A stretch of DNA of 40,980 nt. It comes from Nitrososphaerales archaeon. GTDB lineage: Archaea; Thermoproteota; Nitrososphaeria; Nitrososphaerales; CADDZS01. Under the pieces are notes generated by a model. The model saw only the letters and a list, made by a program, of their open reading frames with translations. It searched no databases and was not told where the DNA came from. The position numbers and the translations under genes were made by a program. Positions 1 to 40,980 of the stretch are shown here, in pieces. The DNA lies in assembly GCA_030037995.1 (NCBI GenBank), contig JASHPQ010000174.1, positions 1 through 40,980 of the forward strand, given 5' to 3'. How positions within the stretch are numbered: the stretch's first letter is position 1; every line of letters begins with the position of its first letter.

Positions 1-359
1 TGGGATTGAGCCAAAACGGGGGCATCGAAAACCTCCGCGTATGGGATTTCGAGAGCCTTCAACTTGTCAGGAGCTTTATTACTCTCCGACAAAAGACTGA
101 CCAGTTTCTTGTCCGAAAAGTTGATCCAGTTTATGGAAAAATTCTTAGACTTGCTCAGTACCCGGTTAGTTTTAGACCCCTTCCTGACCGACACCGCAAA
201 GAGCGGAGGTTCATTGGAAACAGGCATGCAGCTGTTGGCGGGCATGGCGGCCACCAATTTCTGGTATCTCGCCGCGATTATGATCGGTACTTGGGGATAG
301 AAGAGTCGATAGGCCTGCGAGGGCCGCACAGCAAGTCTCGGTACACTACCTTTCTTCAA
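1..359 (-). CDS. Flavin reductase-like protein, C-terminus cut by window edge
   Basis: Reading the minus strand from a TTG at 357-359 gives an open frame that runs off the window start. About 45 residues in, the stretch AAMPANSCMPVS is followed by PPLFAVSV, a pattern typical of the FMN-binding split-barrel flavin reductases; a later NFSINW fits the conserved part of this fold. Such proteins reduce flavin with NAD(P)H or bind FMN. The gene lies 15 bases downstream of the LLM-type oxidoreductase on the same strand, so the two are probably co-transcribed and may be partners. The start is uncertain: no strong ribosome binding site is visible and a GTG at about position 327 is also possible. The plus-strand frames here do not resemble proteins. 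Confidence 0.68.
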   Translation of the reverse strand, partial: MKKGSVPRLAVRPSQAYRLFYPQVPIIIAARYQKLVAAMPANSCMPVSNEPPLFAVSVRKGSKTNRVLSKSKNFSINWINFSDKKLVSLLSESNKAPDKLKALEIPYAEVFDAPVLAQS

Positions 360-374
360 CGAGGTCTTTGCTAG

Positions 375-1370
375 CTATGGTGAGGCAATAAGGGTGCTCC
401 CCGCCTCAATAACCGTCCTGACATCTTCCGGTTTCATGCTGATGGGCTGCAGAATCGGCAGATCTAATCCGGCCTTCGTATACTGTAGTATTCTTTCGCA
501 CACTTGACTTGTGGTTCCGACGAGCGCAAATGACTCGATCATTTCATCCTTAATCGAATCAAAAGCAGCGGGAAGGTTTCCTTTGAAATAATTCTCAGCA
601 ATTGGTTTTTTCAATGAAGGATCAATGCCAGTTCCCTCGTACAGGTAATCGTCTTGCACCGAGAGCATGTATGCGACGAACGGATCTTTCTTCGCCCTCG
701 CAATAGCTTCTTCTTTAGATCCTCCTACGTGAGTGAGCAGGTACGCGGCGATGTCTATTTCAGCTAAGGATCTTGGAGCTGCAGACAATGAGATACTGGA
801 GACTATGTTCCGCAGCGATTCAGTAGATTCCCCACCTTTGGCAAGATAGCCGTCACCGTGTTTTGCCGTGAGTCTCAACATTTGCGGCTTCCAGCCTGCC
901 ACGTAAATTGGGACTTTGGTCTTTACTCCTCCGAGCAGAGACTTCACGTTTTTCATGTGAAAGGTCTTGCCGGAATAATTCACGGGGCTTCCGCTCCAGA
1001 TTTGATGGCAGATGTCCATCGTTTCCTTCAGCGCGGATATCGGCAATTTGTGCTCTATTCCCATCAAGTCAAGACGCGCAGGGAAGCCGGTGCCGATTCC
1101 CAATCTCAACCTTCCATCGCTCGCTTCCTGAAGGGTCGAGCAGGTCATCGCTAGGGATATTGGACTTCTCACGTACGGAGAAAGGCACCCGAATCCCAGC
1201 TTCAACTGGTTCGTTGAGACAGCCACTGCAGCTATGTTCGAAACCGCATCTCGGCCGAAAGAGTGTTCGTGCATCCATAACCCCTCAAACCCCTTCGACT
1301 CGGCTAACTTCGCATGCTCTACAATGCCCGGAAAAGGGATGTCGGCGTTGAAGCCGATAGAGACTCTCAT
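375..1370 (-). CDS. LLM-class F420-dependent oxidoreductase (Mer-like)
   Basis: The 331-residue product matches the luciferase-like monooxygenase family, branch using coenzyme F420. Visible features are the N-terminal strand MRVSIGFNADIPF, the segment GFEGLWMHEHSFGRDAV, and RLRLGIGTGFPARLDLMGI, which corresponds to the region shaping the non-prolyl cis-peptide and F420 pocket in methylenetetrahydromethanopterin reductase-like enzymes. Length is normal for the family. Archaea of this group use F420 widely, but the substrate here cannot be assigned; a Mer role is possible, not shown. It heads a two-gene minus-strand unit with the flavin reductase-like gene. An AT-rich box at 1397-1405 lies about 30 bases before the ATG. 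Confidence 0.88.
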   Translation of the reverse strand: MRVSIGFNADIPFPGIVEHAKLAESKGFEGLWMHEHSFGRDAVSNIAAVAVSTNQLKLGFGCLSPYVRSPISLAMTCSTLQEASDGRLRLGIGTGFPARLDLMGIEHKLPISALKETMDICHQIWSGSPVNYSGKTFHMKNVKSLLGGVKTKVPIYVAGWKPQMLRLTAKHGDGYLAKGGESTESLRNIVSSISLSAAPRSLAEIDIAAYLLTHVGGSKEEAIARAKKDPFVAYMLSVQDDYLYEGTGIDPSLKKPIAENYFKGNLPAAFDSIKDEMIESFALVGTTSQVCERILQYTKAGLDLPILQPISMKPEDVRTVIEAGSTLIASP

Positions 1371-1396
1371 CTTTTCGAGTTACCACTCCACGATGG

Positions 1397-1405
1397 TAAT
1401 TTAAG
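1397..1405 (-). promoter_or_regulatory. TATA-like box for the LLM oxidoreductase gene
   Basis: Read on the minus strand this is CTTAAATTA, ending about 27 bases before the ATG at 1370. The spacing fits an archaeal TATA box with a very short leader. Not experimentally supported. Confidence 0.45.
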
Positions 1406-1499
1406 CGTTGAACGGAAGATTGGTCAGTTTGTCAATCTAATTTTACCCAACTGCAAAACATGTCATAGATCCTCTTTTTCCTCCCGGGGGCATGGATAA

Positions 1500-1931
1500 T
1501 TGGGTTTGGAAATATTTTTCATCCTCGCTGGGTCGGCGATGGGAGTTGCAGTTCTAGGAATCGTCGTATACCGCGCTATACCAAGCCGGGTGACCTCCGT
1601 GAACACCGAGGCGGAAAAAACTCAAACCGCTCCGCAAGCTTTGCAATCCAAGGCAAGTCACGAGCCTGAGGTACTTTCGGAAGCGCCTCCACCGTTTGAG
1701 GATTCATCTTCCTCCACGTCCAAGGGTGTAGCGGTCCCCACCGACACCAGTGTGATAGGCGCGACCACGCCCTTCATGGCGGTTCAGCTTCCGAAAGCAA
1801 TGCAGAGGGCCGGAGCCAGAAACAAAAGAAAGCGTAGAGCAACCACAAAAGCTAGGAATTTTTCTCAGAACTTGGGACGCACTCTACCATCCGTAGAGTC
1901 TCCAAACAGCAAAGAACCTTCGGCCGCCTAG
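1500..1931 (+). CDS. Small membrane-anchored hypothetical protein
   Basis: A 143-residue frame starting at TTG. Residues about 4-26 (FFILAGSAMGVAVLGIVVY) form one hydrophobic helix that would anchor the protein, followed by a Pro/Ser/Thr/Glu-rich disordered part and a basic segment with RNKRKRR. No known domain is recognised. An upstream ATG at 1493 is in another frame. The gene sits divergently from the LLM oxidoreductase and converges on tiaS with only a 4-base gap. The low-complexity composition means the coding call rests on the clear helix and uninterrupted frame; function is unknown. Confidence 0.55.
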   Translation: MGLEIFFILAGSAMGVAVLGIVVYRAIPSRVTSVNTEAEKTQTAPQALQSKASHEPEVLSEAPPPFEDSSSSTSKGVAVPTDTSVIGATTPFMAVQLPKAMQRAGARNKRKRRATTKARNFSQNLGRTLPSVESPNSKEPSAA

Positions 1932-1935
1932 CCCT

Positions 1936-3285
1936 TCACTGCACCCACGCGTCGATGAGCTCGACGGGGATCTTGAATTCTTTTGGGGGGAGGAGATACC
2001 TGTGAAGCGGTCTTGTCAGGTGCCGGTGGGCTTTCATAGGAGGCATGTAAAGTTTCGGCGAGATTGATCTTTTTCTCTCAATTCTTGTCTTCTCACTTGT
2101 CTTTGAGGAGTACGAGCATTTCTCACACGCAAAACCCTGATTCTTGCCCTTCGATTTCAAAGCCACGTTACAAACAGGGCATTTCGGGTTGGCGAGGGTT
2201 ACGAGCGACTGTAATCTCATGGGCTTGAGCAGCTCAAGGTTTAGCATCTTTGGGTGGAGCGAGGTTGGTTTCCTAATCCCACCGGAGGCCTCGATAATGT
2301 CGCCTCTCATCAATCCAGCCGCTGCTTTTCTAAATTCCGCCGTCGGCTCGTAGCAAGCGCATGAGATTTCCCCCTTGGCATTAGCGATTTTGAAGAAAAC
2401 GTGGCCCCCTCTCTCAATCATTGGATCCTCGATTACCGATCCCACGACGGTTCCCGACGAATAAGGCATCGCATTGTTGAGATCGAGCCTGTGAGCAAGG
2501 TGTTCCCCCGTGCCTTGGTTGGATCTGAAAATCATGTAACCCAGCAGGTTTCCGATTGGAAGCAGATCTCGAAACGCCTCGGAGACCCCTTCGGGAGTCT
2601 CGCCGCGTATGCCACACAGTACCGGATCCGGCCCGTGCGGCAAAATCATCACCCTGCGATGATCCCGATCGTAATTGCTGAACGTCTCCGGAAATCTCCG
2701 CTCACTCATCCTAACAATTTTATCTAGCTCGATGTGCCTCTTCCTACGCGCCTCCCGTCGGTAAGCAATCAGCTCGAACGTGTGGTCATTTCTAAGCAGG
2801 TTACCGATCGAAGCTAAGGCGCCGACCAATCCCTGGCCGTTGCGCAGTTCATAGCTGTCCATTCTAAATTTCCCCACGATAGTCCTTGCCTCTCGAAGGC
2901 TCATCACTGAGAACAAGGCTCTCGTTGCAAATTCCTCTACTTCGTTCGGAATCGCCAGGCCCTCGTGCAACACCAGCCCGGAATTTGCGCGAGGACTCGT
3001 CGCAAACTCCTTTATGATATTTCTAAAGAATTCAAAAACGGCTTCTCTTGATAGGGTCGTCCTGATCGCGAGACAGAGAGCTGCGTTCCCCCTCGTCTTC
3101 CATGGAATGTTCGGGTTCAGTCTGATCAGATGCGGGTAATCGAGGAGCTCCGTGATTCCCTTTTTCTTAAGCAATCTCTTTACCGCGGAATAACACAGAA
3201 AAGTGGTACACATCCCATCGCTGGAATCCGTGTCGTCAAAGCCGACGTGAAAGAAGTTGTAGCCTTGATTCATGTTGCACAGCAT
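1936..3285 (-). CDS. tiaS: tRNA(Ile2) 2-agmatinylcytidine synthetase TiaS
   Basis: The 449-residue protein begins with FHVGFDDTDSSDGMCTTF, the hallmark of TiaS, which uses ATP to attach agmatine to C34 of the tRNA-Ile CAU anticodon so that it reads AUA codons. The order is as expected: N-terminal kinase-like DDTDS domain with NIPWKTRGNAA (about 55-67), the central ferredoxin-like region, an OB-fold (about 275-345) and a C-terminal zinc ribbon with CPVC and CEKC (about 365-395). Length is normal. Two in-frame ATGs (3285 and 3273) are possible starts. It lies 41 bases downstream of the Lrp-like gene on the same strand and may share its promoter. Confidence 0.93.
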   Translation of the reverse strand: MLCNMNQGYNFFHVGFDDTDSSDGMCTTFLCYSAVKRLLKKKGITELLDYPHLIRLNPNIPWKTRGNAALCLAIRTTLSREAVFEFFRNIIKEFATSPRANSGLVLHEGLAIPNEVEEFATRALFSVMSLREARTIVGKFRMDSYELRNGQGLVGALASIGNLLRNDHTFELIAYRREARRKRHIELDKIVRMSERRFPETFSNYDRDHRRVMILPHGPDPVLCGIRGETPEGVSEAFRDLLPIGNLLGYMIFRSNQGTGEHLAHRLDLNNAMPYSSGTVVGSVIEDPMIERGGHVFFKIANAKGEISCACYEPTAEFRKAAAGLMRGDIIEASGGIRKPTSLHPKMLNLELLKPMRLQSLVTLANPKCPVCNVALKSKGKNQGFACEKCSYSSKTSEKTRIERKRSISPKLYMPPMKAHRHLTRPLHRYLLPPKEFKIPVELIDAWVQ

Positions 3286-3326
3286 CCGCTGGCACTAAAG
3301 ACAGAGTGCGTTAAATTATTCAGAAC

Positions 3327-3560
3327 TCAGGATTCTACGACAATCATTGTCAGAGTGGAGCGAACTTTTTCGAGCCGTCTAATCTTCCAGGTGATCGTTT
3401 CCTTCACTTTTTCCATCGTGTCAGCCTCTATCTTGGCAACAATGTCGTAGACGCCGTACACGACATATACTTCCTTTACATGTTCTATACTTTTGAGTTC
3501 GCGAACAAGCTCTTCTTCCGCGCCGAGGTCAGCATTTATCAAAACGAAAGCCATCGGCAT
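3327..3560 (-). CDS. Lrp/AsnC ligand-binding domain protein (stand-alone RAM domain)
   Basis: The product MPMAFVLINADLGAEEELV... is about 77 residues with the alternating beta-alpha-beta pattern of the Lrp/AsnC C-terminal ligand-binding domain, including VKEVYVVYGVYDIVAKIEAD. No helix-turn-helix is attached, so it is unlikely to bind DNA alone; stand-alone RAM domains are common in Thaumarchaeota and may sense amino acids or pair with full regulators. The frame is open further upstream to 3647, but a TATA box at 3597-3608 favours the ATG at 3560 (or 3554) as start. It precedes tiaS on the same strand. Confidence 0.85.
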   Translation of the reverse strand: MPMAFVLINADLGAEEELVRELKSIEHVKEVYVVYGVYDIVAKIEADTMEKVKETITWKIRRLEKVRSTLTMIVVES

Positions 3561-3596
3561 GTGTTGCGCAGTCACAAAACGTTTGTATGTCCGTCT

Positions 3597-3608
3597 CATT
3601 AAATAGGT
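3597..3608. promoter_or_regulatory. Shared bidirectional TATA box between Lrp-like gene and tsr3
   Basis: The segment CATTAAATAGGT reads as a TATA box on the plus strand (TTAAATAGG, about 30 bases before the TTG start of tsr3 at 3635) and on the minus strand (CCTATTTAATG, about 40 bases before the ATG at 3560). A single AT-rich element may therefore serve both divergent genes. Inferred from spacing only. Confidence 0.5.
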
Positions 3609-3634
3609 TTTCTGTATTGTGAACTTGTGCAAAG

Positions 3635-4192
3635 TTGACAGGAACACGAAATGAGGACAATTCGGAACGCACCGTAGTTCCGAAGCTCTTCACCATAGAG
3701 TTGAGAGAAGACGATCCTGCAAAGTGCACCTCTGCGAAGATGACGAAATTCCATCTCGCCAGATCGATCAGACCCAACAAGATCTCTGATGCCTCAGTAG
3801 TGCTAAACCCCTTTGCGGCGGAGATTCTTCTCAGAACTGATAGATCAAATGCTATCCGGGGTGGGCTTGTAGTGATAGACTGTTCGTGGGTTAATGCGTC
3901 ACCAACCTTCAAGAGACGATTCAATGGGAATCAGCGACGCCTCCCGGCTTTGATGGCGGGGAATCCGACAAATTATTCGAAGCTCAATAGTCTCAGCTCC
4001 CTTGAAGCAGCTTCTGCTGCATTGTACATCATGGATTTTCCAGAATTCTCAAGGAGACTGCTTTCTCTCTATAAATGGGGGGACACGTTTCTATCTCTCA
4101 ATCAAAACGCCCTAATCGACTACTCCAACGCCTCCAGCCAGGAGGAGATCAAGAGAATTGAGCTTGACTATTTTCCGTATCTTTCAGGATAA
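3635..4192 (+). CDS. tsr3: Tsr3-type rRNA aminocarboxypropyltransferase
   Basis: The 185-residue protein matches the Tsr3 (DUF367) family, which transfers the 3-amino-3-carboxypropyl group of S-adenosylmethionine to a pseudouridine-derived base of small-subunit rRNA in eukaryotes and archaea. Seen in order: KCTSAKMTKFHLAR (metal-binding-like N-domain segment), LNPFAAEIL, the conserved VVIDCSWVN, then RRLPALMAGNPTNYSKLNSLSSLEAASAAL, which is the SAM-binding signature of the family. Start is TTG at 3635, about 28 bases after the TATA box, so the mRNA is probably leaderless. The gene is monocistronic and followed by an RNA-only region. Confidence 0.92.
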   Translation: MTGTRNEDNSERTVVPKLFTIELREDDPAKCTSAKMTKFHLARSIRPNKISDASVVLNPFAAEILLRTDRSNAIRGGLVVIDCSWVNASPTFKRRFNGNQRRLPALMAGNPTNYSKLNSLSSLEAASAALYIMDFPEFSRRLLSLYKWGDTFLSLNQNALIDYSNASSQEEIKRIELDYFPYLSG

Positions 4193-4530
4193 GTCAGACC
4201 GGATCCGGCCGAGGCTGAATCCACTCTCTTGTTATGATAGAAAGGATTTTTCCCGACCGAGACGAAATCATTGTACGAACATGAATGCTGCTACCGCCGC
4301 TGTCATGCTCAGCAAAGAAAGTCCGCTAGAATATCGGTGCACACGAAACCCACAATTCTGTGGTTGTTGTACAGTTCTTGTGACATTGCCGACGTTATAC
4401 GCATCCGGCAGCCTCCTATACTTTTAGTGAATGAACTCTCTCTTCCATCATGCGACTTTCGTTAGACATAAATTGGAGATGTCATTGCTTCATAAAGAAA
4501 AAGTACTTTCAGATTTCATACTACCTATAG

Positions 4531-4609
4531 GTACGCCGAGGCTCTAGCTGCTGTTTTGGGCCTCTTTTGCAAGAACCGGGTTGGGATTTCTACGCCGCGT
4601 ACGTTTTTT
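4531..4609 (+). ncRNA. Candidate small structured RNA with closing stem and T-run
   Basis: GTACGC at 4531-4536 pairs with GCGTAC at 4597-4602, immediately followed by six T at 4604-4609, resembling a terminator-ended transcript. Inside, GAGGC (4538-4542) pairs with GCCTC (4560-4564). A TATA-like ATAAAG lies near 4491-4497, roughly 30 bases before a start near 4525. No known RNA family was recognised. The call rests only on symmetry and spacing. Confidence 0.35.
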
Positions 4610-4647
4610 CCAGAATGAAGAAACTGACGGAAGCGCCGGGGTAAAGG

Positions 4648-4656
4648 CTTATTTCA
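4648..4656 (+). promoter_or_regulatory. TATA-like box of the RNase P RNA gene
   Basis: CTTATTTCA lies 24-32 bases before the inferred 5' end of the RNase P RNA at 4680, the standard archaeal promoter distance, with purine-rich sequence just upstream as in a BRE. Confidence 0.5.
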
Positions 4657-4679
4657 ATTTGCCGGCATGAAGCAAAATC

Positions 4680-4973
4680 GGTATGAGCAGGCGAGCGGGT
4701 CTCGGAGAACTTCTGAGGAAACTCCTCTGTCCACGCGGAAAAATCACGGCGCTGAGAAGCGCAATCAGAGATGGTTGGCTACAAAACAGAAACGATATCC
4801 AATCCAGATCACACGAGGATGCAGAAATGCTGAGGTTCCTGGTGCGGAATGAAACGGTTGTCCCGTGCGGACAAAGGCCAAACAGGGGAACGATGATTTC
4901 CGCAAGAGCCCCAGGTAGGCCGCATAGCTGAATCCCGCCTAAAACAGAAAGAGGGTTACTACCTGCACGTACC
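4680..4973 (+). ncRNA. rnpB: RNase P RNA, archaeal type
   Basis: This is the catalytic RNA that removes 5' leaders from pre-tRNAs. Conserved region I is seen as GAGGAAACTCC at 4715-4725, the CR-II/III type element as ACAGAAACGAT at 4786-4796, and CR-V as ACAGAAAGAGGG from 4944. The ends form helix P1: GGTATGAGCAGG (4680-4691) pairs with CCTGCACGTACC (4962-4973) at 11 of 12 positions counting one G-T. Helix P4 forms from AAC (4720-4722) plus CCTC (4724-4727) with GAGGGTT (4951-4957), leaving T4723 as the universally conserved bulged U. Length of about 294 bases is normal for archaea. Ends are set by P1 and could be off by a few bases. The minus-strand frame over this interval is a shadow. Confidence 0.9.
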
Positions 4974-5010
4974 ATTTACTCCTTTCTTCGAGAGCCAAGA
5001 TCGGTTCTCT

Positions 5011-5856
5011 CTAGCTAACGTTGACCCCAGCCAGGAGATAATAGTAGATCGTGAAAACTATTCCCAAGACGAGGGCGATCACACCCAAGACAATGTCAAG
5101 CTTCCAAATGCTCCTGGTTTTCGCATATTTCAGAAGGTACGAAATGGTCACGAGGCCTATCAGGAGAGCGGTAACTATCGCTACCAAGAGGCCCAGAGGA
5201 CTGACCGCCTGAATGTCGGTCTTAATTTCATGCCGCTGCAAAAGAACGGTAGCCCCAAAAGCTCCCAGAGACGCAGGAATGTAAGCCAGGTACGACAGCC
5301 GAAAAGCTTGATCTTGCTTCACGCCCATGATCAGCATGGTCGAGACGGTCATCCCCGATCTGCTGACCCCCGGCAGGGCGGCAATCCCCTGGGCGATGCC
5401 CACAATGATGTAGTGCTTCAACCTCATCTGATCCAGGCCGCCTATTTTAGGAAGTGCTCTGGAGTACCTGATGTACAACCCAACTCCCACGAGAGCGAGC
5501 CCCAGAATGATCATGGGAACTCCTATGAATGGAGAAGTCTTCTGCAGATATTCATCGGTGACGTAAAAGAGAGGAGCTCCCACTATCGCCGTGAAAATTG
5601 TAACGACCACCAGGTATCTCAATAGCTGACGGTCGTGTATAAGGGCGACAATATCTCTCCGGAAGTACGTTATCGCGGATCCTAGAGAGCCGATCTCCAG
5701 AAACAGCCCGAAAGCGTAACCAGCGCTAATGGGAAGCCCAAAGAGGACGTAAGAGGCGAAAAGAACTTGGGTCTTGCTACTGATCGGCAACCACTCCGAG
5801 ACCCCCTGAACCAGGCCGAGTATTACAGAGAACAGAAGATTGACCACAATGAGCAC
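5011..5856 (-). CDS. uppP: Undecaprenyl-diphosphatase family protein UppP/BacA
   Basis: The 281-residue integral membrane protein carries the two UppP signatures: QGVSEWLPISSKTQ near residue 20 (family pattern EG-TEFLPVSSTGH) and LPGVSRSGMTVS near residue 160 (pattern PGxSRSG). About seven to eight hydrophobic helices are visible. The enzyme dephosphorylates a polyprenyl diphosphate so the lipid carrier can be reused in glycan assembly; in archaea this carrier is dolichol-like rather than used for murein. A cis-prenyltransferase gene also lies in this window. The frame opens with GTG at 5856, but a TATA element at 5863-5870 is so close that an internal GTG at 5847 may be the real, leaderless start. 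Confidence 0.9.
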   Translation of the reverse strand: MLIVVNLLFSVILGLVQGVSEWLPISSKTQVLFASYVLFGLPISAGYAFGLFLEIGSLGSAITYFRRDIVALIHDRQLLRYLVVVTIFTAIVGAPLFYVTDEYLQKTSPFIGVPMIILGLALVGVGLYIRYSRALPKIGGLDQMRLKHYIIVGIAQGIAALPGVSRSGMTVSTMLIMGVKQDQAFRLSYLAYIPASLGAFGATVLLQRHEIKTDIQAVSPLGLLVAIVTALLIGLVTISYLLKYAKTRSIWKLDIVLGVIALVLGIVFTIYYYLLAGVNVS

Positions 5857-5862
5857 CGAGTA

Positions 5863-5870
5863 ATTTTATA
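5863..5870 (-). promoter_or_regulatory. TATA-like box close to uppP start
   Basis: Minus-strand TATAAAAT lies only 7 bases before the first GTG and 16 before an internal GTG. The short distance suggests initiation at the later start or further inside the annotated frame. Confidence 0.4.
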
Positions 5871-5977
5871 CAATCTTGTCTGAGAGTTTGGAATCTGCAA
5901 TGATTTTTCTACTATAATATTCGTAACTGTCTGTCAGATCTGTTTCGGGCAAGGAGGAATGCAAATCTCGTGAAACC

Positions 5978-5985
5978 ATAAATAA
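5978..5985 (+). promoter_or_regulatory. TATA box for the SRPBCC gene
   Basis: ATAAATAA ends 22 bases before the ATG at 6008, which predicts transcription starting at or next to the start codon (leaderless mRNA). Confidence 0.55.
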
Positions 5986-6007
5986 TCGACCGGTACTCCC
6001 TCACCGC

Positions 6008-6514
6008 ATGTCGAAAGTGTCTCGTTCCGTGGATATTTCTGCCCCGGTGACGAACGTGTTTCAATATTATGCAAGGCCTGAACACATCGCCAAAACGTTT
6101 CCCGAGGACGTGAAAATGAAGGTGGTGCCGCTAAAGATCAAAGAAGGGTTCGGGATTGGTACCGTTTTCAGGATCGAGGGAGAGTTCGGTGGGAGGCCGC
6201 TCGCATGGGACATGGAGACGATCGCTTACGAAAACAACAAGATAATTCAAGTTAAAGCGATCAATGGCCCGTTCAAGAAAAACGTCATTTCCGTTATGTT
6301 TGAACCCCTTTCGCAGGGGAGCGAGACAAAGCTCACATTCGAGGCAGACTACGAGCTGGGCTATGGAGTTTTTGGCAAGGCGATCGACAAACTGAAGCTA
6401 AAGAAAGAGATCGAGATGGGGATCGAGAGAAGCTGCCAGTCGGTCAAGAAATTTATCGAATCGGGGAAATCGTCTGCCGAGATGATCTCGGAGATCAAAG
6501 CAGACGCTGCCTAA
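6008..6514 (+). CDS. SRPBCC (START/Bet v1-like) domain protein
   Basis: The 168-residue product opens with SKVSRSVDISAPVTNVFQYYARPEHIAKTFP, the standard first strand and helices of the SRPBCC/polyketide-cyclase-like ligand-binding fold, and continues with alternating strands to a long C-terminal helix (KKEIEMGIERSCQSVKKFIES). These proteins bind hydrophobic ligands in a deep cavity; the ligand here is unknown. CoxG-like and cyclase/dehydrase annotations are the usual alternatives. It is a single plus-strand gene with a leaderless-type promoter, converging on the SRP19 gene with 28 bases between stops. Confidence 0.82.
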   Translation: MSKVSRSVDISAPVTNVFQYYARPEHIAKTFPEDVKMKVVPLKIKEGFGIGTVFRIEGEFGGRPLAWDMETIAYENNKIIQVKAINGPFKKNVISVMFEPLSQGSETKLTFEADYELGYGVFGKAIDKLKLKKEIEMGIERSCQSVKKFIESGKSSAEMISEIKADAA

Positions 6515-6542
6515 ACTCTTAGAGTCGCTAATCCGCTAACAT

Positions 6543-6869
6543 TCAACGTTTTTTCGAAGAAGCTGCGGCGGCAAAAGTCCGCTCTCCCCTCACTGCAGAC
6601 AGTACTTTGGCCACTTCAGAGAGCACTTTCGGTTTTTTCTCGTTGCCGCGTTTCTCAATCGATATGTAGCCAGAAGGAATCATCATCCGTCCGGGATACT
6701 TTGCAGTTACCGTTTCCGGGGTGTACCCGAGCCGCTTCGCGGCTTCCGTGAGCTCATCGAGAGTTGGATCTTTGACAGACCTGTTTAGGGGAACCCGTCG
6801 GCCTGCTTCCCTGCTGAAGGTCGAGTTGAAATAATCTATCCAGAGAACGTATCGTTTGTAATCTTTCAA
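6543..6869 (-). CDS. srp19: Signal recognition particle protein SRP19
   Basis: The 108-residue product has the SRP19 layout: YVLWIDYFNSTFSREAGRRVPLNRSV at the N-terminus, then LDELTEAAKRLGYTPE, and PGRMMIPSGYISIEKR. SRP19 binds the two stem tips of 7S RNA and promotes SRP54 loading during co-translational targeting to the membrane. A basic C-terminal tail (SSKKR) is normal. It lies 38 bases downstream of the S8e gene on the same strand, so the two are probably one transcript. No 7S RNA gene was found in the window. Confidence 0.92.
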   Translation of the reverse strand: MKDYKRYVLWIDYFNSTFSREAGRRVPLNRSVKDPTLDELTEAAKRLGYTPETVTAKYPGRMMIPSGYISIEKRGNEKKPKVLSEVAKVLSAVRGERTFAAAASSKKR

Positions 6870-6907
6870 AGCGGTGGAAGCGACCAGGGGTTCAAAAGCT
6901 GGAAGGA

Positions 6908-7294
6908 TTATTTCGCTTCAAGGAGAGCGTTGATGACTCCGTCCTGGGCCGGCCTCGATGTCACCCTCGCTCTTCCAAGCTCCGTATCTATCAGCGCCCC
7001 GCGCGTAATAACCCCCCTCCTCTCGTAATCCCGGTTGGCGGGATTTTCCAAAACACGAGTTATTGTCGTCTTTTGGGTCTTTCCAGAGGCAGGATCGCGA
7101 ACATTTGCAGAATCCGCGAATTTTAGACTAGTCTTGAAACTTCCGCCCCTCGTTCTTCTCTGATAGTTCTCTGTGGTCCCCAGCAAAGTTTCCGCCGCGT
7201 ATCCGTCCTTCTCAAAAGCGCGTCTGGACCTGAAGCGCTTCGTTCTTCCACCAGTGAGTTTTCGTTTCTGAAGATTTTCGAGTGGTTTAACCAA
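6908..7294 (-). CDS. rps8e: Small-subunit ribosomal protein eS8
   Basis: The 128-residue product has the eS8 signatures KRKLTGGRTKRFRSRRAFEKDG at 10-31 and the region NPANRDYERRGVITRGALIDTELGRARVTSRPAQDGVINALL, where the TRGA and TSRPGQDG-like motifs are diagnostic. It binds small-subunit rRNA. The start is TTG at 7292-7294, fixed by a strong purine motif AAAGGAG (7304-7310) nine bases upstream. The usual MKW opening of archaeal eS8 is replaced by MVKPLE. It has its own TATA-like box (about 7345-7352) and precedes srp19. Confidence 0.93.
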   Translation of the reverse strand: MVKPLENLQKRKLTGGRTKRFRSRRAFEKDGYAAETLLGTTENYQRRTRGGSFKTSLKFADSANVRDPASGKTQKTTITRVLENPANRDYERRGVITRGALIDTELGRARVTSRPAQDGVINALLEAK

Positions 7295-7303
7295 AATGAG
7301 TTA

Positions 7304-7310
7304 CTCCTTT
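7304..7310 (-). promoter_or_regulatory. Ribosome binding site setting the TTG start of eS8
   Basis: Minus-strand AAAGGAG nine bases before the TTG at 7292-7294 is complementary to the 16S rRNA 3' end and settles the start choice. Confidence 0.6.
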
Positions 7311-7376
7311 ATCCCAAAGGTAGAAACGATGATTTTTTTCTCCATATAAACTCTTTCTGAATGAATCGCTGAAATA

Positions 7377-8030
7377 TCAGGGACTTGCCTGAGAAGCGAC
7401 TCCATCCCGTTTATCCGGCGGTTGCACTGCTTTAGGTACTAACCCTTTCTGTTTAACCACTTGTTTTCTTTGAAGATCGAGATCGCGGCTCAGGCCAAAA
7501 TAGTCTGCGAAGGGATCCGTGGTAGTGAACACCCTTGACCTTCCCCTCCTTTCGAATTTCAAAAAGCCCACCTCGGTCAGCTCCTTGAGATGCAAGTATG
7601 CCTGCGACCCCCTTCGTTGCACGAGCTCGTGGGCACTGACTGGTTGCAAATATACGATATACGAAAGCGTCCTGAGCGTTGCGGTCGATAGGAGAGGTTT
7701 TGTGGCGAATTTCTTTGCAATGGAGTTGTAAATCGGCTTTAGCTGAAGCGAGTACATCGGTCCCTCTATCTCTTTCAGTTCAATTGCCACAAACGACGAA
7801 TTTATCCTGCTGGCAAGTTCTCTCATGATCTCATGCAGCCGGCGCTTAGAAACGATCTTGGAGACCTTGGAAATTTCCTCCAAGCTGAGCGGTCGTCCTG
7901 AGGCGTAAAGGGCGACTTCGATCCGGGCTTGGGCCTCCTTTGAGAGAACCGTCTGCGAAGAGACCTCACTTTCATTTCCGGCACTTTTCGACTCGGCCTC
8001 TGCCTCCGCCAGACTAGAAATGGTACTCAA
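7377..8030 (-). CDS. scpB: Segregation and condensation protein ScpB
   Basis: The 217-residue protein carries two winged-helix units typical of ScpB: LSKEAQARIEVALYASGRPLSLEEISKVSKI (about 29-60) with REL-SRINSSFVAIEL, and LLSTATLRTLSYIVYLQPVSAHELVQRRGSQAYLHLKELTEVGFLKFERRGRSRVFTTTDPFADYFGL (about 115-182). ScpB dimers bind the ScpA kleisin and regulate the SMC ATPase. It follows scpA by 17 bases in the order smc-scpA-scpB. N- and C-terminal tails are low complexity. Length is near normal for the family. Confidence 0.9.
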   Translation of the reverse strand: MSTISSLAEAEAESKSAGNESEVSSQTVLSKEAQARIEVALYASGRPLSLEEISKVSKIVSKRRLHEIMRELASRINSSFVAIELKEIEGPMYSLQLKPIYNSIAKKFATKPLLSTATLRTLSYIVYLQPVSAHELVQRRGSQAYLHLKELTEVGFLKFERRGRSRVFTTTDPFADYFGLSRDLDLQRKQVVKQKGLVPKAVQPPDKRDGVASQASP

Positions 8031-8047
8031 CTTCCTTTTCCCATTTT

Positions 8048-8740
8048 CTATACAGTGGTGACCGGGACTCCAGAGATTAGTATGTCTTCATTCTCCGTTT
8101 GCTCCAAGATTACGGTCCCCTCCATCGCAAGAAACAGAAAGAAAATAAAGAATTGAGCTTTTTCAAGAGCGTCACTTCCAGCTGAAAATTCCGAAAACAG
8201 GATCGATACCTTTTCCCTGATTTCCGCAAGGACCCTTATCCGGAATTCGTTTACCAGTTCCGCGATCTTGTTTAGGAATTTGTCCGGCTCGAAAGTAAAT
8301 GATGGTTCGAGTAGCAAGTTTGCCCGTTCTTGTTGCTTTCTCCTTCCGTGTATGATATCTTCAAGTATAGACTCGAGGGTTGAAACGAGATCCTCGATCG
8401 ACGTCGAATAAATCTCCTGCCTGAACGGCATTTCGAGTAATAAAGGAACTTCTCCTGAGATATCGATCCTTTGCATCCTCGACTCCTTGATTTTATCCAG
8501 CAGGAAGAGCGTCTCGACCTTTAGCCGGTAAATGAGTGCCGATGAAAGAGCCGCGGAGCCGCAAAGCCTTAGGTCCAGGAACTCACTCGATGTGATGATG
8601 TCCAGAAATGTCTTAAGGAGTTTCTCAAGATCTACATCCCACGGCTTGCTGATCCTGTTGCCTTCAGGATTGAGGAGAAGATTCAGAGGCGGCCTGGAGA
8701 GCTCCCTCTTTCTTTGCGGGTCGGGCGCGATTTCACTCAT
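8048..8740 (-). CDS. scpA: Segregation and condensation protein ScpA (kleisin)
   Basis: The 230-residue product sits between smc and scpB and has the kleisin layout: N-terminal segment KPWDVDLEKLLKTFLDIITS that would bind the SMC neck (family pattern PWDVDI), the Ala/Leu-rich helices LCGSAALSSALIYRLKVETLFLL, and a C-terminal winged helix (about 165-225) with AQFFIFFLFLAMEGTVILEQTENEDILI that contacts the SMC head. It closes the SMC ring. Its start overlaps the end of smc by 8 bases, showing tight co-translation. Confidence 0.92.
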   Translation of the reverse strand: MSEIAPDPQRKRELSRPPLNLLLNPEGNRISKPWDVDLEKLLKTFLDIITSSEFLDLRLCGSAALSSALIYRLKVETLFLLDKIKESRMQRIDISGEVPLLLEMPFRQEIYSTSIEDLVSTLESILEDIIHGRRKQQERANLLLEPSFTFEPDKFLNKIAELVNEFRIRVLAEIREKVSILFSEFSAGSDALEKAQFFIFFLFLAMEGTVILEQTENEDILISGVPVTTV

Positions 8741-11700
8741 TCCGGATTTCGACCTCCATGCCGCTCTTGTACCTGATCACCTTGGAGCTCCCCTGCGACA
8801 TGTACACGCCGATCACCGAAGTTGCTTTCGAGACAACCGTGTCCTTCAAGCTCACTATGATGATTTGAGAGTACGAACACCTCTCTGCGAGAATTGCGGC
8901 GAGGTTCCCGGAATAAACACTGTCGAGGTGGGCATCGACCTCGTCAAAGACGTAGAACGGCGAGGGAAAGACCGCCTGAATGGATAAAATAAAGGCGAGC
9001 GCGGACATTGTCTTCTCGCCACCGCTGACCGAGCTGGAATCCCTTGGTAGCTTCCCCGGGAACTGCGCCATCAAGAAGACGCCGCTGTCGAAGATCGAGT
9101 CCGGCTTTTCGATCTCAAGCCAAGCGTTTCCCCCGGTAATCTTGGTGAAGATTGCCCTCAGCTCTCTGTCAATTCTTTCAAAAGCATCCATGAACACCTT
9201 TCTTTTCTCCGCGTCTACAGTTTCAATGAAGATCACGATTGCATTCCTTTCCTTCTCCAGTTCGTTCTTTCTAACTGAGGAGTACTTGTAATTCTCAAAA
9301 ATCTCTCGATAGTTTTTGTCGGCGTTGAAGTTAACGCTCGTCCTCAGGGCGTCGAATTCCCCTTGAAGCTCTCTCAGTAAATCATCGACCCCTTCGAATG
9401 CATCGACCGGTTCGGCGTACCCGAGAATCGCAAGTTCTCCTACCAGATTTCGCTCCGAGTCCACCAACCGAGAGAGCTCGTTGTTTGTGGTGTAGTACTC
9501 GCGGTCGGCGAGTGCGGCTCCCTTTCTGACAGTCTCTTCCTCGATCCTGAGCTCCTTCAATTTTGCGTCAAGCGAATCCAACATTGGTTGGTACTTTGCC
9601 GCTCTTTCGAGAGTTTCGGCCTCCTTGGATCTGAGCTGGTCGTGATCTTGCTGCAACCCATCGAGCTTTTGCAACGTTTCCGAAAGGAACCTTGATCTGT
9701 CGGCGAACCTCGTTTTGCTCTCGACCTTTTGAGAACGCAACCGCTCGAGCGCCGGTCTCTGATTATTTTCCAGCTCTCCGCGAATTCTGGTCATTTCGGT
9801 CGTCGAGTCTCGAATTTCGGAAATGACTCCCTCCATCTTTGAGTCGATATCATTCCTCTTTCGGTTGAGCTCGTCGGATCTCCCCTCAAATGTGCCTAGA
9901 TCTAGCTCTGAAAGCAACGCTCCCAGCCTTTCTGATCCGAGGACCAGAGCTGAAATTTTCTTCTCGTAAAGGACTATTTCGTTTCCGATCCTTCTGATTT
10001 CTTCATCGACTTGCTTCCGTTTCTCGGTTAGAGTTCTGATGTCGTCGGCGTAGCGAGAAATGAATTGGCGGGTCGTCTCGAGACGAGTTTCGATCTTCGA
10101 TATTTCGAGATCGTGTTCGTGCTCTCCGGTGGCCAATCCTCTTCCTTTAGAGTGCAGCGCGGCGAGAGATTCTCTCCGTCGTTCGATCAATTTTTGCAGG
10201 GCCGAAAGGACGCTTCTGATTCCATCGTAGCTCTTTTGTTGAGCAAGGAGAGTGGCAACTTGCAGATACTTTTTGGAGTATCCGGTTTGAAATGCCAGAA
10301 CATCAGGCTCGAAAATATCACCCTGGAGGGTCACTGCTCTAAACCCCCTCCTTGCAACCACGAAGGCATTTTTGGCAGAATCTACAATTACCGAATCCCC
10401 GAAAATAAAATCCACGACAGCCCTCAACTCTCTGTCTGACTTGATGACGTCCGAAACGTAAGCCACCACGCCAGGCAGAGAAGATTTTCGTTGGTTTTCC
10501 ACCTTTCCTACTTCTCGAAGCGGGATAGCCGTCAATCTACCAATCTTCAATTTCCTCGCGGCCTCAGTCACTCGGAGCAGTGCCGCCAGATCTTTTACGA
10601 CGACCGCATTCAGCCAGTCCTTCCCCACTGCTGCGATGGACTGAGCGAACTCTTGATCATAGCTTATGAGCGAGCGCAGGGGACCGAAATATCCTTCAAG
10701 CGCGTTAGAATTCCCCAGCTCATTCAACTTGGCGATTGCCATATCCTCGCCAGCAACGTTCTCCAATGCAGAGAATTCGGAGTCGTAATCCCTCACAGCT
10801 TCGGTGGCCTTTTCAAGTATCATCAGAGCTATGCCGAGCTGTGCATCAACCTTCTTGCTAAGACGCTCCATTTTTATTCTCGAGTTTTTGAGACCGTCGA
10901 GGTCAGAGCGTTGTGAAGTAAGAAGATCCTCCAAGGACTGGATGTTTTTTCTAGCGGTGGCGAGATTCTCCTCAAAAAACTTGATTTTTTCTCCACCAGA
11001 GACTTTTCGATCCTTTGCAGACTGGAGTTCTAGAGTTAACTTGCTGGCTTTGTCTCTCGCAGATTGAATTTTACGGTCGTGCGCCTCTTTTAACCTCCGG
11101 AGTTCGCTCTGTCTTTTCCTGGCGATCTCCAACTCCCTTTCTAAATGAGAGCGCTCATTTGCTAGTTCGTTCTGCCCAGAAATGAGCCTATTTTTCTCTC
11201 CCTCAAATTCTGTCAGCTTTATCTGGAGAGCATCGATTTGATCCTCCATCCCTGCAATCCTCGCTTCTTGGGAGGAACTCATCTGTTCTAGAGTCGGAAG
11301 GATTTGCCTTATTTTATCGACGTAGTCAGCGGCTTCAGACCGCTCTCGTCTTAGCGTCTCGATTTCGTTGGACAGCTTCCCCAGCTGGAGCTCCACCTTA
11401 GCGGCCCCCGCATCCATTGCCGACTTTATCAGCTGACTTCTTTCGAGGTCAAGAGAATCGATCAGCGTGTGTATCTCACTCTGGCGAGATTGCAGCTGTT
11501 GTAGCTTTGCAGCGGAATCTTCGACAGCTATCTTTCTTTGAATCGCTATTGCTCTCACCCTCAAGAGTTTGGATGAAAGCGAAGTCGCTCTTAGCCATCT
11601 CACCTGGTCTTCCAGCTGCTTCAGGCGAAGCTGCTCGTTCCTCTCCTGCTCCAGTTGCTGCACTCTGTCCCTGATTTCACCGATCCTGGCCATGGCGACC

Positions 11701-12323
11701 TCGAGTTTGCGATCTGCCTCGTTCAGCTGCTTTAGGGCGAGGTCTTTCTTCTCGTCAAACTGAGCCACTCCCACCATTTGTTCTATTAATTTGCGCTTTT
11801 CATCGGGAATGAGCTCAGAAATGCGAGTAATCATCCCCTGCAAAACAACATTTAACCCCCTGGAGGTGATCAACGCGACCTCCAGCAATTCCGATAGATT
11901 ATTCCTCTGGATGTGCTTCCCGTTCAGCGCGTACATGCTTTCTCCGCTTTGCTTCAGTTCCCGCGAGATCGATACAGAATCGGAGTCTATTGGGATGCGC
12001 CGATCAGAGTTGTCAAATTGTAGGGTTACCTTAGCGGAGGAAGGCTTCTGTTCTTCGACAGAGCCATCGTAGATTAATCCGCTCAAATTCGGAACTCGCA
12101 GGGTTTTTGGGCTGTTTTCCCCAAGACAGAAGATTATGGCGTCCAGCAGGTTGCTCTTGCCGGATCCGTTTGGACCGGTGATCGCAACGAACCCCCTTTC
12201 AACGGGAATCGACACCTGCCTTGAGCCGAGCGATTTGAAACCGCGCGTCTCAATCTTTCTTAGATAGACCAAAGACTTTAGCGCACTCGAATCTCTTGGG
12301 GTAGGCCGAAGTGCAGCTTCCAC
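8733..12323 (-). CDS. smc: Chromosome segregation ATPase SMC
   Basis: The 1196-residue protein is a full-length SMC. Walker A is GPNGSGKS at 50-57; a Q-loop-type region follows; long coiled coils run from about 190 to 510 and 690 to 1030; the hinge (about 520-670) contains LEGYFGPLRSLISYD; the C-terminal head has the ABC signature SVSGGEK near 1100 and Walker B FYVFDEVDAHLD near 1125. SMC with ScpA and ScpB forms the condensin that compacts and segregates chromosomes. Start is GTG at 12323, with a TATA box 28 bases upstream, so the operon mRNA is likely leaderless. A nearby ATG is out of frame. Confidence 0.97.
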   Translation of the reverse strand: MEAALRPTPRDSSALKSLVYLRKIETRGFKSLGSRQVSIPVERGFVAITGPNGSGKSNLLDAIIFCLGENSPKTLRVPNLSGLIYDGSVEEQKPSSAKVTLQFDNSDRRIPIDSDSVSISRELKQSGESMYALNGKHIQRNNLSELLEVALITSRGLNVVLQGMITRISELIPDEKRKLIEQMVGVAQFDEKKDLALKQLNEADRKLEVAMARIGEIRDRVQQLEQERNEQLRLKQLEDQVRWLRATSLSSKLLRVRAIAIQRKIAVEDSAAKLQQLQSRQSEIHTLIDSLDLERSQLIKSAMDAGAAKVELQLGKLSNEIETLRRERSEAADYVDKIRQILPTLEQMSSSQEARIAGMEDQIDALQIKLTEFEGEKNRLISGQNELANERSHLERELEIARKRQSELRRLKEAHDRKIQSARDKASKLTLELQSAKDRKVSGGEKIKFFEENLATARKNIQSLEDLLTSQRSDLDGLKNSRIKMERLSKKVDAQLGIALMILEKATEAVRDYDSEFSALENVAGEDMAIAKLNELGNSNALEGYFGPLRSLISYDQEFAQSIAAVGKDWLNAVVVKDLAALLRVTEAARKLKIGRLTAIPLREVGKVENQRKSSLPGVVAYVSDVIKSDRELRAVVDFIFGDSVIVDSAKNAFVVARRGFRAVTLQGDIFEPDVLAFQTGYSKKYLQVATLLAQQKSYDGIRSVLSALQKLIERRRESLAALHSKGRGLATGEHEHDLEISKIETRLETTRQFISRYADDIRTLTEKRKQVDEEIRRIGNEIVLYEKKISALVLGSERLGALLSELDLGTFEGRSDELNRKRNDIDSKMEGVISEIRDSTTEMTRIRGELENNQRPALERLRSQKVESKTRFADRSRFLSETLQKLDGLQQDHDQLRSKEAETLERAAKYQPMLDSLDAKLKELRIEEETVRKGAALADREYYTTNNELSRLVDSERNLVGELAILGYAEPVDAFEGVDDLLRELQGEFDALRTSVNFNADKNYREIFENYKYSSVRKNELEKERNAIVIFIETVDAEKRKVFMDAFERIDRELRAIFTKITGGNAWLEIEKPDSIFDSGVFLMAQFPGKLPRDSSSVSGGEKTMSALAFILSIQAVFPSPFYVFDEVDAHLDSVYSGNLAAILAERCSYSQIIIVSLKDTVVSKATSVIGVYMSQGSSKVIRYKSGMEVEIRNE

Positions 12324-12350
12324 CCATAATTTCTGAGCGAGAGAAGCGCG

Positions 12351-12357
12351 CTTATAG
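12351..12357 (-). promoter_or_regulatory. TATA box of the smc-scpA-scpB operon
   Basis: Minus-strand CTATAAG lies 28-34 bases before the GTG start of smc, the standard distance for a leaderless archaeal mRNA. Confidence 0.55.
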
Positions 12358-12398
12358 GGCGGCCGACCGCGTAAGTGGATTTGAGCGGATGTTAAACA

Positions 12399-13343
12399 TT
12401 ATGTTGGTTCGGAAGTAATCTTCGGTCCACTCTGAGTTAGCTCGGACTCGAACAGGAATTCTCTGGAGACCAGTTTTGAAAATTCTTCCATAAATTTCGT
12501 GTATCGTCTTTTTTCCACGAGGCAGTGAACAGCATTTCCGATCATGTTAGGAGTCGCTCCGACGGCCCCTGACTTCACGCCTTTTTCGGACAATTTCAGA
12601 AGCTCGGTTGAGGCAAGCCCTGACTTTTCTGAAAAGACCCTGGATTCTGCCAAGAGCCTCTCGGGGGTGGGATCCTCCAAGATTTTTAGCAGAGTGCTCT
12701 TTCCGAACTCATTGATCTTAAGTCTGGAGCGTTCGTTGGACAGTACGCTCGATTTCACAATCGGATTAAACGCGGCACAAACAAGCGTGAAATCGTCGGA
12801 ATCTGCTAGAATTGCATCTGTCCTTCCCACCCCGTAGCTTCCGGGCTCTGTAACAAGTCCGATCGCACCAGTGCCGGAAGCAAGCGAGATGACCGTCCCG
12901 AGACCAGTATGATTGTTGATCTCTGCGATGTGAGCAAATTCGGCAGCCTTTGAAAGGGAGAATCTAAGGTCAAATGCATCACCAATCGCAATGGAAGTCG
13001 CGAGGGCACCCCCGCCGCTCGTTCCGAATCCCTGCCCAATTGGAGGGAGAATAGTGTGTAATATCTTCACGGGAGGGATCTCGAATTGTTGCCTGATCAG
13101 TTGGATTACTTCAAGGGAAGTGCGCGCTTGGTGGCTGACTTTGCCGTTTATCAGAACCTCGTCCTGCTTTAGATCCGTTGACGAATGTGCGACCGTTGTC
13201 GTGCCTTTTCCTATGATGAAACCACCACCCCGTGCTCCGGCGCGAAGGGGATCTTGGAGCGGGTCACCGTCAGGAGTCCGATCGCAGATTTCAAAGAAAC
13301 TGGATACGCCAGAGGGAGCGTAAACAGTTCTTGATTGCTTCAT
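12399..13343 (-). CDS. Pantoate kinase (GHMP kinase family)
   Basis: The 314-residue protein fits archaeal pantoate kinase, which phosphorylates pantoate in the archaeal route to coenzyme A. It opens with VYAPSGVSSFFEICDRTPDGDPLRAGARGGGF-like sequence, matching the family pattern PGHITGFF...GSRGAG, and has the GHMP glycine-rich ATP loop PPIGQGFGTSGGGALATS at about 100-118 and a C-terminal GAVGATPNMIGNAVHCL. The neighbouring phosphopantothenate synthetase is not in this window, so the assignment is from sequence pattern only; another GHMP kinase is the alternative. It lies upstream of smc on the same strand, 75 bases apart. Confidence 0.8.
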   Translation of the reverse strand: MKQSRTVYAPSGVSSFFEICDRTPDGDPLQDPLRAGARGGGFIIGKGTTTVAHSSTDLKQDEVLINGKVSHQARTSLEVIQLIRQQFEIPPVKILHTILPPIGQGFGTSGGGALATSIAIGDAFDLRFSLSKAAEFAHIAEINNHTGLGTVISLASGTGAIGLVTEPGSYGVGRTDAILADSDDFTLVCAAFNPIVKSSVLSNERSRLKINEFGKSTLLKILEDPTPERLLAESRVFSEKSGLASTELLKLSEKGVKSGAVGATPNMIGNAVHCLVEKRRYTKFMEEFSKLVSREFLFESELTQSGPKITSEPT

Positions 13344-13388
13344 CGCATGGCCAGACAGAAATGAAAAGACTCTCTAATGGCGCGCTTT

Positions 13389-14183
13389 CTACTTTTCAGA
13401 TGAGACGACAGGAACCTGTTCTTCCCTTTTTGCGCTAGGAATGAACGCTCCCACAACCAAGACCGACACCGCCGATATCAAAAGGAGGATCTCCATCCAG
13501 TATGCGCTGAAATCTTTGCTGAGGCTGGATTCAAATGCCAGAAACACTCCCAGACTTGCTAGGACTAGAACGGATACGGTGATGGTCCAAGTCCAAAGCA
13601 CACTCTTTTTCGGTTCGGCAAGTTCGGGATAGGAGGAATTCGCTGAAAGCTTACTCGCATAGGGTCGCATTGCCCGAACTAGGGCGGGAACTAAGATTAT
13701 CACAAACGGAAACATTGTGCCGAACCAAAAAAGAAGATAGCCAAGAATCAGAATTTTTGGGAATCCATAAAGAAAAACCACTCCGGCAGCCGCCCAGAGA
13801 TTTCCGACGAACAGACCGCTAGTCGTACCAAAAATGAAACCCTTCCATCCTTTGATCTTCTGATACACCCAACCCAGGATCAAAAAGCCGACAAAGTTCC
13901 CGCCACCACCTGCGACGATTGCCACCAGCGGAGTACTAGCTCCAGTAGCGACCAGCGAGACCATGTCTCCAATGAACGAACCGAGACCTGCCCCGAAGGC
14001 GGCAGGAATCGGGCCGAAAACCAAAGCGTAAAAGGCCGGTATTACCACGCCAGGTCGGAATTCACCGACTCCCCACGGGGCCCGGATGGGGGAGGTCATT
14101 ATGTTAACGATGGCATATAGTGCCGCGCAAGTGGCTGCCGCAGCTACGAGCCTCGCGGTGCTTCCAGATTTGCCTGAATTCAT
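13389..14183 (-). CDS. ECF-type transporter substrate-binding (S) component
   Basis: The 264-residue membrane protein has about six to seven hydrophobic helices. The N-terminal part (ARLVAAAATCAALYAIVNIM, then EFRPGVVIPAFYALVFGPIPAAFGAGLGSFIGDMV, and GGGGNFVGFLILGWVYQ) is characteristic of energy-coupling-factor S components, which capture vitamins or related small molecules. The substrate cannot be read from sequence, and no EcfA or EcfT gene is in the window. A C-terminal extension adds two more helices (about 195-255). It is divergent from the AbrB-PhoU regulator with repeated AT-rich sites between them. Confidence 0.75.
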   Translation of the reverse strand: MNSGKSGSTARLVAAAATCAALYAIVNIMTSPIRAPWGVGEFRPGVVIPAFYALVFGPIPAAFGAGLGSFIGDMVSLVATGASTPLVAIVAGGGGNFVGFLILGWVYQKIKGWKGFIFGTTSGLFVGNLWAAAGVVFLYGFPKILILGYLLFWFGTMFPFVIILVPALVRAMRPYASKLSANSSYPELAEPKKSVLWTWTITVSVLVLASLGVFLAFESSLSKDFSAYWMEILLLISAVSVLVVGAFIPSAKREEQVPVVSSEK

Positions 14184-14204
14184 GCAGGGACGGCATAGGC
14201 TAGA

Positions 14205-14253
14205 AGATATTTATTAAGATAATATCTAAAATATCTAAATACATCTAGATATG
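14205..14253. promoter_or_regulatory. Cluster of ATATCT half-sites in divergent promoter (candidate operator)
   Basis: AGATATT (14205-14211) and AATATCT (14221-14227) form a perfect 7-base inverted repeat around a 9-base spacer. AATATCT recurs at 14230-14236, TACATCT follows at 14240-14246, and AGATATG at 14247-14253 overlaps the ATG. Starts of the last four are 9, 10 and 7 bases apart, near one helical turn. TATA-like sequence for both directions lies inside. This is likely a binding site for a dimeric regulator, possibly the neighbouring AbrB-PhoU protein; inference only. Confidence 0.5.
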
Positions 14254-15240
14254 CAAGTACGAAAGCTTCAGGAAATGGGCGGTGCGACGCTACTAGTCTC
14301 TTTGCCGAAGGAGTGGGTTAGAAGGGCCGCCTTGAAAAAAGGATCCGCAGTGGCCATGGACGAAGCAGCAGATGGAGGTCTATTGATCTATCCCTCCAGG
14401 GAAGGAACCGACGAGCCCCTGGGTCATGAGATCGACATAGCTTATCCTTCCAGATACAGAAACGAAGGAATACCTAACGAAATTACTGCGGCCTATCTTC
14501 TAGGCTATGACATGATCAGGGTCACCGGACGAGACGTAATATCGTCCAGAGATCGCGACCGAATAATCTCGTCAATAAAACTCCTCATCGGGCTCGAGAT
14601 TGTGGAAGAAGACGCTCGTAGCATTACGAGTCAGTTTCTCGTCGACAAGATGGCTGTCGAACCGAGCAAAATCTTCCGAAGGATCAGCACAATAGTTAGG
14701 GCGATGGTCTCAGACACGCTGCGACAGCTTGTGGCCTCCAATGAATCTGGTCTCGTCGAATCAGTCGCACAGCGAGACGACGAAGTTGACCGATTACACT
14801 TTCTTCTCGTCCGGCTCATTCGAACAGCAGTCAAAGAACCATTATCCGCAAGTAAGTTCCGTCTCTCCGCAATCGATTGCCTCGACTACCGGGTGGCTGC
14901 AAGTTCCCTTGAGACAGCAGGGGACTACGCCGTTGAGCTTTCAAATTCCGTTTCCAGGCTTGGCACCATCTCTGTTGAAGTTCAACTTAGGATCGAGGAA
15001 GTGATAGATCTCTTGGATACCGTACAGTCCAACTCAGTGAGGAGCTTCGTCCAGAGGGACTTCAAGCTCGCGCAGCGAGTCTTGGATGACTCGCTGAGGC
15101 TGGAGAAGCTCATAGCCGCCCTAAGAGATGTCAGCCACGACTCTCCGGTGGAGATCCTGCACCTCGCCGACACGATAGAAAGAATCGCGAGGTGCCAGCG
15201 GGACATTGCAGATCTCGTCTCACCGATGGGCCCCGCATGA
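14251..15240 (+). CDS. AbrB/SpoVT-domain PhoU-like phosphate uptake regulator
   Basis: The 329-residue protein starts with MQVRKLQEMGGATLLVSLPKEWVRRAALKKGSAVAM, a swapped-hairpin AbrB/SpoVT DNA-binding domain (1-45), followed by two PhoU-type helical bundles (about 115-325) containing repeated E/D-rich helices such as QRDDEVDRLHFLLVRLIR and DYAVELSNSV. Such archaeal fusions are thought to sense phosphate status or regulate transport genes. The start is fixed by ATG next to a repeat-rich promoter. Its neighbour on the other side is an ECF S component rather than a Pst transporter, so the regulated process is open. Confidence 0.85.
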   Translation: MQVRKLQEMGGATLLVSLPKEWVRRAALKKGSAVAMDEAADGGLLIYPSREGTDEPLGHEIDIAYPSRYRNEGIPNEITAAYLLGYDMIRVTGRDVISSRDRDRIISSIKLLIGLEIVEEDARSITSQFLVDKMAVEPSKIFRRISTIVRAMVSDTLRQLVASNESGLVESVAQRDDEVDRLHFLLVRLIRTAVKEPLSASKFRLSAIDCLDYRVAASSLETAGDYAVELSNSVSRLGTISVEVQLRIEEVIDLLDTVQSNSVRSFVQRDFKLAQRVLDDSLRLEKLIAALRDVSHDSPVEILHLADTIERIARCQRDIADLVSPMGPA

Positions 15241-15305
15241 AGCGACCTCCGAAAAGTTGAGGTAAATTAAGAAACGAATATAAGATAAAGACGACAATTA
15301 TCCCT

Positions 15306-16979
15306 ATGCCCGAAGAAGAAACCCCCTACGATTTGTCTGCTGGGAAGACATACCCTCCTCTTCCACGAAAGTACGTGTTTGTAACTGGAGGAGTGATGTC
15401 CGGTCTCGGGAAAGGTATTACTGCGGCTTCTATAGCCAAGCTTCTCCAACTATCGGGATTTTCAGTCAGCTGCCTGAAGATTGATCCGTATCTGAACGTC
15501 GACGCCGGGACTATGAATCCGATTGCACACGGCGAAGTGTTCGTCACGGATGACGGCGGCGAGACTGATATGGACATCGGGAATTACGAAAGGTTTCTCG
15601 ATGTCAATCTCACCCGCGACCACAACCTGACTACGGGTTTTGTCTACCTCAAGGTGATCCAGGAGGAAAGAAACGGGAAGTATCTCGGCAAATGCGTGCA
15701 GATCATCCCACACATCACAGACGCGATAAAGGAGAGGATTAGGAAAGTCGCGGATCAAAATAACACTGACATACTGCTCGTGGAGTGTGGTGGCACGGTC
15801 GGTGACATCGAAAGCCTCCCCTTCCTCGAAGCCTTCAGGCAGATGAGGCTCGAGGTAGGCGCTGCGAATTCCGTTTTCGTTCACGTGACCCTTGCCCCAG
15901 TGCTTGAGACTGTAGGCGAGCAGAAAACAAAGCCAACGCAGCATAGTGTGCAAGAATTGAGAAGGATCGGGATTCAACCGGATGTGATCGTCGTTAGGTC
16001 CAAGAACATGCTCACGAGAGACACGCGTGAGAAAATCTCGCTTTTTACCAGCGTCGAAATGAAAAGTGTGGTCTCGAACCCGGACGCGAAGTCGATCTAC
16101 CAAGTTCCGGATATTCTAAGATCAGAGGGAGTCGTAGAAACTATATGCGAAAGACTGAGAGTCGCCCCGCGAACTTCTAATTTCCAAACTTGGCAGAAGA
16201 TTGCCGACCAATTTGTGACGACAAAGGACACTCTCAGAATCGCCATGGTCGGAAAATATGTTTCGCTTTCGGACAGCTACGCCTCTGTTAACGAGGCCCT
16301 CTCCCACGCCGGAGCGCAGCAGGGACTCGGCGTCATCGTCGAAAACGTTGACTCGCAAGAGTTCGAGACACGCCCAGAGTCAACGTCGAAACTTTCGCAG
16401 TTTCATGGAATTTTGATTCCACAGGGCTTTGGAAAGAGAGGCAGTGAGGGAAAAATACTCGTCGCCGACTATGCGAGGGAGAATGCCATCCCCTATCTCG
16501 GTCTATGCTTCGGTTTCCAGATGGCGATTGTTTCGTTTGCAAGATACGTTCTGGGATTGGTTGATGCGAATTCGACGGAGCTTAACCCTTACACCAAGAA
16601 TCCCGTGATTGATTTGTTACCGGAGCAGAAGCTCGTCAAGGACCTGGGTGGGTCCATGCGTTTGGGAGGGCACGACATCGAGATCACGGACGGCACGATG
16701 GCTTCTAGGATCTACCAGAAGCAGCAGATCAGGGAAAGACATCGGCACCGGTACGAACTGAACCAATCTTATCTATCGGCTTTTGAAAGAGCCGGAATGC
16801 ACTTCACCGCCTTTAGTGACGGAGGAAAGAGAACGGAGATCCTGGAAATCAGGGAACATCCGTTCTACTTTGCAACACAGTTTCATCCGGAATACATAAG
16901 CAGACCAGGGAAACCAGAACCAAGCTATCTCAATTTCGTAAAGGCTGCAGCTTCAAGGAAGGTTGCCATACTTGCCTAG
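15306..16979 (+). CDS. pyrG: CTP synthase
   Basis: The 557-residue enzyme makes CTP from UTP, ATP and glutamine. The synthetase domain opens with [23 protein letters not shown] (about 22-44) and [41 protein letters not shown]; the C-terminal class I glutaminase has the nucleophile in [11 protein letters not shown] (about 397-407) and the His-Glu pair in QFHPEY. About 20 residues precede the usual start of the synthetase domain, a small extension. A TATA-like ATATAAG lies about 20-27 bases before the ATG. Its last 27 bases overlap the end of the convergent PurM-like gene. Confidence 0.97.
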
Positions 16980-17963
16980 AGCGTCCCAGAGCTCGTCCTG
17001 AACGGATTTTTCCCTGATTTCCTCTTTTTTCCCTTTGGACAGGATCCACCTTCCATATGTCTCTTCTCGAAATCTACCAATTTCGCTGCACGGAATTCCT
17101 TCCGACTTCAACCGATCCGTGATCGCAGACGCATCGGAGCGGGCGCATGATATCAGCAACGAACCGGATCCGATCAACTTCAGTGGATCGATTCGCAATT
17201 TTAAGCAAATCATTCGAGTTGCTTCGTCGACGGGGACTTGATCCGTGTAAAGCTCGAAACCAAGGTTCGAGGCGAAACTCATTTCGAGAACGCAACCGAT
17301 TATCCCTCCTTCCGTGAGATCATGCATTGCATGCACCTTGCCTGTTTTGAATGCCGCATCCGCTTCCTTCAAAATGCTCAACTTATGAATCAGCTCTCGT
17401 CCCATCTGCAGAGTCTCCCGATCCAAGAGCTCTTCCACCGCGGGTAGCTTCGAAAGAATGGAGGTGCCTTCTATTCCAGCTGTCTTTGTCAACAGGATAG
17501 AATCATCATTTTTGGCGTCCGCTGCCGTAACGAATTTGTCGCCAGAACCGAACGCAGTGACGATGATGATCTGTCTCCTCAAGCTCGGAGTAATTTCTGT
17601 ATGCCCACCCGCTACCGAAATTCCCAGGTCAGCCGCCGCTTCGTTAATTTCGCTTATTACGCTTGCAATTTCTGAGCTCGTCGTTCCCTCTGGAAAGAGC
17701 GCCACGACATTCAAAGTATCGGGCATTATCCCACTAGTTGCCACGTCGTTTGCGCTCACGTTTACCGCGTGCCAGCCCACCCTTTCGACCGCTCCGGTAA
17801 TCGGATCAGAGGAGGATATTAGATACTTCCCCCTGGCGCGCGTGACACCCACATCAATCCCGATCGCGGGAGCGACAACCAGCTCCCCGGAACGCATCGA
17901 TCTCAGCAAGGGCTCCAAGACTTCGACTGGAAGCTTTCCTGCCGGCGGTTTTTCGTTAATCAA
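16953..17963 (-). CDS. AIR synthase-related (PurM/HypE-like) protein
   Basis: The 336-residue protein belongs to the PurM/HypE/SelD/ThiL superfamily. Visible are the N-terminal IGIDVGVTRARGKYLISSSDPITGAVERVGWHAVNVSANDVATSGIMPDTLN (metal and ATP site region, with ANDVA), the glycine-rich GISVAGGHTEITP (about 133-145), and MHDLTEGGIIGCVLEM. These are the features of the AIR synthase-related group common in archaea. A HypE role is unlikely because the C-terminal PRxC-type tail of HypE is absent (the protein ends LGKYGNLP) and no hyp genes are nearby. The substrate is unknown. It converges on pyrG with a 27-base overlap. Confidence 0.85.
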   Translation of the reverse strand: MINEKPPAGKLPVEVLEPLLRSMRSGELVVAPAIGIDVGVTRARGKYLISSSDPITGAVERVGWHAVNVSANDVATSGIMPDTLNVVALFPEGTTSSEIASVISEINEAAADLGISVAGGHTEITPSLRRQIIIVTAFGSGDKFVTAADAKNDDSILLTKTAGIEGTSILSKLPAVEELLDRETLQMGRELIHKLSILKEADAAFKTGKVHAMHDLTEGGIIGCVLEMSFASNLGFELYTDQVPVDEATRMICLKLRIDPLKLIGSGSLLISCARSDASAITDRLKSEGIPCSEIGRFREETYGRWILSKGKKEEIREKSVQDELWDALGKYGNLP

Positions 17964-18109
17964 AATAGAACACTGTTTACTCTCAAGAAATTAACTCTTT
18001 TGGGACACTCGAAAAAATTAGAAAAAATAGAAGGCTTTTCTCATACTCTTCTCCTTGATGGGGAGTCAATATTCATTATTAGCTGACCGAGACAGTAATT
18101 GACGCGACC

Positions 18110-19009
18110 TTGTCGTCAGCCCAGGTCGCGGCCAAAGCTATCAAACAGCTGGAACCGGAGGATTGGGCCGTTCTGCATGCGATCGAGAAGTCCATGTCTG
18201 ACCACGAATCAGTATCACCTAAAGTCATCGAGCAAGAGAGCAACATTCACCACGATCAGGTAGAATTCAGACTCGGGCGCTTGAACTATATCGGATTTGT
18301 CATGCGAACGAGGTTCGGACTTGTTCTGAACACCGCAGGATTAGATGCCCTTGCCCTAAATTCTCTTGTCAAGAGGAATCTAATTTCGAGCATGGGCAAA
18401 TCTATAGGAATGGGAAAAGAATCGGACGTTTACGAAGTACTGGACGATTCCGGGAAACAGCTGATTATCAAATTTTACCGAATAGGTAGAACGAGTTTCA
18501 GATCCACGCGACGAGCCAGATCCTATACAGACCCTCAAAACCAGCACCAGTGGCTTGCAATAAACATCGCGGCAGCTTACAGTGAGGCGATCGGTTTGAA
18601 AAAGGCTGCGCAGGCAGGGATCGACGTTCCAGAATTCATCGCTAGAGACAGACACGTCGTTTTGATGTCGGAAATTCAGGGAACGATGCTTTTCAAGTGC
18701 ACTGCAGAAGACATCAAGAAACCGAAGCAGCTCCTGAAGAAGATACTGGAAGACATCAGGAAAGCCTATCAAGCAGATATGATAAACGGAGACATCAGCG
18801 AGTTCAACATCTTGTTCGACGGTGAAAAGCCATGGATAATAGATTGGCCGCAGTTCGTCTCTGTCTCGCACGCAAATTCTTCCGAGATGCTGAAAAGAGA
18901 TGTGGAAAACGCATACTCTTTTTTCCAGCGAAAGTTCGGAATAACCCTTGCTTTGGACGAGGCGCTGGACTACATAAAGGGCAACAAGCAACGAATTGTA
19001 ATTTCTTAG
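18110..19009 (+). CDS. rio2: RIO2-type serine/threonine protein kinase
   Basis: The 299-residue kinase has the RIO2 N-terminal winged helix (about 12-85) and the RIO kinase core. The nucleotide loop is GMGKESDVYEV (100-110), the catalytic lysine K121 lies in LIIKFYRIGRTSF, the catalytic loop is NGDISEFNIL with D228 and N233, and the metal/phospho-acceptor Asp is D245 in IIDWPQ. RIO2 acts in late maturation of the small ribosomal subunit. Start TTG at 18110 gives a protein of normal length; the next in-frame starts would cut the winged helix. It converges on the LSm gene with a 4-base overlap. Confidence 0.95.
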   Translation: MSSAQVAAKAIKQLEPEDWAVLHAIEKSMSDHESVSPKVIEQESNIHHDQVEFRLGRLNYIGFVMRTRFGLVLNTAGLDALALNSLVKRNLISSMGKSIGMGKESDVYEVLDDSGKQLIIKFYRIGRTSFRSTRRARSYTDPQNQHQWLAINIAAAYSEAIGLKKAAQAGIDVPEFIARDRHVVLMSEIQGTMLFKCTAEDIKKPKQLLKKILEDIRKAYQADMINGDISEFNILFDGEKPWIIDWPQFVSVSHANSSEMLKRDVENAYSFFQRKFGITLALDEALDYIKGNKQRIVIS

Positions 19010-19251
19010 ATTTGAAAACTGCTTGAAATTTTGATAAACAAAACGTTATTGCCGCGAATCACAACCTTACCATAATTCGCGGAAGGATTTCCTCCATTGT
19101 ACTCAGTCGCATCGACAAGTATGACATTCATGTAGGGATCGACGTTGCTCATCTTTCCGCGGTATTCCAAGTCCATTTTCAGCCGCACCGATACTTCTTT
19201 GTTGATAGCCTTCTGAAGCGCGTTCAGCGGCCTTTTGGCTTGTTGCGACAC
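19006..19251 (-). CDS. Sm-like (LSm) RNA-binding protein
   Basis: The 81-residue product has both Sm motifs: Sm1 as VSVRLKMDLEYRGKMSNVDPYMNVILVDA (about 20-48) and Sm2 as YGKVVIRGNNVLFIKI (about 60-75). LSm proteins form six- or seven-membered rings that bind U-rich RNA and take part in RNA processing. The opening MSQQAKRPLNALQKAINKEV is the usual N-terminal helix. It lies alone on the minus strand and overlaps the last 4 bases of rio2. Confidence 0.93.
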   Translation of the reverse strand: MSQQAKRPLNALQKAINKEVSVRLKMDLEYRGKMSNVDPYMNVILVDATEYNGGNPSANYGKVVIRGNNVLFIKISSSFQI

Positions 19252-19398
19252 CGTGCTATCCTTAAAGCGCCTAGTCCAGCCTTCAGAGATAAAAACCTTC
19301 CCAACTGCGTTTTACCATCGCAAGAATTGATCGAAATAATCCTCGCGGCCATTGAGAAGCCTTAGAATGTACTTCAAAGGAGATTTCGTACGGAACGC

Positions 19399-20139
19399 AT
19401 GAGTCAACCGAAAGCTAGTCGAGAGGGGTTCGAGTTTGCTCGTAGCTCTATAGTGAAAATCACAACTGGTTCTTCGTTCTTCGATCATCTTTTAGGCGGT
19501 GGCTTGCCCGTCTGTTGCGTAACTGACGTTTTCGGAGCAGCAGGGACTGGCAAGACACAATTTTGTTTTCAGAATGCAGTAACTACCTGCCAATTTCTGA
19601 AGGGACATGAACGAAACGAGATTAGGGCAATTTTCGTTGATTGCACAGGCTCGTTCAGGCCGGAAAGAATTCTGGAAATCGCCGAAAACCGGGCGATCGA
19701 TCCCAAAATGGTATTGGAAAGTATTCTTTCGATCTCGGTACGAAGTGCTTCAGCGCAGATGGAGGTGAACAGGCGACTTGATGAAGAGACACCTTTCGCC
19801 CGTTGCAGGTTGCTAATCATCGACGATATAACTTCGAACTTCGTTTCAGATTTTCCGAAAGAGAGCGAGCTGCCGGCACGACAGAGAGCTCTTCTACTCT
19901 ACGCACGGCATCTTTCCTATCTTGCAAACAAGCACGCCCTCTCAGTGCTGCTGAGTAACTCGATAAGGTCGCGCGGGAGTCAAGGCGAGGGGGAAACCAC
20001 AGGTGAAGTACTCTCCATGTTCTCGCCTTATCGGTTGCATTTTTCAAGAATGGACAGGAAGAGGTATGCGGAACTCGTTCAGCCCAGCCTTTCTGGACAA
20101 AAAATAGAGTTCGAGATAGGTGCGAGCGGAATAACCTAG
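19399..20139 (+). CDS. RadA/RadB-like RecA-family paralog
   Basis: The 246-residue protein has a single RecA-type ATPase core. Walker A is GAAGTGKT (46-53), the FRPERILEIAENR segment (about 84-96) is shared with RadA, and Walker B is LLIIDD (about 138-143). The helix-hairpin-helix N-terminal domain of RadA and the usual NQV motif are missing; LLSNSIRSR takes that place. RadA paralogs (RadB, aRadC types) assist recombination; which one this is needs a tree. True RadA is encoded at 26124-27224. The gene converges on the membrane protein gene with a 4-base overlap. Confidence 0.85.
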   Translation: MSQPKASREGFEFARSSIVKITTGSSFFDHLLGGGLPVCCVTDVFGAAGTGKTQFCFQNAVTTCQFLKGHERNEIRAIFVDCTGSFRPERILEIAENRAIDPKMVLESILSISVRSASAQMEVNRRLDEETPFARCRLLIIDDITSNFVSDFPKESELPARQRALLLYARHLSYLANKHALSVLLSNSIRSRGSQGEGETTGEVLSMFSPYRLHFSRMDRKRYAELVQPSLSGQKIEFEIGASGIT

Positions 20140-20651
20140 ACGTGGCAAGCACTGAGCAGGGTGCAGAAGTGGTACGTATTGAACAAGATCCACGAAAAGA
20201 TAAACATCATTATGTAAGACCCGATGCCCTGGGTAATCAGCCTATTCTTATCTTTCGGAGCGATTCCCTTCAGAAGGGTGTACTTTGCGAGGTAATAAGT
20301 CGCAAAGTAGATGATGATAGCAATGTAAAATCCGTAATACGCATTGGGATTTGCAATGTTGTCTTTCAAATTCGTCCACAGATCGGACGATGACGATGCG
20401 AGCGGAGTCACCAAGCCGGCGATACCGGAAATGAACCCTCCGAGTGCGGCAAAGCCAACGCGAATCCAATAGAGCCAGGCCAACCTCCTTCTTTGAACCG
20501 ATGGATCCAGCGGTGGAACAGCCGGTACCGCGTTGTTACTGGATGGCTTGGAGGGTTTGGCCAAGATCAAATCATCTTCAAAGTGAATCTTTTTCTCAAT
20601 CTTCGTCGCAAAGTATGTGTAGGGATTAGTGAAAGAAAAAGTGCCGGACAT
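20136..20651 (-). CDS. Three-helix membrane protein, possibly EMC6-like
   Basis: The 171-residue protein starts, most plausibly, at the ATG of MSGTFSFTNPYTYF; the frame opens further upstream to 20729 but that would run into the divergent rqcH start. After a soluble, charged N-terminal part come three hydrophobic helices at about 59-80 (WIRVGFAALGGFISGIAGL), 105-125 (YGFYIAIIIYFATYYLAKY) and 144-162 (GIGSYIMMFIFSWILFNTY). The size of the membrane part and helix pattern recall EMC6/Rab5-interacting family proteins, part of the ER membrane complex in eukaryotes. This resemblance is a judgement by eye and could be wrong; otherwise it is an uncharacterised membrane protein. Confidence 0.6.
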   Translation of the reverse strand: MSGTFSFTNPYTYFATKIEKKIHFEDDLILAKPSKPSSNNAVPAVPPLDPSVQRRRLAWLYWIRVGFAALGGFISGIAGLVTPLASSSSDLWTNLKDNIANPNAYYGFYIAIIIYFATYYLAKYTLLKGIAPKDKNRLITQGIGSYIMMFIFSWILFNTYHFCTLLSACHV

Positions 20652-20666
20652 CTTTTTAGGATTTCG

Positions 20667-20688
20667 GTTCTTTCTCTGGCGAAAGAAC
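20667..20688. repeat. Perfect 8-base inverted repeat in divergent promoter
   Basis: GTTCTTTC (20667-20674) and GAAAGAAC (20681-20688) are exact inverted copies around a 6-base spacer, located between the divergent starts of the membrane protein (20651) and rqcH (20728). The size fits a dimeric repressor site; it could also fold in RNA. Confidence 0.45.
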
Positions 20689-20727
20689 TCTAGGCGTAGA
20701 TAGCAACAAATCACGAGTGGTGTTTGC

Positions 20728-22791
20728 ATGGAAATTTCAGCTATCGAGATTCATCTGCTTTGTTCGAAGGTCTCAGAATCGGTTGCAGATTATTTCATTA
20801 GCGGAATCTACTCTATGGAAGAAGGAGCACTTTTCAGGCTCAATCATTCCACGAAACCTGAAAGGTTGATTGCGGTGGCATCTTTTGCGCCATGGATCAC
20901 AACAAAAAATCTATCAATCCCTCAAGCTACCAAATTTGTCTCCCGCCTTAGAGCACTCGAACGTTTTGCACTGGATTCAATAGAGCAGGTCGGCAACGAA
21001 CGGATTGCAAGATTTTCTTTCAAGAGCAGAAAGGGCGAAAAGCGAAACCTCTACGCGGAGTTCTTCGCTCATGGGAATCTAATTCTCACTGATCCCGACG
21101 CGGATGATCTAATAATTGACGTTGAAAAACCGCAGAGTTTCAGACACCGAAAGCTCGAAGTAGGTGAAAAATATCTTCTTCCGCCATCGCGAGGGATTCC
21201 CCTTCAAAATATTGACAGAGAAAAACTCGTTTCTATTTATTCTTCCACCTCAGCGAACATCGTGGAGGAAGATCTCTCGGCAGTGCGATGGTTTGGTCGG
21301 AACATCGGTACCTCAAGAAAGTTTGTCGAAGAGATATTCTTTAGGGCAAAGGTTGATCTCAACCTGCCGGCGAGGTCTCTGAGCGATACCGATCTGGAAA
21401 AGCTAGCCGAAGCCTGTGAGAGTCTTCGGTCAGATCTTCGGAAAAGCGATGCAGGTTACATCCTCCTCCCGCTCGAAGAAAGTGACCTTGACCTAGATGT
21501 GTGTCCTATCGTACCGAATTCGTGGAACTTCTATGCGCAGGGGAAGCTTGCCACGATAAGTTCCTTTCCGAGCCTCAGCGACGCTCTGGACGAAGTACTG
21601 GTCCAGGCTATAATTCTCGCTAGACGGAGGTCTGTCTCACAAAAGACCCGTGCCAAAGCTGCCGAGCTCGCATCGGCAATCGCAAAGCAAGTCTCTCAAA
21701 TTGAACTCAACCGAAAAAGGGCAGGCGAGTTGAGAGCGATGGCAAAGACCTTGATGTCTTCGCAGCTCCGCAACCCTAATTCCGAGAAGGAAATTGTGAA
21801 TAAGCTGATCTCTTATGAGCTTCTCGAACTCTCAAAGGACTCAGGGAATCAAGCAAGATTTTCGACCGAACCCCGATCTTTTCTAAAATCGTACTCAGGT
21901 ACAGCCCTCGGTTCTAGGCTTTTCGACGAAGCAAAACGGCTTGATTCCCAGACTCAGAGGATAGAGGAGATCATGCGCGATTTGGAAGGGCAGAAAACAA
22001 ATCTGTTGGAAACCACACGGTCACAGGAGGAAAAGGCTGAGAGGAAGCTGATCACGGAGAGAAGGGAGCGCCAGTGGTTTGAAAGGTATCGCTGGTTTGT
22101 CACTTCCAACGGCAGGCTTGCTCTGGGAGGCAGAGACAGTACGTCGAATAGTATCGTAATCAACAAGTACACCGGAAAAAATGACGTAGTATTTCACGCA
22201 GACCTGTATGGTTCTCCCTTTTTCATACTGAGAAATGAAAGATCAGAGCCGGGGCCACCATCGGATGAGATTGCTCTAGAAATCTCTCAAGCGACGGTCA
22301 GTTTCAGCCGGGCCTGGAAAGATGAGCTGGGATCTGCAGATGCGTACTGGGTGTTTCCGGATCAAATCAAGAAGAGCGCCCCGTCGGGCGAATATCTGCC
22401 CAGGGGCTCATTTTTCATAGAAGGGAAAAAGAATTTCGTACGCCACCTAAAAGTGGAACTTTCAGTGGGAATAATGTCTAGCTCAAATCTCCCGGTGATG
22501 GAAAAGAGTCCGGAAGAGGAACAAGGCGTCGAGAGCTCGCCGGATTCGAATTCATTTCTGGTGGTCTGCGGGCCGGATCGATCGATAGCTGCATGTTGTC
22601 AGTCGCGCGTGAAAATAGCACCCGGGAAAGAAAAAGGAAGCATATTCGCAAGGAGGCTCAAGCAACAGCTTGTGAATAAAATAAAAGACATCAAAGTAAA
22701 AGAAGCAAGCAAGAAGCTATTGCTCGATGATATTCTGCGAGTACTTCCTGCAGGCGGGTACAAATTCGTCTCGGAAAAACAAAACAATTAA
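20728..22791 (+). CDS. rqcH: NFACT-family ribosome quality control protein RqcH/Rqc2
   Basis: The 687-residue protein is an archaeal NFACT protein. The N-terminal NFACT-N domain (about 1-215) is followed by HhH and coiled-coil M regions (about 290-445) and the NFACT-R domain, recognisable by RRERQWFERYRWFVTSNGRLALGGRD (about 444-469), FHADLYGSPFFIL and WVFPDQIKKSAPSGEYLPRGSF. RqcH binds obstructed large ribosomal subunits and, in bacteria and yeast, drives C-terminal tailing of stalled chains. The acidic residues at the tRNA-contact sites corresponding to the yeast Asp9 and Asp98-Arg99 appear as Glu (E7; E91-R92 in NERIARF). It leads a plus-strand cluster with CBS, Mut7-C and AMMECR1 genes. 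Confidence 0.93.
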   Translation: MEISAIEIHLLCSKVSESVADYFISGIYSMEEGALFRLNHSTKPERLIAVASFAPWITTKNLSIPQATKFVSRLRALERFALDSIEQVGNERIARFSFKSRKGEKRNLYAEFFAHGNLILTDPDADDLIIDVEKPQSFRHRKLEVGEKYLLPPSRGIPLQNIDREKLVSIYSSTSANIVEEDLSAVRWFGRNIGTSRKFVEEIFFRAKVDLNLPARSLSDTDLEKLAEACESLRSDLRKSDAGYILLPLEESDLDLDVCPIVPNSWNFYAQGKLATISSFPSLSDALDEVLVQAIILARRRSVSQKTRAKAAELASAIAKQVSQIELNRKRAGELRAMAKTLMSSQLRNPNSEKEIVNKLISYELLELSKDSGNQARFSTEPRSFLKSYSGTALGSRLFDEAKRLDSQTQRIEEIMRDLEGQKTNLLETTRSQEEKAERKLITERRERQWFERYRWFVTSNGRLALGGRDSTSNSIVINKYTGKNDVVFHADLYGSPFFILRNERSEPGPPSDEIALEISQATVSFSRAWKDELGSADAYWVFPDQIKKSAPSGEYLPRGSFFIEGKKNFVRHLKVELSVGIMSSSNLPVMEKSPEEEQGVESSPDSNSFLVVCGPDRSIAACCQSRVKIAPGKEKGSIFARRLKQQLVNKIKDIKVKEASKKLLLDDILRVLPAGGYKFVSEKQNN

Positions 22792-22894
22792 GTGTGCAGA
22801 CGCAGTTTTTTATCTCTCAGCGGAATGGCGAGCTACAATAAAAAGATCTGATTATTCGTCCCCCGTCAGAACCAGGGTCCTCGTTCGAGAAGTA

Positions 22895-23443
22895 ATGAAC
22901 AGTCCGGTCATTACTGCAGATCCGAACGAGTCAATACAACAGATCTCGCAAAAAATGAAGGCTTCCAAGGCGGGAAGCGTTGTGATCACAGAGAATGATC
23001 GCCCGATTGGCATCGTGACTGACGGAGACATCGTCACCAAGGTGGTCAGCAACGATTCGAAGCCTAGTTCGGTGAGGGCCATTGAAGTGATGTCAAAGCC
23101 CCTTTACACGATTGAGAGCGAGAAGGAGATCATAGTGGCTGCCCGGGCTATGCGAAAGCACGGAATCAAGAGACTAGGCGTAAGTTACAAGAACGGTATT
23201 GTCGGGATTATTTCCATATCAGATATTCTTGCGATAACTCCGGAGCTTTTCGATATTATCTCCGAAAAGGCGATGATCATGACGAGTCAGGCTTCGAAGG
23301 AACCCACGTTTCTCGCCGGTTATTGCGATTCTTGCAACCAATGGTCCGACCGGCTCTTGGAAATTGATGGCCGGTTCATTTGCGGCGAGTGTACTACTGG
23401 GAGCCCAGAAGAAGAACTCCAAAATGCCACTGAGGGCACGTGA
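22895..23443 (+). CDS. CBS-domain pair with C-terminal zinc ribbon
   Basis: Two CBS domains (MNSPVITADPNESIQQISQKMK... and EVMSKPLYTIESEKEIIVAARAM...) form a nucleotide-sensing Bateman module, followed by a zinc-ribbon-like end with CDSC and CGEC (about residues 144-165). The frame is open back to 22727, but that start would overlap rqcH by 65 bases; no ATG, GTG or TTG lies between it and the ATG at 22895, so 22895 is chosen even though the family's first strand (VREVM) begins a few residues earlier. A TATA-like run at about 22805-22812 supports a separate promoter. The stop overlaps the Mut7-C start by 4 bases. Confidence 0.8.
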   Translation: MNSPVITADPNESIQQISQKMKASKAGSVVITENDRPIGIVTDGDIVTKVVSNDSKPSSVRAIEVMSKPLYTIESEKEIIVAARAMRKHGIKRLGVSYKNGIVGIISISDILAITPELFDIISEKAMIMTSQASKEPTFLAGYCDSCNQWSDRLLEIDGRFICGECTTGSPEEELQNATEGT

Positions 23444-23979
23444 GCTCACAATTATCTTCGAAGAAAAAAAGTTGGTTCAGATTTTCGACGGGGCAATTGG
23501 AGGAGGATTCGTCACCAGCTTTCCTCGTCGACGGGATGCTGGGAACTACGGCGAGAAAGCTCCGCATTCTTGGCTTTGATACGATTTACGATCCCAAGTC
23601 CGGAGACAAAGAGCTCGTCAGGGCCGCGCTCTCCAGCAGGCGCACACTTCTCACGAGTGACTTTGAGCTCTATGTGTACGCTAAAAGTTTGAAAGGCAAT
23701 GCCATCTTGGTAAAAGGTAAAGGGGAACAGGAAAGGCTCTATCAAGTTCTTGCCAAATCTGGAGTGCATGCCGTTCGGGTAGACCGGCTTCTCTCCAGGT
23801 GTTCCGTCTGCAACGGTGAGCTCGTCGACACTGGCACAGAAATGCTAAACGAAAGCAAGGTTTACTACTGCAGATCATGCGGAAAGAGGTATTGGCGGGG
23901 AAGTCACTGGAAAAAATTGAGCGCGCTGTTTGACGCAGTAAATATAATGCTGACCACAAATAGATCCGAAACGGCTTAG
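23440..23979 (+). CDS. Mut7-C RNase domain protein with zinc ribbon
   Basis: The 179-residue product carries the Mut7-C (PIN-like) domain: FLVDGMLGTTARKLRILGFDTIYDPKSGDKELVRAALSSRRTLLTSD (about 28-75), where the acidic residues would bind metal, and an inserted/terminal zinc ribbon CSVC...CRSC (about 124-150) ending in GKRYWRGSHW. Mut7-C proteins are predicted RNases, often with ubiquitin-like partners in bacteria. The GTG start overlaps the CBS gene stop, indicating co-translation; AMMECR1 follows after 14 bases. Confidence 0.9.
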   Translation: MSSQLSSKKKSWFRFSTGQLEEDSSPAFLVDGMLGTTARKLRILGFDTIYDPKSGDKELVRAALSSRRTLLTSDFELYVYAKSLKGNAILVKGKGEQERLYQVLAKSGVHAVRVDRLLSRCSVCNGELVDTGTEMLNESKVYYCRSCGKRYWRGSHWKKLSALFDAVNIMLTTNRSETA

Positions 23980-23993
23980 GATTAGACTAGAGT

Positions 23994-24629
23994 ATGAAAC
24001 AATCAGATTTCATGATGTCGCCTTTCCGGGAGAACGACGGCCCTTTACTGACGGCCGTCGCTCGGAACGTCATTTTTACTTTCCTTGAAACTGGAAACCG
24101 AATAACGCCGGCGCCACTGAGCTCCGATCCGCGCTTCAAGCAGAAGATAGGTTGTTTCGTGACTCTGAAGAAAAACGATCCAGAGAGATCCTTGCGTGGC
24201 TGCATTGGCTATCCAGAGCCCGTCTACGAGCTATCGAAGGCTCTGACAAGTGCGGCGATAGAAGCAGCGACGGGAGATCCTAGGTTTCCGCCGGTCAAAT
24301 CGCGCGAGCTACCACAGCTGTTGTTGGAGGTTAGCCTGCTGACGAAGCCCATCCTGATAGAGGTAGACCATCAAAGGGATCTTCCCGGAAAAATCGAGGT
24401 GGGCGAGGACGGTTTGATAATGAAGTGGTCGTTTGGTTCGGGACTACTCCTGCCCCAGGTCGCCACAGAATACAACTGGAGTGCAGAGGATTTTCTCTGC
24501 AACCTGAGTATGAAAGCTGGCGCTCCACCTGATCAGTGGCTCGTTCCGGGGACTATGATCTACAAGTTCAACGCTCTTGTATTCGAAGAAAAGTCTCCGG
24601 GCTCCGACGTGAAAATGCACTCAGCGTAA
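23994..24629 (+). CDS. AMMECR1-domain protein
   Basis: The 211-residue protein contains the invariant AMMECR1 hexapeptide in LRGCIGYPEP (about 64-73) and the flanking pattern SAAIEAATGDPRFPPVKSRELPQLLLEVSLLTKP. The fold is known, the biochemical role is not; a link to RNA or translation modification has been suggested because of conserved cysteine chemistry and gene neighbours. Here it sits in the same plus-strand cluster as RqcH and the Mut7-C RNase, which agrees with an RNA or translation role. Length is normal. Confidence 0.93.
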   Translation: MKQSDFMMSPFRENDGPLLTAVARNVIFTFLETGNRITPAPLSSDPRFKQKIGCFVTLKKNDPERSLRGCIGYPEPVYELSKALTSAAIEAATGDPRFPPVKSRELPQLLLEVSLLTKPILIEVDHQRDLPGKIEVGEDGLIMKWSFGSGLLLPQVATEYNWSAEDFLCNLSMKAGAPPDQWLVPGTMIYKFNALVFEEKSPGSDVKMHSA

Positions 24630-24742
24630 TTATTGTTCCTTCCGCGGGATTGTTCGATAGACCCTCACCTAGCGATTGATTCAAAAGCACGCCAGACATT
24701 TCCAAGAACTAGAGTAAGAGTCTCGGACACCGGAAATTACGA

Positions 24743-26068
24743 ATGACGGTACAGCAATCTTCGTCAAGACCAAATTCGCGAACTCATTCTGTCGCTCAAG
24801 CTCTGGCCGCCGCTCCTGGCACTTCCGTGATTATCATGGGGTGGGTGGCTACGAAGAGTTCGATCGGCGGAATCAAGTTTGCCACAATAAGAGATGGCAG
24901 CGGGTACATTCAGATAGCTTGCAAGAAGGATCGAGTACCTCCAGAGTCTTTTGCAGACTTTGAAACAGTCACGAAAGAGTCTGCCGTTGCTGTTGAAGGC
25001 ATTGTCAGGGAAGACAAGCGAGCTCTTGGAGGTAAGGAGATTTCTGTTACAGGGTTCTGGATAATCTCACTTGCCGAGGACTGGCCTATTACAAGGAGCG
25101 CAGTAAAATCCCACTCGTCATTCCTCTACGATAAGCGACATCTGGCCATAAGGGGACGAAAGACATCCGCGGTCATCCGCGTTCGGGCCGAGATTATCTA
25201 CGCGGCCTTCGATTATTTCGTTAAGAATGGTTTTACCCTGATCTCTGCGCCGTCGATTGTGCAAAACGCCGTTGAGGGCGGGTCGACGTTGTTTGAAATT
25301 AACTACTTTGAAAAAAAGGCCTATCTCAGCCAGAGCGCACAATTTTATGAAGAAGCATCACTTGCGGCCTTGGGCAAGGTCTTTATCTTCCAACCGGCGT
25401 TTAGGGCGGAGAAATCGAAGACCAGCAAGCACCTCACCGAGTTCTGGATGATCGAGGCGGAGCAAGCTTTCGCCGACCAAGATGACAACATAAGACTCCA
25501 GGAGAACTTGGTAAAGTCGATGGCAGAGAGGGTACTTGCGAACAGATCCGAGGATCTGAAGACTTTGGGACGGAGCTTCAAGTTCCCGGAGGTTCCGTTT
25601 CCGAGAATTACATACGACGAGGCAAGGGAGATCTCGATAAAAAAAGGCGTCCCGTTCGAATGGGGAGAGGACCTGCCGACCGAGGGAGAGCGGCTGATCT
25701 CCAAAGAATTCGAAGTACCATTTTTCGTCACGGGGTATCCGCTCACCGCTCGCGCGTTCTACCACATGACAGAAGAGACAAACGACAAAATAACAAAATC
25801 CGCTGATCTGATCGCACCTGAGGGTTACGGAGAGATCGCGACGGGTGGCCAGAGGATTCACGATTTCGCCCAAATGTCGGAGAGAATTCAAAAGCAGGAT
25901 CTGCCCACTGAGTCGTTCGAATGGTACTTGGAGCTCAGAAAATATGGCATGCCCGAACACTCAGGGTTTGGAATAGGGGCTGAAAGAACCACAAGATGGA
26001 TCTGCGGCCTTAAACACATTAGGGCAGCGAGTCTCTTCCCGAGGACGATCACAAGGGTAAGTCCGTAG
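24743..26068 (+). CDS. asnS: Asparaginyl-tRNA synthetase
   Basis: The 441-residue class IIb synthetase has an N-terminal OB-fold for the anticodon (about 15-115, GWVATKSSIGGIKFATIRDGSGYIQI) and a full catalytic core: motif 2 in FIFQPAFRAEKSKTSKHLTEFWMIEAEQAF (about 213-242) and motif 3 in GFGIGAERTTRWICGLKHIRAASLFPRT (about 408-435). The FW-IEAE and WICGLKHIR wording fits AsnRS better than archaeal AspRS. It charges tRNA-Asn. If it were a non-discriminating AspRS, the window gives no GatCAB genes either way. RadA follows 55 bases downstream on the same strand. Confidence 0.85.
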   Translation: MTVQQSSSRPNSRTHSVAQALAAAPGTSVIIMGWVATKSSIGGIKFATIRDGSGYIQIACKKDRVPPESFADFETVTKESAVAVEGIVREDKRALGGKEISVTGFWIISLAEDWPITRSAVKSHSSFLYDKRHLAIRGRKTSAVIRVRAEIIYAAFDYFVKNGFTLISAPSIVQNAVEGGSTLFEINYFEKKAYLSQSAQFYEEASLAALGKVFIFQPAFRAEKSKTSKHLTEFWMIEAEQAFADQDDNIRLQENLVKSMAERVLANRSEDLKTLGRSFKFPEVPFPRITYDEAREISIKKGVPFEWGEDLPTEGERLISKEFEVPFFVTGYPLTARAFYHMTEETNDKITKSADLIAPEGYGEIATGGQRIHDFAQMSERIQKQDLPTESFEWYLELRKYGMPEHSGFGIGAERTTRWICGLKHIRAASLFPRTITRVSP

Positions 26069-26123
26069 AAATCCAGGCAAATGAGGAAGAGAGAAACGGT
26101 ACGACTCTTTAGTTTCCGAAGAA

Positions 26124-27224
26124 ATGAAAGCACCCACCTGCGTGAAGAATGAAATGACAAAAGCAGAAACAAACGAGTCTGAAAGCGAGCCAGATCCTCC
26201 GGAGGCTTCGGACCTTAAAGTCATCGTTGCCAATCTGGAAGTAGACGAGCTTGAAGGGATAGGCCCGGCCATGAAGGCCAAGCTGAATGCCACCGGGATC
26301 GTCACAGTGCTGGATCTTGCAGTCAAGTCTCCGAGCGATGTCGCTGACGCGGTCGGGTCAGATCTCACGAGGGCAACCGAGCTCTGCAACAAGGCGAGGG
26401 CCAAGCTCGTAGAACTGAAGTACTTTGATGATGATTTCATTTCAGCCACCGAAATCTACCGCAGGCGGAAATCGATTGAAAGGATCTCCACCGGCTCCAA
26501 AAGCCTCGACGATTTACTTGCGGGGGGAATCGAGACCCAAGCTGTCACGGAGTTTTACGGTGAGTTCGGATCCGGCAAGACGCAAATCTGTCACACACTC
26601 TGCGTGACAACTCAAACGTCAAGGGAGCAGGGTGGATTAGGAGGCAGCGTCGTATACGTAGACACTGAGAATACCTTCAGGCCCGAACGGATCGCGGAGA
26701 TTGCAAGAGCAAGGGGACTAAACACAGAGGAGATTTTGAATGGGATTGTAGTTGCCAAGGCCTTCAACTCCTCGCATCAGGAACTCATCGTAGGCGAGCT
26801 TGGTTCTCAGATCAGAACCCGTGGAGTGCGCGTAGTCGTCGTCGACAGTGCGGTCGCGCACTATCGCGCAGAGTTTTTGGGGAGAGGAACTCTGTCAGAG
26901 CGGCAGCAACGTTTGAACCGGTTTATGCACACTCTAGTTAGGACAGCCGAGGTCTACAACATCGCCGTGGTCGCCACAAATCAGGTACAGTCGTCCCCGG
27001 ACACGTTTTTCGGAGACCCGACGAAGGCGACGGGAGGAAATGTAGTTGCACATACCAGCACGTACAGAATCTACCTCAGAAAATCCGGAAAAAACAGGGT
27101 CGCGAGAATGGTGGACAGTCCGTACCACGCAGAGAGAGAAGTGATTTTTATTTTGGATGAAAAGGGAATTGACGATCCTCCGGAAGAAGCTTCGTCGTCC
27201 GGCCGGCGAAAAACTTCTAGCTGA
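26124..27224 (+). CDS. radA: DNA repair and recombination protein RadA
   Basis: The 366-residue RadA has the N-terminal helix-hairpin-helix domain (about 37-97, LEGIGPAMKAKLNATGIVTVLDLA) and the RecA core with Walker A GEFGSGKT (146-153), Walker B VVVVDS (about 235-240), and the NQVQ motif in the L2-proximal strand. It forms filaments on single-stranded DNA and performs strand exchange. The N-terminal acidic lead (about 30 residues) is longer than usual, and an internal ATG (MTKAET, residue 11) is an alternative start. The paralog at 19399-20139 lies 6 kb away. Confidence 0.97.
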   Translation: MKAPTCVKNEMTKAETNESESEPDPPEASDLKVIVANLEVDELEGIGPAMKAKLNATGIVTVLDLAVKSPSDVADAVGSDLTRATELCNKARAKLVELKYFDDDFISATEIYRRRKSIERISTGSKSLDDLLAGGIETQAVTEFYGEFGSGKTQICHTLCVTTQTSREQGGLGGSVVYVDTENTFRPERIAEIARARGLNTEEILNGIVVAKAFNSSHQELIVGELGSQIRTRGVRVVVVDSAVAHYRAEFLGRGTLSERQQRLNRFMHTLVRTAEVYNIAVVATNQVQSSPDTFFGDPTKATGGNVVAHTSTYRIYLRKSGKNRVARMVDSPYHAEREVIFILDEKGIDDPPEEASSSGRRKTSS

Positions 27225-27270
27225 GACTTTGGATCAAAAAACGCTAATCCCTGAAGAGATAATTGCAAAC

Positions 27271-27278
27271 TTTATAAC
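27271..27278 (+). promoter_or_regulatory. TATA box of the surface glycoprotein gene
   Basis: TTTATAAC lies 31-38 bases before the TTG start at 27309, predicting a transcript with a leader of only about 5-10 bases. Confidence 0.5.
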
Positions 27279-27308
27279 GCCACTTCAGAGACTTTTTCTG
27301 GAAATGCA

Positions 27309-30014
27309 TTGCGTGCACGCACTATCGTTTTTGTTGCGCTAATTATTGCGACCCTTTCAGCTACTCCCCTCGTTTTAACTTTTGGCAACGCATTCCAGAT
27401 CTCTAGGACGACCACGACAAGGCTGCTTGCTCCTTCCGTCTCATCTCCCTACTCGGAGGATTTGTCCCTCTATCTGACTTCAAGCGAAGCCTTCTGGAGA
27501 GTGGGCCTTTCGGGAGGTAATATCACCATCAGCTCGGTTTCCGTTCCCTCTTCCATTTCCTCCTATTCTATCACCCTGACTTCTTTTTCCCTATGGCAGT
27601 CCAAGTTTGAGGTATTTACAAGGTACGGCTTTGGATTTCTCGGGAGCACCGAGCCGTACGCAAACGGTGCCGTTTTGCAAATTAACGGATCGTCACAATC
27701 CGATGCCACGCAACTCGCAAATTCCCTCAGCCAGCGCTTCGGGTTGGTGTTCCAGCAAATCTCAGCTCCATCCTCAAGCAATTTCGTTTTCTTCTCCCCG
27801 AGCACTTACGCGACGGAGATTCACGTCTACTTTTTCACGTTAATTCCGCAATCAGCTCATGGATTTGCCTCAATGTTTGTGGAAAGTCAGCTCGAATCCA
27901 ACGAGCTAAACTACTTCATGGTGAGCTACTCCTCCAGTTCCTCGCAATATTCACTATTCTACGGGGGGTTGTCTCCACTAAGTTCGGCGACGAGCTTTTC
28001 GCTAGATAGCCAGCTCGGGATCTCCGGGAGCTACAACTACTCCTCGGTTGCCTCGAGTTCGACGATAGAGATTCACGTTCTCGGAGGATTGGTCAGTTCC
28101 TCCAATTCAACATTCGTAAACAATTATTCGAATCTCTCCGCCCTAATATCTACAAAAGCTCCCACGAGTGGGAATCGTACGGTTCCCAATGTTAAGGCAT
28201 CCCTCGACTTTTCGTTTCCCACGATTTTGGCGTACCGGCAGATCACCCCATCCCTCGCCCCGTCCAAGGGTGATAATGTCTCTGTCACGGTTTACGTCAG
28301 AAACGTCAGCCCTTCTGGTACGCCAAGTGCGACCAATGTAGATTTTAACGACTCCTGGGTTTATCAGAACAAAAACGACGTCAAACTGACCGTCGGACAA
28401 ACGGGCAAGGTAGCCAATCTTACGGCGGGAGCCACCGAGACCGTTGCGTACGGATTTACGGTTTTAGTTTCTAACGGGACGATCAACATACCGGACACAC
28501 CGGTAACCTATCAATTTGTTTCCGCTGCGAACAAAACGGTTACTGCGACGGCGCACCTGAATCCGGAGATGTTGGATATTGGAGCGGTGAACGAGCCGCT
28601 GCTTGAAGCAACCGAGACATTGCCTAGTGGAACGATTTCCGCGGGACAGACATTTTCGGTGAATGTCTCAATAACCAACAAGGGGAACGGGCCCGCGCTT
28701 AACCTAGCCTCAGCCGGTCTCACGAAGGCGAACCTGCCAGTTGGTTCCACTTGGAGTTTCCTATCGAACGCGAGCTCCGGGGGGCTGACCTCCACGAATT
28801 CCACGGTTTCCTATTCCATCACTTGGTTCGACGCGAGCGGGGCTTCTCTGAGCACTACGACCAACACGATGAGCGCCGTCTTCAGCTTCGGCTCTCCCGG
28901 CACCCCGGCTGCTTACCTCGAAAAGTCTGTCGTACTTTCAAAAAGTTCCACTTCTGCCAATGTGACGCTTACCGTGTTTAACGGCTCTCCCAACGAGGTT
29001 TCCAACCTTACCATTCAGGATTCGGTGCCTCCAGGAATGAGTTTTGTCAAGGGCTACAACACGAAAAGTATTCATCAGGACGGCTCTTCCGTTGACGTGA
29101 ACGTCACGTCGCTCCGCGGCAGCTCCAACGAGTCTTTTGTCTACTCTTTGAACGTCACATCTCCTAACCAGAATATTTTGTTCCAACCGGCTAACGTGTC
29201 TGCGAGATGGAATAACGAGACCATAGTGCATTACAGCGGGGGTTACGGTCTGCCTCTCGGGGTTTTTGCTAGCAAAATAATAAGTCCACCTGTCGGATTC
29301 CAGGGAACGGATGTCACCATTTCGCTAGGGCTCATCAACAAGGGATCGTTACCGGTCTACTACGCGAGTCTCAGCAACGTGAACGATTCCTTCATCCACG
29401 TTTCAAGCGGCCAGAAATTGACGACACAGCCGATCCTAAAGAGCGGACAGTCGCTCAACCAATCTCTCACAGGGTATCTCAGCGGAACTCAGGGGACTTA
29501 CAATACCTCCGCCGCTAGTGCATTTTTCCTGTTCGCCGGTTCCAACCAGACAGCATCGAGCAAGGTGACGAGTGTGACAGTTTATGGTCTCCCCACGGCG
29601 AATTTGAAGTTCGCCGGGCCCAAGATCGAGGAGGATCACAACATCTTGGTCGTGGAAAACATCACTAACCCGTCCGATGTCACCATTAACAACGTAAGCT
29701 ACACGCTGAGCATCCCGAAGGGCATTACCATCGCGCCTGGTTCGGATCCGAATTTCACGGACGTTTCGATCGCCGGAAGACAGAGTTACATTCACCAGTT
29801 TACAGTCACGACGAACCAGCCCAACGAGTACCTGATCAACAAGGGAAAACTGACATTCTACTACCAAAACCACCTCTTTTTGGGGAACAGCAGCTTGACG
29901 GTAGTTACGATCAACGACGACATCACCCTCAGGTACGCGATTCCCATAATTATAGGCCTCGTGATCGTTCTGGGCACGGTTTTCTACGTCCGTAAGCTGA
30001 CTCCGAAACAGTAG
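27309..30014 (+). CDS. Large secreted, membrane-anchored surface protein with Ig-like/CARDB-type repeats
   Basis: The 901-residue protein starts at TTG with a signal peptide (RARTIVFVALIIATLSATPLVLTFG), then a Ser/Tyr-rich N-terminal domain (about 45-300) with no recognised family, then about five beta-sandwich repeats of the CARDB/DUF11 kind, marked by GDNVSVTVYVRNVS, GQTFSVNVSITNKGNGPA, SANVTLTVFNGSPN, GTDVTISLGLINKGSLPV and ITNPSDVTINNVSYTLSI. A C-terminal helix (YAIPIIIGLVIVLGTVFYV) with a short basic tail anchors it. Roughly 30 N-X-S/T sequons suggest heavy N-glycosylation. It may be a cell-surface or S-layer-associated glycoprotein. A TrmB-type regulator gene follows 95 bases downstream. 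Confidence 0.85.
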   Translation: MRARTIVFVALIIATLSATPLVLTFGNAFQISRTTTTRLLAPSVSSPYSEDLSLYLTSSEAFWRVGLSGGNITISSVSVPSSISSYSITLTSFSLWQSKFEVFTRYGFGFLGSTEPYANGAVLQINGSSQSDATQLANSLSQRFGLVFQQISAPSSSNFVFFSPSTYATEIHVYFFTLIPQSAHGFASMFVESQLESNELNYFMVSYSSSSSQYSLFYGGLSPLSSATSFSLDSQLGISGSYNYSSVASSSTIEIHVLGGLVSSSNSTFVNNYSNLSALISTKAPTSGNRTVPNVKASLDFSFPTILAYRQITPSLAPSKGDNVSVTVYVRNVSPSGTPSATNVDFNDSWVYQNKNDVKLTVGQTGKVANLTAGATETVAYGFTVLVSNGTINIPDTPVTYQFVSAANKTVTATAHLNPEMLDIGAVNEPLLEATETLPSGTISAGQTFSVNVSITNKGNGPALNLASAGLTKANLPVGSTWSFLSNASSGGLTSTNSTVSYSITWFDASGASLSTTTNTMSAVFSFGSPGTPAAYLEKSVVLSKSSTSANVTLTVFNGSPNEVSNLTIQDSVPPGMSFVKGYNTKSIHQDGSSVDVNVTSLRGSSNESFVYSLNVTSPNQNILFQPANVSARWNNETIVHYSGGYGLPLGVFASKIISPPVGFQGTDVTISLGLINKGSLPVYYASLSNVNDSFIHVSSGQKLTTQPILKSGQSLNQSLTGYLSGTQGTYNTSAASAFFLFAGSNQTASSKVTSVTVYGLPTANLKFAGPKIEEDHNILVVENITNPSDVTINNVSYTLSIPKGITIAPGSDPNFTDVSIAGRQSYIHQFTVTTNQPNEYLINKGKLTFYYQNHLFLGNSSLTVVTINDDITLRYAIPIIIGLVIVLGTVFYVRKLTPKQ

Positions 30015-30109
30015 CGTGAATCAAGGTTCGAAGGTTTTTGAACGAGGATCTCCCGCCCCAAGTGCTATGCTAAAATAAAGAGGCGGGTCTCGTTGATAAT
30101 CGTGCAACT

Positions 30110-30880
30110 TTGAGCGTCCCGCTGCAGGTAAGCGAAAAGACAAGGCGCATTCTTCAAGATCTTGGTCTCACGGACTATGAGATCAAGGCGTACGTCAGCC
30201 TCCTCGCACACCCCAGCGTGCAGGCAAGCGAGGTCAGCAAGGACTCAGACGTTCCTGTCTCCAAAATCTACGAGGTCTTGGGAAATCTGGAGCGAAAGGG
30301 GTGGGTCGAGTCGCAGCACAGCCGGCCGACGAGATATTTTCCAAAGTCTCCCTCGACGGCTCTCCAGGCGCTGCGCCTTCGCATGGAGGCGGATCTCAAG
30401 GCTAACGAGGATCATCTGCTCACCGAGCTGATGCCCCTCTACGAAAAGAAGGAGATTCAGGAAAGACCGGACATCTGGATCATCCGGGGAGATTACAACA
30501 TCATCGCGAAGATCACGGAATCGATCGACAGGTGCAAAAAAGAACTGCTCGTCGTATTTCCACCGGCTCTCAATTCGGTCGTGGATCTGGTGATTCCGGC
30601 CCTTACAAGTGTGAATGAAGCCGGGGCGAACGTGAGAATCCTCATGAGCGGGGGCGTTAACGAAAGATCGAAATCGAGAATCTCGGCACTGGCGGAATTG
30701 CGCTTGAAGGAAAATATGTTCGGAGGCGGAGTGATCGTTGACGCGACCGAGGTAATACTGCTATTAGGGCGAAGCTCGGAAAACAGGGAAGCTCTGGCTA
30801 TTTGGTCTGATCACGCAGGACTCGCGTCCTTCGCGAAGAACTACTTTGAATTTCTCTGGGTCGAAGCGCAACCGAATTAG
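30110..30880 (+). CDS. TrmB-family transcriptional regulator
   Basis: The 256-residue protein opens with a winged helix typical of TrmB: LGLTDYEIKAYVSLLAHPSVQASEVSKDSDVPVSKIYEVLGNLERKGWVESQHSRPTRYFPKSP (about 18-83), followed by a coiled linker and a C-terminal effector domain of the phospholipase D-like kind (about 115-250). TrmB proteins respond to sugars or other metabolites; the ligand is unknown. Start TTG at 30110. It is the closest downstream neighbour of the surface protein gene, but whether it controls it is not shown. Confidence 0.9.
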   Translation: MSVPLQVSEKTRRILQDLGLTDYEIKAYVSLLAHPSVQASEVSKDSDVPVSKIYEVLGNLERKGWVESQHSRPTRYFPKSPSTALQALRLRMEADLKANEDHLLTELMPLYEKKEIQERPDIWIIRGDYNIIAKITESIDRCKKELLVVFPPALNSVVDLVIPALTSVNEAGANVRILMSGGVNERSKSRISALAELRLKENMFGGGVIVDATEVILLLGRSSENREALAIWSDHAGLASFAKNYFEFLWVEAQPN

Positions 30881-31059
30881 AAACCACGGCAGTAGTACGC
30901 TCTTCTTACGACAATTCGTGAAATTTCTTCGGACGCAAATCTTAGATGTGTTTTTGGTCAAATATTGAATGGGACACTCAAGAATCGCAAAGGTCGATTG
31001 TTTTTTATATCGTTCGAGGCTTTTGCTCCTTTTGCAACCCCAAATAGAAAAGATTACAG

Positions 31060-31512
31060 ATGATCGAGGAAACATCGGCGGGAGCACTAGTTTTTCGAGA
31101 CGACCCTGTCCGGTCCACTCGATTATTCCTAGTATTGCATTACCCTGCGGGACACTGGGATTTTCCAAAAGGAGCTTTGGAGAAGGGAGAAACGGAAGAG
31201 CAGGCCGCCAAAAGGGAAATATTTGAAGAGTCAGGAATTCGCGTTGACTCTTTTATTCCCGGCTTTAGAAAGGAAATTGAGTACTATTATAGACGCCAAA
31301 ACAATCTCGCTCACAAGCGGGTGATCTTTTTCCTCGCGAAGACTTCTGAAAGCAAGGTGAGAATCTCTTTCGAACACTCCGGCTATGACTGGCTGACGTA
31401 TGACCAGCTCATCCGCAGATTAACCTTTGAGAATGCAAAAAACGTGCTGCGCGAGGCAAATGAGTTTCTCTCTAGGCAGGAGGCGTCTTCAGCGTCTCGA
31501 AAATCTGCCTAG
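31060..31512 (+). CDS. NUDIX hydrolase, Ap4A hydrolase-like
   Basis: The 150-residue protein has the complete Nudix box at 38-60 (GALEKGETEEQAAKREIFEESGI), with the metal-binding Glu residues present, and the N-terminal SAGALVFR and HWDFPKG typical of diadenosine tetraphosphate hydrolases. It would cleave nucleoside diphosphate-linked substrates such as Ap4A or damaged NTPs. A TATA-like TTTTATAT at about 31003-31010 precedes it. Its last 41 bases overlap the end of the convergent pyrF gene. Confidence 0.92.
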   Translation: MIEETSAGALVFRDDPVRSTRLFLVLHYPAGHWDFPKGALEKGETEEQAAKREIFEESGIRVDSFIPGFRKEIEYYYRRQNNLAHKRVIFFLAKTSESKVRISFEHSGYDWLTYDQLIRRLTFENAKNVLREANEFLSRQEASSASRKSA

Positions 31513-32263
31513 CCGATTCGCGCGCCTCTACGGCTGAGACGATGGATCTTCCATAGACGAGATAATCCGCCCCTGCTTTCAGCGAGGCGACCGGATCCCC
31601 GCCCTGAGCTCCTGAACCCGGCGAGATTATTTTGATATCTTTCGGGAGCACAGATCGAGCGTGCCTTATCTTGTCGCTCCTGGTCGCTCCCAGTATGACG
31701 CCATCTGACCCCCACTCAATGGCTCGATGGAGCATGATCTCGTAAGTAGAGCTGCCGTTTTTCATCTCGAGCCCGTAGCCTTCGTCTGCTCCAGGATGGC
31801 TCATGTAAGATAGGGTGATGACCCCCTTGCCGAGGGAATGCGCGGTCTCATATACAACGTCGAGACCGCCTTTGAAACCCACGAAGGGGTTGACGATTAC
31901 CCCGTCGAACCCACAGTCCCAGAGATAGCTGGTCGCAACCTCGTTTGTGTTCGCAATATCGTTGAGCTTGATGTCTGCTATTGATAGAAGGCTCTTGGAG
32001 TGTGCTTCTTGATTCAGCTTCGAAAGCTCTCCAAGTGAGAGGGGAATTATCAGATGGAAGTTGATCTTTACTGCGCATACGTAATCTGAGACTTTGTCCA
32101 GCACGCCGATTGAATCGTTAAGTAGGTTCCTCGTTTCCTTCCGGTGCGGGATGTCTAGGGCAAGAATGATTCTTGATCCCGATTTTCTCTTCGAGCTCTC
32201 CTGAAGATGATCGTTGAAGAAGCTTAGAGAGTCTGAGGAATGAGAGTCATCGGTCTCCATCAA
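31472..32263 (-). CDS. pyrF: Orotidine 5'-phosphate decarboxylase
   Basis: The 263-residue enzyme makes UMP in pyrimidine synthesis. The catalytic signature D-x-K-x-x-x-D is seen in ADIKLNDIAN (D97, K99, D102), the first barrel strand as IILALDIP, and the phosphate-gripping end as ISPGSGAQGGDPVASLKAGADYLVYGRSIV. This matches the longer archaeal/eukaryal type subgroup. The N-terminal 28 residues are Ser/Asp-rich and not part of the barrel. It overlaps the upstream unknown gene by 4 bases and the NUDIX gene end by 41. Confidence 0.95.
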   Translation of the reverse strand: MMETDDSHSSDSLSFFNDHLQESSKRKSGSRIILALDIPHRKETRNLLNDSIGVLDKVSDYVCAVKINFHLIIPLSLGELSKLNQEAHSKSLLSIADIKLNDIANTNEVATSYLWDCGFDGVIVNPFVGFKGGLDVVYETAHSLGKGVITLSYMSHPGADEGYGLEMKNGSSTYEIMLHRAIEWGSDGVILGATRSDKIRHARSVLPKDIKIISPGSGAQGGDPVASLKAGADYLVYGRSIVSAVEARESARQIFETLKTPPA

Positions 32264-32973
32264 TCAGAATCCACGAGAGGGTGCCGGTTCTTGAGTCTGA
32301 TGATTTTCACGAAGAAATTTCCATGTTCATCCGTCCGGTTCGTAAAAAATGCTTGAGCTCGGGAGGTGGAGTAGCCCACAAAGTTTTCTTCGGGCTTCCC
32401 TTCCTTCTCGTAATAAAAAAAGATCGAAGCTTCTTCGAACTCTTCAATTCTGGTGAAGGCTCCGACGATCCACTTGCCGCTATCGGAAGGAAACGCAAAA
32501 ATCGGCAGGGGTGGTTCTTCGAACATTATCTTGTAGGTCGCGACCTTCACGAGGCCCATGAGATCTTTCACCTGAAGTGACAGGAATTTTGGCATTGTTG
32601 CTTTCTTGCCCTTCGTAGCTTGGTCAAACACCTTCGGGAATTTCACGACCTCGATAATGGGAGCGTAGACCATGGAGGGATTAAGCGGGACATCTACCAA
32701 GCTCACTTCCTCTCCCGCGGAGACTGTCCTGTATCCGAGGAACTGCTTTGAGTCGTTTATCTTTGCGTAGTAAAACACCGGAGAACCCACGAAAAAGTCT
32801 AGCTGGGTAGAAATTTTGAAACTGTCTCCATCCTTACTGATGAACGTAGGTAGCGGGGCCCTTTCGAGTGCACATGCAAGCCTCGCGAGATCGCTGAGAG
32901 TTTCCAATTCAATGAATGTGGCGGGTCTCAGACTCTTTTTTGGATCGTCCTGTCTGGACTGGACTCTTGGCAA
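32260..32973 (-). CDS. Conserved-looking unknown protein upstream of pyrF
   Basis: No family was recognised for this 237-residue protein. It reads as a folded alpha/beta protein: LSDLARLACALERAPLPTFISKDGDSFKISTQLDFFVGSPVFYYAKI at the N-terminus and a second, similar-looking strand-rich part with PLPIFAFPSDSGKWIVGAFTRIEEFEEASIFFYY, suggesting two related halves. No signal peptide or membrane helix. The TTG start at 32973 lies 20-27 bases after a TATA-like element, so it is probably leaderless. The stop overlaps the pyrF start by 4 bases, implying co-translation and perhaps a link with pyrimidine metabolism. Confidence 0.75.
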   Translation of the reverse strand: MPRVQSRQDDPKKSLRPATFIELETLSDLARLACALERAPLPTFISKDGDSFKISTQLDFFVGSPVFYYAKINDSKQFLGYRTVSAGEEVSLVDVPLNPSMVYAPIIEVVKFPKVFDQATKGKKATMPKFLSLQVKDLMGLVKVATYKIMFEEPPLPIFAFPSDSGKWIVGAFTRIEEFEEASIFFYYEKEGKPEENFVGYSTSRAQAFFTNRTDEHGNFFVKIIRLKNRHPLVDSD

Positions 32974-32974
32974 T

Positions 32975-33007
32975 CGAAAATTTTCGGTTCCCCTTAATTA
33001 AATAAGG
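32975..33007. promoter_or_regulatory. Divergent promoter with palindrome and symmetric TATA element
   Basis: CGAAAATTTTCG (32975-32986) is a perfect 12-base palindrome placed directly before the TTG start of the minus gene. CCTTAATTAAATAAGG (32992-33007) is nearly symmetric (CCTTA/TAAGG arms) and can act as TATA box for both directions. The palindrome sits where a repressor would block the minus transcript. Confidence 0.5.
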
Positions 33008-33074
33008 TTTACATCACGAAAAAGGGAGTTTGTCCGCAGAATTCACTCCGGAATGCTTACGGGGATTTTGAAAA

Positions 33075-33494
33075 TTGAGCAACGGTTCCATTGAAAAAGG
33101 ACTCTTGTTTGTGCTTGAGAGAATCAGAAAGGCAAAAGAGCGGCTCGCCGTCCTAAATTCTGAGAATCGGGTGAGAGACCCGGATGAAATCTGGGAGGCG
33201 TATTACGATGTCGAAGAAGCGATTCTTATGGCAAAGGTCGTCTTCCATGGCTTCGACAGGCCCGGAAAAATGAGAAAATTACCGGCTTACACGGGCCTCT
33301 CTGATGAAGATGTTAGGGCAAAGATCTCATCGGCGGAAGACAGTCTGTCTTTAGCGGAAGCCAGTCTCGCGAAACGCGCTGCAGAAGAGACTATAGAGCG
33401 TCTTCGCAAAGCCCGGGACCAGCTGAAGGCAATACTGCTGGCAGGTACCCTACACCCAAAATCAGCAAAATCATCTCGAAAGGTCAGAGGATAA
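33075..33494 (+). CDS. Small all-helical unknown protein
   Basis: The 139-residue product from a TTG start is predicted mostly helical and charged: EKGLLFVLERIRKAKERLAVLN, DEIWEAYYDVEEAILMAKVVFHGFDRPGKM and long EASLAKRAAEETIERLRKARDQLKAILLAGTL. A basic tail (KSAKSSRKVRG) could contact nucleic acid. No known family was recognised. It is divergent from the unknown gene before pyrF and converges on the L22e-like gene with 13 bases between stops. Confidence 0.7.
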   Translation: MSNGSIEKGLLFVLERIRKAKERLAVLNSENRVRDPDEIWEAYYDVEEAILMAKVVFHGFDRPGKMRKLPAYTGLSDEDVRAKISSAEDSLSLAEASLAKRAAEETIERLRKARDQLKAILLAGTLHPKSAKSSRKVRG

Positions 33495-33507
33495 TATTTT
33501 TCGACCG

Positions 33508-33864
33508 CTACTTCTCTTCTTCATCCTCAGCTTTTTCATCTTCTTTCTTCTTGGACCCGGAACTTTCCGCTTTCTTCGTCTTCTCTTCCTCCTCCTCTTC
33601 TTCTTTCTCGAGTTTTTGTTTTACGAAGGTCAACGACCCGTCCTCGCTGAGGATACGAAACTGCTTTTTCAGATCCTTCGAGTGGAGAAAACGCTTCATG
33701 TACGTCCTTATTTCGGGCGAGCTAACGTGAGTTCGTGGGGATTTGTCCTCGAACGAGATCAAGTCTCCGTCCTTGTCGCTCTTCACCGGAAGCTTGGCTT
33801 CAATGAAAGAAACCACATCCTCCTTCAAATTCGAATCCAGAGCAGAAACGTCTATGCTTACCAT
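33508..33864 (-). CDS. L22e-like ribosomal protein
   Basis: The 118-residue protein resembles eukaryotic eL22: an N-terminal strand-helix part (IDVSALDSNLKEDVVSFIEAKLPVKSD), then HVSSPEIRTYMKRFLHSKDLKKQFRILSEDGSLTFVK, which lines up by eye with the eL22 pattern of a basic RYLKYLTKKYLKK helix, an LRDWLRVV strand and a final Y/F-rich strand, and finally an acidic-basic low-complexity tail as in eL22. eL22 is not universal in archaea. The start overlaps purA by 7 bases, so it is translated with it. The family call is by pattern only. Confidence 0.62.
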   Translation of the reverse strand: MVSIDVSALDSNLKEDVVSFIEAKLPVKSDKDGDLISFEDKSPRTHVSSPEIRTYMKRFLHSKDLKKQFRILSEDGSLTFVKQKLEKEEEEEEEKTKKAESSGSKKKEDEKAEDEEEK

Positions 33865-34880
33865 TCTCTGCTGACCACTTTCCTTTCTATGATGTCTTCA
33901 GCATCCGGTCCAGTGCCGATATAAACTACCGGGGTTGATAGCTCAGACTCTATCTCATCTACGAAGGCCCTCGCGTCCTTCGGGAGACGATCGAATTCCC
34001 GCATGTGGCTCGATTCTGGGAAAAGTGCATCCAGTTTTGTGATGCCGATCTGAGTAGCAGAATTTAGGGTAACGGATTCCCTTGCGAGCTTGAAATTGAA
34101 GGGGGCTGCTCTTCGCAGTCTGCCAGTGACGCTACCGAACTCCTGCCATCCTCTTTTCACGGTTTCCTCCCGGCTCAGCTCCCCTTCCAACGGGCCCGAA
34201 CCAACTCGGGTGATGAACGACTTGAAAACTACCACAACTTCGCTGACCCTCTTCGGGCCTACCCCGACATCGGAGCATATTCCTGAGGCACTGACATCTT
34301 TGCTCGTCACGTACGGGTAGTCACCGTGGTAAAGCGAAAGAAGAGCCCCTTGCGTTCCCTCTACAATTACTGGTTCGTCTCTGTCGAGAGCAGAATTAAT
34401 GCGGAGGGACACGTTGCCGAGATAATCTCGCATTCGTTCATCATCTTTTGCGAGCTTGCCGACGCGCAGGATCCGATCAGCGTTCGCGGGGCCGGTGCCG
34501 GTTCCCGTCGTGCCAATTACATCCTTTAGATGGCCCTCCCTGTCCATCTCGACGTGCCTTTTTTCAATTATGGCGCAGTTTCTGTCAACTTTTGTTCGAA
34601 AACGGGACCCTGTATCCTGCACTTCTTTGAAGAAAACGTCGGGATCCACAAGAACGCCGGCGCCTAGAAGCAGCTCCGTCTTTTCATTTACGACGGCGCA
34701 GGGCAGCATCCGCAATTTCAATGTTTTTCCCCTGTAAATGACAGTGTGGCCGGCGTTGGGGCCTACACCGCCGCGCACTGCGATCGATGGTTTTTTCTTC
34801 AACGCTATGTACGAAATTATCTTGCCCTTGCCCTCGTCACCGTAGGCTCCACCTACAATTACCCAGCATCCGCTCGCCAT
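33858..34880 (-). CDS. purA: Adenylosuccinate synthetase (short archaeal form)
   Basis: The 340-residue enzyme joins IMP and aspartate using GTP in AMP synthesis. Signatures: GGAYGDEGKGKIISYIA (10-26) with the P-loop-like GDEGKGK, GPNAGHTV (about 40-47), IGTTGTGTGPANADR, VEGTQGALLSLYHGDYPYVTS and TGRLRRAAPFN. The length, about 90 residues shorter than bacterial PurA, is the known archaeal short form. It lies 62 bases downstream of uppS and shares a 7-base overlap with the L22e-like gene. Confidence 0.96.
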   Translation of the reverse strand: MASGCWVIVGGAYGDEGKGKIISYIALKKKPSIAVRGGVGPNAGHTVIYRGKTLKLRMLPCAVVNEKTELLLGAGVLVDPDVFFKEVQDTGSRFRTKVDRNCAIIEKRHVEMDREGHLKDVIGTTGTGTGPANADRILRVGKLAKDDERMRDYLGNVSLRINSALDRDEPVIVEGTQGALLSLYHGDYPYVTSKDVSASGICSDVGVGPKRVSEVVVVFKSFITRVGSGPLEGELSREETVKRGWQEFGSVTGRLRRAAPFNFKLARESVTLNSATQIGITKLDALFPESSHMREFDRLPKDARAFVDEIESELSTPVVYIGTGPDAEDIIERKVVSREW

Positions 34881-34942
34881 TTGATAACTTGTACCTGCCG
34901 TTCCATTAAGCCGTACTTTTCACACTTACCGTTAAGTAACTT

Positions 34943-35722
34943 TCATCGTCCAAATCGTCTTGTCCTCTTCTGGTACGTTCGCACGGCTCTCATGAGATCG
35001 ATTTTGCGAAAGTCCGGCCAGTACTCGTCCACAAACACGAGCTCGGAGTAGGCGCTCTGCCAAAGCAGGAAACCGGAAAGTCTTTCCTCCCCCGAAGTCC
35101 TGATAACGAGATCCGGATCCGGGTTTGGAAGGTAGGATGTATAAAGCGAGTGCTCAATGGTCTTCTGATCTATGTCCTCCGGCGAAATCCTCCCGTCCTT
35201 GACCAGTTTGGCGATCGTCCTGACAGAATCAACAATCTCGGTTCGCCCCCCGTAGGCGATTGCAATGTTCAGGAAGTGGTCCGAGTAGTCGGCCGTCTTT
35301 TTCTCTATCTCTTGGAGTATCTCCCGCATTCTGGGAGTGACCAGCTCCAGCCGGCCGATCGCAGTGACCCTTACCTTGAACCGAGTGATCCGTTCATCCG
35401 TCAAGAGTCTGTTCAGGCGCTCGGTGAAGAGCTCGAAGAGCTCTTGCAACTCCTCTGGAGAGCGATTGAGATTTTCCGTGGACAGAAGATACAGAGTTAT
35501 CGTCCTGATCCCTATCTCGTGGCACCATTCCAGAAGCTCCTCGGCCGTGTTGGCGCCTTCGATATGCCCGATGACCCGTTCAATTGATTTCTTGCTGGCC
35601 CACCTTCGGTTCCCATCCAAGATAATCGCGATGTGTTTGGGGACCTCACCGTTCTTGATGCTCCTCGATAGAATTGATTCATAAACCGTGTAAACACCGA
35701 GGTAATTCAGGATCGAAGGCAT
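34943..35722 (-). CDS. uppS: cis-Prenyltransferase (UppS / dehydrodolichyl diphosphate synthase family)
   Basis: The 259-residue protein adds isoprene units in cis to build the long polyprenyl diphosphate used as glycan carrier. Visible are IAIILDGNRRWA with the catalytic Asp D36, the H-box like GHIEGANTAEELLEWC, LYLLSTENLNRSPEEL (FSTENW-like), and the C-terminal DLVIRTSGEERLSGFLLWQSAYSELVFVDEYWPDF. It complements the UppP-type phosphatase encoded at 5011-5856. Upstream, 235 bases without a gene contain its promoter and a possible small RNA. Confidence 0.95.
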   Translation of the reverse strand: MPSILNYLGVYTVYESILSRSIKNGEVPKHIAIILDGNRRWASKKSIERVIGHIEGANTAEELLEWCHEIGIRTITLYLLSTENLNRSPEELQELFELFTERLNRLLTDERITRFKVRVTAIGRLELVTPRMREILQEIEKKTADYSDHFLNIAIAYGGRTEIVDSVRTIAKLVKDGRISPEDIDQKTIEHSLYTSYLPNPDPDLVIRTSGEERLSGFLLWQSAYSELVFVDEYWPDFRKIDLMRAVRTYQKRTRRFGR

Positions 35723-35807
35723 CGGGCACCATCCTCTAGACTAATTCGACAGAGCAGCTCTTTCTCTAAATCATCTTACGAACAATAGACGTGCACTCGC
35801 TTTCAGC

Positions 35808-35881
35808 AAAAAAAGAGGATCCTGGAAAATCTTCGCGGTTGGCTCATAACCGCAGAATTAACCGGAGATTTGCATTCCTCA
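35808..35881 (-). ncRNA. Candidate small RNA or structured leader upstream of uppS
   Basis: On the minus strand a TATA-like TTATAATG (35903-35910) is followed after about 25 bases by a region with a perfect 6-base hairpin (GCGGTT/AACCGC, 35835-35853, 7-base loop) and then seven T at 35814-35808, a plausible termination site. No family was recognised. It may be a free small RNA or an attenuator-like part of the uppS leader. Confidence 0.3.
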
Positions 35882-35959
35882 GAAAATTCACTGCCGAATG
35901 GGCATTATAACTTTTGACCCAGATTACACTCTGCATGAGAGCGAGGGTGAGTCACACTC

Positions 35960-37135
35960 TCACATCTCGATTGCCTGGGTCTCCCTCCGTCGCCGACTGA
36001 AGAACCTGTAGAGATACGCAGCAATGGTGAAGTTGACCGCGAGTGCGAACATTATGATCGCGACAAAAAAGTCGCTGTTGTTGCTGGGAGAGATCAGAAC
36101 GTTTGCAAAGATTGCGACCGGAAAGTAGAGCAGCCCCAGTACGAAGAGCTCGACAAGATATCTCGCGATCCTCCTTTCACCGGGGCGAATCAAGTTAAAG
36201 AAGATCGTCGTCGTGACGTAGATTGCAATCCCCATCCATACGAAAGGCTGGGCGCTCTGGATGAAATAGCCCGCCATGATCGGCGTCTTATTCAGAAACA
36301 GCGACGGATTCTGGGAAATGGCATGGAGCAAGGAACAAGCAGTCGAACAAATTCCCCCGCTTGTGGGAAAGAACACCGAGAAACCTGTGGCGATCCCGAC
36401 TAGGACGATTAGCACACTAGCGATGACCGAGAAAAGCCGGAGGTAGCCCGCCGCGGACAGCTTACCTATAGACTCGATTTTTCGATCAATGTCAAATCCT
36501 CGTATGATGAAAACTACTCCAATGAAAACAACAAGGATCAACGGGCCCGCATGCGGGAAATAGAACGATGTCAATACCAGCGCCACAAAGATGATGCCCG
36601 GGACTCCCAGAGCATACCTTGCGTACCTGGGATCGAACACCAGCATTCTGAGATATCTACCGAGCACCTGGTAGCTCTCTTCTACGGATCGGCTGTGCTT
36701 CACGATGACTTTTCGGATGGAGACTATCGGAACGAGACTCTGCAGAACTGGAGCGAGCTCTTCCCCCTCGACTCCGTCAGAAATAAGTACGGCCGAGTCC
36801 GCCGGGTACCCCTTGAGGACGTTCGCGACCTGATTTCGGATCTTCTTGTCACCCAAAACGCCCCGTTCAAAGAGCCCGCTTACCGTGACGACTTCGCAGA
36901 ACTCCCCTTTTTGGAGCAGCGCGTCGTACTCCTTCACCGCCGCAAAGATCGCATTGGCATCCGCCTCTTCCGGATCTGTTATCGAAAGTTCCGTCGCTGC
37001 GGCAACGCAGGCATCTCGTCCGAGGATCGGGGTCTTGATGCCAGTTTTGACACCGATATCATCATCTCTATCAATGCAAATCAAAAGAGTGCGGGAAGGC
37101 CCAGTACTACCTGCGGAATTTTCTTTGCCGGACAA
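35960..37135 (-). CDS. DUF373 family membrane protein
   Basis: The 391-residue protein begins with a soluble domain (about 15-160) having RTLLICIDRDDDIGVKTGIKTPILGRDACVAAATELSITDPEEADANAIFAAV, the DUF373 signature, and continues with about six membrane helices (from ALGVPGIIFVALVLTSFYF to the end). DUF373 proteins are archaeal and uncharacterised; the D-rich start resembles metal- or nucleotide-binding loops. It ends the minus-strand run fap7, coiled-coil protein, DUF373, with 47 bases to the upstream gene. Confidence 0.88.
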   Translation of the reverse strand: MSGKENSAGSTGPSRTLLICIDRDDDIGVKTGIKTPILGRDACVAAATELSITDPEEADANAIFAAVKEYDALLQKGEFCEVVTVSGLFERGVLGDKKIRNQVANVLKGYPADSAVLISDGVEGEELAPVLQSLVPIVSIRKVIVKHSRSVEESYQVLGRYLRMLVFDPRYARYALGVPGIIFVALVLTSFYFPHAGPLILVVFIGVVFIIRGFDIDRKIESIGKLSAAGYLRLFSVIASVLIVLVGIATGFSVFFPTSGGICSTACSLLHAISQNPSLFLNKTPIMAGYFIQSAQPFVWMGIAIYVTTTIFFNLIRPGERRIARYLVELFVLGLLYFPVAIFANVLISPSNNSDFFVAIIMFALAVNFTIAAYLYRFFSRRRRETQAIEM

Positions 37136-37182
37136 AATCCTACGACTGTAAATGTCTCTTTGCTCAAGGATGCAAAATGACT

Positions 37183-38052
37183 CTACTTCAAGACCTCGTT
37201 GTCGTCCCCAAAGACCAGCTTTAGTTCGTCGAGGCTGAGCTTGTCACCCTGTTCGTATTTCTTCCTCGCATCATCCCTCGCCCTGTCCACGAGCTGCCTC
37301 GTTTTCGCCTTGTTTGTCTCGAACTCCCTCGAGCGCCTTCCGTCGAGCTGGCTGCGCCTCTGGTTTCGCAGGTTGTCCAACTCTCCCGTGGCCTTGGTAA
37401 TATTGGCGTCCAGTTCCATCAGCGTGTTGTTGATTCCTTCGATCTCCTGAAACAGCTGGTGTCTCTGATTTAGCATCGTCGCAACTCGCTCATGTTTTGC
37501 CTTTACCTCGGCGTCGTTTTCGGCGCGAAACCGGTTCATTTCGTCAAGTTTAGATTTCAGCGCCTTGATCTGGTCGATGAGAACGGAGCGTTCCTGCTTC
37601 GTGGAATATGCTTTCTTCCAGACCTTGAGTTTTGTTTCGAGATCCTTGATCAGACTCACGAGCTGCTTTTCCTCATCGCGAGACAGGCGTTCGGTTTGAA
37701 GCCGCCACTCGGCCTTTCTGCGCTTTTCATCCAGCGCTTCCCCTCCTCTGGGAATGTTTTTCTCAAAACCCTTCAGTACCTTGTCAACCTCATCGGACTT
37801 TGCCTTGATCTCACGAATCTTTGTAAGAAGCTCGCGACGGTTAGTCTTGAAAGCGCCGAGCTTCTCATAATAGTCATCGAGCGATTTTCTGTCGGCATTA
37901 ATCTTCTCGGTAAAATCCCTGATTTCCTTCCTAATCTCTCGCCGCCTCTGATCCAATCTTCGATACTCATTTATCATATCGAGTCTTTGCGCGGCCAGAG
38001 AGTCGATCTTTTGGCTCAGTGCCTCTAGGTCAACCTCCCCTTGAGGTTGCAT
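37183..38052 (-). CDS. Archaeal coiled-coil protein (COG1340-like)
   Basis: Nearly the whole 289-residue product is a coiled coil with charged heptads, from DLEALSQKIDSLAAQRLDMINEYRRLDQRRREIRKEI to NKAKTRQLVDRARDDARKKYEQGDKLSLDELKLVFGDD. A Gly-Pro-type break near PRGGEALDEKRRKAEWRLQT (about 101-120) and the conserved C-terminal DKLSLDELKLVF are typical of the widespread archaeal COG1340 family. The function is unknown; ribosome or chromosome roles are sometimes suggested. It lies between fap7 and the DUF373 gene on the same strand with short gaps. Confidence 0.82.
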   Translation of the reverse strand: MQPQGEVDLEALSQKIDSLAAQRLDMINEYRRLDQRRREIRKEIRDFTEKINADRKSLDDYYEKLGAFKTNRRELLTKIREIKAKSDEVDKVLKGFEKNIPRGGEALDEKRRKAEWRLQTERLSRDEEKQLVSLIKDLETKLKVWKKAYSTKQERSVLIDQIKALKSKLDEMNRFRAENDAEVKAKHERVATMLNQRHQLFQEIEGINNTLMELDANITKATGELDNLRNQRRSQLDGRRSREFETNKAKTRQLVDRARDDARKKYEQGDKLSLDELKLVFGDDNEVLK

Positions 38053-38083
38053 TATTCGCAGAATTCACCCTTTTTTCTTCCGA

Positions 38084-38740
38084 TTAATATTTACTTTTAC
38101 GCGCCCTTGGAGAGGCGAATCTAGTTATCCTTTTTGGTATGTTAAATGTATTGTATTTACCCTGAAGCGCACTCGTGAACGACGAAGGCGTCGAGGTAGA
38201 TAACCAATCAATAGAGCCGAAGAAAGGTGCCTCTTTCCCTTTAATAAGATCTAACGACCTTTGGGCGATTGTCTCCGGCTTTGTTCGGGTAGTATCGAAT
38301 TCCGATATTTTCTTTGGATCGTATGCCTGAACACATGCCGCTGCGATGACGCCAATCATCTCAGCTTCGACGTTCTCGACGATCTTTCTTTCCGGGTACT
38401 TGCGGGCCTCGTACCGCTTTCGGAGCGTTCTCGGCGAGCATCGCAAGACTATCACTAGATCCAAGTCTTTGTTGGGGACAACGTATGGCAGAAGATGACC
38501 GGATACGACGCGATTTCTGGTCTCAATCTTGCCTCGAAGTCGCCTCGTGTCAATAACGTACTCGAGCCCTACTCGCTTGGCAAAGTGATTTTTAATCGCA
38601 AATTCGTTGATTGAAATAAATTCAAGATTTGATATGTTGGAAAGAGCACTACTCACTGTCATCTTTCCTGTACCTGGCGAACCGGTTATTCCAACACGCC
38701 GGCTTTCAAAGTCAGTTTTGAACTGACCTCTTGCTTCCAA
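38084..38740 (-). CDS. Fap7/AK6-type adenylate kinase-like NTPase
   Basis: The 218-residue protein fits Fap7/AK6 (hCINAP), which acts with uS11 in small-subunit maturation and has adenylate kinase activity. The P-loop is at 20-28 (GSPGTGKMT), followed by FISINEFAIKNHFA, the NMP-binding DTRRLRGKIETRNRVVSGHLLPYVVP and the LID-like LRCSPRTLRKRYEARKYPERKIVENVEAE. The residue after the Walker A lysine is Met rather than Ser/Thr, with Thr next to it. The C-terminal 45 residues extend past the usual end and are basic. It heads the run with the coiled-coil and DUF373 genes. Confidence 0.88.
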   Translation of the reverse strand: MEARGQFKTDFESRRVGITGSPGTGKMTVSSALSNISNLEFISINEFAIKNHFAKRVGLEYVIDTRRLRGKIETRNRVVSGHLLPYVVPNKDLDLVIVLRCSPRTLRKRYEARKYPERKIVENVEAEMIGVIAAACVQAYDPKKISEFDTTRTKPETIAQRSLDLIKGKEAPFFGSIDWLSTSTPSSFTSALQGKYNTFNIPKRITRFASPRARKSKY

Positions 38741-38944
38741 TTTATTTTGGAAGTATTTTTCCTCCCGTCTACCTATTATTCATTGCAGGTCTCCTACCGG
38801 CTAATCGCTGTATGAATGGTCTTGCAACAAGACAAATCCACACTGAACAGAAAAAATGTCGTGTGGACCGATCTGATAGAATCGAAGCCTCAAGGGAGAA
38901 TCGACAAATATGCACCAACGTTTTGTGGCGACACTGCTTGCTAT

Positions 38945-38975
38945 CCCAGCTTAGCCTCGTTCAGGATAGGCTGGG
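38945..38975. repeat. Strong 13-pair hairpin in intergenic region
   Basis: CCCAGCTTAGCCT (38945-38957) and AGGATAGGCTGGG (38963-38975) pair at 12 of 13 positions (one G-A mismatch, one T-G pair) around a 5-base loop. It lies 27 bases beyond the stop of the small minus-strand gene. No T-run follows closely, so it could be a processing signal, part of an RNA, or a terminator. Confidence 0.45.
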
Positions 38976-39001
38976 CTAGGCGTACTGACAATTAATGTCT
39001 G

Positions 39002-39232
39002 TTAATGCATTGGGCAGTGCTTTTCATGAATTTCCGGATAACGCTTCGCTACTGCTTCACATACTTGTTTCTTTTCTTCCGGTGTACCAAATCGTGATAC
39101 TCTGGAAAGTGCATCTCTCGCATGTGCTTCATCCTCAATTGGATACTTTCTTTCCCCCGGAACGGCGAATTCAGAATCAGGTAATTCCTTCTTTTCGTTA
39201 TATGTCAGCTTAGTCAATTCATTATGCCTCAA
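39002..39232 (-). CDS. Small DUF6582-like protein
   Basis: The 76-residue product MRHNELTKLTYNEKKELPDSEFAVPGERKYPIEDEAHARDALSRVSRFGTP... contains the LPDSxFA-xxxxRKYPIxDExHARxAL pattern known from many small uncharacterised proteins of phages, bacteria and archaea (DUF6582-like). Such proteins are charged and all-helical; function is unknown. It ends with HEKHCPMH, a His/Cys cluster that could bind metal. It sits between the strong hairpin and the tRNA-Glu gene, with a TATA-like region not obvious. Confidence 0.62.
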   Translation of the reverse strand: MRHNELTKLTYNEKKELPDSEFAVPGERKYPIEDEAHARDALSRVSRFGTPEEKKQVCEAVAKRYPEIHEKHCPMH

Positions 39233-39386
39233 TTTGTAGAGCTCATGTCATCCTAATAAGACTTCAAACGCCAATCGTTGTACCGAGTGCCGTAACAAGA
39301 CTACAATGGAAGCTCATCGGATCGTCAAGTTCTGAGCTAAATGTGGTAAAGTGCTCCGGCCGGGATTTGAACCCGGGTCAGTGACT

Positions 39387-39442
39387 CTCGAGTCTCCCCT
39401 TGACCTTGTGCACGAGGGAAGATGTCTCCCCGTTAAGTTAGA
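39387..39442 (-). other. tRNA-Glu intron 2, canonical anticodon-loop position 37/38
   Basis: About 56 bases. Exon bases CTCTCG pair with CGAGAG (39390-39385) across the splice sites, and inside the intron TCTTCCCT (39422-39415) pairs with AGGGGAGA (39400-39393). Splice points may be off by one or two bases. Confidence 0.75.
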
Positions 39443-39460
39443 CGAGAGGCCACTATGCTT

Positions 39461-39508
39461 TTCCGTCAGGTTCCGACGAAATCAGAATTAATATTCCAGC
39501 GGAACCCA
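39461..39508 (-). other. tRNA-Glu intron 1, non-canonical D-loop position
   Basis: About 48 bases inserted after the D-loop GGCC. GGTTCCG (39506-39500) pairs perfectly with CGGAACC (39475-39469), and exon TCCG with CGGA next to the 3' site gives a relaxed bulge-helix-bulge. Exact ends are uncertain by a few bases. Confidence 0.72.
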
Positions 39509-39551
39509 GGCCGGACTACACCACCGGAGCTCTTTGTACACCGTTTGGAAG

Positions 39552-39776
39552 TTATTCCCCGCCGAGGATATTCTTTGCTGCAAGCCTCACGTCTGAGGCT
39601 TTCACGGTGTGTCTTCCAGCGTGAAGCGATAGTTCGATCGCGCTTTTCGCAACGCGATTTGCAACGTCCTCGACTACCCTCCGAAGCTCCTCGGCCGCCT
39701 CGTCACTCACACGTTCGGCCCCCGATTTTTTGATAATTCGGTAAACTGCAGCTAGGCCGAATTCTGTTTCGGACAA
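39552..39776 (-). CDS. Archaeal histone
   Basis: The 74-residue product SETEFGLAAVYRIIKKSGAERVSDEAAEELRRVVEDVANRVAKSAIELSLHAGRHTVKASDVRLAAKNILGGE (in segments) is a single histone fold: helix 1 at LAAVYRIIKKSG, long helix 2 from DEAAEELRRVV, helix 3 from KASDVRLAAKNIL, with the RVS and HTVKASD loops that hold DNA. It dimerises and wraps DNA. The frame is open upstream, but GAGGAG at 39786-39791, nine bases before the TTG at 39774-39776, sets the start. It is divergent from the geranylgeranyl reductase-like gene and lies 21 bases upstream of tRNA-Glu. Confidence 0.94.
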   Translation of the reverse strand: MSETEFGLAAVYRIIKKSGAERVSDEAAEELRRVVEDVANRVAKSAIELSLHAGRHTVKASDVRLAAKNILGGE

Positions 39777-39785
39777 AAGTGAATT

Positions 39786-39791
39786 CTCCTC
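39786..39791 (-). promoter_or_regulatory. Ribosome binding site deciding the histone TTG start
   Basis: Minus-strand GAGGAG nine bases before the TTG at 39774-39776; the longer upstream frame would add residues unlike any histone. Confidence 0.6.
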
Positions 39792-39908
39792 AGAAACGAA
39801 ACCGACTCCCGGAGCGTATTTTAGCTTTGAGCGTTGGGACGTAAAAAGCAGAAATACGCATGTGACCAAAATCGGCCTGACTTTTTTCTGTGAGGAGTCG
39901 TTAAGGAT

Positions 39909-40928
39909 TTGCACATAGCGGTCGTGGGTCTCGGGGTTGCGGGGAGTTACTTACTGAATCGCCTCAGCCAAGAGCACGACGTCACTGGTTACGAAATGCA
40001 GAAGGAGGGAGAATTCCAGGCGGTCTGTGCCTGGGGCACGTCAAAAAATGAACTGAGGAAGTTCATGCACCCCGTGGGTGTTGATTTTGACAAATATGTC
40101 CTCTTTGACGGTAAGGAGATGATCGTCGACGTTGGAAAGGGGAATTTTCGCAAGATTCCTCTAATCGGCTTGGTCACATACGACAAGCACCGGCTAGAAG
40201 CAGATCTGACGAGAGGGAAGAAGGCGAAATTTGGGGTTAAGGCGACTCCGTCCCTGCTGAAGGACGAAAATTATGACATGATTATTGACTGTACGAGCAT
40301 ACATCGGGCATTTCTCCCCAAGGTGCAAGAGGATCTCTGGGTCCCGTGCGTGGAGTACCGAATGGACTACGGCAAGGACCGCACGCCGTACAAAGACTTC
40401 TTCATCAAACCCTTTCAGGGGCTGAGCGGGTATTTTTGGTACTTTCCGCTGGAGGATGGCCTCGCATACGTGGGGGCGGGCGATTTTCAAAAGCGACACA
40501 ACGAATTTCTGGACAATTTCAATTCTCAAAATCCTGGCAAGGTCTTGAAGAAGATTGGCAGACCCATCCGGATATCGCCGCCTAAATATTGCGAGCCGTT
40601 CTACATCGGGAACGTGGTGGGCTGCGGGGAGTCGATTGGGACTGTTTTTCCGCTATTAGGCGAGGGAATAATTCCGAGCCTCCAGTGCGCCGATCTTCTT
40701 TGCCGAAACCTGACGGATCTTCCGGCATATCGGAAGGCCGTCTTGGAAAAATTCGAGTACTTCAACTACGTCTATGATATTATCAAACTCAAGTTCGCCG
40801 GCAAGTTCAGCATGGTAAAGCACCTGCCATTGATGTTGAAGACCTACCGAGAAATGAAGAAAATGGAAGACCGTTTTGGTCTCGAAGTCCGGATGGCTGA
40901 CTTTAAGGAAATAATATCTAACTCATAA
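39909..40928 (+). CDS. Geranylgeranyl reductase-like FAD flavoprotein
   Basis: The 339-residue protein starts at TTG with HIAVVGLGVAGSYLLNRLSQEHDVTGYE, a Rossmann FAD-binding motif (GxGxxG, acidic end at E29). Later come DMIIDCTSIHRAFLP and the second FAD motif region NVVGCGESIGTVFPLLGEGIIPSLQCADLL, typical of the GGR family, which saturates isoprenoid chains of archaeal lipids or other prenyl groups. The GAGEA-type pattern appears as GCGESIGTVFPLLGEGI. Substrate unknown; other p-hydroxybenzoate hydroxylase-fold oxidoreductases are the alternative. It is divergent from the histone gene. Confidence 0.85.
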   Translation: MHIAVVGLGVAGSYLLNRLSQEHDVTGYEMQKEGEFQAVCAWGTSKNELRKFMHPVGVDFDKYVLFDGKEMIVDVGKGNFRKIPLIGLVTYDKHRLEADLTRGKKAKFGVKATPSLLKDENYDMIIDCTSIHRAFLPKVQEDLWVPCVEYRMDYGKDRTPYKDFFIKPFQGLSGYFWYFPLEDGLAYVGAGDFQKRHNEFLDNFNSQNPGKVLKKIGRPIRISPPKYCEPFYIGNVVGCGESIGTVFPLLGEGIIPSLQCADLLCRNLTDLPAYRKAVLEKFEYFNYVYDIIKLKFAGKFSMVKHLPLMLKTYREMKKMEDRFGLEVRMADFKEIISNS

Positions 40929-40980
40929 TCCCGAGTACCCCTGCGGGAGACTGTAGATTTTTGATCTCCTACGAACGAGC

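Follow-up and report, generated by a model that had tools for sequence, protein, structure and literature searches.

A stretch of 40,980 nt from a Nitrososphaerales archaeon (here called the window, meaning the whole of the DNA analysed) contains on its minus strand a 179-nt segment, 39530–39352, whose two ends are the strands of a 7-bp acceptor stem, GCTCCGG...CCGGAGCA. What interrupts this gene, and in what order could the interruptions be removed to yield a tRNA? The initial annotation had proposed a tRNA-Glu(CUC) gene that reads as a tRNA once about 48 bases in the D-loop and about 56 bases after position 37 are taken out. This was borne out: removal of 104 nt leaves a 75-mer, and ARAGORN called the joined exons as tRNA-Glu(ctc) with a complete cloverleaf. 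ARAGORN found no tRNA in the unspliced window, and neither did an Rfam search at gathering thresholds, which reported archaeal RNase P as the sole RNA. The silence of both programs on the raw sequence is expected, because the gene carries, by our prediction, three introns.

We consider it highly probable that this is a functional, apparently single-copy tRNA-Glu(CUC) gene whose three BHB introns (intron 1 in the D-loop, 2a and 2b in the anticodon loop) are cut by an (alpha-beta)2 endonuclease and the exons joined by a ligase, with 2b leaving before 2a. The features of the locus, all on the minus strand, are as follows.

39552–39914, minus: archaeal histone gene (Pfam CBFD_NFYB_HMF), 21 nt upstream of the tRNA
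39509–39530, minus: exon 1 (positions 1 to 20a), with the acceptor 5′ strand, D-stem 5′ strand and most of the D-loop; identical in seven copies bar T/C at position 16; boundary as in intron-free orthologues
39461–39508, minus: predicted intron 1, 48 nt, D-loop; strict BHB with 3/4 central pairs; shuffle test 23/3000
39443–39460, minus: exon 2, with the D-stem 3′ strand, anticodon stem 5′ strand GTGGC and loop CTCTCG with anticodon CTC; invariant in seven copies
39445–39448, minus: CTCT within exon 2, the partner of GGAG
39424–39442, minus: predicted intron 2a, 19 nt, at the canonical site 37/38; each of the seven copies has 4/4 central pairs
39387–39423, minus: predicted intron 2b, 37 nt, abutting 2a; 3/4 central pairs here; compensated stem; shuffle test of the split 10/3000
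39352–39386, minus: exon 3, with A38, anticodon stem 3′ strand GTCAC, variable loop, T arm, acceptor 3′ strand and discriminator A73; invariant in seven copies

Two other architectures were ruled out. The introns are not self-splicing group I or group II elements: no Rfam group I or II intron model (ribozyme covariance models) matched at gathering or relaxed threshold, and the introns are merely 19–48 nt long. Nor is this a split or permuted tRNA, since the three exons lie in order inside 179 nt.

The host assembly (G000) is a draft metagenome-assembled genome of 3.3 Mb in 323 contigs, estimated at 88% completeness and 5% contamination. The nearest named genome by CTP synthase is the Nitrososphaerales MAG JASHOD01 (76% identity), with Nitrososphaera and relatives next, which places the host's kin in the Nitrososphaerales (Thaumarchaeota), not the Thermoproteales. 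Elsewhere, the window encodes the archaeal RNase P RNA (4683–4970, plus strand, 191 bits in Rfam) and TiaS, the modifier of the tRNA-Ile2 wobble base (1936–3285, minus strand).

Orthologous genes and exon boundaries

Orthologous tRNA-Glu(CUC) genes were found as seven copies in six genomes of one Nitrososphaerales family (G000, two in G001, and one each in G003, G006, G007 and G008); being mutually related, the copies are not independent observations. All seven share the exons GCTCCGGTGGTGTAGYCCGGCC / AAGCATAGTGGCCTCTCG / AGTCACTGACCCGGGTTCAAATCCCGGCCGGAGCA with a single difference, T or C at position 16, in both G001 copies. The introns have diverged in sequence and length, and their insertion sites are the same throughout. 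Among tRNA-Glu genes, only the UUC gene was seen in three further genomes of the family (G002, G004 and G005), where the CUC gene may be absent or may fall in assembly gaps. The two G001 copies lie on separate contigs (G001:C1 and G001:C145; L013, L033), each beside its own histone gene, and their introns differ; a mixture of strains or a duplication may account for the pair. In G008 (C66, L014) a partial second exon 1 precedes the tRNA by about 107 nt, beside a run of N and overlapping the histone end; this is probably a scaffolding artefact, and possibly a tRNA fragment.

Orthologues in sister families (G022, G013 and G028) have no introns, for example GCTCCGGTGGTGTAGTCCGGTCAAGCATAGAGGCCTCTCGAGCC, and lie directly downstream of a histone gene orthologous to that of the window. 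Because these intron-free genes adjoin the same histone gene, they fix the exon boundaries with no need to assume a fold, and the change can be read as intron gain. The histone neighbour proves the positional orthology of the tRNA genes. The arrangement is widespread in the order: a histone gene with tRNA-Glu(CUC) 16–106 nt downstream of it, both on one strand, occurs in many families, at least six besides the host's. This conserved neighbourhood suggests that the two genes may be transcribed together.

A draft genome of this completeness and contamination invites the thought that the locus arose by misassembly or is a decayed pseudogene carrying insertions. We regard this as very improbable: near-invariant exons stand against diverged introns in seven separately assembled copies, the position beside the histone gene is conserved, and the host assembly offered no other tRNA-Glu(CUC) gene. 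The initial annotation had named a second, uninterrupted tRNA-Glu(CUC) gene as what would speak against its proposal; none was found in the 88%-complete assembly, which contains only two tRNA-Glu 5′ exons, those of the CUC gene and of a UUC gene.

Three predicted introns at two sites

Introns were assessed by a BHB test, which asks for a 4-bp central helix between two 3-nt bulges. The custom BHB-aware parser at times shifted boundaries or over-split introns, and boundaries from intron-free orthologues were therefore preferred. In the host gene, introns 1, 2a and 2b have 3/4, 4/4 and 3/4 central pairs, respectively; most other copies have 4/4. In intron 1 (39508–39461), exon CCGG (39511–39514) pairs with intron ACGG (39463–39466), and an inner stem of seven perfect pairs, as first annotated, joins GGTTCCG (39500–39506) to CGGAACC (39469–39475). 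The inner stem of G001 reads GATTTCG/CGGAATC, a compensated change. With cuts placed two bases into the 3-nt bulges, exon CCGG and intron CYGG give 4/4 central pairs in five copies and 3/4 in G000 and one G001 copy (G001a). Shuffled sequences matched the observed score in 23 of 3000 trials for the host and in 0–13 of 3000 for the six others, and since so few match it, the pairing exceeds chance. An alternative intron of 50 nt, one base off on each side, reaches 4/4 central pairs in the host; it was rejected, as the resulting D-loop would differ from the one seen in the intron-free orthologues.

The initial annotation proposed two introns. Its 48-nt D-loop intron holds; its single intron of about 56 nt in the anticodon loop does not, and the comparative BHB evidence resolves that insert into two abutting introns of 19 and 37 nt, so that the gene has three predicted introns. 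Read as one intron at position 37/38, the insert forms only 0–1 of 4 central pairs in every copy. When it is split after GGAGAN, intron 2a forms 4/4 central pairs with exon positions 32–35 in all seven copies, GGAG (39426–39429 in the host) pairing with exon CTCT. The same split gives intron 2b 4/4 central pairs in five copies and 3/4 in G000 and the other G001 copy (G001b); in the host, CTCG (39389–39392; family motif CTYC) pairs with the GGAG of 2a at three of four positions. Equally good two-intron splits arose in 10 of 3000 shuffled host inserts and in 0 of 3000 for each of the six others. Intron 2b also contains a stem, TCTTCCCT/AGGGGAGA. When the conserved segments are aligned without gaps, 94.9% of cells in the 2b structure are paired and two pairs have changed on both sides; slid versions reach 27–47%. 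The helix of 2a is invariant in the seven copies, which is consistent with pairing and carries no covariation.

The single-intron reading, in which the D-loop intron is joined by one 56-nt intron excised in a single step with CTCTCG paired to CGAGAG, has several points in its favour. The pairing does exist in the host, appearing in its MFE fold; total length and mature product would be identical; and relaxed motifs suffice for (alpha-beta)2 enzymes (PMC6379350). The pairing joins the exon to A38, G39 and the four intron bases that precede them, and it is confined to the host: the CGAGAG site reads CCAGAG, CAAGAG or TCATAG in the six other copies, so this pairing, though real, is neither conserved nor a splice motif. 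With the insert failing the BHB test in all seven copies, and with the conserved GGAG...CTYC and the compensated 2b stem left unexplained, we judge a single 56-nt intron quite unlikely.

The initial annotation placed the gene in the context of non-canonical introns. That description fits the D-loop intron. The anticodon-loop insert sits at position 37/38, the canonical archaeal site, so the D-loop intron alone among those of the gene is non-canonical by position.

Proposed order of excision and the splicing endonuclease

The two anticodon-loop introns share one pairing strand. In the precursor, GGAG at the 3′ end of 2a would pair with CTYC at the end of 2b and form the BHB needed for 2b to be released. 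With 2b excised, the same GGAG would pair with exon CTCT (positions 32–35) and form a canonical BHB releasing 2a. The introns would be excised by an (alpha-beta)2 splicing endonuclease and the exons joined by a ligase. A BHB arises at each step under one order alone, 2b and then 2a: folding after removal of 2a leaves 2b in a loop without a BHB. Thus 2b would have to leave before 2a, because loss of 2a removes GGAG, the partner that 2b needs.

Thermodynamics does not by itself dictate this order. The inner BHB in the precursor lies 0.9–4.1 kcal/mol above the MFE, near-optimal and not the MFE itself, and in G003 and G006 a competing outer helix is energetically better; for both reasons the order rests on motif logic. 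Boundaries, conservation, pairings and the two endonuclease subunits can be read from the sequences; from them we infer splicing itself and the order 2b then 2a, the latter from motif logic, not stability. The G003 and G006 precursors, together with the relaxed motifs taken by (alpha-beta)2 enzymes (PMC6379350), lend something to a looser scheme in which the precursor already contains the outer CTCT/GGAG helix, with 2b as a free hairpin next to it, any bulge may be cut, and 2a and 2b leave in either order or together. On the route that loses 2a first, however, 2b has no BHB and an unspliced remnant would result. The inner BHB is moreover conserved, and it is needed only if 2b is cut while GGAG is still present. 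We therefore think removal in either order, or of both at once, unlikely, and retain 2b before 2a. Stepwise intron removal as such is already known: the authors of tRNAscan-SE 2.0 described closely spaced archaeal introns where the BHB of one can form only after its neighbour has been removed (PMC8450103). That is also the likeness to our case. Here, by contrast, the introns abut at one tRNA position, share a pairing strand and are conserved in two genera.

The initial annotation expected dependence on an endonuclease of relaxed specificity and proposed looking up its subunit type. The host genome agrees with that expectation, encoding two PF01974 proteins on separate contigs, C313 (L008) and C234 (L009). 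The C313 protein aligns over its full length with crenarchaeal catalytic alpha chains (best matches 2cv8, 3p1z, 3ajv and 2zyz_B) and retains Tyr/His/Lys plus a lysine aligned with K44 of A. pernix in the crenarchaeal loop. The C234 protein has no His at the aligned catalytic position and can be read as a structural, non-catalytic beta subunit. The loop lysine has been tied to broad specificity, and (alpha-beta)2 enzymes tolerate relaxed motifs (PMC6379350); alpha2-beta2 enzymes have been assigned to Thaumarchaeota (PMC4090602). The genome thus encodes both subunits of a relaxed-specificity endonuclease of the (alpha-beta)2 type, with activity and assembly predicted.

Interrupted tRNA genes across the family

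The tRNA-Glu(CUC) gene is not alone in being interrupted. The host tRNA-Glu(UUC) gene (G000:C313, from 16508, plus strand; L237) has a 58-nt T-loop intron between TTCAAA and T, with 4/4 BHB central pairs. Several relatives also have a tRNA-Glu(UUC) gene with a T-loop intron. The Rfam tRNA model recovered seven genes in the host, each interrupted and 89–120 nt long, and 5–23 genes per genome in the host's family versus 12–41 in the other families of the order. We also gathered host tRNA genes by a T-loop pattern, an approach that misses those with T-arm introns. In a heuristic parse, each of the 21 genes whose T arm is intact was interrupted, with precursors of 89–246 nt, and no uninterrupted tRNA gene was detected in the host assembly. 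The BHB-aware parse put the number of introns at one to about four per gene, figures that are estimates.

In six genomes, the best parse of tRNA-Arg(UCG) has abutting D-loop introns, with exon GCAT, shared GTGC and inner GCRT (L178 and L263 on G000:C234; L264–L268 in relatives); the inner element is weaker in G007 (GCAA). As parsed, these tandem introns follow the same shared-strand design as those of tRNA-Glu(CUC). The host tRNA-Ser(GGA) gene (G000:C179; L143/L245) has a 246-nt precursor with at least three introns, three sites being backed by relatives, and possibly a fourth. We found no archaeal tRNA with four introns in the open-access literature, where three per gene is the stated maximum (PMC4033280). 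Transposition of introns between host tRNAs was unsupported, the best cross-gene similarity being 23 against a shuffle maximum of 24.

Heavily interrupted archaeal tRNA genes have precedents. Pyrobaculum calidifontis has 71 introns in 46 tRNA genes (PMC8450103), including a pre-tRNA-Glu(UUC) with three (PMC4390854), and intron transposition has been reported in Thermoproteales (PMC4033280). The likeness to that order lies in up to three BHB introns per gene, at canonical and non-canonical sites, and an (alpha-beta)2 endonuclease; the differences are another phylum-level lineage, another isoacceptor, and host tRNAs with no sign of shared similar introns. Non-canonical introns occur in Thaumarchaeota in such numbers that tRNAscan-SE has a separate model for them (PMC8450103). 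In the soil Asgard archaea Atabeyarchaeia and Freyarchaeia, 92–95% of tRNA genes have introns and more than half of the genes have several (PMC11291895). There, as here, nearly all tRNA genes are interrupted, many by multiple introns and often at non-canonical positions; the lineage, however, is unrelated, and the proportion compares with 21/21 intact-T-arm genes in our heuristic parse. In Caldiarchaeum subterraneum, heterogeneity of tRNA-Thr(GGU) reflects recent gain of a second intron, associated with a gene fragment and a mobile element (PMC3293823). Recent gain of an extra tRNA intron is common to both cases; in ours it is read from intron-free positional orthologues. The tRNA-Glu(CUC) gene itself is well supported, and three-intron archaeal tRNAs are known; the conserved pair of introns sharing a strand is its most distinctive part.

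The recurrence of this design in two unrelated tRNAs leads us to propose, tentatively and as something short of probable, that the family carries recurrent "relay" intron pairs, in which a second intron at the splice site of the first borrows its strand, making excision strictly ordered, and that such pairs have been kept across genera in the Glu-CUC anticodon loop and the Arg-UCG D-loop. If true, relay pairs would hint that introns are preferentially gained at spliced BHB sites themselves, and the design may permit four introns in one gene, as in tRNA-Ser(GGA), beyond the stated maximum. The locus offers a clean, conserved example, open to testing, of tRNA splicing that would be ordered by a shared strand, one in which orthologues without introns at the same genomic place make intron gain readable. 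This Nitrososphaerales family extends the short list of archaeal groups whose tRNA genes are heavily interrupted, and its genes show why such genomes seem poor in tRNAs to standard scanners.
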